From Chloroflexota bacterium (GTDB lineage: Bacteria > Chloroflexota > UBA11872), in assembly GCA_028873795.1 (NCBI GenBank), contig JAPPNP010000083.1:1-49050 (forward strand): DNA of 49,050 bases, in the 5' to 3' direction. The notes beneath the pieces are model-generated. The model saw only the letters and a list, made by a program, of their open reading frames with translations, ran no database searches and had not been told where the DNA came from. The translations under genes were made by a program, and so were the position numbers. Of the stretch, positions 1 through 49,050 are shown piece after piece. Positions within the stretch are counted from its first letter, which is position 1. The number at the start of each line of letters is the position of its first letter.

Positions 1-316
<316 letters not shown>

Positions 317-369
317 AATTTCGTTAGACCGGCAACAGTGCAGCTTTGCTTACCCTTCCGGCGTTGGGT

Positions 370-489
370 TTCCCGGTGACTCGAGCGACGAGGCCACACC
401 TGTTCCCATCCCGAACACAGTCGTTAAGCTCGTCAGCGGCGACAATACTGCCGGGGCAACCTGGTGGGAAGATAGCTCGTTGCCGGGAA
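370..489 (+). rRNA. rrf: 5S rRNA
   Basis: The universally conserved 5S core 'ttcccatcccgaaca' is at about 404-418. Aligning its position with E. coli 5S places the ends near 370 and 489. The helix I strands (tcccggtga and tgccggga) pair, and pairing continues outward for about ten more base pairs (360-370 with 489-499), which is probably a precursor processing stem. Boundaries are good to a few bases. Confidence 0.92.
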
Positions 490-549
490 ATCCAACGCCG
501 CAAGGCCCCGCCGTCCAGTCGCGCCGACGGTGCCCCGAAGTAGGGTTGT

Positions 550-1308
550 GTGCCGCAGCCACGAACCGTCAGCCTCGGGCAGTTCCACGCCCGCATGGTG
601 CGCAACGCCCACACCTTGGACGAGTTTTACGCCGCCATGGAGGCCTGGACCGACGCCATCGTCGCGGCCAGCCCAATCCTGGTCTGCCAGGAGGGCTGCG
701 CGCGCTGCTGCAAGCACCAGGTCCTGGTCGGCGAGCCGGAATGGGCGCACATCGTGCGCTGGATGCACGCCAACCTGACGCCCGAAGAACGCCGTCGCAT
801 CGTGCGCCGCACGCAGGCCCAGCTCGTCCAGCCCGGCAATCCCCTGTCGCGCTGGCTCGGCATGCGCGGCCGATCGACCCGCGTCTTCATGCGCCAGGTG
901 GCGCGTGGCGCGGCCATCGAGGCCACCCGCTGCCCGATGCTCGATGACGACAATCGCTGCGCGATCTATCCGGTGCGGCCGTTCGTCTGTCGGGCATATG
1001 GTCGGTCGGTGCTGGCCAACGGCTCCATGATGCTTTGCGAGATCTTCGCCGGCCGCGTGCGCCAGGCGCCCGGCATCGAGCGCACCCTCGATCTGGCGCC
1101 CATGCCGCTGACCTCAGCGACCTATCTCGCCCTCAATCGGGGGCGATCGCCCGCCGAGCCGGGCCGTTTCACGATCATGGCCGCGCACGTGCTGCGTCAC
1201 GTCGTCGATGGCGACGACCTTTCGCCCGAACCGATACCGCTCGCGGCGGAAACCCGCTTTCCGGTGGTCGACGAGGACGCCTTCGACAATCTCGAGGCCC
1301 CGGCATGA
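550..1308 (+). CDS. YkgJ-family cysteine-cluster protein (copy 1)
   Basis: A 252-residue protein of the YkgJ/UPF0153 family, thought to bind a metal (Zn or Fe) through clustered cysteines; the biochemical role is not established. Seen: an N-terminal cluster Cys46, Cys50, Cys53, Cys54 (CQEGCARCC), then Cys128, Cys137 and Cys147 (C..NRCAIYPVRPFVCRAYG) and Cys163. All eight recur in the neighbouring paralogue. The Ile-Tyr-Pro-x-Arg-Pro-x-x-Cys-Arg segment is the family signature. The start is GTG at 550, chosen because alignment with copy 2 begins there; no strong Shine-Dalgarno is visible. The gene lies only about 60 bp after 5S rRNA on the same strand with no clear terminator between, so read-through from the rRNA promoter is possible (inference). 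Confidence 0.85.
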   Translation: MPQPRTVSLGQFHARMVRNAHTLDEFYAAMEAWTDAIVAASPILVCQEGCARCCKHQVLVGEPEWAHIVRWMHANLTPEERRRIVRRTQAQLVQPGNPLSRWLGMRGRSTRVFMRQVARGAAIEATRCPMLDDDNRCAIYPVRPFVCRAYGRSVLANGSMMLCEIFAGRVRQAPGIERTLDLAPMPLTSATYLALNRGRSPAEPGRFTIMAAHVLRHVVDGDDLSPEPIPLAAETRFPVVDEDAFDNLEAPA

Positions 1309-1388
1309 GACCGAACGCACCTCAAGCTGGTTGTGACGCTGGGTCCGCACCGCGATACTTAGACATTCGCAAGAACTACTGAGCGGCT

Positions 1389-2198
1389 GTGGCACGCAAG
1401 CCCAAGAAGGCTCAGGCCGTTGACCTGCATGCCTTTCACGAGCGCATGGTGCGCGACGCGCGCACGTTTCCGGAGATGTACGCCGCGCTCGAAGGCTGGT
1501 CGGAGCTCGTCGTCAAGGAAAACCCCATCATCACCTGCCAGGACGGCTGCGCGCGCTGCTGCAAGCACCAGGTGCTCGTCGGCGAGCCGGAGTGGGCCCT
1601 GATCCATTCGTGGATGCGCGACAACCTGACCAAGGCACAGCGCCAGCGGATCGTCGGTCGGGTGCATGCCCAAATCGAGCAGCCAGGAAATCCGCTGGGC
1701 CGGTGGCTCGGCATGGGCTCCAAGGCGCCCCGGGCCTTCGTCCGATCCGTCGGTCGAGGCTTCAACACCGAGGCCACCCGTTGCCCGATGCTGGGCGACG
1801 ACAACCGATGCGAGATCTACCCCGTCCGCCCCTTCGTCTGCCGCGCCTACGGGCGGGCGCAGATGGCCAGCGGCGCCAATATGTTCTGCGAAATCTTCCT
1901 CGGACGGTTGCGGCAACAGCCCGAGGCCGGTGAAGACATGAAGCTGGAGAACATGAGCGTCATGTCACGCAAGTATTTCGAGCTGAACTCGAGCCGCGCG
2001 TCGGACGGCGGGCTCTTCACCATCATGTCCGCCCATCTGCTGCGCAGCGCGACGGGCGACCGCGACCTCGTCAAACAGCCCATTCCGCTGCAGCGGGAGA
2101 AGTCGTACCCGGTTGTCCGCCAGGCCGACTTTCCGGAGCGCCGCGTGGGTAGCGCCAAGGAGACGACGACCACGGTTTCCGTGGTTTCGGCGCCCTAG
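1389..2198 (+). CDS. YkgJ-family cysteine-cluster protein (copy 2)
   Basis: A 269-residue tandem paralogue of the preceding gene. Long blocks are identical (CARCCKHQVLVGEPEWA; the RCPML..DNRC..YPVRPFVCRAYGR block), and all eight cysteines are conserved at a constant offset of four residues (Cys50, 54, 57, 58, 132, 141, 151, 167). Putative metal-binding protein of unknown function. It starts with GTG at 1389, 80 bp after copy 1, and was probably co-transcribed with it. The C-terminal ~20 residues (Lys/Thr/Val-rich) are not shared and look disordered. It ends 19 bp before the stop codon of the convergent ArsC-like gene. The pair is best explained by a local duplication. Confidence 0.85.
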   Translation: MARKPKKAQAVDLHAFHERMVRDARTFPEMYAALEGWSELVVKENPIITCQDGCARCCKHQVLVGEPEWALIHSWMRDNLTKAQRQRIVGRVHAQIEQPGNPLGRWLGMGSKAPRAFVRSVGRGFNTEATRCPMLGDDNRCEIYPVRPFVCRAYGRAQMASGANMFCEIFLGRLRQQPEAGEDMKLENMSVMSRKYFELNSSRASDGGLFTIMSAHLLRSATGDRDLVKQPIPLQREKSYPVVRQADFPERRVGSAKETTTTVSVVSAP

Positions 2199-2217
2199 AG
2201 GCCCCGCGCGTCCCGAC

Positions 2218-2580
2218 CTATTCGCCGGCGGCCTGCGCGTGCGCCAGCCGTTCGAACGCATCCGCGTCGAGCCCGATGATGCGCTCCTCGCCTTGGACCA
2301 CGATCGGCCGCCGCACCACGACGTTATTCTCCTGCATGATGCGCAGCGCCGATTCGTCATCCAGATCCTGGTGCGCGATGCCGAGCTTTCGAAAGGCCGG
2401 ACTGCGCGGGTTGACGAACGAGACCGCCGAGCCGCTGCCAACGATGTCGGCCAGTTCCTCGGTCGTCAGCGCCCGTCGGGCGTAGTCATGCGGCTCGTAC
2501 TCGACGCCGGCTCCGTCCAAGGCCGCACGGGCCTTGCGACAACTGTCTCAGGTACTGCGGAAATAGAACCGCGTCGTCAT
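2218..2580 (-). CDS. ArsC/Spx-like thiol-redox protein, probable selenoprotein with in-frame TGA
   Basis: A 120-residue ArsC/Spx/YffB-fold protein, read through one in-frame TGA (codon 11, 2550-2548). Seen: the frame starts at ATG 2580, overlapping the upstream dehydrogenase stop as ATGA. It reads MTTRFYFRST-[TGA]-DSCRKARAAL, then continues without interruption through typical family features: TTEELADIV, the NPRS..FRKLG stretch and the RRPIVV..EE..IGLD segment. In family members the TGA position is the first cysteine of C-x-x-C (for example SCTSCRKAR in Spx), so the product would carry U-x-x-C. A SECIS-like hairpin follows the TGA. Known: Cys/Sec exchange at redox sites is the usual pattern in thioredoxin-fold selenoproteins. 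Inferred: selenocysteine at residue 11. The alternative is a Cys-to-stop point mutation (pseudogene) or sequencing error. Starting after the TGA would give a 100-residue protein without its redox site. Confidence 0.75.
2518..2536 (-). promoter_or_regulatory. Candidate bacterial SECIS hairpin
   Basis: On the mRNA (minus) strand a perfect 7-bp stem, CAAGGCC (2536-2530) and GGCCUUG (2524-2518), closes a five-base loop CGUGC (2529-2525). The loop begins 18 nt after the in-frame UGA and has G at loop position 2, followed by U. Published bacterial SECIS searches use a UGA-to-loop distance of roughly 16-37 nt, a small loop, and a G in the first two loop bases; all are met. It lies inside the coding sequence, as bacterial SECIS elements do. 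Confidence 0.65.
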
Positions 2581-3665
2581 GTCACCTCTCCCTCGGACGA
2601 GTCCGTCCAATCGAGGACGATTGCCAGCCAACCGCTCGGTCCTTGCTCGATCAGGGCGTACATTTCCGCAGCGCCGGCATAGGGCACGCGGTGCGAAACG
2701 AGATGGTCGACGCGGAGTTCACCGCGGGCCATCAACTCAATCACGTATTCCCGATTGCGCGGGCGCGGCCATTGAAACTTGTGATAGGGCTCGTGTGGAT
2801 AGAAGGCCTGATACGTGCCGAAGATCGTGAGCTCGCGTCGCAGCAGGTCGACCTGCAACTCAATGCCCACGGCGCCGGGAGCGCTGCCGGTCACGGCAAT
2901 GACGCCCCCGTTGTCGGCGGCCCGAATGCAGTCTGGCAGCACGTGCGGCGTGCGCGTCGCCATAAACACCGCGCGCGCGCCGACCCCATATGAGACGTCA
3001 CGAATAGCCTCAACCGCGTCGTCGCGCCCGGCATTGACGGTGTGGGTGGCGCCGCTTTCGAGGGCATTCTCCAAGCGTCGCTCGTCAAGGTCCACGGCCA
3101 CGACCGGATAGGCGCCCGCCATGCGGGCAAACTGCACGATGAGCTGTCCCACCACCCCGACGCCGAACACGGCCACGGCGTCGCCGATCGAAGGCTGCGC
3201 TCGCCGCACGGCATGCAGCGCGACGTCGGCCAGCGATACAAACGTGGCCGCGTCGTCCGAGACCGCGTCCGGCAGCAACTGCGGAACCTCGAGCCTGGAC
3301 ATTGGTCGATCGTCCGGCGGGATCAAGGCCAAGCTCACGTGCTGCAGCGAGGCCACGATCCGATCGCCCGCGGCAAAACCGGCGGTCTGGTCGCCGGCCT
3401 CGAGTACGCGCCCCACCCACGAGTAACCCGGGCGCAGGGCGTCCGGGGCCTCGGACAGGCCGGCGGCCCGATGGTCGCCTTCGAGCAAGTTCTGCTCGGT
3501 GCCAGCGCTTATCAGCGTGCGGGTGGCCTGGGCCAGTAGCTGCGACGGCGCGGCATCGGCCACCGGCCGTTCGGCGACCCGCACCTCGCTGGGCGAAGGA
3601 AACTCGATTTGGCGGGCAATGCGCGGCAAGGAATCAGCCACTTGGAATCGTGCGCGGGCAAGCAT
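2577..3665 (-). CDS. Medium-chain (zinc-type fold) dehydrogenase
   Basis: A 362-residue NAD(P)-dependent oxidoreductase of the MDR superfamily. Seen: an N-terminal GroES-like catalytic domain (roughly 20-150) containing ISAGTE, GYSWVGRVLEAG and FAAGDRIVA; a Rossmann segment with GVGVVGQLIVQFARMAGA followed by the acidic end of the second beta strand (VAVDLDERRL); and an MDR C-terminal cap. The usual catalytic Cys and His zinc ligands of alcohol dehydrogenases are not obvious, so it may act without catalytic zinc; the substrate is unknown. Its stop overlaps the start of the ArsC-like selenoprotein (ATGA), so the two are translationally coupled and may share a redox task. ATG at 3665 is the only Met start before the domain; it lacks a clear Shine-Dalgarno, so the first ~15 residues are uncertain. 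Confidence 0.82.
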   Translation of the reverse strand: MLARARFQVADSLPRIARQIEFPSPSEVRVAERPVADAAPSQLLAQATRTLISAGTEQNLLEGDHRAAGLSEAPDALRPGYSWVGRVLEAGDQTAGFAAGDRIVASLQHVSLALIPPDDRPMSRLEVPQLLPDAVSDDAATFVSLADVALHAVRRAQPSIGDAVAVFGVGVVGQLIVQFARMAGAYPVVAVDLDERRLENALESGATHTVNAGRDDAVEAIRDVSYGVGARAVFMATRTPHVLPDCIRAADNGGVIAVTGSAPGAVGIELQVDLLRRELTIFGTYQAFYPHEPYHKFQWPRPRNREYVIELMARGELRVDHLVSHRVPYAGAAEMYALIEQGPSGWLAIVLDWTDSSEGEVT

Positions 3666-3802
3666 GCCGCACCCGCGGCGCGCTGTCAGGCATGTCTCCG
3701 AGTGGTGCGACGACGGCTCGCGGCCTCCGCTTGCCCCAGTCTACGGGCGGCCTGCTCACGTGTCGGTTGGCCGAATCGTCCGTGGGATGACGGAGGGGAG
3801 GA

Positions 3803-4609
3803 TCAGGGCTTGACGGCAATCGCCTCACCAAAGGCGATCGCGCCGACGGCGCCCACGTGGTCCTTCCACTCGTCGTGCTCGAGGCGCCACTGGTCGAACT
3901 GCTCCTGGGTAGCCAGCCCGTGCGTCGTCGCCGCCGCGATCACGTCCGGCGAGTAAAACCAGTCGCTGATGAAGCCATGTAGGAATGCCACGTCCGGCGG
4001 CGCGCTGAAGTAGTCGAAGGAGGCGGTCGCCCGGATGTCCGAAAACCCGGCCTCGATGAGTCTGTTCTTCAACTCCTTGCCCATTTGAGGATGACCGCCG
4101 TTGGCTCGGAGCAGGTTGCCAAACGTCTCCCACGCGGCGTCGGTGTTCTCGGTGCTCGGCTCGAGAAACGAGGAGCCGAGGATGAACTCACGGCTGGAGA
4201 TGACGCCGCCCGGCTTCAGCACCCGCTTCACCTCCGCCAGGGTCCCGGACGTGTCGGGAACGTGCATCAGCACGGCGTGGCAGTGCGCGACGTCGAACGT
4301 TGCGTCATCGAAGGGCAGATCGGTCACGTCGCCGACGTGAAAGGTCGCATTGTGATGACCGCCAGCCTGGGCGGCGGCACGGGCCAGCTCGATCTGCGAC
4401 GCCTCCATGTCGACGCCGTGGATCTCTCCCGGATCCACCGCTTGGGCCAGGCCGACTGTGATGGTTCCGGGGCCGCAGCCGAAGTCGAGCACGCGCAGGC
4501 CGGGCTCGAGCAGCGGCAGCAGGTGCGACGCGTGGGTCTCCGCGCTGCGCCGATCCAGCATCTGTCGAAACTCCGCGCTATAGCCCATCGTGTAGCTGGA
4601 CTCGGTCAT
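3803..4609 (-). CDS. Class I SAM-dependent methyltransferase
   Basis: A 268-residue methyltransferase of the UbiE/Methyltransf_11 type. Seen: motif I VLDFGCGPGTIT, the acidic residue of the second strand (GVDMEASQIELAR), motif II around VGDVTDLPFDDATFDVAHCHAV, and motif III LAEVKRVLKPGGVI. The C-terminal half, with many aromatic residues (FDYFSAPP, DWFYSPD), probably forms the substrate lid. The acceptor substrate cannot be told. The frame is open 20 codons further upstream, but the start at 4609 is preferred because a GGAG sits about 8 bases before that ATG and the domain begins shortly after. It lies between the permease and dehydrogenase genes on the same strand with gaps of about 110-140 bp, so operon membership is uncertain. 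Confidence 0.85.
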   Translation of the reverse strand: MTESSYTMGYSAEFRQMLDRRSAETHASHLLPLLEPGLRVLDFGCGPGTITVGLAQAVDPGEIHGVDMEASQIELARAAAQAGGHHNATFHVGDVTDLPFDDATFDVAHCHAVLMHVPDTSGTLAEVKRVLKPGGVISSREFILGSSFLEPSTENTDAAWETFGNLLRANGGHPQMGKELKNRLIEAGFSDIRATASFDYFSAPPDVAFLHGFISDWFYSPDVIAAATTHGLATQEQFDQWRLEHDEWKDHVGAVGAIAFGEAIAVKP

Positions 4610-4717
4610 CTGATCGCTCCGTTTCGGTCTCGACTGGTCCGTGCACGGCCCGTATCGGGGACCGGCCAATCACAAGCAGCCTAAGGGTTTGCGGCCACGC
4701 AAGTTTCGCGCCGTGGA

Positions 4718-6457
4718 TTAGGTCGTGCGCGAGACTCGCACGGCAATGACGTCGACGCCGTGATATTTCTGGTGCTGCACCGACGAGGCGTAGTGCCACA
4801 GCAGACGGAACGATACCTCGCGTTCGTCGGGCGCCGGGGGCAATTCGCTGAGATAGGCCAGGCGGTCCTCCATGTTCTCGGTCTCCAAGGCCGTCACGAA
4901 TTCCATTTCCACCGCCTGCCCCTCCCTGCGGGCAGAAACGGCGAGGCGGCGCTCGACGTCGTCGGTCGCGTCTTCGGTCCCCTGCAGCAGGATGGCCAGC
5001 GTTTCTTCGCCCGCCGAGGCCAACCGGTCCGCCGACGCGGAATTCCAACCGTTCTTCGCCGCGAACTCGCGCAGGAATTCGTCGATCCTCGGCAACGCGG
5101 CCATGTTCAACCCGACCTGCAGACGCCGGCGCCGCGGGCTCGTCAACTCCAGGAACAACATCATGATGATGGCGGCGAGCGCGCCCGACGTCATGCCGTT
5201 GCTCAGGAATACGCCGATGAAACCGTCGCCCAATTGGTCGGCGAAGATCACCTGGTTCTGAAATCCCACACCGATCCAGAACGACAATCCGGCGACGGCG
5301 GCCGTTCGGTGATCGACCCCGTCGTCGACGATGATCTTCATCCCCTGCACGAAGAGCACGCCGATGAGAACGGTGATGTAGGCCGCCGCTACGGGACCCG
5401 GAATGGCGATCAGCAAGGCCGCAACCTTGGGGAAGAACGCCAGAATGATGAAGATGACGCCAATGGCGACGCCCACGCGGCGGGCGGCTATGCCGGTGAC
5501 GCCGGACAGCGGCACGCTGCTCGAATAGGTGGTGTTGGGCAACGTCCCTGCCAGGCCGGACAGCAGATTGCCCATACCGTCGGCATTGAGCGCACCCTGG
5601 ACCAGGCGGAAGTCGGTGGCCCGCGGCTTGCGGCGCGACACCTGCTGAATGGCCACGCTGTCGCCAATGGTCTCAATGGCGCCAACGATCGTGACCACGA
5701 TGAACGCCGGAAGGAGCGCCCAAAACTCGACGTTAGGCGTCAGATCGAAGCCCGGCCATCCGTCCAGCGGAATGCCGACCCAAGGGGCGTCGAGCACGGG
5801 CTGCGTGTCGTATAGACCGAAGGGCGCGGCGGCAACGCAGCCTACGACGATGCCGATCAGCGGGGACCAGAGCCGCCACTTGGGTGCCGCGCGCAGGATC
5901 AGCGCCGCGACAGTCGCCAAGGTGGCCAGCGCGGCAATCGGCGCCGCCACCGGCGACGTGCCCTCAGGCACCTGCGTCAGCGCATCAAACACGAGCGGCA
6001 TCACCGTGACGGCAATCAGCATGATTACCGTGCCGCTGACGACCGGCGTGAAAATGCGCCGAAACAGCTGGAGCCGTGCGGCCAGCAGAAACTGAAACAG
6101 CGCCGAAACGACGACAAGGCTGGCCATCGTGGATGGGCCGCCTTTGACCAGCGCCGTGACGCAGACTGCGATGAAGGCTCCGGACGTCCCCATGAACAGC
6201 ACATGCCCCGCCCCGATTCGCCCGACACGGACAGCCTGGAGAATCGTGGTAAAGCCGCTGATCAGGAGCGCCGCGAACACGGCCCACGACAGATAGCCGG
6301 CGGACTGGCCGGCGATCTGCACCACAATGACGACGGTCAGAATGACCGGCGCCAGCATGATCATGGCCGCCTGAAACCCGACGCCGCCGGCTAGCAACCA
6401 AGGGGGGCGCTCATCCGGCTCGTAGCGGATGTTTTCGTTCGGCAGTGCCTCAGCCAT
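4718..6457 (-). CDS. NCS2-family purine/uracil permease with extra C-terminal domain
   Basis: A 579-residue protein. Residues ~20-440 form a nucleobase:cation symporter-2 (UraA/xanthine permease) transporter with about 14 hydrophobic segments and the family core around ETIGDSVAIQQVSRRKP and the LPNTTYSSSVP segment. Substrate is predicted to be a nucleobase, uracil or xanthine/urate. Typical NCS2 proteins are 430-480 residues; this one carries ~130 additional soluble residues. That tail (LPRIDEFLREFAAKNGW, then RLASAGEETLAIL) resembles the first helices and N-box of RsbW-type HATPase domains, but no glycine-rich ATP lid is visible, so a degenerate or divergent regulatory domain is the guess. 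The start is supported by GGAGGG about 10 bases upstream of the ATG. The 234 bp upstream (6458-6691) holds no gene I can support and no clear purine riboswitch. Confidence 0.85.
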   Translation of the reverse strand: MAEALPNENIRYEPDERPPWLLAGGVGFQAAMIMLAPVILTVVIVVQIAGQSAGYLSWAVFAALLISGFTTILQAVRVGRIGAGHVLFMGTSGAFIAVCVTALVKGGPSTMASLVVVSALFQFLLAARLQLFRRIFTPVVSGTVIMLIAVTVMPLVFDALTQVPEGTSPVAAPIAALATLATVAALILRAAPKWRLWSPLIGIVVGCVAAAPFGLYDTQPVLDAPWVGIPLDGWPGFDLTPNVEFWALLPAFIVVTIVGAIETIGDSVAIQQVSRRKPRATDFRLVQGALNADGMGNLLSGLAGTLPNTTYSSSVPLSGVTGIAARRVGVAIGVIFIILAFFPKVAALLIAIPGPVAAAYITVLIGVLFVQGMKIIVDDGVDHRTAAVAGLSFWIGVGFQNQVIFADQLGDGFIGVFLSNGMTSGALAAIIMMLFLELTSPRRRRLQVGLNMAALPRIDEFLREFAAKNGWNSASADRLASAGEETLAILLQGTEDATDDVERRLAVSARREGQAVEMEFVTALETENMEDRLAYLSELPPAPDEREVSFRLLWHYASSVQHQKYHGVDVIAVRVSRTT

Positions 6458-6691
6458 TGGGGCCGCTCCCTCCGGATCCGTTCAATCTCAGGTCAAGTCT
6501 TTGAGCCGACGTGTTTGCAGAGGTCGGCCGGGAACATGAATATTGCTTCAGACGCGCATTGTCACGTATCTGGCAACTGCCGCAAGTCCCCCGCGACGGG
6601 AGTCTCAAGAATCAAGCTGACGGTCTTTGGACGAACTCCGAGCTTCGGTCTCTGACCCGTCCCGCGCTCGCTGTGTTCGGCGCCGAACGGG

Positions 6692-8797
6692 CTAGCGGCT
6701 GTAGCCGGAGGGGGCTTCCGGCGGGGCCTCGGAGTACGCCCGCTCCGCCATCCGCTCCAGCAGGAAGCGGAAGTCGCGATAGGCGTCCAGGCCGCCCAGC
6801 GGACCGGCCAGGGCTCCCAGCTCCTCCTGCAGGATCGCCAGGTCGGTGGACACGCCCGCGGGGCCGTCTTCGGTGCCCCGCGGCAGGCTGCTGTAGCGGT
6901 CCGCCGCCAGCGCCACGATGCCGCCCAGCCGCAGCAGCGGGTCGGCCTCGACGCTTCCGAAGCTCAGGTCGCGTCGTCCCGTCACTTCGACCTGCTGGCT
7001 GCGCGACTGGCCCGTGTCGGGCACCACCCAGCGCAACTCCACCTTGCCCAGCGTCAGGTCGTCACTGCCCCGCACGCCCTCCTGCAACTCCACCTCGTAG
7101 AACACCGTCGTCGCCGCCCCCGACGGCAGCTCCGCGAACTCCTTGCGGTCTTCCGCGAAGCTGGCGTCCGACGTCACCCGATTCTCATACCCAATGATCC
7201 GCCAGGACTTGACCACCTCCGGGTCCCACGTCACCTGCGCCCGCGTCTGGTCCGCGAAGGGCGTCGACAGCGCCAGCCAGTTCGCCCGGCTGAACGTGGC
7301 CCGCGCCTGGTTCGAGTCGTTGAGATACCGGTACCAGCCGTTGCCGTGCTGCGCCAGCTGCTCCAGCAAGACGTCGTTGTAGTTGTTGATCCCCACGCCG
7401 ACCGTGATCAGGCGCAGCGGGTTGCCCGCGTCCCGGTCATAGGCCGACTCCAGGATCGCGAACGGGTTGGTGGCGTCCACGTTGGCCACTCCGTCCGACA
7501 TCAAGATCACGTAGTTGGTGGCGTCGGGCCGTTCCAGCCGCGCGCGGTGCGCCAGCTGCACGCCCAAGTTCAGCCCCGCCTGCACGTTGGTGCTGTCATG
7601 CGGCGCGAGCTGGGCAATGGATGAGGCCACCGACGGGTCGTCCGGTGACTGATGCTCAACCGTGAGGTAATGGATCACGCCGGTCGTGAAGTGCACCACC
7701 GCGATCCGGTCTTGCGGGCGCAGGCTCTGGCGAATCGCCTCTGCCGCCGCCCGCGCGATGTCCACCCGGTTGCCGTCGCCCATCGAGCCCGAGGCGTCGA
7801 GCACCAGCGTCACGTTGAGCGGGCGGTCGTCGGCGACTTCCGCCGCCTGGAACCCGATCCGCACCAGGTGCTGGCGCTGGTCGAGCGGGTGCGCCACCAG
7901 GTCGCTGGTGATGCTGAAGCCCCAGGCGTCCGCCGGCGGGGCGTACTGGTAGTCGAAGGCGTTGATCCACTCCTCGGCGCGCACCGAGTCCGGCTCGACG
8001 TCGTAGCCCTGCCGCGCCCAGGTGAGCGCCAACTGATACGACGTGCGGTCGGTGTCCAGGCTGAATGTCGAGACGGCGTCGTCCACCGTCGCAACGGACG
8101 GCTGGCGTCCGTAGTCCTGGAAGGTGGTGTCGGGCGGTCGCGTAGCGGGAGGCGGCGCGGCCTCGGCGGCCGCCGCGGCCGGTGCCGTGGCGGCAGACGG
8201 GGGCGGCGCCGGGGTGGGGCTTGCGGCCGGCATCATCGTTTCCGCCCTTGGCTGGGTGACGACTTTCTCAACCTCAACCACCTTTTCGACCTCGACCACT
8301 TTCTCGACCACGACCTCCTTGATCACTTCCTGGGTCACGATCTTCTCGACTGGTACCTCCTTGATGACCTCTTGCGTCACGACCTTCTCGACGACGGCCT
8401 CGACCGGAACTTCCTTGATGACTTCGACTTCCTTGATGACCTCCCGCGTCACGACCGTCTCGACCGGAACCTCTTTGATCACCTCTCTGACTTCGGCGAC
8501 CGCCATGGCTTCATCGGCAACGGAAGACTCTTGCCCAAGGTTTCCGGCCACCAGTACCGCGGAAGCGGCAACCGCAACGGCCCCGCCGGTGACCATGACC
8601 GGCAGCCAGTTCCGCTTGGCGGCCGCCAGGATCTTGCGTCGAATCCGCGTGACGGGATTCGGCGCCGGGAGCGGTTCGAGCCGGCCCTCCAGCGACTCCC
8701 AGAGATTCGTAGGCGCGCGCAGGTCGTCCGCCTCCGCCGCGAAGTGCCGGCGCAGCGTGCGCTCCATGTCTTGATCTGGCGAGTAGTTATCGGCCAT
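6692..8797 (-). CDS. Membrane-anchored VWA-domain protein (YfbK-like)
   Basis: A 701-residue protein: short cytosolic N-terminus (1-63), one membrane segment (~64-86), a Val/Glu/Lys repeat stalk (~103-182), an Ala/Pro-rich linker, a YfbK N-terminal-like region (~225-310), a von Willebrand factor A domain (~328-505) and a C-terminal DUF3520-like region. Seen: an intact MIDAS motif D334-A-S-G-S338 and the later ILMSDGVANV strand, so divalent-metal-dependent ligand binding is likely. Topology predicts VWA outside the cell. Its start overlaps the end of the ECF sigma factor gene by 11 bp, and an AGAGAGG precedes it. Inferred: the cytosolic N-terminus could act as an anti-sigma partner of that sigma factor, which would make this a sensor; no anti-sigma motif is recognisable. 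Confidence 0.85.
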   Translation of the reverse strand: MADNYSPDQDMERTLRRHFAAEADDLRAPTNLWESLEGRLEPLPAPNPVTRIRRKILAAAKRNWLPVMVTGGAVAVAASAVLVAGNLGQESSVADEAMAVAEVREVIKEVPVETVVTREVIKEVEVIKEVPVEAVVEKVVTQEVIKEVPVEKIVTQEVIKEVVVEKVVEVEKVVEVEKVVTQPRAETMMPAASPTPAPPPSAATAPAAAAAEAAPPPATRPPDTTFQDYGRQPSVATVDDAVSTFSLDTDRTSYQLALTWARQGYDVEPDSVRAEEWINAFDYQYAPPADAWGFSITSDLVAHPLDQRQHLVRIGFQAAEVADDRPLNVTLVLDASGSMGDGNRVDIARAAAEAIRQSLRPQDRIAVVHFTTGVIHYLTVEHQSPDDPSVASSIAQLAPHDSTNVQAGLNLGVQLAHRARLERPDATNYVILMSDGVANVDATNPFAILESAYDRDAGNPLRLITVGVGINNYNDVLLEQLAQHGNGWYRYLNDSNQARATFSRANWLALSTPFADQTRAQVTWDPEVVKSWRIIGYENRVTSDASFAEDRKEFAELPSGAATTVFYEVELQEGVRGSDDLTLGKVELRWVVPDTGQSRSQQVEVTGRRDLSFGSVEADPLLRLGGIVALAADRYSSLPRGTEDGPAGVSTDLAILQEELGALAGPLGGLDAYRDFRFLLERMAERAYSEAPPEAPSGYSR
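8251..8498 (-). repeat. Tandem stalk-coding repeat (EVIKEVPVE / VEKVVTQ type)
   Basis: Degenerate tandem repeats encode ~80 residues of the VWA protein (about residues 103-182). Units such as EVIKEVPVE, KVVTQ and EVEKVV recur many times, giving a regular pattern of alternating Val/Ile and charged residues. This would suit an extended beta-rich or coiled spacer between membrane and VWA domain. The same residue pattern occurs in the transporter binding protein at 18484-18650. Confidence 0.8.
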
Positions 8798-9344
8798 GGC
8801 CGTGAGCCTCTCTGGCGCCGCCCGTGGCTAGGTGATCTCGAAGATGGCCGAGCGCGCGGTGCAGCCTGGATTTCACCGTGCCCTCGCGTACGCCGATGGC
8901 TTCGGCCAGCTGGGGAACCGTGAGTTCGGCGAAATAGCGCAAGACCACGACCTGCCGGTGATCCGGGTTGAGGACATCCAGCGCTTCTCGAATGGCGACC
9001 CGGTCGTGCTGCGCCTCGATCTCCTCCGCGGGCTGTGAGTCGTCTTCGGATTCACGCTCGTACTCGAGGGGCACCGTGGCAACCGCTCGCCTTCTGCGCT
9101 GGGACACGACGGTGTTCACAAGAATGCGGATCAACCAGGGTTTCACCGGGCGGTCGCTGTGGAAGCCTTGGATTCCGCGCCAGGCGGCCAGAAACGCCTC
9201 TTGCACGTGCTCCTCCGCCTGCGCCCGATTACCGGTCATCAGGACCGCCGTGCCGAAGAGCACGTCTTGGTAGCGCTCCACCAGATAGCGGAAGGCCTCG
9301 CGCTCGCCGTCCTGACACCGCAGGACCGCTTGCTCATCGGTCAT
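8787..9344 (-). CDS. ECF-type RNA polymerase sigma factor
   Basis: A 185-residue sigma-70 family ECF sigma factor. Seen: region 2 (~20-90) with FRYLVERYQDVLFG, AEEHVQEAFLAAWRG and the KPWLIRILVNTVVSQRRRR segment; region 4 (~125-175) with LNPDHRQVVVLRYFAELTVPQLAEA and the helix-turn-helix end VREGTVKSRLHRALGHLR. A GAGGGC lies just upstream of the ATG. It overlaps the following VWA gene, so its regulon probably includes that envelope protein (inference). No classical zinc-binding anti-sigma gene is adjacent. A GGAAAC about 50 bp upstream of the start recalls an ECF -35 element, but I found no matching -10 and do not call autoregulation. Confidence 0.93.
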   Translation of the reverse strand: MTDEQAVLRCQDGEREAFRYLVERYQDVLFGTAVLMTGNRAQAEEHVQEAFLAAWRGIQGFHSDRPVKPWLIRILVNTVVSQRRRRAVATVPLEYERESEDDSQPAEEIEAQHDRVAIREALDVLNPDHRQVVVLRYFAELTVPQLAEAIGVREGTVKSRLHRALGHLRDHLATGGAREAHGHGR

Positions 9345-9566
9345 CTGCCGCCCTCATGGCCGGTGCTCCGCAGGGTTTCCACTAGACACTACGCGCGATT
9401 GCGCGGAATCGTTCCATCGCGGCGTGCACTTCTTTGCTCGCTCTACTTGAGACGCGAGCGTACACATCCGCGGGCGAGCTCCCGGTCGACGTCTGGTGGG
9501 TCCCATTCGACGAGGCGGCAGGCACCGAGGCTCGGCCGAATGTCGGCCCAAGGCAACGACCTGCAC

Positions 9567-9610
9567 TGGTGAGCACCAAATCTGGCATCATTTAGTGCAT
9601 AATATGGTGC
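9567..9610 (+). promoter_or_regulatory. Probable vapBC promoter/operator with inverted repeats
   Basis: Seen just upstream of vapB: the palindrome TGGTG-AG-CACCA (9567-9578) and a further TGGTGC at 9605-9610, inverted relative to GCACCA at 9573-9578. CATAAT at 9598-9603 is a plausible -10 box, placing transcription start only a few bases before the ATG at 9617; the -35 is poor. This arrangement is typical of a VapB-VapC autorepression operator (inference). Confidence 0.45.
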
Positions 9611-9616
9611 AAGACG

Positions 9617-9835
9617 ATGATTGAAGAAGGCATGGACGTGCGAACGACACTCAATCTCGATGAGCGCCTGCTGCGGGATGCGCAGCGCCTTACCGGAATC
9701 GAGGGGCGAACGGCGCTTGTCAGGGAAAGTCTGCGGGCACTGATCGAACGGGAGAGCGCCCGGCGGTTGGCAAGCCTGCGCGGAAGCGAACCTCAGCTCC
9801 AGGCCGTCCCTCGCCGCCGAACATCGTCCGGATGA
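9617..9835 (+). CDS. vapB: VapB-type antitoxin (ribbon-helix-helix)
   Basis: A 72-residue antitoxin. Seen: the RHH-like N-terminus MDVRTTLNLDERLL followed by an amphipathic helix (REALRALIERESARR-like) and a short basic, disordered C-terminus that would wrap around the toxin. The next gene encodes a PIN-domain toxin whose ATG overlaps the vapB stop (ATGA). The start may be ATG 9617 or the in-frame ATG 9632; the latter fits family N-termini better, but neither has a well-spaced Shine-Dalgarno. Predicted to bind its own promoter and neutralise VapC. Confidence 0.82.
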   Translation: MIEEGMDVRTTLNLDERLLRDAQRLTGIEGRTALVRESLRALIERESARRLASLRGSEPQLQAVPRRRTSSG

Positions 9836-10203
9836 CGCTGGTCGATACCTCGGTTTGGGTCGACCATTTGCGCGGCGCCGAGCCGGACCTGACGCCACTG
9901 CTGAACGACAACCAGGTACTCGCGCATCCCATGGTTGTCGGTGAGCTTGCCTGCGGGAGCCTTGGCAATCGAGCGGAGGTGCTCGGCCTGCTGAGCGGGC
10001 TGCCTCAGGCGCCGGTCGCGACCGATCAGGAAGTGCTGGCACTCATTGAGCACCATCGACTCATGGGCCGCGGGATCGGCTACATCGACGCACATCTCCT
10101 GGCTGCAACCGCTCTGGCAAGCCCGTGTTTGCTGTGGACCAGCGACCGGCGCCTGCGCGACATCGCCAGGAGCCTTGGTTTCGCGCGTCAGGTGTCAGGC
10201 TAG
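9832..10203 (+). CDS. vapC: VapC-type PIN-domain ribonuclease toxin
   Basis: A 123-residue PIN-domain protein, the predicted RNase toxin of a type II toxin-antitoxin pair. Seen: the four acidic residues that bind Mg in this family are present as Asp5 (LVDTSVWVDH), Glu38 (VVGELACG), Asp86 (GYIDAHLLA) and Asp105 (LWTSDRRL), so it should be active. The start overlaps the antitoxin stop by ATGA. Its TAG stop overlaps the stop codon of the convergent hydrolase gene by four bases (10200-10203), leaving no room for a separate terminator. Confidence 0.9.
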   Translation: MTLVDTSVWVDHLRGAEPDLTPLLNDNQVLAHPMVVGELACGSLGNRAEVLGLLSGLPQAPVATDQEVLALIEHHRLMGRGIGYIDAHLLAATALASPCLLWTSDRRLRDIARSLGFARQVSG

Positions 10204-12098
10204 CGCGGGACCACCGCCGCGAGGGTGTGCGGCGCCAACTTCACCCACACCGGCTCGTGGTCGGACGCGGCCGTGATCGGTCGGCGCACCTCGACCACCG
10301 AAAGATCGGGCGTGTGGAGCACGTAATCGATGCGCTCTGCATCCGCGGGAAACGTCGGCGGCCCGCCGGCATCGGGATCAAGGAATCCGGCCCGGAACGC
10401 CAGTTGCATGGACCGTGCGTCCGCCTCCGCATTCAAATCGCCCACCAATAGCGTGTGAGATCGGCCGCCCCAGATATCGAGCAGCGATCGCGCCTGGTCT
10501 TCGCGCGTAGGTCCGCCGTCATCGTCGTGATCCAAGTGGGTATTGATGAGGGTGTAGGTCATTCCGTGGGCATCGATCGCAAGTTCGAGCGCGCCGCGAG
10601 GAATGCGTCCCGGATTGTCGAAGTGATGCACGGTGCTCTGCACCGGCAGGCGGGTGAGGACGGCGTTCCCCCAGAGATCGCCCGCCCCCGCCCCATAGAC
10701 ATAGGGCATGTCGAGCCGCTGCGACAGCCAGGTGAGCGTGTCCGCCGCACCCGAGATCACCCAGCCGCGACCGACTTCCTGCAGCGCGATCACGTCGGCA
10801 GCGTCGTTCTCAAGGGTCTGCGCGACGGCCTCGAGATCGAAACGGCCTTCTACGCCGAATCCCTGGCGAATGTTGTACGTGACGACGCGGAGTCCGTCGG
10901 ATTCCGCGAATCCGGCATCCGGCGGCGCGGCGGTACCCGCGACCGCGACGGCCGGCAGCAGCACCAACCCGGCGGCGACAATCGGCGCCGGCCAGGGGCG
11001 CCGTCGCGCGCGCCGTTCGTCCTCCACCTCTGGCGGCCGCTTCAACGAGCCGCCAACTCCGACGAGAGCAGTGGCAATGACGGCGGCCCAGAGCACCCAA
11101 TCGGGTCCGTAGAAGGAATAGAACACGAACAGCAGCACCACCAGCAGTAGAAGGCCGATGGTCACCGACACGACGGTTGGCGCGACACGGTTCGAGCCGT
11201 CCGATCGCTGCACCATGGGAACCAGAACCACTGGCAATGCGGCGGCAACAGCGGCGGCGCCCAAGCCGGCTGCCGGCGATCGAGCGTCGAAAAGCACGAA
11301 CCCCGCGACGAGCACCACGGCAGCCACGCCAAGCAGAATTCGCCTATGAGCCGGCCCAACTCGTATCAGCGCCGAGGTCCAGACGATGCCCACTGCAGCG
11401 CCGATAGCCAGCGCCAGACCCGCGGCGCGAAAATCGAGATCCGCACCCACCATGACCTGCCCCAGGTTTCCGCTGAGAATCAGGAAAGCCACTAGCCCGG
11501 GACCCAGCCCAATCAGGGGCCAGGCATTGCGCCATCCCGGAAGTTGCTTTGCTTGACGCGCGATTGACGGAGCGCCAAGCGCAACGATGGCAACGGCGAT
11601 GGCAACTACCGCCGAAGCCGCCGGATGGTGCGCAAACGGCGCGTCGATGGTGATGAAGCCGATGCGGACCGTCAGATCGAGTGCCAGCGCCAGGGCGAGA
11701 GCCATGGGCGCCGCCGATCCCAACGCCGGCAAAAATGCGAGGAACCATCCGAGGGCGATGGTGCCGACGAGTCCGGCCGCGAAGTCGACGCCGGGAACGG
11801 CAGAAATCTGCCCCACGGCCGCCGCGGCCGCCAGCAATCGCAGCGACCAAAGGCTCGCCGCCTGATTGCCGAAGGCACGAATAAGCGGCCAGCCCAGAAT
11901 GGCGGCGGCAAAGCCGCCGAGCACTACGATTCCCAGAACCTCTCGGCTGGACGTCTCCCCGATCAGCCAGACCGTGTGGGTGGTAAAGACCCGGATCGCC
12001 TGGAATCCCAGCAGCAGGGCGAAGGCGATGGACAGCAACGCCGCCGGCGGCGAGCGCCGCGCCGCATCCGACGCCGTCGCGGCGCGCGCTACGGCCAC
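10200..12098 (-). CDS. Polytopic membrane protein with endonuclease/exonuclease/phosphatase domain
   Basis: A 632-residue protein in two parts. Residues ~20-380 contain about ten hydrophobic segments. Residues ~390-625 form an EEP (DNase I/exonuclease III/sphingomyelinase-like) domain with DVIALQEVG (metal-binding Glu), LINTHLDHDD, LLVGDLNAE (catalytic Asp/Asn), RIDYVL and the final SDHEPVWVKL. All key motifs are present, so hydrolysis of phosphodiester or phospholipid bonds is likely, on the outer face of the membrane if topology is as drawn; the substrate is unknown. The start is GTG 12098 with AGGAG six bases upstream. It stands alone between argG and vapC. Other Chloroflexota and Actinobacteria have similar architecture, to my knowledge. 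Confidence 0.82.
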   Translation of the reverse strand: MAVARAATASDAARRSPPAALLSIAFALLLGFQAIRVFTTHTVWLIGETSSREVLGIVVLGGFAAAILGWPLIRAFGNQAASLWSLRLLAAAAAVGQISAVPGVDFAAGLVGTIALGWFLAFLPALGSAAPMALALALALDLTVRIGFITIDAPFAHHPAASAVVAIAVAIVALGAPSIARQAKQLPGWRNAWPLIGLGPGLVAFLILSGNLGQVMVGADLDFRAAGLALAIGAAVGIVWTSALIRVGPAHRRILLGVAAVVLVAGFVLFDARSPAAGLGAAAVAAALPVVLVPMVQRSDGSNRVAPTVVSVTIGLLLLVVLLFVFYSFYGPDWVLWAAVIATALVGVGGSLKRPPEVEDERRARRRPWPAPIVAAGLVLLPAVAVAGTAAPPDAGFAESDGLRVVTYNIRQGFGVEGRFDLEAVAQTLENDAADVIALQEVGRGWVISGAADTLTWLSQRLDMPYVYGAGAGDLWGNAVLTRLPVQSTVHHFDNPGRIPRGALELAIDAHGMTYTLINTHLDHDDDGGPTREDQARSLLDIWGGRSHTLLVGDLNAEADARSMQLAFRAGFLDPDAGGPPTFPADAERIDYVLHTPDLSVVEVRRPITAASDHEPVWVKLAPHTLAAVVPR

Positions 12099-12149
12099 GG
12101 TCTCTCCTGAGGCGAGCAGACGTTTCCCATTTGCGTCACATCAGCCTCC

Positions 12150-13388
12150 CTAGTCCGAGTCGATGTGGCCCTGAGTGCTTAGCGCGCGGGCGCTAACGCC
12201 CAGCACGCCCAGGAATCCTTCCGAGTCGCGGTGATCGAAATCGCCTACGCCCTCCATGCTCGAAGCGTCGCTGTACAGCGAGTGCGGCACGTCGTGGGCG
12301 CTGGCATAGGCGACGTGGCCCCGGTAGACATCGACGACGATCGTGCCGGTGGTCAGTGACGTAAAGGTATCCACGGCCCGCCGCATGGCGCTGCTGGCAA
12401 GGTCAAACCAATAGCCCTCGTAGACCTGTCGCGCAAGCTGCGCCGACACCTGGTCGAACACGGCTCGGGCGCGGCGATCCAGGATGAGCTGCTGGAGATA
12501 GGCGTAGCACGTGCCGAGCAACTCCATCCCCGGCGCCTCATAGACCCCGCGCGACTTGATGCCGACGAAGCGATTCTCCACCACGTGCAACCCGATGCCC
12601 ACGCCGTGTCGCCCACCGATGGCGTTGGTCTGCTCGATCGCTTCACGCGGCGTCACGGCTCGGCCGTCGATGGCCGTTGGAACGCCCTGCTCGAAGCGAA
12701 TCGCGATCCGCTCACCATCTTCGGGCGCTTCGTGAGGAAACACGCCCATCTCCGGGCGCACGAATTGGGCCGGGGTATCGAGCTCCTCGAGTTGCCCGGC
12801 CTCATGGGTCAGCCCAAGCAGGTTGGCGTCGGTTGAGTAGGGCTTGTCGAGCGTCGCGCGGATGGGAATCTCTTCCCGCTCGCAATACACGATCATCTCC
12901 CGACGTCCCGGGAATAGCTCAAGAAACTCCGTGTCGCGCCACGGGGCGTAGACCTGAACCTCGGGCGCGAGCATGTTGGCCACCAGCTGAAAGCGCACCT
13001 GGTCGTTGCCACGGCCGGTGGCGCCGTGTCCGAGCACGGTGATGCCGCGCCGCTGGACCTCGGGCAGCAAAGCCTGGACCGTGACGTGACGCGCGATCCC
13101 GGTGGTGTTCCAATAGCCGCCCTCGTAGCGTGCCTGCGTCTGGATGATCTCGATTCCGGCACGGGCAAGCTCGTCGCGCGCATCGACCAAAACGGCGTCC
13201 TCGGCGCCGGCAGCCTGCATGCGCTCGGGAATATCGTCGATATTCTTCTCGTCGGGCTGACCGAGGTCGGCCGTAAGAGCAACGACCCCGACCCCCTCTT
13301 CGACCAGCCAGCGGGTGATGGTGCAACTGTCCAAGCCACCCGACGCGGCCAGCGCCATGCGCTTGCCAATCAGATCTCCGACAACCAC
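12150..13388 (-). CDS. argG: Argininosuccinate synthase
   Basis: A 412-residue enzyme joining citrulline and aspartate with ATP in arginine biosynthesis. Seen: the ATP-pyrophosphatase P-loop LAASGGLDSC near residue 13, then ALTADLGQ, the GHGATGRGNDQVRF signature, VYAPWRD, and the STDANLLGLTHEAG region. Length fits the family. The start is GTG 13388 with AGGGGG seven bases upstream; a second in-frame ATG at 13358 is possible but would leave the P-loop unusually close to the terminus. It is separated from argF (30400), so arginine genes are dispersed. The divergent cupin gene starts 73 bp away, and the shared spacer must hold both promoters. Confidence 0.96.
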   Translation of the reverse strand: MVVGDLIGKRMALAASGGLDSCTITRWLVEEGVGVVALTADLGQPDEKNIDDIPERMQAAGAEDAVLVDARDELARAGIEIIQTQARYEGGYWNTTGIARHVTVQALLPEVQRRGITVLGHGATGRGNDQVRFQLVANMLAPEVQVYAPWRDTEFLELFPGRREMIVYCEREEIPIRATLDKPYSTDANLLGLTHEAGQLEELDTPAQFVRPEMGVFPHEAPEDGERIAIRFEQGVPTAIDGRAVTPREAIEQTNAIGGRHGVGIGLHVVENRFVGIKSRGVYEAPGMELLGTCYAYLQQLILDRRARAVFDQVSAQLARQVYEGYWFDLASSAMRRAVDTFTSLTTGTIVVDVYRGHVAYASAHDVPHSLYSDASSMEGVGDFDHRDSEGFLGVLGVSARALSTQGHIDSD

Positions 13389-13461
13389 TGCTCACCCCCT
13401 ACGACACGCCAGCCATTTGTAGAGTACCGTTCGCACGCCGGCGCCGATCCGGAGTCCACCC

Positions 13462-13818
13462 ATGCCATTCATCGACCCCAGCAATCACCCGGAGATCGAG
13501 CTTGCCCCGGGAGCCCGTGCCCGCACCCCTTACGGCGAACGCGTGATGCTCTCGCGGCTGGAGTTGGACGAGGGCAGCGTGGTGCCGCTGCATCAGCATC
13601 CGCACGAGCAGGCCGGCATGCTGCTCGAAGGCGAGATGGAGCTCACCATCGGCGACGAGACCCGCCTCTGCCGCCCCGGAGATATGTTCATCATCCCAGG
13701 CGGCGTGCTTCACCGGGCGCGCACCGTGAAGGGGCCGGCGCTGGTGCTCGACATCTTCAGCCCGCCACGGGAAGATTATGTCGAGTTAGCCAATCGCTAC
13801 ATTCCCCCAAGCGACTAG
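13462..13818 (+). CDS. Cupin-domain protein
   Basis: A 118-residue single-domain cupin. Seen: cupin motif 1 with metal-ligand histidines ([20 protein letters not shown]) and motif 2 ([15 protein letters not shown]), so one metal ion is probably bound in the barrel. Small stand-alone cupins can be isomerases, dioxygenases or sensory proteins, and nothing here decides. The ATG at 13462 has GGAG about 8 bases upstream. It is divergent from argG and followed after 165 bp by degV. Confidence 0.85.
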
Positions 13819-13983
13819 GCGAGCAGAACGCAGAGGGAAGGACCGGATTCGCCGCGGGCACGGCACGCTCAAGTTCGCGGGAGTATGATTTAGCGGGTGG
13901 CCAGATAGCGCTTGGCTCGGTGGCAACGATGCGTCCGCCGGCGGAACCATGGCCCAGCGCTGAGGTTGGACTGGAGTATTCGC

Positions 13984-14832
13984 ATGGCAGTCAAAATTGT
14001 GACCGACAGCACGGCCTACTTGCCCCAGCAGCTCATCGACGAGCACGGGATCGAGGTGGTGCCGCTGCACGTGCACTTCGGTACCGATGACTACACCGAC
14101 GGCGTCGACATCACGCCGACCGAGTTCTTCACCATGCTCGAGGAGCGGCCCGAGCATCCGACCACCTCGCAGCCGGCGCCGGCCGCGGTTATGGATATCT
14201 ATCAGCGCTGTGGGGCGGACGGCAGCGACATCGTGTCCATTCACCTTTCGGCAAAGCTAAGCGGGACGCTCGAGTCGGCACGTTTGGCTTCCGACCAACT
14301 GCCCGACGTGGACGTGCACCTGGTCCGCAACGACCTGCCGCCGATCGGCGTGGGCCTGCTGGCGGTGGAGGCGGCGCAGGCCGCCAACAGCGGAGCCAGC
14401 GCCGAGGCGGTGGTGGAGTTAGTGAACGAACTGGGCGCGCGCACGCATGTGGCGTTCGTCGTGCCCACGTTGGAGTACTTGCGCCGCGGTGGCCGCATTG
14501 GCGGCGCGCAAGCCTTCGTGGGGTCGATTCTGAGCTTCAAGCCGGTGCTGCACGTGCAGGATGGCGAGGTGCAGCCCGTCATCCGTGTGCGGTCCTTCAC
14601 CAAGGCCCGACGCGCGCTGGTGGACTATGTGCGCGAGCGTGCGCCGAACGGTCTGCAGTCCGTCTCGGTGATGCACGTGGGGGCTGACGACATGTACGCC
14701 GCGCTGGAGGCCGACATCCAGCGAGAGTTCGACGTGTCGGCGGCGCTGCTGCCGGGCATCGAGATGGGGCCGGTGATCGCCACCCACACGGGGCGCGGCG
14801 CATTCGGCGTCGCGTTTATCGCCAACCCGTAG
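13984..14832 (+). CDS. DegV-family (fatty-acid-binding) protein
   Basis: A 282-residue DegV protein. Family members bind a fatty acid, and some act as the FakB subunit of fatty acid kinase. Seen: KIVTDSTAYLP at the start, the TSQPAPAAVMDIY stretch, IHLSAKLSGT, and the YLRRGGRIGGAQAFVGSILSFKPVL segment. It ends with HTGRGAFGVAF, all hallmarks. The start at 13984 is chosen over an open extension upstream because MAVKIVTDST is the canonical N-terminus and GGAG lies about 8 bases before it. No FakA kinase gene is present here. The gene converges on the transporter permease gene with 15 bp between stop codons. Confidence 0.93.
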   Translation: MAVKIVTDSTAYLPQQLIDEHGIEVVPLHVHFGTDDYTDGVDITPTEFFTMLEERPEHPTTSQPAPAAVMDIYQRCGADGSDIVSIHLSAKLSGTLESARLASDQLPDVDVHLVRNDLPPIGVGLLAVEAAQAANSGASAEAVVELVNELGARTHVAFVVPTLEYLRRGGRIGGAQAFVGSILSFKPVLHVQDGEVQPVIRVRSFTKARRALVDYVRERAPNGLQSVSVMHVGADDMYAALEADIQREFDVSAALLPGIEMGPVIATHTGRGAFGVAFIANP

Positions 14833-14847
14833 GCGGACGCCGACCGC

Positions 14848-15762
14848 TCAGTTGGTCCAGGCGCTGGCCTGTGGGTCTAGGGCCTCACGGAGCCCGTCGC
14901 CCAGCAGATTCAGCGACATGACCGTGATGAAGATTGCTATGCCGTGGGGCATCGGCACCCACGGCGCGGTGCGGAGGTAGCGGCGACCCTCGGCGAGTTC
15001 GAGACCCCATTCGGGAGTCGGCGGCTCGGCGCCAAGGCCGAGAAAGCTCAACCCGGCGGCGGCAATGATCGCCGACGCGAGGCCAAGAGTGGCCATGATG
15101 ATGATGGGGCTCACGACGTTTGGCAGCACGTGGCGCAGCATGATGCGCGCCTCTCGCATGCCAACGGCACGCGCCGCCCGCACGTAGACAAGTTCGCGCG
15201 CCGAAAGCGTGGCGCCGCGCACGACCCGCGCGTAGTAGGGAATGGCCGCGATCCCCAGCGCAATCAGCGCGTTGTTGAGGCCGGGTCCAAGCGTGGACAC
15301 GATGACAATGGCCAGCAGGATGCCGGGAAACGCCAGCATCACGTCCAGCACGCGACTGATCGCCCAGTCGACCTTGCCGCCCACGAATCCGGCGACCAAG
15401 CCCACGAACGTACCGCCAGTGGCGGCAATGGCTACCGCCAAGAACCCAATGCGCAGCGAGATGCGCGGCGCGTGAACCACGCGCGTGAATACGTCGCGGC
15501 CCACTCGGTCCGTGCCCAGGAGGTGCCCGCCCTCCCCCGGCGGGGAGTTGAACAGCTCGGGGTTGTAGTAGTTCAGCGAATGGGGCGCGATGACATCGGC
15601 CAGGATCGCGACGATGGCAATGGCGATGAGCACCACGCCGCCGGCGATCGCCGCCTTGTTGCGAATGAACCGCCGCCACGCGAGGCCCCACTCGCTGCGC
15701 GCGGGCGCCGCGTCCCCGCCTTCGAGCGCCTGCTGGACGGTAACGTCTTCAGTCGTCGCCAT
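14848..15762 (-). CDS. Dipeptide/oligopeptide ABC transporter permease (DppC/OppC-like)
   Basis: A 304-residue inner-membrane permease. Seen: N-terminal OppC segment and first membrane helix (RFIRNKAAIAGGVVLIAI), the HLLGTDRVGRDVF motif typical of DppC/OppC, and the ATPase-contact loop VRAARAVGMREARIMLRHVLPN. Several further membrane segments follow, ending with LGDGLREALDPQ. Last gene of the set binding protein - permease B - permease C; the cognate DppD/DppF ATPases are not in the window. A 105-bp gap separates it from the upstream permease. Confidence 0.92.
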   Translation of the reverse strand: MATTEDVTVQQALEGGDAAPARSEWGLAWRRFIRNKAAIAGGVVLIAIAIVAILADVIAPHSLNYYNPELFNSPPGEGGHLLGTDRVGRDVFTRVVHAPRISLRIGFLAVAIAATGGTFVGLVAGFVGGKVDWAISRVLDVMLAFPGILLAIVIVSTLGPGLNNALIALGIAAIPYYARVVRGATLSARELVYVRAARAVGMREARIMLRHVLPNVVSPIIIMATLGLASAIIAAAGLSFLGLGAEPPTPEWGLELAEGRRYLRTAPWVPMPHGIAIFITVMSLNLLGDGLREALDPQASAWTN

Positions 15763-15867
15763 TAGTCGCTCGGCCAGGCAGTCACAGAAACCGCACGGCA
15801 GGCTAGCGATGGTTGACTCGGGCGTCTCGTTCCTCGGCGCCGACTGGCGCTGCCTGCCAACGTCACG

Positions 15868-16818
15868 CTACGTCTGAAGCCGCACGCGCGGGTCGATGTA
15901 GGTATAGAGCACATCCACGATGATGTTGACCGCGACATACACCAGCGACGCCAGCATGACCAGAGCCTGCACCACCGGATAGTTGCGACGCTGCACGGCT
16001 TCCACCAACTCGAAGCCGAGGCCCTGCCGCGTGAACACGACTTCGACCACGATGGCGCCTGTGAGCAGGCTGCCGAACTGCAAGCCAACGATGGTGATGA
16101 CCGGGATCAGGCTGTTCTTGAGCGCATGGCGAATCACCACCGCCGATTCACGCAGGCCCTTGGCGCGGGCCGTTCGCACGAAGTCGCGGCTCATGACGTC
16201 GAGCATGGATGAGCGGGTCATCCGGGCGATGATCGCGGCCGCGCTCACGCCAAGCGTGATCGCCGGCATGATCATTCCCTCGGGCCGGTCCTGCCCCAGG
16301 GCCGGCAGCCATCGAAGATTCACGGCGAAGATGTATATAAGGACGAGACCAAAGAAGAAATCCGGCACCGAGACGCCGAACACGGCCACGACCTGGCCCG
16401 AGTAGTCAACCCAGCTATGGTGTCGAATGGCCGAAACGATTCCCGAGATGAGCCCCACCAGCAGGGCGACGCCCATCCCGGCCATCGTGAGCTTCAGCGT
16501 CTCGGGGAACAGCTCCTTGATGAGATCTCCGACCTGCTGATTCGTCTGGAACGACCGGCCGAAATCACCCACCACCACATCCCGGGCATACAGCGCGAAC
16601 TGCACCGGAATGGGGTCGTTGAGGTGATAGGAGTCACGAAGCTGCTCGACCGCTTCGAGCGGAATGCGGCTCGTGAAGATCGACGACTCGCCGCGCGACT
16701 CGAGGAGCAGGGAAACCGGATCGCCGGGGATCAGGCGCAGGAGGACAAATACGATCACCAAAACTCCGACGAGCACCGGCACGGCGGCCAGCACCCGGAT
16801 TGCGATGTATTTGCCCAT
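15868..16818 (-). CDS. Dipeptide/oligopeptide ABC transporter permease (DppB/OppB-like)
   Basis: A 316-residue permease. Seen: the N-terminal helix (AVPVLVGVLVIVFVLLRLIPGDP), characteristic of DppB/OppB, and the cytoplasmic coupling loop (DFVRTARAKGLRESAVVIRHALKNSLIPV). The C-terminal helices end with YTYIDPRVRL. Six membrane segments are expected. Partner of the permease at 14848; substrates may be peptides, nickel or sugars, since this family is broad. It starts 51 bp after the binding-protein gene. Confidence 0.93.
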   Translation of the reverse strand: MGKYIAIRVLAAVPVLVGVLVIVFVLLRLIPGDPVSLLLESRGESSIFTSRIPLEAVEQLRDSYHLNDPIPVQFALYARDVVVGDFGRSFQTNQQVGDLIKELFPETLKLTMAGMGVALLVGLISGIVSAIRHHSWVDYSGQVVAVFGVSVPDFFFGLVLIYIFAVNLRWLPALGQDRPEGMIMPAITLGVSAAAIIARMTRSSMLDVMSRDFVRTARAKGLRESAVVIRHALKNSLIPVITIVGLQFGSLLTGAIVVEVVFTRQGLGFELVEAVQRRNYPVVQALVMLASLVYVAVNIIVDVLYTYIDPRVRLQT

Positions 16819-16869
16819 TCCTGCGCCAGATCAGCGTCCGGCGATCACGCCTTCCTTATGGCCTCGCTC

Positions 16870-18747
16870 CTATCCTTCCGTCGAGTAGAGGTCGAAGGGA
16901 TACGGCGAGGTCAGGATTGTGTGGAATACGCGTCCACCAACCTTGGCCGTGTTGGCCGGGAATAGCGAACCCCACTCGACCAGCGGAATACCCACGGCCT
17001 GCTCCATGAGGATCGTGTGCACACGATTCGTCATCTGTGCGCGCTTGGCCTGGTCAGGCTCAGTGCGCACGGCGTCGAGCAGGCTATCGATCTCCTCGTC
17101 GACCAGCCAGGTGTAGGCGCGGTTGCCCGGCACTCCGAAGTTGCGCGAGTGATAGACCGTGTCGAGCACCAGTCCGCCCTCGAGCCCCACACCGCCCTGC
17201 CACTTGTGGGTGTGCATCTTCTGCAGGTACTGCTCGACGGCGGTGCCCCACTCCATGTTGGGAGTGGCCACCGAGATGCCGATGGCGTTCTCGATGTTGA
17301 GCTTGTAGGGCTGTGAGAACGGATTCGGCGTGTCGGGGAATGAGACCTCCAAGAGTTGACCACTGGAGTCGTAGCGGAAGCCGCCATCCCCGCGCGCGTA
17401 GCCGGCCTCATCGAGGATCTGGTTGGCCTTCTCGATGTTGAAGTCGTAGTAGCCATCCAGGTCCGGGTTGTAGCCGACGGTTCCCGGCGTGAGCAGGCTG
17501 CCCGCCAGCGCGCCGAAGCCCAGGGTGACGCTGCGCGTCACCGTGCCGCGGTCGGTGGCGTGGATCAGGGCCTTGCGAACCGCCAGGTCGTCCGTGGGGA
17601 AGTTGATGGTGTTGGTCTGCAAGTACCACGGCTGTCCCGGACCAAGCCCGATGAAGACCTGGTGCGCCGGACTCCCGAAGAACGGCTGCAGCTCGGTGAG
17701 GCTGTAGTGGTGCATCCAACTCAGCTCTTCGGCCTCGTAGGCCGCCACCTTGGCCGACACGTCGGTCAGCTCAAACGAGGTCCACTCATCGGCAAAGGCC
17801 GGACCTTGGTTGAGCGCCCACGGCGGACCCCAGTTGTAGTCGTCGTTCCGGACCATCGTCAGGGAGATGTTCTCTTTCCACTCCTTGAACTTGTACGGTC
17901 CGGTGCTCACCGGGTTTCGGGTGAGGTCTTCACCGTATTCCGCCACGGCCTTCGGCGATGCGAAGACGGCGGATCCGCCGGCAAGAAGGTCGAGGAAGAA
18001 GACGTTGACCTCGTTGAGCGTCATCTCCAGCGTGAAGTCGCCCGGCGCCGAGACGCTGGCCAGCTGATTGCCGATGTTGGCGTTCCAGCCGGGGTTCATG
18101 TCCGGGTCCATCCACAGCTCGAAGTTGAACTTGGCGGCCTCGGCGTTGAACGGCGTGCCGTCGTGAAACTGCACGTCGTTGCGAAGCTGGAACGTGTAGG
18201 TCAGCAAGTCGTCCGAGACCGACCAATCCGTCGCCAGCCATGGCGCCAGTTGGCCGCCCGGCCCGTGTGCAATCAGCGCGTCGAAGAGCGGCTGGCCGCC
18301 GCCCATGAGCGACCACGCGTCAGGAAAGTGCAGCGGGTCAAGGTTGTTGATCGCGCCCGGCGCCGCGTGCGTAATCTTGCCGCCGTACTGCGGGTTAAAG
18401 GGCGTGAGGTCTCGGAAGTTGCCGAAGCGCACCGCCTTGACGGGGCCGATTTCGAAGACGCCCGCAACCTGCGTCTCCTGCGGCACCTCCACGACTTTCT
18501 CGACGACCTTCTCAACCTCTTGGGTCACGATCCGTTCGACCGGAACTTCCCTCACGACCTCCTTCTCCACCACCTTCTCGACTTCGACCTCTTTGATCTC
18601 GGTGACGGTGACGATCTTCTCGACCTCGACGGTGCGGACCTCGACTTCGCCCTCGCCACACGCGGCCAGCGCTGCCGCGCCGACGCCACCTGCGAGACCG
18701 AGCGCTCCGAGGCGCATCACATCACGCCTGCTTAAAGATTTCGTCAT
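16870..18747 (-). CDS. ABC transporter substrate-binding lipoprotein (family 5)
   Basis: A 625-residue solute-binding protein. Seen: twin-arginine signal SRRDVMRLG followed by a hydrophobic stretch and the lipobox LAAC, so it is probably exported by Tat and lipid-anchored. A Val/Glu/Lys stalk follows (~30-85), then an SBP_bac_5 domain with DLLTYTFQLRNDVQFHDGTPFNAE and NPVSTGPYKFKEWK. The ligand is unknown; the family takes peptides, nickel or glycosides. ATG 18747 was chosen because GGGAGG lies just upstream and the signal begins there; the open frame extends 80 codons further. First gene of the transporter operon. Confidence 0.93.
   Translation of the reverse strand: MTKSLSRRDVMRLGALGLAGGVGAAALAACGEGEVEVRTVEVEKIVTVTEIKEVEVEKVVEKEVVREVPVERIVTQEVEKVVEKVVEVPQETQVAGVFEIGPVKAVRFGNFRDLTPFNPQYGGKITHAAPGAINNLDPLHFPDAWSLMGGGQPLFDALIAHGPGGQLAPWLATDWSVSDDLLTYTFQLRNDVQFHDGTPFNAEAAKFNFELWMDPDMNPGWNANIGNQLASVSAPGDFTLEMTLNEVNVFFLDLLAGGSAVFASPKAVAEYGEDLTRNPVSTGPYKFKEWKENISLTMVRNDDYNWGPPWALNQGPAFADEWTSFELTDVSAKVAAYEAEELSWMHHYSLTELQPFFGSPAHQVFIGLGPGQPWYLQTNTINFPTDDLAVRKALIHATDRGTVTRSVTLGFGALAGSLLTPGTVGYNPDLDGYYDFNIEKANQILDEAGYARGDGGFRYDSSGQLLEVSFPDTPNPFSQPYKLNIENAIGISVATPNMEWGTAVEQYLQKMHTHKWQGGVGLEGGLVLDTVYHSRNFGVPGNRAYTWLVDEEIDSLLDAVRTEPDQAKRAQMTNRVHTILMEQAVGIPLVEWGSLFPANTAKVGGRVFHTILTSPYPFDLYSTEG
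18484..18650 (-). repeat. Val/Glu/Lys stalk-coding repeats in the binding protein
   Basis: Short degenerate repeats (EVEKVV, EVREVPVE, VTQEVEKVV) encode ~55 residues directly after the lipobox cysteine. The pattern is the same as in the VWA protein at 8251-8498. It probably lifts the ligand-binding domain off the membrane or through the wall (inference). Confidence 0.75.
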
Positions 18748-19052
18748 CGGTGCCTCCCCTCCCGCGACCGCAGTCGCACCCGGACCAGGCGCACCCGGCA
18801 ACCGCCGGCGCGCGCTCGACTTCTGGAGTCGAATTCTTGAGTCCGTCCCGACTTGGACTTTACCACTCAGAGAATTCTGTGGACCCGACTCTCTGAGGTC
18901 AGCCATTTGGACTCCGAAGCGCGGCCTGACGTCAGGATGGGCCGTCACCAAACCCAGGGCGAGGCACAGGCAGTCCACCGGCCACACGACAATCGCGGGC
19001 CGGGCGCGTCGGGATTGAAGCGGCCTACGACCCAGTGTTCGAGGTCGGAACG
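18748..19052. promoter_or_regulatory. 305-bp intergenic region with an inverted repeat upstream of the transporter operon
   Basis: No gene is supported here. It must hold the transporter promoter on the minus strand. Seen: a perfect 8-bp inverted repeat CTCAGAGA (18866-18873) and TCTCTGAG (18890-18897) with 16 bases between, about 120 bp upstream of the binding-protein start. A smaller GACT-TCTGG-AGTC repeat lies nearby. The former could be a repressor operator or a leader hairpin. I could not identify convincing -35/-10 boxes. Confidence 0.4.
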
Positions 19053-19478
19053 CTAGTCGGCTGGCGTCAGGCGGGCGATGGCCTGGCCGTATTCAACCGG
19101 CTGGCCGTCGGGAACGAGAAACGCCTCGACTGTTCCGTCGAACGGCACCGCAATCTCGTGGAATACACCCAGCACATCCACGAAGCCGACCGTCGAGCCC
19201 TCCTCGAGGGCGTCGCCCGGCTCCGCAACCGGATCGGCTCCGTCTTCGGGCCTGCGATGAAAGATGCCCACGTGCGCGGTGCGAGCAACCGGTGGGTCGG
19301 CGCCCTCGGCGTCCGCCGGCTCGGGAACCGCTGAGGCGTCGGCCTGTGGCTCCGCGAGCCGGAGGCGAATGGTGTGCCGCTCGTCGCCAACCTCCAACTC
19401 CTCGAGCCGTTCGTTGCGAGCCGTTGCGACAAGCTCGGGCAGCACCTCCGAAAGGGCGCGTTCCCATTCGTTCGTCAT
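19053..19478 (-). CDS. AccB-like biotinyl-domain protein lacking the biotin lysine
   Basis: A 141-residue protein aligned with the biotin carboxyl carrier protein of acetyl-CoA carboxylase. Seen: the end GTVEAFLVPDGQPVEYGQAIARL and the FHRRPEDG thumb-like segment match BCCP well. But the invariant EAMK that carries biotin reads Asp101-Val102-Leu103-Gly104, so the biotin-accepting lysine is replaced by glycine and it cannot be biotinylated there. It follows efp by 22 bp, the usual efp-accB order, but no accC follows. Either a structural or regulatory remnant, or a decayed paralogue with the working accB elsewhere. ATG start; the middle ~40 residues are Ala/Pro/Glu-rich linker as in BCCP. Confidence 0.8.
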   Translation of the reverse strand: MTNEWERALSEVLPELVATARNERLEELEVGDERHTIRLRLAEPQADASAVPEPADAEGADPPVARTAHVGIFHRRPEDGADPVAEPGDALEEGSTVGFVDVLGVFHEIAVPFDGTVEAFLVPDGQPVEYGQAIARLTPAD

Positions 19479-19500
19479 TGCGGCCTCCGCAAACCGGCGG

Positions 19501-20067
19501 TCATGCCTGGCCGACGCGCGTGGTGTAGTCGCCGGTACGCGTGTCCACCCGGATGACGTCGCCGGTATTGATGAAGAGTGGCACTTCGAGTTGAAGGCCC
19601 GTGCTCAGTGTCGCGGGCTTGCTGGCGGCCGTCGCGGTGTCGCCTCGGACGCCCGGCTCCGTGTGCGTGACCTCCATGTCGACGGCGACCGGCAGCTCCA
19701 GCCCGATCGTGCGGCCCTCGAACGTCGTGAGCTCGAGCTCCAGCCCGTCCACGAGATAGTCCGCCGCCGAGCCGACCTCGGATGCGTTGAGCGAGACCTC
19801 CTCGAATGTCTCCATGTTCATGAAGTGATACGCGTCGGAGCTCCGATACAGGAACTGGGCGGGGTCGACATCCAGCCGCACCCGCTCGAAACGCTGGCTC
19901 GCCTGGAACACCCGGTCGGACGTGGTCTGGTTGACGATGTCGCGCAGCCTGAGCTTGGTCTGCGCGCTGCCGCGCCCGATTTTCTGGTGCTGGTGCTCGA
20001 CGACCTCCAAGAGCTTGCCGTCGATCCGCACGACATTCCCGCGCCGCAGTTCGCCGGGATCAACCAC
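19501..20067 (-). CDS. efp: Translation elongation factor P
   Basis: A 188-residue EF-P that relieves ribosome stalling at polyproline. Seen: KOW-like domain 1 (1-65), OB domain 2 (~66-125) and domain 3 with GLQLEVPLFINTGDVIRVDTRTGDY. The domain 1 loop that enters the peptidyl-transferase centre reads KIGRGSAQ, placing Arg32 where most EF-Ps have lysine. In some proteobacteria an arginine here is rhamnosylated by EarP; whether this protein is modified is unknown. The proline usually preceding the glycine is Ile. GTG start 20067, 30 bp after the peptidase stop. Part of the alaS operon. Confidence 0.93.
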   Translation of the reverse strand: MVDPGELRRGNVVRIDGKLLEVVEHQHQKIGRGSAQTKLRLRDIVNQTTSDRVFQASQRFERVRLDVDPAQFLYRSSDAYHFMNMETFEEVSLNASEVGSAADYLVDGLELELTTFEGRTIGLELPVAVDMEVTHTEPGVRGDTATAASKPATLSTGLQLEVPLFINTGDVIRVDTRTGDYTTRVGQA

Positions 20068-20097
20068 TGGTTGGCCTCACACGTTTCCTCGGGGCAA

Positions 20098-21180
20098 TCA
20101 TTTTGGCGCCTGTGTCAACACCTCGACACCGTCGTCCTGCACGAGCACCAGGTCCTCGATGCGAACGCCGCCCCATTCGGGAATATAGATGCCGGGCTCC
20201 ACCGAGGTGACCATTCCGGCCGCGAGCGTATCCTCCGAGCGCGTGGATAGTCGCGGGGACTCGTGGATTTCCAGGCCCACGCCGTGGCCGGTGCCATGGC
20301 CGAAGTCGTTGCCGTGTCCCGCCGCCGCGATCGGATCGCGCGCCAACGCGTCGGCAGCCCGGCCCGAGATTCCGGCGCGAATGCCGGCCTCGGCCGCCAG
20401 TTGCGCGTCCAGCACCAGGGCGTAGATGCGGCGAAACGTCTCGTCCGCCGCTCCGGCAACGAAGGTTCGGGTGATGTCGGAGCAATAGCCTTTGAGCCGG
20501 GCCCCAAGGTCCACGATTACCGGCTCACCCTGAGCGATGCGGTGATTGCCCGGCTGATGGTGGGCCATGGCCGCGTTGGGTCCGGCCGCGACGATGGTGT
20601 CGAACGCCGGCCCTTCGGCGCCCAGGTCCCGCATGGCGGCCTCGAGCCGATTCGCCAGCGCGCGTTCGGTGACGCCCGGCTCGATCCATGCCGCCGCCCG
20701 CGCCATCACCTGGTCGGCGATGCTCACGGCTTCGCGCAGAATCGCCGTCTCGCCGGGATCCTTGGTCACCCGCTGCCGCTCCACGACCCGGTCCACCGGA
20801 GCCAGGCCCGCCGCGGGCGTCAACTCGCCGAGCCGGGCCTCGAGCTTTTGAAATCCGGCGTAGGTGACGTGTTCCGGCTCAAAGCCGACGCGGGTCGCGC
20901 CGGCGGCCGCCACCGCATCGGCCAAGCCGTCGAGCGGCTCGGCCGCCTCCACCACGTCGAAGGCCGGCGCTTGCTCGCGCGCCTGCACCGTGTAGCGAAA
21001 GTCCGTGACGAGCACCCGCCGCTCCGACCCAATGAGCAAAACGCCGGCGCTTCCCGTGAATCCGCTGAGATAGCGACGGTTCGCCGCGCCGTGAACCAAA
21101 AGGACGTCAACGCCCAGATCGTCGAGCTGGGACGATACCCGTGCTGCCCGGTTACCACCGGCAGACCCTGCGCTGCTCAC
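20098..21180 (-). CDS. M24 metallopeptidase, Xaa-Pro aminopeptidase/dipeptidase type
   Basis: A 360-residue creatinase-fold peptidase. Seen: an N-terminal creatinase-like domain (1-125) with RRYLSGFTGSAG, then the pita-bread catalytic domain with metal ligands in IVDLGARLKGYCSDITRTF (two Asp), the GHGTGHGVGLEIHE His region, and Glu residues in TSVEPGIYIP and GGVRIEDLVLV. Two-metal hydrolysis of Xaa-Pro bonds is likely. Start GTG 21180 overlaps the mltG stop as GTGA; the open frame upstream is inside mltG. Its position next to efp is common in bacteria. The pairing of a prolidase with EF-P is a conserved neighbourhood, not evidence of joint function. Confidence 0.92.
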   Translation of the reverse strand: MSSAGSAGGNRAARVSSQLDDLGVDVLLVHGAANRRYLSGFTGSAGVLLIGSERRVLVTDFRYTVQAREQAPAFDVVEAAEPLDGLADAVAAAGATRVGFEPEHVTYAGFQKLEARLGELTPAAGLAPVDRVVERQRVTKDPGETAILREAVSIADQVMARAAAWIEPGVTERALANRLEAAMRDLGAEGPAFDTIVAAGPNAAMAHHQPGNHRIAQGEPVIVDLGARLKGYCSDITRTFVAGAADETFRRIYALVLDAQLAAEAGIRAGISGRAADALARDPIAAAGHGNDFGHGTGHGVGLEIHESPRLSTRSEDTLAAGMVTSVEPGIYIPEWGGVRIEDLVLVQDDGVEVLTQAPK

Positions 21181-22232
21181 GGCAGGGCTCGGTATTGGGC
21201 GATGTTGCGCTCGTGTTCCTCCAGGGTGATGGAAAACGCATGAGACCCGTCGCCCTTGGCCACGAAGAAGATGTACGGCGTGTCGGCCGGGTCGGCGGCC
21301 GCCGCAATTGACTTGAGGCCGGGACTGGCAATGGGTCCCGGCATCAGGCCGGCGTGCATGTAGGTGTTGTAGGGCGAATCGACGCGAAAATCGGCGGTGG
21401 TGAGGTCCGGCTTCCACCACCCTCGCCCGCCGTCGGTGCGCCCAATGGCGTACTGCACCGTGGGGTCCGCCTGGAGCGGGATTCCCGTCGCGAGGCGGTT
21501 GGCGAAGACTCCGGCCACCAGTGCGTATTCCTCATCGATTCGGGCCTCGCGCTCGACGACCGAGGCGACGGTGATGAGCGCGTGCAAGTCCCAGCCCCGC
21601 GCCGCCGCCGATGCACGCATATCGGCGGTGACAATATCATCGAAGCGCCGCAGCATGGCGCGGATCAGATCGCCCGCCGTGGTCGCCGCGTTGATCTGAT
21701 AGGTGTCGGGAAACAGGTAGCCCTCGAGCGAGACGCCCGGCGGAATGCCGCGCAGGAAGGGAAACTCGTCCGCAAGGGCGCCGATTTCGTCGCGCGCGAT
21801 TCGCAGGAATTCGTCCCCGGCGATATGGGTTTGCTCATTCAGCCGGTCCGCCATTTCCTCGATGCGAAAGCCCTCCGGAAACGTCACCGTCTGCTCCGCC
21901 ACTTGCTCGGATTCCAGCACGGTCAATACTTCGTCCAACGACATGTCCTGTCGCAGCAGGTAGACGCCCTGCCGTAACCGGCCGTCCAGGCCGCGCCGAT
22001 CGACCAGCAGGCGGAAGAGCAGGTCGCTCCGGATCAGCCCGTCACGCTGCAGCGCGCGCCCGATGTCGCTTGTCGTGGCCCCCGGAGGAATGGTGAAGAG
22101 CACGGTTTGCGCCGCCACGGGCGCCGGTGAATCGGCGAACCGACTCGCCACGGTGAAGCCCAAGAAGGCCACCGCGCCGATCGTGAGCAGTACGACCACG
22201 AATGCCTGAATCAGAAGCGCAATGGCTCTCAC
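21177..22232 (-). CDS. mltG: Endolytic murein transglycosylase MltG
   Basis: A 351-residue YceG-like enzyme that cleaves nascent peptidoglycan strands at the membrane. Seen: one N-terminal membrane segment (RAIALLIQAFVVVLLTIGAV), a LysM-like region (FTIPPGATTSDIGRALQRDGLI), and the catalytic core ASVVEREARIDEEYALVAGVFANRL with the conserved glutamate. This is followed by PLQADPTVQYAIG and LMPGPIASPGLKSI. GTG 22232 overlaps the ruvX stop (GTGA). Its presence implies a peptidoglycan wall. Confidence 0.94.
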   Translation of the reverse strand: MRAIALLIQAFVVVLLTIGAVAFLGFTVASRFADSPAPVAAQTVLFTIPPGATTSDIGRALQRDGLIRSDLLFRLLVDRRGLDGRLRQGVYLLRQDMSLDEVLTVLESEQVAEQTVTFPEGFRIEEMADRLNEQTHIAGDEFLRIARDEIGALADEFPFLRGIPPGVSLEGYLFPDTYQINAATTAGDLIRAMLRRFDDIVTADMRASAAARGWDLHALITVASVVEREARIDEEYALVAGVFANRLATGIPLQADPTVQYAIGRTDGGRGWWKPDLTTADFRVDSPYNTYMHAGLMPGPIASPGLKSIAAAADPADTPYIFFVAKGDGSHAFSITLEEHERNIAQYRALP

Positions 22233-22687
22233 CAGGCGCTCCGATCGTTCATGAAGTCGTGCACGATCACCTCGGCAGCCACGGCATCCACCGGCCCCTC
22301 CCGCGCGAGATCCCGAGCAGCGGCCGTCGTGAGCCGCTCGTCGCGAAACACTACCGCGTCCCAGCAATCGTCCAGAAGCTGGCGAGCCCATTGGCGCGAC
22401 CGCGCTGCCTGAGGACCTTCCGTCCCATCCATGGACAACGGCAGACCGACGAGAATCGTAGCGTCCGGGTAATCGTCCAGGATCGCCGCCACGGCCGCTC
22501 GATCACCGGCGAGACTCCGCCGCTCGATCACGTGTCGGTGCGCGACGAAGCCTCCCGCAGCATCCGAGATTGCCACGCCGATGCGGCGCGACCCCAAGTC
22601 GAGGCCAACTAGGCGCCGGTGGCGGGGTGGCGGTGGCTCGGCGGGTTCAACCCGCCGGGACGGCCGTCGGCTCCGTGACCTGGACAT
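22229..22687 (-). CDS. ruvX: Putative pre-16S rRNA nuclease / Holliday junction resolvase (YqgF/RuvX)
   Basis: A ~152-residue RNase H-fold protein. Seen: GLDLGSRRIGVAISD with the first catalytic Asp, TILVGLPLSMDGTEGPQA, FRDERLTT and a terminal VDAVAAEVIVHDFM with the last acidic residues. A basic Arg/Ser/Pro-rich N-terminal extension (~25 residues) precedes the domain. ATG 22687 is taken as start, overlapping the upstream gene's end by 41 bp; a later non-ATG start is possible. Confidence 0.9.
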   Translation of the reverse strand: MSRSRSRRPSRRVEPAEPPPPRHRRLVGLDLGSRRIGVAISDAAGGFVAHRHVIERRSLAGDRAAVAAILDDYPDATILVGLPLSMDGTEGPQAARSRQWARQLLDDCWDAVVFRDERLTTAAARDLAREGPVDAVAAEVIVHDFMNDRSAW

Positions 22688-23990
22688 CGATGCGCCAACC
22701 CCAGCGTGGATAATTCTCGGTGTCAGGTGGATCATGCGACACGCGCCACCCGGCGACTTGAGGTATCCGATTCAGGGCCGCCGCCCCGTCGTCAATGGCG
22801 GCGCCGGCCAGCATGGCGCGGATGGCGCCGGTGTCGAGCTTCGCCACGGACTCGCCCACCGCCTCGATGCGCAGATCCAGCCGACCAAATGACTCATTCA
22901 AGACTTCGGTCCGAAGAATGTGGATCTCGTCGAACTCGACGTCCGCACCGCCGCGTTCGAGGCCAGCGACGATGATGCGCTCCAAGTCGTCGTTCGCAAA
23001 GGTCGTGCCACTGGCGCGCACTTCCAAGTCCAACTGCAACACCGCCGCGAGCTCATCCACATCGGCGCTGAACTCGCGTTGCATCACTTCCGGGTTGCCG
23101 GTTTCCGGCGACCAGACGATCAGCGTGTGCTGCTCGGGGCGTTCCCGGCGCAGCTCTTCCACCGACGCACTCTGGAGCCGCTCGAGCAGCACGCGTTCCA
23201 ACTCCTCCACGTCGCGCTGGGATACCAGCGCGATTTCCCGCTCGGCGGCGCCCGAGATGGGTTGCGAATTGAAGACGTCAAGCCACTCCGCCGCCGGGCC
23301 GTCGACCGCCACTATGGCCAGCGCCTGCACGTTGCCCGTAGTGCCTGGGAGCTCGGCGGTGACGCCGACCGTCGCTTCGCCCGGCACCGTCTGGCCCACG
23401 ATTTCCACCGTTGGCGGCACCAAAACCTCGGCCTCGGTCAAGAAGCTCGTGCCCTGTTGGGTGCGAACTCGAGTATTCCGCGGGGCGACGACGGCCTCGC
23501 GCGTGCGATTCGTCAAGGTGATGCGTCCGCGGGCGAATTCCACGGGTTCTCGGCGCCTTCCCGTCGTGGGCATGGACATCGAGCCGTCGCTGGCGGCGGT
23601 CACCACGGCGCCCGGAATGGCGCGCGTGTCGACATCCACATCCGACAGGCCCGGATCGATGCGCACATCGAGCGTGATCGGCACGTGCGTGGCCAGGGGC
23701 GACACATGCACGGTCGCCGACGGCCAGATCCAAAAGGCCACCAAGAGCCACACCGCGATCACGCCAAGCATCGTCGCGCCCGCGGGCGCCAGGATTCGCG
23801 CCAATTGGCGGTCGTGATCCCAGTGGCGTTGGGCGCGCACCGTACGCGGGCTCTCGCGTTCGTCGAGGCGCTCGAACAGGGGCTCGCGCGTGGCCGGGCC
23901 GCGCCGGGGGCGCGACCGAACATGCCGGCGCGAGCGGCGCGACGACCGCGCCGGGAGCCGCTCCAAAGTCGGTCCCTGTCGCGTACTCAT
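22647..23990 (-). CDS. Single-pass membrane protein, 'baseplate J-like' family
   Basis: A 447-residue protein of unknown function. Seen: an Arg-rich cytosolic N-terminus (1-70, RSSRRSRRHVRSR), one membrane segment (~73-92, MLGVIAVWLLVAFWIWP) and an external beta-rich region. That region has repeats of the form G.I.LTNRT..AV..P..TRVRTQQG.SF, which are seen in proteins annotated as baseplate J/gp47-like. Despite that name there is no phage context. It sits between alaS and ruvX, linked to alaS by an ATGA overlap. This conserved-looking position hints at an envelope role with the downstream mltG, but that is guesswork. Confidence 0.7.
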   Translation of the reverse strand: MSTRQGPTLERLPARSSRRSRRHVRSRPRRGPATREPLFERLDERESPRTVRAQRHWDHDRQLARILAPAGATMLGVIAVWLLVAFWIWPSATVHVSPLATHVPITLDVRIDPGLSDVDVDTRAIPGAVVTAASDGSMSMPTTGRRREPVEFARGRITLTNRTREAVVAPRNTRVRTQQGTSFLTEAEVLVPPTVEIVGQTVPGEATVGVTAELPGTTGNVQALAIVAVDGPAAEWLDVFNSQPISGAAEREIALVSQRDVEELERVLLERLQSASVEELRRERPEQHTLIVWSPETGNPEVMQREFSADVDELAAVLQLDLEVRASGTTFANDDLERIIVAGLERGGADVEFDEIHILRTEVLNESFGRLDLRIEAVGESVAKLDTGAIRAMLAGAAIDDGAAALNRIPQVAGWRVSHDPPDTENYPRWGWRIDVQVTEPTAVPAG

Positions 23991-26602
23991 TCGACCACGC
24001 TAAGTTCAGCGACGTAGCGGCGTCCGGCGTCGAGCGCCTCACCGATCTTGGTGGCGTCGGTACCACCGGACATGGCGAGCTCCGGTCGGCCGCCGCCCCC
24101 GCCACCCGTCACCTTGGCGACGGTTCGGGCGAGATCGCCGGCATGGACGCCCGCGCCCACGGCTTCGGTGGAGGCCGCCGCCACGAACGCGGGCTTGGCC
24201 TCCACGCTGGTGGCCAAGAGAATCACCCAGGGTTCGTCGAGTTCGCCGCGCAACGACTCCGTGACCTGCCGCAAGGCATCGCGGTTGGTAACGTTCACCA
24301 CCCCCGCGATCAGCGTGAGGCCGTCCACCCGCTCGCGTCCTTCCAGGAGCGCCGCCGCGGCTCGGCGGGCCTCCGCCCGTTCGGCGGCGGCGATCCGACG
24401 CCGCGCCTCGGCAAGCTCGGCCTTGAGGCGTCGCACGCGCTCGGGCGACTCCTCCGCGGACGCCCCGGCCGCTCCCGCTATTTCTTCGAGAATGTCTTGC
24501 TGCCGTTGCACGAAGTCGGCGGCCCCGTGGCCGGTGAGCGCCTCGATTCGACGCACGCCGGCGGCTATGCCGCTTTCGCTGGCGATGGCGAACATGCCGA
24601 TCTGGCTGGTCGCGGTGCAGTGGGTGCCCCCGCAAAGCTCGAGCGAGTGGTCGCCCATGGCAACCACTCGCACGACTTCGCCATATTTCTCGCCGAAGAG
24701 CGCCATGGCGCCGCGTTCGACCGCCTCACGCACCTCCGCCGCTTCGGTGGCGACCGGCAAATCGTCGAGCACGCGGTCGTTGACCCATCGCTGGATGGTG
24801 CGGAGCTGCGTCCGATCCACGGGATTCGGATGCGTGAAGTCGAATCGGAGTCGATCGGGCGCGACCAGCGATCCGGCCTGCTGCACGTGCGCACCGAGCG
24901 TCGCGCGGAGCGCGGCGTGCAAGAGGTGAGTTGCCGAGTGATTGCGCCTGATGTCGGCCCGGCGCGAGCCGTCGACCTCCGCCCGAACGACATCGCCGAC
25001 GTTGAGCGAGCCTTCTGTTATGTCAACAAGATGCACGTGGGTGCCCTCGGGAGCGCTCTGCGTGTCGCGCACGTGCGCCAGGGCGCCGTCGGTCCGCAAC
25101 GTCCCGGTATCGCCGACCTGGCCACCGGCCTCGGCGTAGAATGGCGTCTGGTCGAGCACCACCATGGCCCGGCTCGGCGCGGCCACGGACTCTTGCAGGA
25201 TGCCGTCCACGTCGACGCCGACGACAGTTCCCTCGCCCGCAATGTGCCCGCCGTGTCCGAGAAAGACCGTTTCACCGAAACCGGCGGGAAGGCGCGCGGC
25301 TCGATCGCCGCGCTGCGCCGCGCGGCTGCGCTCGCGCTGCTCGTCCAGCGCCGCCTCGAAGCCTTCATCGTCAAGGGACACGCCGCGCGCCTCCGCCACC
25401 TCCTGGGTGACGTCGCGCGGAAACCCGTAGGTGTCGTAGAGAAGGAACGCTCGCGCGCCAGGCAGCGAGCCGCCAGGAGGAACGCCGGTCAGCATCTCGT
25501 CGAGCAGGGACATCCCTGTGACGAGCGTGCGGCGGAAGCGAGCTTCCTCATCGCGAATGGCGTCGCAGATGAACGTGCGCCGGCGCCCCAGCTCCGGATA
25601 CGCCGCGCCGAAAATGTCGACGGTGAGGTCCGCAATGGGTGAGAGCGCGTCATCGCCCATTCGCAGCAGATCGGCATGGCGCACGGCATGTCGCAGGCTG
25701 CGCCGCAGCACGTAGCCACGCCCCTCGTTGCCGGGCATCACGCCGTCGGCGATGAGGAACGCCGCCGCGCGTGCGTGCTGGGCCACGATGCGCATCGAGC
25801 GTCCAACCGAATCGTTAGAGCTATAGGCCCGACCGGCGCGCTCGCTCACCAGCGTCAGCAGGGGCGCCCATACATCGGTGTCGTAGGTCGATTCGACGCC
25901 CTGCAGCACCCACGCCCAGCGCTCGAGCCCGGCGCCCGTGTCCACACCCGGCATCAAAGGGCTGAGCTCGCCCTTCGTGTCCTGGAAATACTGGTTGAAG
26001 ACGAGATTCCAGATCTCGAGGTAGCGGTCCGGGGCCACCCCCGGGCCTACGTCGGGCTCGTCCGGTTGTAGGTTGACGAAGATCTCGGTGGTGGGACCGC
26101 AGGGACCGCTGTCGCCGGTCGGTGGCCAGAAGTTGTCATCGCCCAGGAAGGCGATGCGCTCGCGCGGATGACCGACATCCGTCCAAATCTCCGCCGCTTC
26201 GTCATCGCGGGGCACGCCCTCGCTGCCCTCGAAGACCGTCACCCAGACATGGGCAGGATCGATGCCGGCGACATCCGCCACCAATTCGCTGGCGTACGCA
26301 ATGGCTTCCTCTTTGAAGTAATCATTGAAGCTGAAACTTCCCAGCATCTCGAAGAAGGTCAGGTGGCTCAGATCGCCGACCTCGTCGATGTCCGTGGTGC
26401 GGAACGACTTTTGCACCGTGGCTACGCGGGGATACGGCGCGGGACGATCGCCGCTGAAATACGCCTTGAACTGCTGCATGCCCGCGCTCGTGAGCAGGAC
26501 GCTCGGATCGCCCGTGGGGATCAGGGAAGAGCCCGGGAGCACGACGTGCCCGCGATCCGCAAAGTATGCGAGAAACATCTCGCGGATCTTGTCGGTCTGC
26601 AT
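23987..26602 (-). CDS. alaS: Alanyl-tRNA synthetase
   Basis: An 871-residue class II synthetase charging tRNA-Ala. Seen: N-terminal catalytic domain with the FADRGHVVLPGSSLIPTGD and TVQKSFRTTDID motifs, the STYDTD segment, the editing domain HSATHLLHAALR, the Cys/His metal site LCGGTHC, and the C-terminal region ending with GGGGGGRPELAMSGG. Full length for the family (about 870-880). First gene of a seven-gene minus-strand operon running to 19053. A GAGGAG lies ~14 bases upstream of the ATG, rather far. A terminator-like hairpin lies 35-67 bases upstream (separate entry), suggesting leader control. Confidence 0.97.
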   Translation of the reverse strand: MQTDKIREMFLAYFADRGHVVLPGSSLIPTGDPSVLLTSAGMQQFKAYFSGDRPAPYPRVATVQKSFRTTDIDEVGDLSHLTFFEMLGSFSFNDYFKEEAIAYASELVADVAGIDPAHVWVTVFEGSEGVPRDDEAAEIWTDVGHPRERIAFLGDDNFWPPTGDSGPCGPTTEIFVNLQPDEPDVGPGVAPDRYLEIWNLVFNQYFQDTKGELSPLMPGVDTGAGLERWAWVLQGVESTYDTDVWAPLLTLVSERAGRAYSSNDSVGRSMRIVAQHARAAAFLIADGVMPGNEGRGYVLRRSLRHAVRHADLLRMGDDALSPIADLTVDIFGAAYPELGRRRTFICDAIRDEEARFRRTLVTGMSLLDEMLTGVPPGGSLPGARAFLLYDTYGFPRDVTQEVAEARGVSLDDEGFEAALDEQRERSRAAQRGDRAARLPAGFGETVFLGHGGHIAGEGTVVGVDVDGILQESVAAPSRAMVVLDQTPFYAEAGGQVGDTGTLRTDGALAHVRDTQSAPEGTHVHLVDITEGSLNVGDVVRAEVDGSRRADIRRNHSATHLLHAALRATLGAHVQQAGSLVAPDRLRFDFTHPNPVDRTQLRTIQRWVNDRVLDDLPVATEAAEVREAVERGAMALFGEKYGEVVRVVAMGDHSLELCGGTHCTATSQIGMFAIASESGIAAGVRRIEALTGHGAADFVQRQQDILEEIAGAAGASAEESPERVRRLKAELAEARRRIAAAERAEARRAAAALLEGRERVDGLTLIAGVVNVTNRDALRQVTESLRGELDEPWVILLATSVEAKPAFVAAASTEAVGAGVHAGDLARTVAKVTGGGGGGRPELAMSGGTDATKIGEALDAGRRYVAELSVVE

Positions 26603-26636
26603 GGCTCAGGCAGTCTCCTCATCCATGGGGCATAGC

Positions 26637-26669
26637 AAAAGACCGCCGGAGATTGCCTCCCCAGCAGTC
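26637..26669 (-). terminator. Terminator-like hairpin upstream of alaS (possible attenuator)
   Basis: On the minus strand a 12-bp stem, GACTGCTGGGGA (26669-26658) and TCTCCGGCGGTC (26652-26641), mostly Watson-Crick with three G-U pairs, closes loop GGCAA and is followed by TTTT (26640-26637). It ends 35 bases before the alaS ATG. A second small hairpin CCGGCT-AAAC-AGCCGG lies shortly upstream. It could terminate the nifS transcript, or act as an alaS leader attenuator; the space left for an alaS promoter after it is very short, favouring the latter. I found no T-box consensus. Confidence 0.55.
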
Positions 26670-26742
26670 CCTTAAGTTCGCGTCAGGTCCGGCTGTTTAG
26701 CCGGTTCGGCCTCGTGTCCTGCTCGTCACTCCCCGCGGGCGG

Positions 26743-26847
26743 TCACACATCGTCCGCCGCGCCCGGCGACCGGGTCGAACGCAGCGCCAATCCGAGAAGG
26801 AAACCGACCGCCAAGCCGAGCGCAAACTTGACCAAGCGCGCAAGCAT
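26743..26847 (-). CDS. Possible 34-residue single-pass membrane protein
   Basis: A short frame encoding MLARLVKFALGLAVGFLLG followed by LALRSTRSPGAADDV. It has a basic start, one hydrophobic glycine-containing helix and a polar tail, as in small YtxH-like membrane proteins. A G-rich AAGGGGGAA lies about 13 bases upstream. It is on the strand of the nifS group, 67 bp after the preceding small membrane gene. Too short for homology; support is only the membrane pattern and context. A longer overlapping frame on the same strand (26697-26882) reads as Arg/Ser-rich nonsense and is rejected. Confidence 0.4.
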   Translation of the reverse strand: MLARLVKFALGLAVGFLLGLALRSTRSPGAADDV

Positions 26848-26914
26848 CGACCGGCGGATTCCCCCTTCGCGGAACCTACCATGAGAATTATGTTAGGTCA
26901 ACGACTCCGGGCGT

Positions 26915-27181
26915 CTACGACAACAGGACATGCGCGATGGCCACGCCCAGGATGCACCCGAGCAGCGCGGCCAGCACCGGCAGTCCGCCGATCATCAGGT
27001 AGGTCGCGCCGAGCGGCGCCGCCATGAGCGCGCCGGCGGCAAATCCGCCCACGCCGAATGGCCAATACAGAATCCCCGCGCGCTGACGGCGTCCGACAAA
27101 CGCGTGGAAGAGAAACGCGACGATCGTGGCCAGCACCAGTCCCAGGTAGACGTGCGGCGGAACGAGCAGAAAAACGTCCAC
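26915..27181 (-). CDS. Small integral membrane protein (88 residues)
   Basis: Unrecognised membrane protein with about three hydrophobic segments: VYLGLVLATIVAFLFHAFV, then GVGGFAAGALMAAPLGATYL, then GLPVLAALLGCILGVAIAHV. The start is taken as GTG 27181, which overlaps the end of the nifS gene by three bases; the open frame extends upstream inside nifS. Likely co-translated with the desulfurase. No function is suggested. Confidence 0.65.
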   Translation of the reverse strand: MDVFLLVPPHVYLGLVLATIVAFLFHAFVGRRQRAGILYWPFGVGGFAAGALMAAPLGATYLMIGGLPVLAALLGCILGVAIAHVLLS

Positions 27182-27182
27182 G

Positions 27183-28367
27183 CTATCGCCCCGCCGCGTG
27201 CGCCGCGGCTGGCGCAGGCGCGGTATGGAGGCGATTGGCATGCCTGGCGACAACCTCCGCGGCACGCAGAATCTCGGCTTGGGTGGTGTCCCGGCCAAGA
27301 CTCAGTCGCAACGAGCCCCGGCCGTACGCCGGCGGCAGCCCGAGCGCCTCGACGACGTGCGAGGGCTCAATCGAACCTGCCTCGCAGGCGGCCCCGGAGG
27401 AGGCGTCGATGCCATCCAAGTCGAGGTTGATCAAGAGAGACTCGGCATCCACGTCGGCAAACGCAAAGCTGGCGATGGATGGCAGGCGGGAGGTCGGATG
27501 ACCGGTCAGCCGGGCGTGGGGCGCCGCGGCCAAGATCGCGTCGATCAACTCACCTGACAACGCGGCAAGCCGCACGCGGAGGTCACGCCAGGTCGCGCAG
27601 GCCGCGGTGACCGCATGCGCCATACCCACGGCCCCGGGGACGTTTTCGGTGCCTGCGCGACGACCCATTTCTTGCGCCCCGCCCCAAGCCATCGGTTCGA
27701 GCTCCACGCCGTCACGCACGTAGAGCGCCCCGATGCCCTTGGGGCCATGAATCTTGTGACCCGACAGTGATAGCAGATCAACACCCAGTCGATCAACATT
27801 TATGTCGAGTTGGCCGACCGCCTGCACCGCATCCGTATGGAAGAGGGCGCCCGCGTCGTGGGCGATTCGGACCAGCGCGGGAACGTCTTGCACCGTGCCG
27901 ATCTCGTTGTTGGCCAGGGCAATGCTGACCAGGGCGGTATCCGGCCGCAGCTGACCCGCCAGCGCGTCCGGCGTCACGCGACCATGGCCGTCCACCGGAA
28001 TCTCGCTGACCGCGTGGCCGAGGTCGCGCAGCGCCCACGCCGCGCGCAGCACAGCGTGATGCTCGATGGCTGCGACGGCAACGTGTCCGCGGCTGTCGTG
28101 GCGAGCGACTCCGGCGACCGCCAGATTGTTGGCCTCGGTGCCGCCGGATGTGAAGACGACTTCGTGCGGCTGCGCGCCCAGCGCCCTCGCCACGCCTCGC
28201 CTCGCGTCGTCGAGCGCGGCGCGGGCGCGGCGTCCGGTCGCGTGAACGCTCGACGGATTCCCAAAGGATCCGCCGAGGGCCTCAATCATCGCGCGCCGGA
28301 CATCCGGATCCAGCGGCGTCGTCGCCGCGTGGTCCAGGTTGATGCGGTCGCCGGTGGTCTGCGTCAT
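27183..28367 (-). CDS. Cysteine desulfurase (NifS/IscS family)
   Basis: A 394-residue PLP enzyme that takes sulfur from cysteine for Fe-S clusters, thio-tRNA or related pathways. Seen: LDHAATTP at the start, FTSGGTEANNLA, IEHHAVL, the PLP lysine in LSGHKIHGPKG (Lys205) and the catalytic loop SSGAAC (Cys328). The spacing of the loop fits group I (NifS/IscS). An Ala/His-rich tail follows. No IscU, IscR or tRNA-thiolation gene follows, so the acceptor is unknown. In selenium-using bacteria such enzymes can also release selenium from selenocysteine; that is only a possibility here. Divergent from the SpoIID gene across a 207-bp spacer. Confidence 0.93.
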   Translation of the reverse strand: MTQTTGDRINLDHAATTPLDPDVRRAMIEALGGSFGNPSSVHATGRRARAALDDARRGVARALGAQPHEVVFTSGGTEANNLAVAGVARHDSRGHVAVAAIEHHAVLRAAWALRDLGHAVSEIPVDGHGRVTPDALAGQLRPDTALVSIALANNEIGTVQDVPALVRIAHDAGALFHTDAVQAVGQLDINVDRLGVDLLSLSGHKIHGPKGIGALYVRDGVELEPMAWGGAQEMGRRAGTENVPGAVGMAHAVTAACATWRDLRVRLAALSGELIDAILAAAPHARLTGHPTSRLPSIASFAFADVDAESLLINLDLDGIDASSGAACEAGSIEPSHVVEALGLPPAYGRGSLRLSLGRDTTQAEILRAAEVVARHANRLHTAPAPAAAHAAGR

Positions 28368-28574
28368 GGCGATTCAGGATACGGCGGCGACGGACGCCGC
28401 GGGCCATGTCGTCGAGCCGTTGGCGCGCCGCGCAACGGATCGGCATGACCTCGCGTTCACCACTGGGAACCGTCCGACCGAGACCCGCTGTGATACATTC
28501 CCTATTGTCCATCACGCTTCACTATTCGCACGCCTGCGCGGCACGCGCGGCCACGTGATGAGCGCCCCCCTCCT

Positions 28575-30413
28575 ATGAGTAGCCGTCGATCTATCGCTCG
28601 GATGCGAGTCTCGCGACGGGCCTTGCTGTATACCGCGGTAACGGCGGCGGCCGCGGGCATGACACCGTGGGGCCCCGCGCTATTCGCCCAGGAAGCCGAA
28701 ATCGCCGTCGATTCAACGTTCCGGAGCTTCTACGACCGCATGGGCGGCGCCGCCGTGCTCGGCGCCCCTCTCACTGCCCGCTACGAGCTGAACGGCCGCC
28801 AGGTGCAGCTCTTCGAGAACTTTCTCTTGGAGCACTGGGCCGAGCACAGTGGCACCGACTACGAGGTCCAGCCGGCATTGCTCGGCGCCAAAGTCTCAGG
28901 GAACCGGTACTTCGGACAATCGCAGCCGTTCCGCGACAGCAGCCAGGCGATCTACGTGCCGGACACGCGCCAGTCCCTGCGGCTGGGCTTTCTCGGCTTT
29001 TGGCGTGAGCGCGGGGGCGCGGACCTGTTGGGCTACCCGATATCGGAAGAGGTCGATGACGACGGCATCACCGCGCAGTGGTTTCAGCGCGCCAAGCTCA
29101 CCTATGACGCCGACCGCACGCCGGCTATCCAGATCGCCGACCTCGGCCGCACCTGGCAACGCCAGACGCAGGACGGCATTGCCGCGGTCTATGCGGTCGA
29201 CAGGCCGGCGGCCGCCGTGCCGGGCGAGTCCACCCAGGTTCGGCTGGTCATCACCAACGAAGGGACCGACACCTGGGCCTCGGCGGGCGATGACGCCGTG
29301 ACCTTGGGATTTCGTTGGGCTGATCGGCATTCACCGCGCGACCGTGAGCCGCCCGCATCGCTCGCCCTGACGTCAGATGTGGCCGCGGGCGAGCAGGTCG
29401 AGCTGACGACCACGGTCAAGCTGCCAGACTCACCGGGCCAGTACCGTGTGCAGCCCGACTTGCACCGGAACGGCGAATGGTTCAGCGCGGACGGCGTCGT
29501 TGCGCCGATCGCGGATACGCGCGCGGAGCTTGCCGAGCCGGAGCTGCGCGTCGGTCTGCTGGACATCAGCGACGACAACCCAGGCGTCACCGCCGCCACG
29601 ATCAGCTCCACCAAGGGTCTGCAAATCCTTGACGAGGGTGGATCGGAGTTGGCTGAACTCGCCGCCGGCCAATCCGTCGTCATCCATCGCGACGTCGCCG
29701 GCGAGCAACAGGTCCTGCAGCTTCCCGGCAACGTCCGCGACACCACCGCCGGCCGCGTTCAGATATTCCCGCTGGAAGGCTCGTTGCTGCGATTGGCCGA
29801 AACGGCCCCCTGGCGGACCTATCGGGGGTCGTTCGAGTTCGTCTGGCTCCCCCGCTATTCGTCCGCCTGGGTGGTCAACATTCTGCCGCTCGAAGACTAT
29901 TTGTCAGGCATTGCCGAGCAGGGCGACTACATTCCGTGGGAAGCGCTCCGCGCCTCCGCCATTGCGTTCCGCAGCTACGCCATGGCCACTCGCGCGGAGC
30001 GCCGCGCCAGCAACCTGATCTTCGACGCCGCCGGCTCGACGCATCACACGCCCACGATGTTCACGCGGCATCAGATCTATCACGGCCTGGCGCGCGAGCT
30101 CACGGGAACACGGCTGCGCGAGGCCGTGGCCGACACTCGCGGGCAAGTGATGACCCACGACGGCGAGACCATCATGGCCGTGTACTTCTCGCGGGCGGAC
30201 GGGCACACCCGAAGCTGGCACGAAACCTGGGGGGGAGCTTTCAAACCGTGGGCCGTCGGCGTGCCGGATCCCTATAGCGAGGGCCAGACGCTCTTGGGCC
30301 ACGGGATTGGACTGCCATTACGAAGCGCGAATGCTATGGCGGGGACGGGAGCCAACGGTGAACAAATCTTGGCCAGCTACTACACCGACGTGGAATTCGA
30401 TGCGATCTACTAA
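28575..30413 (+). CDS. Exported SpoIID/LytB-domain protein with GG-LGYP repeats
   Basis: A 612-residue secreted or wall protein. Seen: a twin-arginine-like signal (VSRRALLYTAV followed by an Ala-rich stretch); two copies of the GGAAVLGAPLT / GGADLLGYPIS repeat (~50-185); an immunoglobulin-like middle (~200-310); and a SpoIID amidase-like domain (~410-605) with NILPLEDYLSGIAEQG, EALRASAIAFRSYAM and the end GHGIGL. SpoIID-family proteins cleave glycan strands in spore formers; in non-sporulating Chloroflexota they presumably remodel the wall. The conserved catalytic Glu-equivalent may be in IAEQG (usual PSEM/PSE), so activity is uncertain. The start is uncertain (28575 or 28602); no good ribosome site. 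Overlaps argF by 14 bp. Confidence 0.83.
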   Translation: MSSRRSIARMRVSRRALLYTAVTAAAAGMTPWGPALFAQEAEIAVDSTFRSFYDRMGGAAVLGAPLTARYELNGRQVQLFENFLLEHWAEHSGTDYEVQPALLGAKVSGNRYFGQSQPFRDSSQAIYVPDTRQSLRLGFLGFWRERGGADLLGYPISEEVDDDGITAQWFQRAKLTYDADRTPAIQIADLGRTWQRQTQDGIAAVYAVDRPAAAVPGESTQVRLVITNEGTDTWASAGDDAVTLGFRWADRHSPRDREPPASLALTSDVAAGEQVELTTTVKLPDSPGQYRVQPDLHRNGEWFSADGVVAPIADTRAELAEPELRVGLLDISDDNPGVTAATISSTKGLQILDEGGSELAELAAGQSVVIHRDVAGEQQVLQLPGNVRDTTAGRVQIFPLEGSLLRLAETAPWRTYRGSFEFVWLPRYSSAWVVNILPLEDYLSGIAEQGDYIPWEALRASAIAFRSYAMATRAERRASNLIFDAAGSTHHTPTMFTRHQIYHGLARELTGTRLREAVADTRGQVMTHDGETIMAVYFSRADGHTRSWHETWGGAFKPWAVGVPDPYSEGQTLLGHGIGLPLRSANAMAGTGANGEQILASYYTDVEFDAIY

Positions 30414-31389
30414 CGCCAGGCCCGCCCGTCGCGGGCTCCAAGGACGCGACATCCTGTCCTTGGCGGACCTCAGCGGCGCCGAGGTTACGACCGTACTCGA
30501 TGCCGCCGCGCGGTTGAAGCGCGCCCAAGGCGCGGACCTGCCGCACGCGCTGCTGCCCGCGCGCACGCTCGGGATGCTGTTCGAGAAAGCCTCGCTGCGC
30601 ACGCGCACCACATTCGTGGTGGGCATGGTCCACCTCGGCGGGCAGGCCGTCGACCTGATGGCCGAGCACACGCAGATGGGCGTCCGCGAGTCCGTGCCCG
30701 ACATCGCGCGCAACCTGGAACGCTGGGTCGACGCCGTCATGGCGCGGGTCTACGACCAGAACGTGCTTGAAGAGCTGGCGGAATACTCCCGCGTGCCCAT
30801 CATCAACGGTCTCAGCGATCGCTTTCATCCCTGTCAGGTGCTCGCCGATCTGCTGACGTTGCGCGAGCGCTTGGGCTCGCTTGCCGGGCGCACGCTGGCC
30901 TATGTGGGCGACGGTTTCAATGTCTGCCACTCCCTCATGCTCGGCGGCGCGCTGACCGGGCTGCACGTGCGGGTCGGGACGCCCCCCGGCTATGAGCCGG
31001 ACCCGGAAATCGTCGAGCAGGCGCGTCGGATCGCCCGCGGCTCCGGCGGCACGATCGAGCTCGTCTCCAGCGCCGAGGCGGCCGTGCGAAACGCCGACGC
31101 CGTCTACACGGACTCGTGGGTCAGCATGGGGCTGGAGGAAGAGCGCGCCGAGCGTCTCGCGGCCTTCGCGCCGTTTCAGGTCAACGCCGCCCTGATGGCC
31201 GGCGCCGCTTCGGACGCGGTTTTCATGCACTGCCTGCCCGCGCACCGCGGGGAAGAAGTGACCGACGAGGTCATGGATGGTCCGCAGTCGGTCGTCTTCG
31301 ACCAAGCCGAGAACCGCCTGCACGCGCAAAAGGCCTTGCTCGTGCTGCTCGTTCGCGGTGAGGCCGCGCTGGAAGCTCTGCCGTCGTAG
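30400..31389 (+). CDS. argF: Ornithine carbamoyltransferase
   Basis: A 329-residue enzyme converting ornithine and carbamoyl phosphate to citrulline. Seen: the carbamoyl phosphate loop SLRTRT (65-70), HTQMG.RES, the HPCQVLADLLT block, the YVGDGFNVCHSL segment, and the ornithine-binding DSWVSMG and FMHCLPAHRGEEVTDEV. ATG 30400 lies inside the end of the SpoIID gene (14-bp overlap), suggesting translational coupling of an arginine gene to an unrelated wall gene. Product feeds argG at 12150. Confidence 0.96.
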   Translation: MRSTNARPARRGLQGRDILSLADLSGAEVTTVLDAAARLKRAQGADLPHALLPARTLGMLFEKASLRTRTTFVVGMVHLGGQAVDLMAEHTQMGVRESVPDIARNLERWVDAVMARVYDQNVLEELAEYSRVPIINGLSDRFHPCQVLADLLTLRERLGSLAGRTLAYVGDGFNVCHSLMLGGALTGLHVRVGTPPGYEPDPEIVEQARRIARGSGGTIELVSSAEAAVRNADAVYTDSWVSMGLEEERAERLAAFAPFQVNAALMAGAASDAVFMHCLPAHRGEEVTDEVMDGPQSVVFDQAENRLHAQKALLVLLVRGEAALEALPS

Positions 31390-31444
31390 CCCGCCGCGAC
31401 CGCGCGCTACACTTGGCCCAAGCGCCACGGTGGCAAAGCGAGCA

Positions 31445-32275
31445 ATGGAACAGCTCGAGTACCTCGTCTCTCAATTCAACTGGGGCGCCGCCGCGCAGAT
31501 CATTCTCGTCGGCCTCCTTTTTCACGGCATTTTGGCGCTGATTCGCGGAACGCAGGCGGACATCCTGGTGCGCGGCGCCCTTGCGGTGTTGGTAGCGATT
31601 CTGGTCATCGGGCGCGTGTTGCAGCTGCCCCTGATCAACTGGATCGTGGAAAACGGCTTGATCTTGCTCGGTTTCGCGATGGTGGTGGTGTTTCAGCCGG
31701 AAATCCGCCGGCTGCTCGAGCGGGTGGGCCGCACCGGCACGTTGGTTGCGCGGCCATTCGGGACCACGACTCCCGAAGACACCGAGGTGATGATCGGCGA
31801 GGTGGTCACGGCGGTCCAGGCCCTCTCGAGTCGCGTCTGGGGATCGATCCTCGTTATCCAGCGAACTGGCGGACTCGAAGAGTACGCTGCAACCGGCACC
31901 CGCCTGGAAGCGCAGCTGTCGCAGGAGTTGCTGCTGACGGCCTTTCATCCAGGCTCGGAGTTGCACGACGGCGCCATACTCGTTCGCGGACGAATGGTCA
32001 CGGCGGCTCACGTGATGTTGCCGCTCAGCGACGCGTTGGGCCCGCAGGACCACGTGGGGACGCGGCATCGCGCCGGGCTCGGAATCACCGAGGCGTCGGA
32101 CGCGGTGGCCGTGATGACCTCAGAAGAGAGCGGCGGCATCTCGTTTGCCTCCGATGGCCGGCTGGAGCGGCACCTGACGCCGGACCAACTACGGCGCCGC
32201 TTGGAGACGGCCTTCCGCGTGCAGACCCGTGGGGCGGCGCTGCAACACTTGCCCGCCTGGATCTCACGCCGCTAG
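31445..32275 (+). CDS. cdaA: Diadenylate cyclase CdaA
   Basis: A 276-residue membrane-bound enzyme making c-di-AMP from two ATP. Seen: three N-terminal membrane segments (~14-84) and a DAC (DisA_N) domain with the two catalytic signatures DGA (175-177, in LHDGAILV) and RHRA (207-210, in GTRHRAGLG), both intact. ATG 31445 is the canonical N-terminus; upstream open frame discarded. Followed immediately by its regulator gene. c-di-AMP controls potassium, osmolyte and wall homeostasis. Confidence 0.95.
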   Translation: MEQLEYLVSQFNWGAAAQIILVGLLFHGILALIRGTQADILVRGALAVLVAILVIGRVLQLPLINWIVENGLILLGFAMVVVFQPEIRRLLERVGRTGTLVARPFGTTTPEDTEVMIGEVVTAVQALSSRVWGSILVIQRTGGLEEYAATGTRLEAQLSQELLLTAFHPGSELHDGAILVRGRMVTAAHVMLPLSDALGPQDHVGTRHRAGLGITEASDAVAVMTSEESGGISFASDGRLERHLTPDQLRRRLETAFRVQTRGAALQHLPAWISRR

Positions 32276-33628
32276 GTGCGACGCCCCAGTCCTCAGGCGC
32301 TCTGGACGGCGCGCGCCCTGCGCTTCGCGCGCCATAGCCTCGGCGTCCGATTCCTCGTAGCGCTGGCGCTTTCCGCGCTGGTATGGGCCGGGCTCACCAT
32401 TGAGGAGAATCCGGTTGCGACCGAACCCTTTCCGGGCCGCTTGATCGTGGAGCCGGTCGGTCTCGATACGCGGAACCTGATCCTCGTGGAAGGTATCGCG
32501 CCGGTGCGCGTGAGCGTGAGTGGACCAAAGGTCAACCTCGCCAGCCTTACCGTCGACCACTTCGTGGCAAGGGTCGATCTCACCGGGCTGGGCGCCGGAG
32601 AGCAACAAGTCGATGTCGACGTGGTCGTCTCGGATTCCCAGGTTGAAGTAGTGCGCATCACCCCGGCGAACATCACAGTCAGGCTCGATTCGGTGGTGGA
32701 GCGGCAGTTGCGCGTCAATGCCCGAATCGAGAGCGACGTCGCCACCGGCTATCGGGCGAACCTGTCGGAGATCACCGCCGAGCCCGCCGACGCCACCGTC
32801 AGCGGCGCTTCCTCGGCCGTGGAGCGAGTGGCCCGTGTCCAAGCCGCGCTAAGCCTCGAAGGCGCGACACGCGACGTCAGGGTCGAGGGCCTGCTGATTC
32901 CCGTGGATCGCCAGGGGATCGAGGTCGAGGATGTGCGCATCGATCCCCCGACGGTGTTGGTCAACGTGCCCGTTACGCGCATCACCGGCCGCAAGCGCGT
33001 CCCCGTGGTCCCCCGGATCGAGGGAACGGTGGCCTCATCCTTCTTCATTGCCCGGATAGGCGTGGTTCCGACCAGCGTCGAGATCGAAGGAGAGCCTGGG
33101 GCGCTCGAGCGCGTGGATGCGGTGGAGACGCTGCCCATCGACATCGCCGACGCGCGCAGCGATGTTCAGCTCGAGGTGGGATTCGAGGCGCCCGAGGGCA
33201 TCACCATCCGCAGCGATCAGCCGTTCGCGCAGGTTGCGGTGGTTGTCGAACCGCTCGACGAGACCACCACGATTCAGGTCGCGGTGGTCCTCACGAATCT
33301 CGGCAGCGGCCTCCAGGCGATTGCCGACCAGCCGTTCCTGCAGATCGTCATGTCGGGTCCGGCAGAGGTCCTGCAGAGCCTGCGCGGCGGCGACATCCTG
33401 GCGGAGGTCGACTTGAGCAACCGCGCCCCCGGCCTCCACCAGATCCAACCGGTCATTGCCCATCCGTCGCCCGATACCTTGCGCATCGCGCGAGTCATAC
33501 CGGCCATCGTTGCCGTGCGCATCTCCCCGCTGGAGGCGCCCAGCCCCACACCGGCGGCCACCGCCATTCCGGGGCCCGGCGGCGCCGTGCCGGCGGCGAC
33601 GCCGACTCCGACGCGTTCTGCCGGTTAG
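32276..33628 (+). CDS. cdaR: CdaA regulator CdaR, YbbR-domain protein
   Basis: A 450-residue single-pass membrane protein. Seen: one N-terminal helix (SLGVRFLVALALSALVWAGLTIEENP) and then four to five YbbR repeats of ~80 residues (pattern TEPFPGRLIVEPVGL...VRVSVSGPKV; later RKRVPVVPRIEG). A Pro/Thr/Ala tail ends it. CdaR binds and modulates CdaA. The GTG start follows the cdaA stop directly (TAGGTG). The usual third gene, glmM, is absent here. Its stop codon abuts the stop of the convergent glycosyltransferase gene. Confidence 0.9.
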   Translation: MRRPSPQALWTARALRFARHSLGVRFLVALALSALVWAGLTIEENPVATEPFPGRLIVEPVGLDTRNLILVEGIAPVRVSVSGPKVNLASLTVDHFVARVDLTGLGAGEQQVDVDVVVSDSQVEVVRITPANITVRLDSVVERQLRVNARIESDVATGYRANLSEITAEPADATVSGASSAVERVARVQAALSLEGATRDVRVEGLLIPVDRQGIEVEDVRIDPPTVLVNVPVTRITGRKRVPVVPRIEGTVASSFFIARIGVVPTSVEIEGEPGALERVDAVETLPIDIADARSDVQLEVGFEAPEGITIRSDQPFAQVAVVVEPLDETTTIQVAVVLTNLGSGLQAIADQPFLQIVMSGPAEVLQSLRGGDILAEVDLSNRAPGLHQIQPVIAHPSPDTLRIARVIPAIVAVRISPLEAPSPTPAATAIPGPGGAVPAATPTPTRSAG

Positions 33629-34822
33629 CTAGCTGCCGCTCTTTCGAGCGGTGAGCACCGCTTCGTAAAGCCGGTCCAGCGGCGCGGTGAGGCGGTCCCA
33701 GGCAAGCTCACCCTGCGCGTAGGCGCGAGCTTGCTCAGCCATCCGGCCTCGATTGGGATCCTGCAACGCGTTCACCGCCGCGGCCGTGAGAGCTTCCATC
33801 GAGGCGTCGCGCGCCAGATATCCGGTTTCGCCATCGCGCACGTAGGTCGTGGCTTCTCCGACCGGCGAGGCGACGATCGGCACCCCCGCAACCATCAAGT
33901 CCATGTAACGCACGGAGCACTTGGACCGGTTGGCGACGGTGTCCGCCAGCGGCATCAGGGCCAGGTCACAGTTGGCGAAGAACGCCCCAAGCCCGGCGAA
34001 GTCCAGCCATCCGCGGACCCGCACGCGGTCGGACAGGGCTTGCGCTCGAAGCGCCGGTACCACGTGTGCCATCGGCGAATGAGGCCCCGCGCCCACGAGG
34101 GATAGCGTGAGGTCGGGGACGCTGGTCAGCGCGGTCGTCACGAGCCGCACCCAATCCTCGGACGGGGCGTCGTAGAAGCGGGTGTAAATCACGCCGTGCG
34201 GCCTGGGCGTAGCGGTTGGCGGCGGCGCGGCCTCGCGCCATGCCCGATAGGTGGCAGCGTCGTAGCCGTTGACGATGTGCGCGACTGGCTCGGCCCCGGG
34301 CCTGCGCATCAACTCCGCGCTGGCGGTGGTGCGCGCGTCGCAGGCGCCAAGGCCCCAGCGCTCCTGCCGCTCGAAAAGCTCGCGTTGCCACCAGGCGTAG
34401 GGCTCGTTGGCGCTCCAGCCGGCCTTGCCTTCCCAATCGTCACAGTCCAACACGAGCCCTGGGCGATCGCGCTTGCGCCAGAGCAAGGCTTGCACCAGCC
34501 CCGAAACGGCCTTGGGTTTGAACACGTGCACGACGTCTGGTCGCCACTGCTCCAGCCGGCGCAGGGCGCTCTTAGCGAGCGCGAGCTGGGTGAGCGGGAC
34601 GCCGACCACCGGCAAGTCCATCCCCCGCGGTCGCGGAAGCGAGTGGACTTCGACGCCGGCATCGTTCCACTGGCGGCCAAAGCTCTCCGGGTCGTCGTAG
34701 GGCGGGACGAGGATCCGCACCTGGTGCCCGCGCGCGGCCACGGCCCGGGCCATCGGCATCACCCGCCGCGCGGTGGTGTTCTTGGGCTGAAACCCGAAGG
34801 GCGCGACGTAGGCGAGGTTCAC
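33629..34822 (-). CDS. Glycosyltransferase family 4 (GT-B fold)
   Basis: A 397-residue enzyme transferring a sugar from a nucleotide donor. Seen: N-terminal APFGFQPKNTTARRVMPMARAVAARGH region, GVIYTRFYDAPSEDWV, and the C-terminal donor-binding part with VRVRGWLDFAGLGAFFANCDLALMPL and the later APVGEA-like GVPIVASPVGE...VRDGETGYL. The acceptor is unknown. GTG 34822 starts one base after the YfhO-like gene's stop; probably co-translated, so the pair may glycosylate a cell-surface lipid or protein. Confidence 0.88.
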   Translation of the reverse strand: MNLAYVAPFGFQPKNTTARRVMPMARAVAARGHQVRILVPPYDDPESFGRQWNDAGVEVHSLPRPRGMDLPVVGVPLTQLALAKSALRRLEQWRPDVVHVFKPKAVSGLVQALLWRKRDRPGLVLDCDDWEGKAGWSANEPYAWWQRELFERQERWGLGACDARTTASAELMRRPGAEPVAHIVNGYDAATYRAWREAAPPPTATPRPHGVIYTRFYDAPSEDWVRLVTTALTSVPDLTLSLVGAGPHSPMAHVVPALRAQALSDRVRVRGWLDFAGLGAFFANCDLALMPLADTVANRSKCSVRYMDLMVAGVPIVASPVGEATTYVRDGETGYLARDASMEALTAAAVNALQDPNRGRMAEQARAYAQGELAWDRLTAPLDRLYEAVLTARKSGS

Positions 34823-34823
34823 G

Positions 34824-37748
34824 CTAGGCCGCGCGTCGCCAGGCCAGCAGCACCAGCGCGCCCAGCACCCAAACGGCGGCGGCGACGGCGCTGACGATGG
34901 CCCCGACTCGAAGCGGGTACGACGAAAACTCGAACGTGACCGTGTGGTGGCCCGCCGATGGAATCAGCACGGCCCGCTGGGCGAGGTTCGCCTGCCAGAT
35001 GGTCGTGCGCCCGCCGTCGATGTATGCCTCCCATCCCGCATACAGCGTGTCGTTTAGCACCAGCATGCGAGGTCCCTCCGAGACAACCTCAATCGTCACG
35101 CGCTCCGGGGAGTCCTCGGTCATCACCGCCGTCGCCGGGGCGTCGAATCGCAGCCAAGCATCGCGAGTTGCGAACTCGCGCCGCAGGCGTGCCCCATCTT
35201 CGGGCACGACCAGCCCTACCGGCTCCCGCCGGCGCACGACGCCTAGCTCTTCCAGCGCGCGGCGAAGCGCGTTGGACCGCGCCGGGTCGATCGTCGACTT
35301 GAGCAACCATGCTTCCTCGGCGGGCGTGAACCTCGGACTCGAAAGCGCCCGACTCGCGCCGAATACCGTTGGCGCCACTCCCACACGCGTCGGCATCCAT
35401 ATCCGCTGCGCCTCCTGGGCGCGACGCGTGATGGTCACGTCGCCGGCCAACTCCACGAGCATGCCCCGCCCTGCGCGGAGGAGAACTCCCACCGACGATC
35501 CATCCTCCAGCAGCAGCGAGAGCGCGCGGACGTCGAGCACTCCGCCCTGCGGCTCGATGCCGATGGCCGTGACGTGAATTGGGTCCTCCAATTCGGCGCT
35601 TGACAGCACCGTATGCGGCGGCAAGCCGTCGCGGGGAGGCGCCGCTTCCGCATTTGGCAGCCCCACAAACGTCGTGTCGTCGCGGGAACGCCGAAGCGGC
35701 AATTCGATCCGTCCACGGACCGCGTCGGTTAGCACGATCCGGCCGGCGTCAACGCCGCCGGCGCTGGGATCCCCCGACGCCAGGATGGCAACGCCGGTGA
35801 CGCCGGGAACGTCGAGGGCGTCGATGCGAAGCGGCTCCCGGAGCCTCGCGACCATTCGCAGGTCGAACGCGGCAACGTCGGTCTCGAACGTGTCGAAGCG
35901 ATCATCGATCACCACGTCGACGCTCAGCATGTCCAGTGCGCCGTTCGACGGCACGGTCTTGAGCTGATTCATCAGCAGGGCGTCCGGGTGCGTCGCCGAG
36001 CCGCGAATCACCGTCTCGCGCAGGGCCACGTGGGTCGATAGCGGCAGGAGGCCGCCGTCATAGCCGTCGGGCGTGTCCAGCCCATAGGCCATGGTGAGAT
36101 TGGGATTCAAGATGTCCCGGTTCTTCCAGGCCACCTTGAACTCCCGCCAGGGCACCTCGCCCAGTTGATCGAACCAGGCGCTGGCGAGCGCCGCGCGGTC
36201 GGGGTCGTTGATCTCATATGACGGATCGGCGATAGAGAGGATCCGCCCGGAGCCTGCGATCGCGTCGAGGCGCGGCAGTGTCTGGCCCTTCGCCTCATAG
36301 GCGTCGATCGGGATGGCTTCCCTGATGGCCGCGGGACCGACCGCCGCGGCGAGCTCCGCGATGACGATCAGCGGGGCCACCCAGGCATAGAGGCGGCGCG
36401 GCGCCATCATGCCAACGGCCACGAAGCCGATGGCGATGGCGGCGACGAGCCCCCACGTCCAGGCGAGACCGTCGCGCAGCGGCGGCTCCGCGATGGCCAC
36501 GCCAAGCGACAGCCCACCCAGTCCCGCGAGCACCACAAACCAAACGCCCAGCCACCGCAGGCGTTCGCGCCACGGCCGGCCTGTTGCCGCCCCGAGCGCC
36601 TCCGTGCCGTAGGCCGCCAGCAGCGCCAGCGCAACGACGGCGATCAGCAGCCAGCGCGCCGGCACGCGGAACAGTGAGACGCCGGGCACGACCCGATGCG
36701 CCAGCCCGAACAAGGGCGTCGCCGGCCCCAGGGCAAGCAGGATGGCCACAAACGCGGCCAGGACCAGGAGCACGACGCGCGGATCGCGCCAGCGATGCAC
36801 CGCGCCAAGCGCCGCCAGCGTGACGCCCACGATGCCGACGGATGCCACGAACTCGGTGCTCGACGGCAGATGCAGGAACGTCGGCAGCAAGCCGGGCAGC
36901 GCCTCCCCCGTGGGCAGCGAAAACGAGACGGCCTCCTGAAACGTCAGCCCCCCCGCACGAATGCCCTCATGGGAGAGTTCGAGGGACGGCAGGATCTGGG
37001 CGGCGGCAAGCGCGGCGCCGCCCACTGCGCCGATCAGCCACAGCGACAGCCCGGCGAGCGCCCCGCGCGCTCGCCCTCGCGGGGACACGCCGCCAACCCG
37101 TCGAAGTCCGGCAACGAGCGCCCAGGCCAGTCCAAACGTCAATCCCACGTAGGCCGTCTGCGGGTGACCGGCCAGCATCATCAAGGCCACGATGACGGGC
37201 GTCGCGGCCCACCAGCGCCGGCGCCCGGCAACGCCCAATTCGATGGCCAGAATCAGCAGCGGGATCCAGGCCGCCACGCTCACCTGGTTGATGTGCTCCA
37301 TCTGCCCGGCAAAGAATCCGCTGAAGCCAAATGCGGCGGCGCCAGTGGCGGCAGCCGGCCACCCGAGGCGCAGTCCCGCGCGCGCCAACGCCAGCATTCC
37401 AATCGCGGCCAGCGCCACGTGCACCATCAACGCCGCGGCAAGGGCACGCGCCGGATCGAGGAGGTACAGCGGCCAGTTGAGGGGATAGAAGACCGCCGAC
37501 TGGGGGTTGGCGAGAAATGGCACGCCCATGAATACGTGCGGATTCCAGAGCGGAAGGCGGGCATCCACAAGCGATGCGGAGGCATAGGCCCAATAGGGAT
37601 AGAAGTAGGTTTGTACGTCGTACCCCGAGAGCACCAGGCCCTCGAAGATCAGCCGCCCGTAGATGGTGAGCAGGCCGGCGAGGACGAGACCCACGGCAGC
37701 AAGGGTGTGGAGACGCGATCCACGCGGCCGCGCCTCAGTCGTCGTCAC
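34824..37748 (-). CDS. Large polytopic YfhO-like membrane protein
   Basis: A 974-residue membrane protein. Seen: about 12 hydrophobic segments in residues 1-480, including YFYPYWAYASASLVDARLPLWNPHVFMGVPFLANPQ, the GT-C-like first loop typical of YfhO; a large soluble region (~490-930); and a last helix (VGAIVSAVAAAVWVLGALVLLAWRR). YfhO proteins are implicated in lipoteichoic-acid glycosylation in Bacillus. Soluble part ends with GWEAYIDGG and VLIPSAGHHTVTFEFSSYP, typical for the family. GTG start. Stands between an ANTAR regulator and a glycosyltransferase on one strand. Confidence 0.85.
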   Translation of the reverse strand: MTTTEARPRGSRLHTLAAVGLVLAGLLTIYGRLIFEGLVLSGYDVQTYFYPYWAYASASLVDARLPLWNPHVFMGVPFLANPQSAVFYPLNWPLYLLDPARALAAALMVHVALAAIGMLALARAGLRLGWPAAATGAAAFGFSGFFAGQMEHINQVSVAAWIPLLILAIELGVAGRRRWWAATPVIVALMMLAGHPQTAYVGLTFGLAWALVAGLRRVGGVSPRGRARGALAGLSLWLIGAVGGAALAAAQILPSLELSHEGIRAGGLTFQEAVSFSLPTGEALPGLLPTFLHLPSSTEFVASVGIVGVTLAALGAVHRWRDPRVVLLVLAAFVAILLALGPATPLFGLAHRVVPGVSLFRVPARWLLIAVVALALLAAYGTEALGAATGRPWRERLRWLGVWFVVLAGLGGLSLGVAIAEPPLRDGLAWTWGLVAAIAIGFVAVGMMAPRRLYAWVAPLIVIAELAAAVGPAAIREAIPIDAYEAKGQTLPRLDAIAGSGRILSIADPSYEINDPDRAALASAWFDQLGEVPWREFKVAWKNRDILNPNLTMAYGLDTPDGYDGGLLPLSTHVALRETVIRGSATHPDALLMNQLKTVPSNGALDMLSVDVVIDDRFDTFETDVAAFDLRMVARLREPLRIDALDVPGVTGVAILASGDPSAGGVDAGRIVLTDAVRGRIELPLRRSRDDTTFVGLPNAEAAPPRDGLPPHTVLSSAELEDPIHVTAIGIEPQGGVLDVRALSLLLEDGSSVGVLLRAGRGMLVELAGDVTITRRAQEAQRIWMPTRVGVAPTVFGASRALSSPRFTPAEEAWLLKSTIDPARSNALRRALEELGVVRRREPVGLVVPEDGARLRREFATRDAWLRFDAPATAVMTEDSPERVTIEVVSEGPRMLVLNDTLYAGWEAYIDGGRTTIWQANLAQRAVLIPSAGHHTVTFEFSSYPLRVGAIVSAVAAAVWVLGALVLLAWRRAA

Positions 37749-37766
37749 GGTGGGCGCCGCTGCTTG

Positions 37767-38339
37767 CTAAATCTCTTCCGACAGAATGATCGCTTCGGCG
37801 ACCTCGCGCATCGGCTTCCGACGGTCCATGCTGAGCTTCTGAATGCGCCTGAACGCATCGGGCTCGTCCAAGCCAAGCCGCGACATCAAGAGCCCCTTGG
37901 CCCGTTCGACCGCTTTGCGCGTCTCGAGTTGGTCCTTCAGATCGGCCACTTCGTCGCTGATCGCCAGGTACTCCCGATGGCGCGACATGGCGACTTCGAG
38001 GGCCGCCTCGAGCTCGTTGTCGCGCAGCGGCTTGAGCACGTAGTTGATGGCGCCGGCTTCCAGCGCCTGATTGATGAGGTGTCGGTCGGAGTATGAAGTG
38101 ACGAGCACGACCGGGGCGACCCGCTCGTCCGTGAGGCGGCGCGCGGCCTCGATGCCGTCGGTCTCGGGCATCCGGATATCCATGACCACGACGTCGGGGC
38201 GCAACTCGCGAGCCATTCGGACGGCGCTCTCACCGTCACCGGCCTCGCCCACGACCTGATAGCCAGACGCTTGCAAGCGCTCGGTGAGATCCATCCGGAT
38301 GATGGTCTCGTCTTCTGCCACGATTACACGCAAGGACAC
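37767..38339 (-). CDS. Response regulator with ANTAR RNA-binding domain
   Basis: A 190-residue two-domain regulator. Seen: receiver domain with Asp10 (VIVAEDE), phospho-acceptor Asp54 (VVMDIRMPETDG), Thr81 and Lys103 (YVLKPLRDNEL), all intact; then a short coiled linker (YLAISDEVADLKDQLETR) and an ANTAR domain (~135-187) with ERAKGLLMSRLGLDEPDAFRRIQ. ANTAR proteins act as antiterminators by binding paired hexaloop hairpins in mRNA leaders. No cognate histidine kinase is adjacent. GTG start, 18 bp ahead of the YfhO-like gene. Confidence 0.92.
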   Translation of the reverse strand: MSLRVIVAEDETIIRMDLTERLQASGYQVVGEAGDGESAVRMARELRPDVVVMDIRMPETDGIEAARRLTDERVAPVVLVTSYSDRHLINQALEAGAINYVLKPLRDNELEAALEVAMSRHREYLAISDEVADLKDQLETRKAVERAKGLLMSRLGLDEPDAFRRIQKLSMDRRKPMREVAEAIILSEEI

Positions 38340-38413
38340 GCCACTCGCACCTTCAGGACGGAAACTGCTGCGATCAGCCGCTGCCCCGTCAGCCTAGCAG
38401 CATTCATCACACG

Positions 38414-38443
38414 TTGACGCCCGGTCGCCACAACCCCTAGTAT
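38414..38443 (+). promoter_or_regulatory. Probable dnaN promoter
   Basis: TTGACG (38414-38419) and TAGTAT (38438-38443) with 18 bases between fit a sigma-70-type promoter, about 75 bp ahead of the dnaN start in the 171-bp spacer shared with the divergent ANTAR regulator gene. No DnaA box cluster is visible, so I do not call an origin. Confidence 0.45.
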
Positions 38444-38516
38444 CCGCAGGCTGGGCACACCCAACGGATAGCGTGCCCGGCGACTGGAATCTGCAATTGA
38501 TTGGGAGGACATGCGG

Positions 38517-39662
38517 ATGCGTGTGACCTGCCTGCAAGAGAATCTTAGCCGGGGCCTGGGACTCGTCAGCCGTGCGGTGGCCACCCGCAGCACGCTCCCC
38601 GTGTTGAGCAACGTACTGGTGCAGTCGGAAGACGGTGGGCTGCGGCTCTCGGGCATGAATCAGCAGCTCGCGATGTCGGTGTGGCTTGGCGCGAGTGTTG
38701 AAGCCGAGGGCGCGATCACCGTGCCCGCCCGTCTGCTGAGCGATTTCGTCTCGCAGCTTCCCGAGGGTCCGGTGACCCTGGCCGGCGACGATGAGACCGA
38801 CAGCCTCAGCGTGACGTCCGGCCGTTACCAGGCCAAGCTCAAAGGGCTGAGCGCCGAGGACTTTCCGCCCATTCCAACGACGGGTGACGAGCGTGAGGTG
38901 GACCTCGCGACCGACTTGCTCGCCGACGTGATCGGCCAAGTGGTGACCGCCGCCGCGACCGACGACAGCCGTCCGGTGCTGGCCGGCGTATCGATCACTA
39001 TCGCCCCCGACCACCTGGAGTTGGCCGCCGCCGACGGTTATCGCCTCGCCGTACGTCGCGAGGAGGTGGAAACCGGACTCGCCGAATCGGTGCAGATCGT
39101 TGTGCCGCGCCCCGCCATGGTGGAGCTTCTGCGAATGCTTGCCGACGATCCCGGCACGGTGACCATTGGACTCAGCGAGACGCAATCGCAGGTCTTGTTC
39201 CGGACCAGCACCGTCACCTTCATCGCCACCCTGATTGACGGGCAGTTTCCGAACTACCCACAACTCATCCCGGGCGAGGTTGACACGCGCGTCGTGGTGG
39301 ACACACAGGCGTTCGCGCAGGCCACGCGCATCGCCTCGCTCTTTGCCAGTTCCGGAGCCAATGTCATCAAGCTGCACGTGCAGCCGGGCGCCGACGGCGA
39401 GTCCGGGCGCATGGTGCTGACCTCGAATTCAGCCGAGCTCGGCGAAAATTCCGGCGAGTTGGATGCGGAGGTCAGCGGCGACGGTGGGCTCATCGCCTTC
39501 AACCCCCGCTTCTTGTCCGAGTGCCTGAGCACGATCGCCACCGAGCGCATCTCGGTGGGCACTTCCGGCGCCACCAGCCCGGGACGCTTTCGCCCCGTGG
39601 ACGGCGACGAGGAGATCGAAACGCACAGCCACGTGATCATGCCCATGCACACGGTGAGCTAG
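38517..39662 (+). CDS. dnaN: DNA polymerase III beta sliding clamp
   Basis: A 381-residue clamp subunit. Seen: three ~125-residue repeats, starting with TCLQENLSRGLGLVSRAVATR.TLPVL, the LKGLSAEDFPPIP turn, RPVLAGVSI, then FPNYPQLIP, and a C-terminal SHVIMPMHTV ending close to the family's peptide-binding pocket motif (usually MP.R/L). The first ATG at 38511 is only two bases from GGGAGG, so the second ATG at 38517, with 8-base spacing and the canonical MRVTCL start, is preferred. Here dnaN is not beside dnaA or recF. Confidence 0.95.
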   Translation: MRVTCLQENLSRGLGLVSRAVATRSTLPVLSNVLVQSEDGGLRLSGMNQQLAMSVWLGASVEAEGAITVPARLLSDFVSQLPEGPVTLAGDDETDSLSVTSGRYQAKLKGLSAEDFPPIPTTGDEREVDLATDLLADVIGQVVTAAATDDSRPVLAGVSITIAPDHLELAAADGYRLAVRREEVETGLAESVQIVVPRPAMVELLRMLADDPGTVTIGLSETQSQVLFRTSTVTFIATLIDGQFPNYPQLIPGEVDTRVVVDTQAFAQATRIASLFASSGANVIKLHVQPGADGESGRMVLTSNSAELGENSGELDAEVSGDGGLIAFNPRFLSECLSTIATERISVGTSGATSPGRFRPVDGDEEIETHSHVIMPMHTVS

Positions 39663-39696
39663 GCATCGCAAGCGACCGTCGGCGCCGGTTCGCGGC

Positions 39697-41313
39697 GTGA
39701 ACGCGGCCGCCGGCGTGGGCACCCGCGCGTTTGTGAGCACCGGCCGTGGTCCGGTGGTGACGGCGCACACGATGGTGTCAACCGGGCACCCATTGGCGAC
39801 GGCCGCCGGCCTTCGCCTGCTCCTGGACGGCGGCAACGCGTTCGACGCCGCGATCGGAGCGGCGGCCGTCATCGCGGTGGTCGAGCCAAGCTCCAACCAG
39901 GTCGGCGGTGACGTGTTCGCCCTCTGCCGTCCCGCCGCCACCGGCATCGTGGAGGCCGTCAATGCCAGCGGGCCGGCGCCGGCGTCCGCCGTTCTATCAG
40001 GCTATGCCGACGCCATCCCCACGCACGGGCTGCGGTCGGCCACGCTGCCGGGAGCCGTCGCCGCCTGGGAGGCGATCAACCAGCGATATGGACACACGCC
40101 ACTCGAACGCGTGCTGGCGCCCGCCATCGTGTATGCCAGCGGCGGCTTTCCGGTTGACCTGGCGCTAGCCGGCGCAATCAGTCAATCGCTCGAGACGCTC
40201 AGCCAATTCCCGGCGACAGCCGCGGTGCTCAGCCCCGGCGGTCGCGCGCCTCGACCCGGCGAAACGCTGCCACAGCCCGATTTGGCGGCGACGCTCCGCG
40301 AGATCGCGGCCAACGGCGCGGCCGGCTTCTACGAAGGCACGTTCGCCGAGCGACTGCTCCAAGCATCGGAAGTGTCCGGCGGCGATTGGCAGGCCGACGA
40401 TTTGACAAGGGCGCCGGTGGAGATTTTGTCGCCGCTGCGGACGTTCTATCGCGGGTATGAAGTGTTGGAACAGCCGCTGCCGTCGCAGGGCTACCTCGTG
40501 CTCGCGGATCTCAACATCGTCGAAGGATTCGACCTGGCGGCGCTGCGGTTCGGTACGGCGCACAGCCTGCACATCATGGCGGAGGCCCACAAGCTGGCCT
40601 TTGCCGACCGCCTGGCGCGCATCGGCGATCCCGCGCACGTCGACGTCCCCATTGACTTGCTGGTCTCCAAGGACTTCGCCGTCCGGCGGCGGATGATGCT
40701 GAATCCGGCGCGAGCGTCGCACCGCTCCGGCCCCGCGGATCCGAGCGGCGCCGGCCGCGACACCACGGCGGTGTCCGTCGTCGACGAGGACGGCAACGCC
40801 ATCTCGCTCATCCAAAGCGTGTTTCAGCAATTCGGCTCGGCCTTCATCGTTCCGGGCACGGGCGTGCTGCTCAACAACCGCATGAACGGCTTTTCCCTTG
40901 ACCCGGAGAGCCCCAACTGCCTCGCCGGCGGCAAGCGACCCATCCACACGCTCAACACCTTCATGGTGCAGCGCGACGGCGGATTGATGATGCTCGGCGG
41001 CTCGCCGGGCGGCCATTTTCAGACCCAAGCCAACGTCCAGGTCTTGACCAACGTGATCGACCACGGGATGCACTGGCAGGCCGCCATGGACGCCCCGCGC
41101 TGGTATCACGACCCCGACACCGACACACTGACGCTCGAGTCACGATTCGAGTTGGATGTCGCCAGCGCCCTGGAACAGCGCGGCCATCGCGTTGCCTGGG
41201 CGCCGGCGTTCACGCCGCGCGCCCGGAGCCAGGGCATCATGCTCGACCCCGCGAGCGGCGCCCGATTTGGCGCGACCGATCCACGGTGGCACGGACAGGT
41301 TCTGGGGTATTGA
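39697..41313 (+). CDS. ggt: Gamma-glutamyltransferase
   Basis: A 538-residue Ntn-hydrolase that hydrolyses or transfers gamma-glutamyl groups. It should self-cleave before Thr356 (DTTAVSVVDEDGNA; the family has TTH-SVVD, here TTA). Seen: N-terminal TGHPLATAAGLRLLLDGGNAFDAAIGAA, NQVGGDVFAL, and C-terminal GTGVLLNNRMNGF and MLGGSPGGHFQTQ. No signal peptide is visible, unlike secreted GGTs, so it may be a cytosolic hydrolase of related substrates. GTG start 39697; 34 bp after dnaN. Confidence 0.92.
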   Translation: MNAAAGVGTRAFVSTGRGPVVTAHTMVSTGHPLATAAGLRLLLDGGNAFDAAIGAAAVIAVVEPSSNQVGGDVFALCRPAATGIVEAVNASGPAPASAVLSGYADAIPTHGLRSATLPGAVAAWEAINQRYGHTPLERVLAPAIVYASGGFPVDLALAGAISQSLETLSQFPATAAVLSPGGRAPRPGETLPQPDLAATLREIAANGAAGFYEGTFAERLLQASEVSGGDWQADDLTRAPVEILSPLRTFYRGYEVLEQPLPSQGYLVLADLNIVEGFDLAALRFGTAHSLHIMAEAHKLAFADRLARIGDPAHVDVPIDLLVSKDFAVRRRMMLNPARASHRSGPADPSGAGRDTTAVSVVDEDGNAISLIQSVFQQFGSAFIVPGTGVLLNNRMNGFSLDPESPNCLAGGKRPIHTLNTFMVQRDGGLMMLGGSPGGHFQTQANVQVLTNVIDHGMHWQAAMDAPRWYHDPDTDTLTLESRFELDVASALEQRGHRVAWAPAFTPRARSQGIMLDPASGARFGATDPRWHGQVLGY

Positions 41314-41373
41314 CCGGGCTGGCGATATGCTGACGTTCGCGCCGGCGGCCACATTGCCACGGCGCCCAGGAGA

Positions 41374-42978
41374 ATGCTGATCGACGCCACCTCGCCGGCC
41401 GGCGAACCGAAACCACCGGCGCCAAGCAGCCCGCCCGCCGCCTCGGCGCGAATTGCCCTGGTGCTGGTGACCACATTCTTCTCAGGCATGTCGGTCCTGG
41501 CTGTTGAGATCACGGCCTCGCGTCTGCTGGCGCCCTTCTTTGGCACTAGCACCATCATTTGGGCCGTCGTCATCGGGCTGACGCTGCTGTATCTCTCGAT
41601 CGGCTATTGGATCGGCGGCATGTTGGCGGATCGGCGACCGCGCGAGTCCACGCTCTTTCACATCATCGCCATCGCGGCATTCGGCGTTGGGCTCGTGCCA
41701 TTCGTCGCGGGCCCGGTGCTCGAAATCTCGTCAGAGGCCATCGCGCGGTTGAGCGGGGGACTCTTCTTCGGATCCCTGCTGGGTGTGCTGCTCTTGTTTT
41801 CGGCGCCGCTGACCATGCTGGGCATGGTGTCCCCGTTCGCCATCCGCCTTTTGACACGCGACGTGCGACACGCGGGCAGCCGCGCCGGTCAGGTCTACGC
41901 GCTGAGCACCATCGGCAGCATCGTGGGTGCCTTTCTGCCGGTGCTCACGCTGGTGCCAACCTTCGGCACGCGGTTGACCTTCCTCCTCTTTGCCTGGGTG
42001 CTGTTGGGCCTGGCATTGCTCGGCGCGCGAAGCAACGTGCGACGGGGCATCTATGCCGCTTTCGCCATCATCCTCATCATTCTCTGGCTGATCATCAGGC
42101 CGGGCGCCGTTCGTCCGGTGGATGGATTGGTCTGGGAGGGCGACTCGGCCATTCAGTTCATCCAGGTCATTGACGATCCCGGGCGTGGGCTGCGACTGGT
42201 GCTCAACGAGGGTATTGGCACGCACTCGATTTACCACCCGGATCGCCTGCTCACCGGCGGCCCGTGGGACTATTTCCTCCTCGCGCCGTTCATCGGCGGG
42301 CAGTCCATGGCCGAGGTGGACTCCCTCCTGATCGTCGGCCTTGGCGCGGGCACCGTGTCGAAGCAGTACACCGCCGTGTTCGGCGACGACGTGGCGATCG
42401 ACGGCGTCGAGCTGGATCCCAAGGTCATCGAACTCGGCCGGCGCTACTTCGACATGACCGAGCGGAACCTAAGTGTCATCGCCGCCGACGGACGAACCTA
42501 TCTGCAACACTCAGACGACCGCTACGACGTCATTGCCGTTGACGCCTACCGTCAGCCATATATTCCGTTTCACTTGGTGACGCGCGAGTTCTTTCAGGAG
42601 GCCCGCGACCACTTGCACCCCGATGGCGTGCTGGCGCTCAACGCCGGGCGCACCGGCCAGGACTTCCGCCTCGTCGAGGTCCTTTCGTCCACGATGCGGG
42701 ACGTATTTCCGTACATCTACGTCATCGACCTGCCAACCGGCTACAACAACAGCCTGATCTACGGCGCGTTGCGACCGATTTCAGACGAAGAGCTTCATGA
42801 CGCCGCGCTGGCCACAGGCAATGCGGTTCTCGAAGAAATCGCGCTGCGCCCGTGGCGGCTGCGACCGGTGCCGGAGTCCACGGTGGTCTACACCGACGAC
42901 CTGGCGCCCGTGGAACGCCTGATCGACGACATCATCGTGCGGGAGGCGCTCGGCGGTGCGCGCGGACGCGGGCGCTAG
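41374..42978 (+). CDS. Fused membrane / spermidine-synthase-like protein
   Basis: A 534-residue protein. Seen: residues ~25-235 hold about seven membrane segments, including SVLAVEITASRLLAPFFGTS, the hallmark of membrane-fused polyamine synthases; residues ~250-500 form a Rossmann-type aminopropyltransferase fold with VDSLLIVGLGAGTVSKQY, DGVELDPKVIELGRRYF and VIAVDAYRQPYIPFHL. The conserved catalytic Asp pair of true spermidine synthase is not fully matched, so it may act on another substrate. AGGAGA abuts the start closely. Confidence 0.85.
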   Translation: MLIDATSPAGEPKPPAPSSPPAASARIALVLVTTFFSGMSVLAVEITASRLLAPFFGTSTIIWAVVIGLTLLYLSIGYWIGGMLADRRPRESTLFHIIAIAAFGVGLVPFVAGPVLEISSEAIARLSGGLFFGSLLGVLLLFSAPLTMLGMVSPFAIRLLTRDVRHAGSRAGQVYALSTIGSIVGAFLPVLTLVPTFGTRLTFLLFAWVLLGLALLGARSNVRRGIYAAFAIILIILWLIIRPGAVRPVDGLVWEGDSAIQFIQVIDDPGRGLRLVLNEGIGTHSIYHPDRLLTGGPWDYFLLAPFIGGQSMAEVDSLLIVGLGAGTVSKQYTAVFGDDVAIDGVELDPKVIELGRRYFDMTERNLSVIAADGRTYLQHSDDRYDVIAVDAYRQPYIPFHLVTREFFQEARDHLHPDGVLALNAGRTGQDFRLVEVLSSTMRDVFPYIYVIDLPTGYNNSLIYGALRPISDEELHDAALATGNAVLEEIALRPWRLRPVPESTVVYTDDLAPVERLIDDIIVREALGGARGRGR

Positions 42979-43160
42979 GGCGAAGCGAAGCCAGGTCGTG
43001 GGAACGACAAATTGCATACGTCCCCCGTCACTTCCGGCAGCCGGATCGCGTTGATTTCGGCGCACGAGCAAGCACGAGCGGCTCGCAAATCCGGACTGAC
43101 CGAATCGTGGGCAGCAGCACGTCGGACAATGGTCGGCGCCGTCTCGCCGAGCCGTCCCTA

Positions 43161-44636
43161 ATGGGCTTCGCCCGAGCAAGAGGAACACGACGCGCCGTGC
43201 TGCGCGCCTCGGTGGGTATAGCAGCGGCGGCCCTGGCGGCTGCCTGCGGCGAGGCCGTGCCGGACCTGCCGGCCTCACCCACGCCGCTCGCTCCCGTCGG
43301 ACCGGAACCGACAACGCCGCCCGCGACCGCGGTGTCGCCCCCTGCCGGGGCGCGAACTGCGGCTCCGCCCAGCGTCCAGACCTCGACCGCGGACGCTGCG
43401 ACGCCATCCGCGGCACGGCCGACGGCGGTAGGCGCGCCATCCACGACCCAGACGCAACCGATCACACCGGCTCCGCCGACGCAGGCAACGCTTCCGACGG
43501 GGCCGCCGGCGGTCACCGCCCCGACCGCGACACCCCCGACGGCTCAATCGCCAACCCCAACCGCAACCTCCGGCGCGACGGCGTCACCGCCGCCGGCGCC
43601 TGTCACGACCGCTCCCCAGCCCACGGCCGTCGCCGTCGCGCGGCCAACGGCACCTCCCACCCCGACGCCGCGCGCGACGCCGACTCCGGTCTCGACGCCA
43701 ACTCCCACGCCAACCCCCACCCCGGCGCCGCACCGGTCGCCGCTCACGGGCCTGCCGATCTCGGCGGAGGCGCTCGCGCGCCGCGTGGTCGCCGTCAAGA
43801 TCGACAACTCGCCCGGGGCGCGGCCCCAGAGCGGCCTGAGCCAGGCGGGCATCGTCTACGAACACGAGACCGAAGGCTCCGTGACTCGTTACACCGCCTT
43901 TTTCCTGGACAGCGACGTTGACCTCGTCGGGCCGATCCGCAGCTCGCGGTTCGTGGATCGTGACCTCGTGCAGCAGTTCGACGCGCTGTTCGCGCACGTC
44001 GGCGCCAGCCCGCCGGTCATGGAAGATCTCCGTGCCTCGGAAGCGGCCGACATGGACCAGTTCTTCTACGGCGGCGACCGGCCCTACACGCGGCTCACAA
44101 GCCGTCCAGCGCCTTTCAACGTGTACGCGAGCCTTGCCAGCCTTCGCGAGTTCGGCGCCCTCCGCCATGACACCCGGCGCTGGATTGAAGGCTTGGAGTT
44201 CACGCAGGAACCGCAGGGTCTCGGCGCCGTGCGGTCGATCACCGTTCCGTCGGGCCCGCAAACGTATTTTCAGGTGCACTACGGCTACGACCCGGCTATC
44301 GGTCAGTGGCGGCGCTCGCTGGCAGGCGCCCCGGACATCGACGCGGCGAACGATGAGCCGATCACGGTCGCCAACGTTGTGATTCAGCACGTGGACATTC
44401 GCGTCACGGCCTTTATCGAGGATTCGCTCGGCAATCTCTCACTGGCGATTCCTACGACCGGGTCGGGTCCGGTGACAGTGTTTCGTGATGGCCTTCGGAT
44501 TCCTGGCACCTGGGAGCGGCCCAACGCGAAAGCGGTCACGCGCTTCAAGACTACGCGCGGCGCCCCATTGGAATTGCGGCCCGGCCGCACCTGGGTCCAC
44601 CTGCTCGACACGGACCAGGCCTTCGACAGCAGCTGA
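43161..44636 (+). CDS. DUF3048 (YerB-like) lipoprotein
   Basis: A 491-residue exported lipoprotein. Seen: twin-arginine-like RRAVLRASVG, hydrophobic Ala stretch and lipobox LAAAC, so lipid-anchored; a Pro/Thr/Ala linker of ~160 residues (about 30-190) that is compositionally extreme; then a DUF3048 domain (~192-490) starting HRSPLTGLPIS. Other features are VVAVKIDNSPGARPQSGLSQAGIVYEHETEG, ADLVGPIRSSR-like and VGASPPVMEDL. YerB family function is unknown. ATG 43161 chosen as the signal begins there; no Shine-Dalgarno. The 182 bp upstream shows nothing supportable. Confidence 0.85.
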   Translation: MGFARARGTRRAVLRASVGIAAAALAAACGEAVPDLPASPTPLAPVGPEPTTPPATAVSPPAGARTAAPPSVQTSTADAATPSAARPTAVGAPSTTQTQPITPAPPTQATLPTGPPAVTAPTATPPTAQSPTPTATSGATASPPPAPVTTAPQPTAVAVARPTAPPTPTPRATPTPVSTPTPTPTPTPAPHRSPLTGLPISAEALARRVVAVKIDNSPGARPQSGLSQAGIVYEHETEGSVTRYTAFFLDSDVDLVGPIRSSRFVDRDLVQQFDALFAHVGASPPVMEDLRASEAADMDQFFYGGDRPYTRLTSRPAPFNVYASLASLREFGALRHDTRRWIEGLEFTQEPQGLGAVRSITVPSGPQTYFQVHYGYDPAIGQWRRSLAGAPDIDAANDEPITVANVVIQHVDIRVTAFIEDSLGNLSLAIPTTGSGPVTVFRDGLRIPGTWERPNAKAVTRFKTTRGAPLELRPGRTWVHLLDTDQAFDSS

Positions 44637-44702
44637 GCTCGGCCACGGCGTAGTGGCCCGGTGCCGTACGCTAGCGGCGCCAATCGCTGGCCGGAGCCCG
44701 TC

Positions 44703-45704
44703 ATGACCACCGAGCGCGTCGTCCTCATCCCCGAGCCGCAGCACAAGATGCTCCTCCAGCATCGCCAGATCGTCGAGGAGGCCGGCGGCACGATCCAGCA
44801 CGCCGACCTGCACGACGCGGCGGTCCGTCGCGCCGCCCTTCCCGAGGCGACCGTCGTCCTGGTGCAAGGACACGAAATGGTCGAGGAAGACTTCGCCGCG
44901 GGCGCCGCCCTGGACGCCGTGTGTTGCTGGTCCGACGGCGTGGACACGGTGGACCTGGATGCGGCCACGCGTCATGGCGTGCCGGTGGGCAACGTACCCG
45001 ACCTCTGTATCGACGAGGTGGCCGATCACGCCCTGATGTTGCTGCTGGCCTGCTACCGGCGGCTCGGCTTCGCCTATCGGCAGATCCACGAGCGCCTGCC
45101 GCTCTCGCGCTACGACATTTGCGACGCCGCGCACCCGTGGCCCCGGCTGCGCGGGCTCACCTTGGGCCTGCTCGCGTTCGGAAACATCGCGCAGGCCATG
45201 GCCGTGAGGTGCCAGGCGCTCGGCATGTCCGTGATCGCCTGCGACCCCTACATGGATCCAGCCGTGATGCAAGACATGGACGTCGAGCCCGTCGACCTTG
45301 ACGACCTGCTGCGCCGCTCCGACTACCTCTCGATTCACACACCCTTGAACCCGAACACCCACCATCTGATTGACGCCCCCGCCCTGGCGCAGATGAAGTC
45401 GAGCGCGTTTCTGATCAACACCGCGCGCGGGCCGATCGTGGACGAGGCGGCGCTTGTGGCCGCGCTCCAGGCCGGCAAGCTCGCAGGCGCCGGGCTCGAC
45501 GTGTTCGAGGTCGAGCCGGCGACCCACGACAACCCGCTGCTCTCGATGCCCAACGTCGTAACCACACCTCACCACGCCGGCGAATCCGATGAAATGCACG
45601 CCTTTGGTCCCGAAGCGGCCATGAACGACGTGGCTCACGTGTTGCGGGGGAATCCACCGCGGTCCGTGCAGAATCCGGCCGTGCTCCGCCAGGGCAGCAG
45701 CTAG
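44703..45704 (+). CDS. D-2-hydroxyacid dehydrogenase (CtBP-like)
   Basis: A 333-residue NAD(H)-dependent dehydrogenase. Seen: nucleotide motif LGLLAFGNIAQAMAVRCQALG (variant of GxGxxG, with Ala-Phe-Gly), catalytic Arg in LINTARGPIVDE, Glu in DVFEVEPAT and His in VVTTPHHAGES. The N-terminal part has WSDGVDTVDLDAATRHGVPVGNVPDLCIDEVADHA. The substrate is unknown (phosphoglycerate, glyoxylate and others possible). ATG 44703 has GGAG seven bases upstream. Confidence 0.9.
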   Translation: MTTERVVLIPEPQHKMLLQHRQIVEEAGGTIQHADLHDAAVRRAALPEATVVLVQGHEMVEEDFAAGAALDAVCCWSDGVDTVDLDAATRHGVPVGNVPDLCIDEVADHALMLLLACYRRLGFAYRQIHERLPLSRYDICDAAHPWPRLRGLTLGLLAFGNIAQAMAVRCQALGMSVIACDPYMDPAVMQDMDVEPVDLDDLLRRSDYLSIHTPLNPNTHHLIDAPALAQMKSSAFLINTARGPIVDEAALVAALQAGKLAGAGLDVFEVEPATHDNPLLSMPNVVTTPHHAGESDEMHAFGPEAAMNDVAHVLRGNPPRSVQNPAVLRQGSS

Positions 45705-45751
45705 CTCCGCGCCATGGGCGGCGCATCCGTCCCGCGATCGGCGTAGCCCCG

Positions 45752-47335
45752 ATGCCCGTGCGAGTCACCGGTTGGGGTGGCATCGGCGAAATCGGCGGAA
45801 ACAAGCTGCTGCTCGAGGACGGCGACTGGCAGGTGCTGCTGGACTTCGGCAAGTCGTTCGGCGCCCACGCCCGCTATTTCGAAGAGTTTCTCGTCCCGCG
45901 AACGACCGCCGGCGCATTCGACTACTTGCGCACGGGGCTGCTGCCGCCGCTCGAGGGCCTGTATCGACCCGATCTGGAGGCGCTGCCGGAGGTCCAAGCC
46001 TTCTGGACCCGTGCGAAGGACCAGGCCGGCTACCGGAACGACGTGCGTCCGCGCGCGGTGCTGCTGTCGCACGCCCATCAAGACCACCACGGCTATCTCT
46101 CGTTTCTGAATGCGGATATCCCGATCGTCACCAGTTCCGCCACGGCGCTGATCGTGAAGGGGATGCAGGACTGCGGGCAGACCGGCATCGAGAACGAGAC
46201 CGTCACCATCCGACCACGAGTCGCCGACGGCGCGGTTCTCACCACCGAGCGCACCTCCGGGGAGCAGCGGTCGTGGTCGCTGGTCGACGCCGGCGCGTGG
46301 ACGCGGGACGCCGAGCGTTTCTGGAAGACGCCGCTCTTCAACAAGCAGACGGGGGGATGGAACCTACGCGGCACCGCGCCCTTCACCGGCGACGTCGACG
46401 GTCGGCGCGTCCGGGCCTACCCGGTCGACCACTCCATACCCGGCGGGCACGGTTTCGCCGTCGAAACGTCGATCGGCTGGATTGCGTATTCGGGTGACAT
46501 CCGCATGCACGGTCATACCGGAGATCTCACCCGACAGTTCGCCCAGGAGTTGCAGTCCCTCGACCTGGCGCTGCTGATATGCGAGGGCACCCAGGCCGCG
46601 TCCGGCGGCGCCGCCACCACGGAAGAGGAGGTCCGACAAAGCGTGCACCAGGCGGTCGGGGCCGCCGACGGGCTGGTGGTCGGTGATTTCAGCCCGCGCA
46701 ATTTCGAGCGGCTCGACACGTTCCTGGACGCGGCGCGTCACGCGGGACGGCAACTCGTGGTGCTGGAGAAGGACGCCTTCCTGCTGCACGCGCTGGCCAC
46801 GGCCGACCCCACCATCCCGCTGCCGGATCCCGCCCGCGGCCCCTTGATCTATCGCGAGCGCCGCGAGAGTCCACGCGCCTGGAGCCAGGTGGTGGCCGAA
46901 ATCTACGGCAATGCGATGGTCGATCCGGATGAGATCGCCCGATCGCCGGGTGAGTTCGTCCTGGCCTTGAGTTTCTACGACGTGCTGCGTTTGCTTGATA
47001 TCGACGCCGGCGGCGGCACGTGGATCTACTCAACCAGCGAGCCGTACAACGAGGAGCAGGTGCTGGATATCAACCGGCTCCGCCAGTGGGTGGATCTGCT
47101 GCAGATGCGGATGTTGGGCCGGCTCGGCGACGACCCCAGTCAAGAGCGCTTCCACGCCTCGGGGCATGCTACGGGAGCCGACCTGCTCGAATTCATCGAG
47201 ATCGCCCGGCCGCGACGTCTGATGCCGATTCATCTGGAGTCGGCGGGCCTGGACTTCTATCGCCGGCACGTGCCTGAGATGGGGATCGAGCTTGCCGAAC
47301 CGGTGTGGGGTGAAGCGGTGGAGGTTCGAACGTAG
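45752..47335 (+). CDS. MBL-fold metallo-hydrolase, RNase J-like
   Basis: A 527-residue metallo-beta-lactamase-fold protein. Seen: TGWGGIGEIGGNKLLLEDG at the start (RNase J-like GG.GEIG.N), the zinc motif His107-x-His109-x-Asp111-His112 (SHAHQDHHGYL), later VDHSIPGGHGFAVETSIGWIAYSGDIRMHG with the fourth ligand regions, and a beta-CASP-like insert ending with SGHATGADLLEFIEIARPRRLMPIHLE, the RNase J signature. An RNase or related nuclease is likely, though the C-terminal domain of RNase J is missing. Confidence 0.88.
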   Translation: MPVRVTGWGGIGEIGGNKLLLEDGDWQVLLDFGKSFGAHARYFEEFLVPRTTAGAFDYLRTGLLPPLEGLYRPDLEALPEVQAFWTRAKDQAGYRNDVRPRAVLLSHAHQDHHGYLSFLNADIPIVTSSATALIVKGMQDCGQTGIENETVTIRPRVADGAVLTTERTSGEQRSWSLVDAGAWTRDAERFWKTPLFNKQTGGWNLRGTAPFTGDVDGRRVRAYPVDHSIPGGHGFAVETSIGWIAYSGDIRMHGHTGDLTRQFAQELQSLDLALLICEGTQAASGGAATTEEEVRQSVHQAVGAADGLVVGDFSPRNFERLDTFLDAARHAGRQLVVLEKDAFLLHALATADPTIPLPDPARGPLIYRERRESPRAWSQVVAEIYGNAMVDPDEIARSPGEFVLALSFYDVLRLLDIDAGGGTWIYSTSEPYNEEQVLDINRLRQWVDLLQMRMLGRLGDDPSQERFHASGHATGADLLEFIEIARPRRLMPIHLESAGLDFYRRHVPEMGIELAEPVWGEAVEVRT

Positions 47336-47411
47336 CGTCGGGATGTATTGACGCGGCCAAATCCACCGGCGACCATCAAGCACGCTATCTGCACTCAACC
47401 ACCTGCCACTG

Positions 47412-48437
47412 ATGGCTCGCCGGATCATCGACCTCACCCAGGCGCTCGCTCCCGACGGAAGCGACGGTTCGTTCAGCGTCCGCGAATACGAGCGGCCGCG
47501 GAGCGGCCACGGCGTGTTCCATCGCGTTGACATGGAGACCACGGTGGGCACTCATGTGGTTACGTCGCGGCGCTACTTGGCGTCGGGCTACTCCTTGTCC
47601 GAAGCGCCGATCGACCGCTTCTTTGGCGAGGGCGTGGTCCTGCGTCTGTCCGCGGCGAATGGCTCGACCGAGATCACCCAGATGGATCTGGACGAGGCGG
47701 CCGGCGGGCGCGTGCGCCGCGATGACATTGCCGTGTTGGCGGTCGAGCCCGAGGCCGAGGGCAGCGCCAAGCTCACCGTCTTTGCCTCACAGTGGCTGTG
47801 GGACAAGGGCGTCAAGATGCTGGTGCTCGATCACCGGATCACCATCGGCTCGTCACCGTCATGGAACGAGGAGCGCACCGTCCTCACGTCACTGTTCGCG
47901 AATGAGATTCCCGTAGTGCGCGGCGCCACGAATACCGATCAGCTCAGCGACGAGCGCTTCGCGGTGATGGCGATTCCGATGCGGATCGCGGGGGTCGAGG
48001 CCTGGCCAGTGCGCGTGATCGCCCTGGATCCGGGCGAACCGCCCAGCACGGAGCCCGTTGCCGCGAAAGCTGTCGAAGCGCCCTCAGCCCCGGCTGAATC
48101 CGAGGCTTCCAAAGCCAGCGCGGAAGCTGGCTCCGCCGCCGCACCCACGGAGGCAAGCGACGCCGAGAGCGCCGAAGGCGATGAACCGCCGGAGGCGCCG
48201 GCAGCCGCCGCGCCTGAAGCGACCGCCGCTGAGAGCGCAACGCCCGAGGAGACGGGCGAGGAAGAAGCCAAGCCCGCGGCCGAGCCATCGTCGACCGAAT
48301 CTGCCGCTGCCGAGCCCGCGTCGTCCGAGCTGCCGGCGCCGGATTCCGACGACGACAAACCGACGTCTAAAGCGGCAGATGCCAATGCCGCCGATGTCAG
48401 CGACGAGGAATCAGAATCGTCTCCCCGATCTGAATAG
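47412..48437 (+). CDS. Cyclase-family (KynB-like fold) protein lacking metal ligands
   Basis: A 341-residue protein. Residues ~4-215 align with the cyclase/kynurenine formamidase family (METTVGTH near 41-48, then RFFGEGVVLRLSA and RRDDIAVLAVE). The family's HxGTHxDxPxH metal site reads TVGTHVVTSRR: His48 is kept, but the other four positions are Thr44, Val50, Ser52 and Arg54, so it is probably not a metal-dependent hydrolase. A ~120-residue Ala/Glu/Ser/Pro tail (from ~220) is low-complexity, acidic and overlaps the convergent LysM gene end by 41 bp. Confidence 0.7.
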   Translation: MARRIIDLTQALAPDGSDGSFSVREYERPRSGHGVFHRVDMETTVGTHVVTSRRYLASGYSLSEAPIDRFFGEGVVLRLSAANGSTEITQMDLDEAAGGRVRRDDIAVLAVEPEAEGSAKLTVFASQWLWDKGVKMLVLDHRITIGSSPSWNEERTVLTSLFANEIPVVRGATNTDQLSDERFAVMAIPMRIAGVEAWPVRVIALDPGEPPSTEPVAAKAVEAPSAPAESEASKASAEAGSAAAPTEASDAESAEGDEPPEAPAAAAPEATAAESATPEETGEEEAKPAAEPSSTESAAAEPASSELPAPDSDDDKPTSKAADANAADVSDEESESSPRSE

Positions 48438-48876
48438 TCCACGGCTCGTCGATGCCGTTGACCGCGGCGATCTCTTCGAACGAGAACCCGAATCGACTGG
48501 CGATTCCAGCCAGTGTGTCGCCCGGCTCGACCGCGTAGCCGATGTAGCGTGAGGTCCGAACGGTGCGGACCGGAACGACCGTGGGGGTTGGAAGCACGGT
48601 CACCCTCGATTCGGGCAGCGGCAGATCGATTTCTATAGCCGGCGGCGTCACCACCGTGAGCCTGGGCCCTGACACAGTCGGCGTTCGCGGCGGCGCCGTG
48701 GCCGTCGGCTGCAGGATGTCCGGAATCTGACCGCGGGCGCGCAGCACATTGTCGGCCACGACGATGAACACCACCGCGGCAACGACCAGGACCGCCGCGA
48801 CGACAATCACCAGCGTGCCCGCCGCACTAGTCTCGGGGGCGTCCGCTTGCGTCGACGGCGAGGCCGGCCGCTCCAT
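48397..48876 (-). CDS. Membrane-anchored LysM-domain protein
   Basis: A 159-residue protein: one membrane segment (~19-42, TLVIVVAAVLVVAAVVFIVVAD), a Thr/Pro linker, and a C-terminal LysM domain (~111-158; YAVEPGDTLAGIASRFGFSFEEIAAVNGI, ending TIQIGETILIPRR). LysM binds peptidoglycan N-acetylglucosamine. The frame is open upstream into the tRNA gene, so the start is ATG 48876, or GTG 48912 if 12 residues longer. It overlaps the convergent cyclase gene tail to tail. Confidence 0.85.
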   Translation of the reverse strand: MERPASPSTQADAPETSAAGTLVIVVAAVLVVAAVVFIVVADNVLRARGQIPDILQPTATAPPRTPTVSGPRLTVVTPPAIEIDLPLPESRVTVLPTPTVVPVRTVRTSRYIGYAVEPGDTLAGIASRFGFSFEEIAAVNGIDEPWTIQIGETILIPRR

Positions 48877-48990
48877 GCGGCCGGCATCACGATCCGTGCT
48901 GGACTGAGTCACTGCGCCGGAATCTACCAAGGGCTCAGACAGGCAGTGAACGGCGATCGCCGCCCGGTCCTGCGCGGCAAGCCGCCAGGC

Positions 48991-49050
48991 TGGGGTGAGC
49001 GAGGGGACTTGAACCCCCAGCCTTCTGGGCCACAACCAGACGCTCTAACC
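48991..49050 (-). tRNA. tRNA-His (GTG), partial
   Basis: On the minus strand a tRNA 3' part. The anticodon arm CTGG-TTGTGGC-CCAG gives anticodon GTG (His), the T-arm GGGGG-TTCAAGT-CCCCT is complete, and the acceptor strand CGCTCAC is followed by discriminator C and encoded CCA (48993-48991). C73 is the histidine identity base. About 17 bases of the 5' end lie outside the window. Confidence 0.95.

Follow-up and report, generated by a model that had tools for sequence, protein, structure and literature searches.

By sequence comparison, the gene on the minus strand at positions 2580 to 2218 of the window (the whole analysed stretch of 49,050 nucleotides) is a real selenoprotein gene of the ArsC/Spx superfamily, whose UGA at codon 11 (2548-2550) is read as selenocysteine. 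Translation of this interval gives 120 codons, beginning with MTTRFYFRSTUDSCRKARAALD, and a TAG stop at 2220-2218. The TGA is the only one in the frame, which confirms the clean reading on both sides of codon 11 described in an initial annotation of the sequence. A Shine-Dalgarno-like GAGGTG is located 5′ of the ATG (2583-2588). Sec11 opens a Sec11-x-x-Cys14 motif, and Cys14 (codon at 2539-2541), the presumed resolving cysteine of UxxC, is invariant in 26 aligned homologues. Taken as a whole, it is very probable in our judgement that the gene encodes a Sec11 selenoprotein, served by a hairpin and by the Sec machinery of its own genome, which acts as a selenol/thiol oxidoreductase and has a role beside an MDR dehydrogenase. 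Standard gene prediction would cut such a selenoprotein gene short or overlook it.

Fold and probable activity

The protein was assigned to the ArsC superfamily by PF03960 (54.2 bits; gathering score 24), which places the TGA at the first cysteine of the family's CxxC, as had been proposed. The AF2 model (pLDDT 92.8) shows a thioredoxin fold with structural matches to YffB (Z 15.8), Spx (Z 15.6) and ArsC (Z 12.3). Arg91-cis-Pro92 is invariant among the homologues and Arg59 is near-invariant. From fold and motif, the best reading of the protein would be that of a selenol/thiol oxidoreductase. Sec11 sits where helix 1 of the ArsC/Spx-type thioredoxin fold begins and is predicted to be the attacking nucleophile, in an active site probably shaped by Arg91-cis-Pro92 and Arg59. 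A protein disulfide, a sulfenic acid or a small oxidant could serve as its oxidised substrate. The intermediate would then be resolved by Cys14, with formation of a selenenylsulfide, and the enzyme may be regenerated by a thiol reductant of the cell (thioredoxin or glutaredoxin type).

Two other functions have to be weighed against this reading. The protein could bind RNA polymerase as a Sec-based redox switch similar to Spx, with UxxC replacing CxxC. Spx is among the best structural and profile matches, and the Spx/MgsR model TIGR01617 is only narrowly missed (73.7 bits, cut-off 75.05), while two relatives (L037 and L039) pass it. However, Gly52 of Spx, which is essential for the contact to the alpha-CTD of RNA polymerase (PMC3386922), is aligned here to Ser, Ala or Lys with a two-residue deletion alongside, and the C-terminal tail of Spx is absent, so that a switch of this type is improbable. 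Somewhat less probable again is the function of an arsenate reductase linked to glutaredoxin, in which Sec would replace Cys12. The ArsC family fold speaks for it, and in the alignment with annotated ArsC the equivalent of Arg94 is kept (Arg91). In genuine ArsC, however, Cys12 is activated by Arg60, Arg94 and Arg107 (PMC5360009), and here the Arg107 equivalent is Leu or Phe and the Arg60 column holds Asn in the window protein. Furthermore, the model of R773-type arsenate reductases (TIGR00014) gives 35.1 bits against a cut-off of 106.05, and no ars genes were recognised beside the selenoprotein gene among the window neighbours in the Pfam and ORF listing. Because the equivalents of Arg107 and Arg60 as well as Gly52 and the tail are missing, the protein can be classed neither with the classical arsenate reductases nor with classical Spx. 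The initial label 'ArsC/Spx-like' holds for the superfamily fold, but by these residue tests it extends neither to arsenate reduction nor to the regulation of RNA polymerase.

The hairpin and the conservation of the UGA codon

A hairpin is located at 2518-2536 (minus strand), 11 nt past the UGA. Its 7-bp stem pairs 2536-2530 with 2524-2518 and encloses the 5-nt loop CGUGC (2529-2525), which has G and U at positions 2 and 3 and lies 18 nt from the UGA. Folded alone, the hairpin has an energy of -10.5 kcal/mol. It agrees with all published rules for bacterial SECIS elements: a loop of 3-9 nt, a stem of 4-16 bp, G in the first two loop positions, a spacing of 16-37 nt and an MFE of -7.5 or lower (PMC13188914). 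Stem, loop and spacing are thus as initially described, but they do not amount to the independent proof they were taken for. In the GC-rich window, a hairpin with 7 or more bp that satisfies this rule for stem, loop and spacing follows 109 of the 1191 TGAs (9%), and the 52-nt stretch around the hairpin folds no better than its shuffles (z -0.19). About 25 further open reading frames with TGA and hairpin turned up when the window was scanned; they look like chance matches, and we used them as a false-positive rate. The hairpin alone is weak evidence, since 9% of the window TGAs equal it and shuffled sequences fold as well.

Comparison between genera turns it into strong evidence. The hairpin codons 16-21 show 2.7% synonymous differences between genera vs 49.5% in the rest of the gene, and they form the segment of the gene with the lowest synonymous divergence. 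In one genome (G016) a stem pair is changed from G-C to A-U by two synonymous, compensatory substitutions, and another (G002) has one G-U pair. Formal covariation of the stem is slight, with one pair altered on both sides and the same value reached by 37 of 500 shuffles, because the stem hardly varies.

The hairpin also bears on the possibility that translation restarts after the TGA, for example at codon 21, a conserved TTG, and yields a 100-residue product without the active site. The ORF finder begins at this place (2218-2520) and the TTG is kept in 17 sequences, but its constancy is explained by its being part of the hairpin stem. The codons 5′ of the TGA and the UxxC are conserved too, and according to the model a protein starting there would lack strand 1 together with the larger part of helix 1. 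A restart is therefore very improbable.

The reading of codon 11 as selenocysteine is further supported by the distribution of the TGA. Among 151 related genomes a homologue was detected in 28, and 25 of these carry TGA, always at the UxxC position. A wider sample of 400 genomes of the phylum gave a homologue match in 49, whose sequences were read individually. Of the 49, 42 from 16 families have TGA at exactly this codon, and neither TAA nor TAG was seen at the Sec site in any of the 49. Three homologues (G030, G038 and G204) have Cys at this site. The remaining four matches are other relatives, namely G244, which is of the arsenate-reductase type with GRP, and G196, G213 and G383. Ten matches without a stop inside the matched stretch were read singly, and in three of them (G247, G397 and G266) the TGA lies just outside. 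In G266 (L157), which is counted among the 42, a frameshift further downstream separates the TGA and UxxC from the reading frame of the remaining protein, due to either an assembly error or decay. In the related genome G001 the place of the gene reads N, so that its absence there is no loss, and in G004 neither the selenoprotein gene nor the MDR gene gave a match. Overall, homologues with Sec greatly outnumber those with Cys throughout the phylum.

The alignment of Cys-containing homologues at codon 11, which had been suggested initially, shows Cys at this position not only in the three phylum members but also in named Acidobacteriota and other bacteria. The latter were detected by scanning contigs with the Cys-form alignment, a search that could return Cys homologues only, because its back-translated pattern has a Cys codon where Sec would stand. 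In a tree of the homologues the Sec forms cluster; its deep branches are compatible with a single or with several origins.

The initial annotation had itself named three possible objections, a lack of the Sec machinery (which is present, see below), a sequencing error at 2548-2550 and scattered stops under relaxed selection; all three were checked, and each result favours the selenoprotein. An error or a nonsense mutation in a pseudogene would also appear as an in-frame TGA, but the occurrence of TGA, and never TAA or TAG, in 42 independent genomes already refutes this by conservation. In seven pairs, the part after the UGA has a dN/dS of 0.06-0.17, which indicates purifying selection; neither scattered stops nor relaxation were found. 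An explanation by error or pseudogene is hardly credible.

Selenocysteine machinery and gene neighbourhood

The host genome (3.18 Mb in 89 contigs, 96.6% complete) contains all four components for which a search had been recommended: selA (499.9 bits), selB (295.9 bits), selD (376.3 bits; L048 1531) and tRNA-Sec (71.3 bits), for which ARAGORN gives the anticodon UCA. By sequence comparison, the insertion of selenocysteine at codon 11 is directed by the hairpin 11 nt downstream together with SelA, SelB, SelD and tRNA-Sec of the same genome. In the phylum sample, SelA scores above the cut-off in all 42 genomes with the TGA form, against a background of 320 in 400; this co-occurrence is support and gives no probability, because the genomes are related. 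Within family f11, two Sec-form genomes (G046 and G083) have SelA, SelB and tRNA-Sec, whereas none of the three was detectable in the Cys-form genome G204, which is 80% complete.

The selD gene of the host genome has an in-frame TGA of its own. In almost all selD hairpins of the same lineage the loop reads CGUG followed by A, C or U, comparable to CGUGC in the selenoprotein gene. The common CGUG loop suggests that both genes may be recognised by the same SelB. selD was a Sec gene in all 19 genomes in which it was found (including L126-L143). In the SECIS loop of selD, CGUG-N is found in both f3 genomes and nearly throughout f1, whereas f2 and f4 have GGU, so the type of loop varies from lineage to lineage.

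The gene directly upstream (2577-3665, minus strand) encodes an MDR dehydrogenase without the catalytic-zinc cysteines. In Pfam only its NAD-binding domain is matched, and the protein has a single Cys, in the nucleotide-binding half, so that no classical catalytic zinc site is possible. Both genes are translationally coupled in the window. The ATGA overlap, by which the start had been fixed in the initial annotation, is real (2577-2580), but two members of the genus (G005 and G002) do not have it: their MDR gene already ends at a TGA some codons before this point, and a GGAGGTGAC-ATG ribosome site replaces the overlap. A change of the genetic code, by which this genome would read TGA as an ordinary amino acid, would likewise leave the selenoprotein frame open, but it is practically negligible as an explanation in view of the TGA that ends the adjoining MDR gene, here and earlier in G005 and G002, the full Sec machinery and the frozen hairpin beside the TGA.

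Most likely, the selenoprotein with Sec11 takes part in redox chemistry or repair, in a step connected to the zinc-less MDR dehydrogenase encoded next to it. In family f1, which comprises two genera, the MDR gene is located directly upstream in several genomes (e.g. G000, G003, G008, G014, G018 and G006), and in other genomes of the family it is found about 900-970 bp upstream with another gene in between. This link was seen in family f1 only. A more far-reaching proposal combines a phylum-wide Sec-dependent redox enzyme, from a subfamily that the curated model of ArsC selenoproteins does not cover, with the zinc-less MDR dehydrogenase in one undescribed pathway, where the selenol would reduce an intermediate or partner of the dehydrogenase; we consider this unlikely. 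The pair of Cys and Sec forms within one family (G204 vs G046 and G083), matched by the loss of the Sec machinery, and the stable neighbour gene in f1 provide a handle on the function of an uncharacterised group of selenoproteins.

Several further features of the neighbourhood were observed. In several genomes of genus g2, the interval between the MDR and selenoprotein genes (L024 530-1360) contains a membrane-protein-like gene without Pfam match and a remnant of the MDR C-terminus readable in antisense. In the window, two tandem CxxCxxCC (YkgJ) paralogues (550-1308 and 1389-2198) are convergent to the MDR-selenoprotein pair, and the YkgJ family is also present near the selenoprotein gene in genus g2 (L024 and L031). 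Other genes of the window encode a xanthine/uracil-type permease (4718-6457), whose C-terminus is extended by about 150 residues without Pfam match, and a YfbK-like VWA protein (6692-8797) with a long V/E/K-rich repeat segment (EVIKEVPVEKVVTQ).

Comparison with known ArsC-like selenoproteins

A selenoprotein of the UxxC ArsC/Spx type is already known as a kind. ArsC-like selenoproteins were reported in 2006 (PMC1794560), and the Global Ocean Sampling survey of 2008 described 42 Sec sequences of 'Arsenate reductase 2' (cd03032, UxxC) (PMC2398784), so that the remark on such proteins from marine surveys in the initial annotation was right. These proteins belong to the same ArsC/Spx superfamily and have Sec first in UxxC, a likeness drawn from their description; no gene context of 'Arsenate reductase 2' was found in the text of the survey (PMC2398784). 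A review from 2026 lists NF041106 (ArsC_rel_Se_1), an ArsC family (seleno)protein with UxxC (PMC13188914). The window protein has superfamily and UxxC in common with this model but scores far below its curated cut-off (29.3 vs 85 bits), and the phylum relatives scanned reach up to 51.2 bits. Since the scores are below the cut-offs of both NF041106 and TIGR01617, the protein may represent a subfamily that is not covered by a curated model, where the comparison with the survey proteins and NF041106 was made by motif and profile.

Of the characterised relatives, YffB/ArsC-like proteins (1rw1) are closest in length and in structural Z; YffB-type proteins carry CDTMKK without a second Cys, in contrast to UxxC in the window protein. 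With Spx/MgsR (TIGR01617; Spx 1z3e, 3gfk and 7f75) it has the fold, the position of CxxC and the RRPI motif in common, but it differs in having Sec for the first Cys and in lacking an equivalent of Gly52 and the C-terminal tail. With R773-type ArsC (1i9d) it shares the fold and the position of the catalytic Arg94, but not Arg107. Compared to these systems, the new element is a firmly supported additional ArsC/Spx-type selenoprotein which is conserved in one bacterial phylum.
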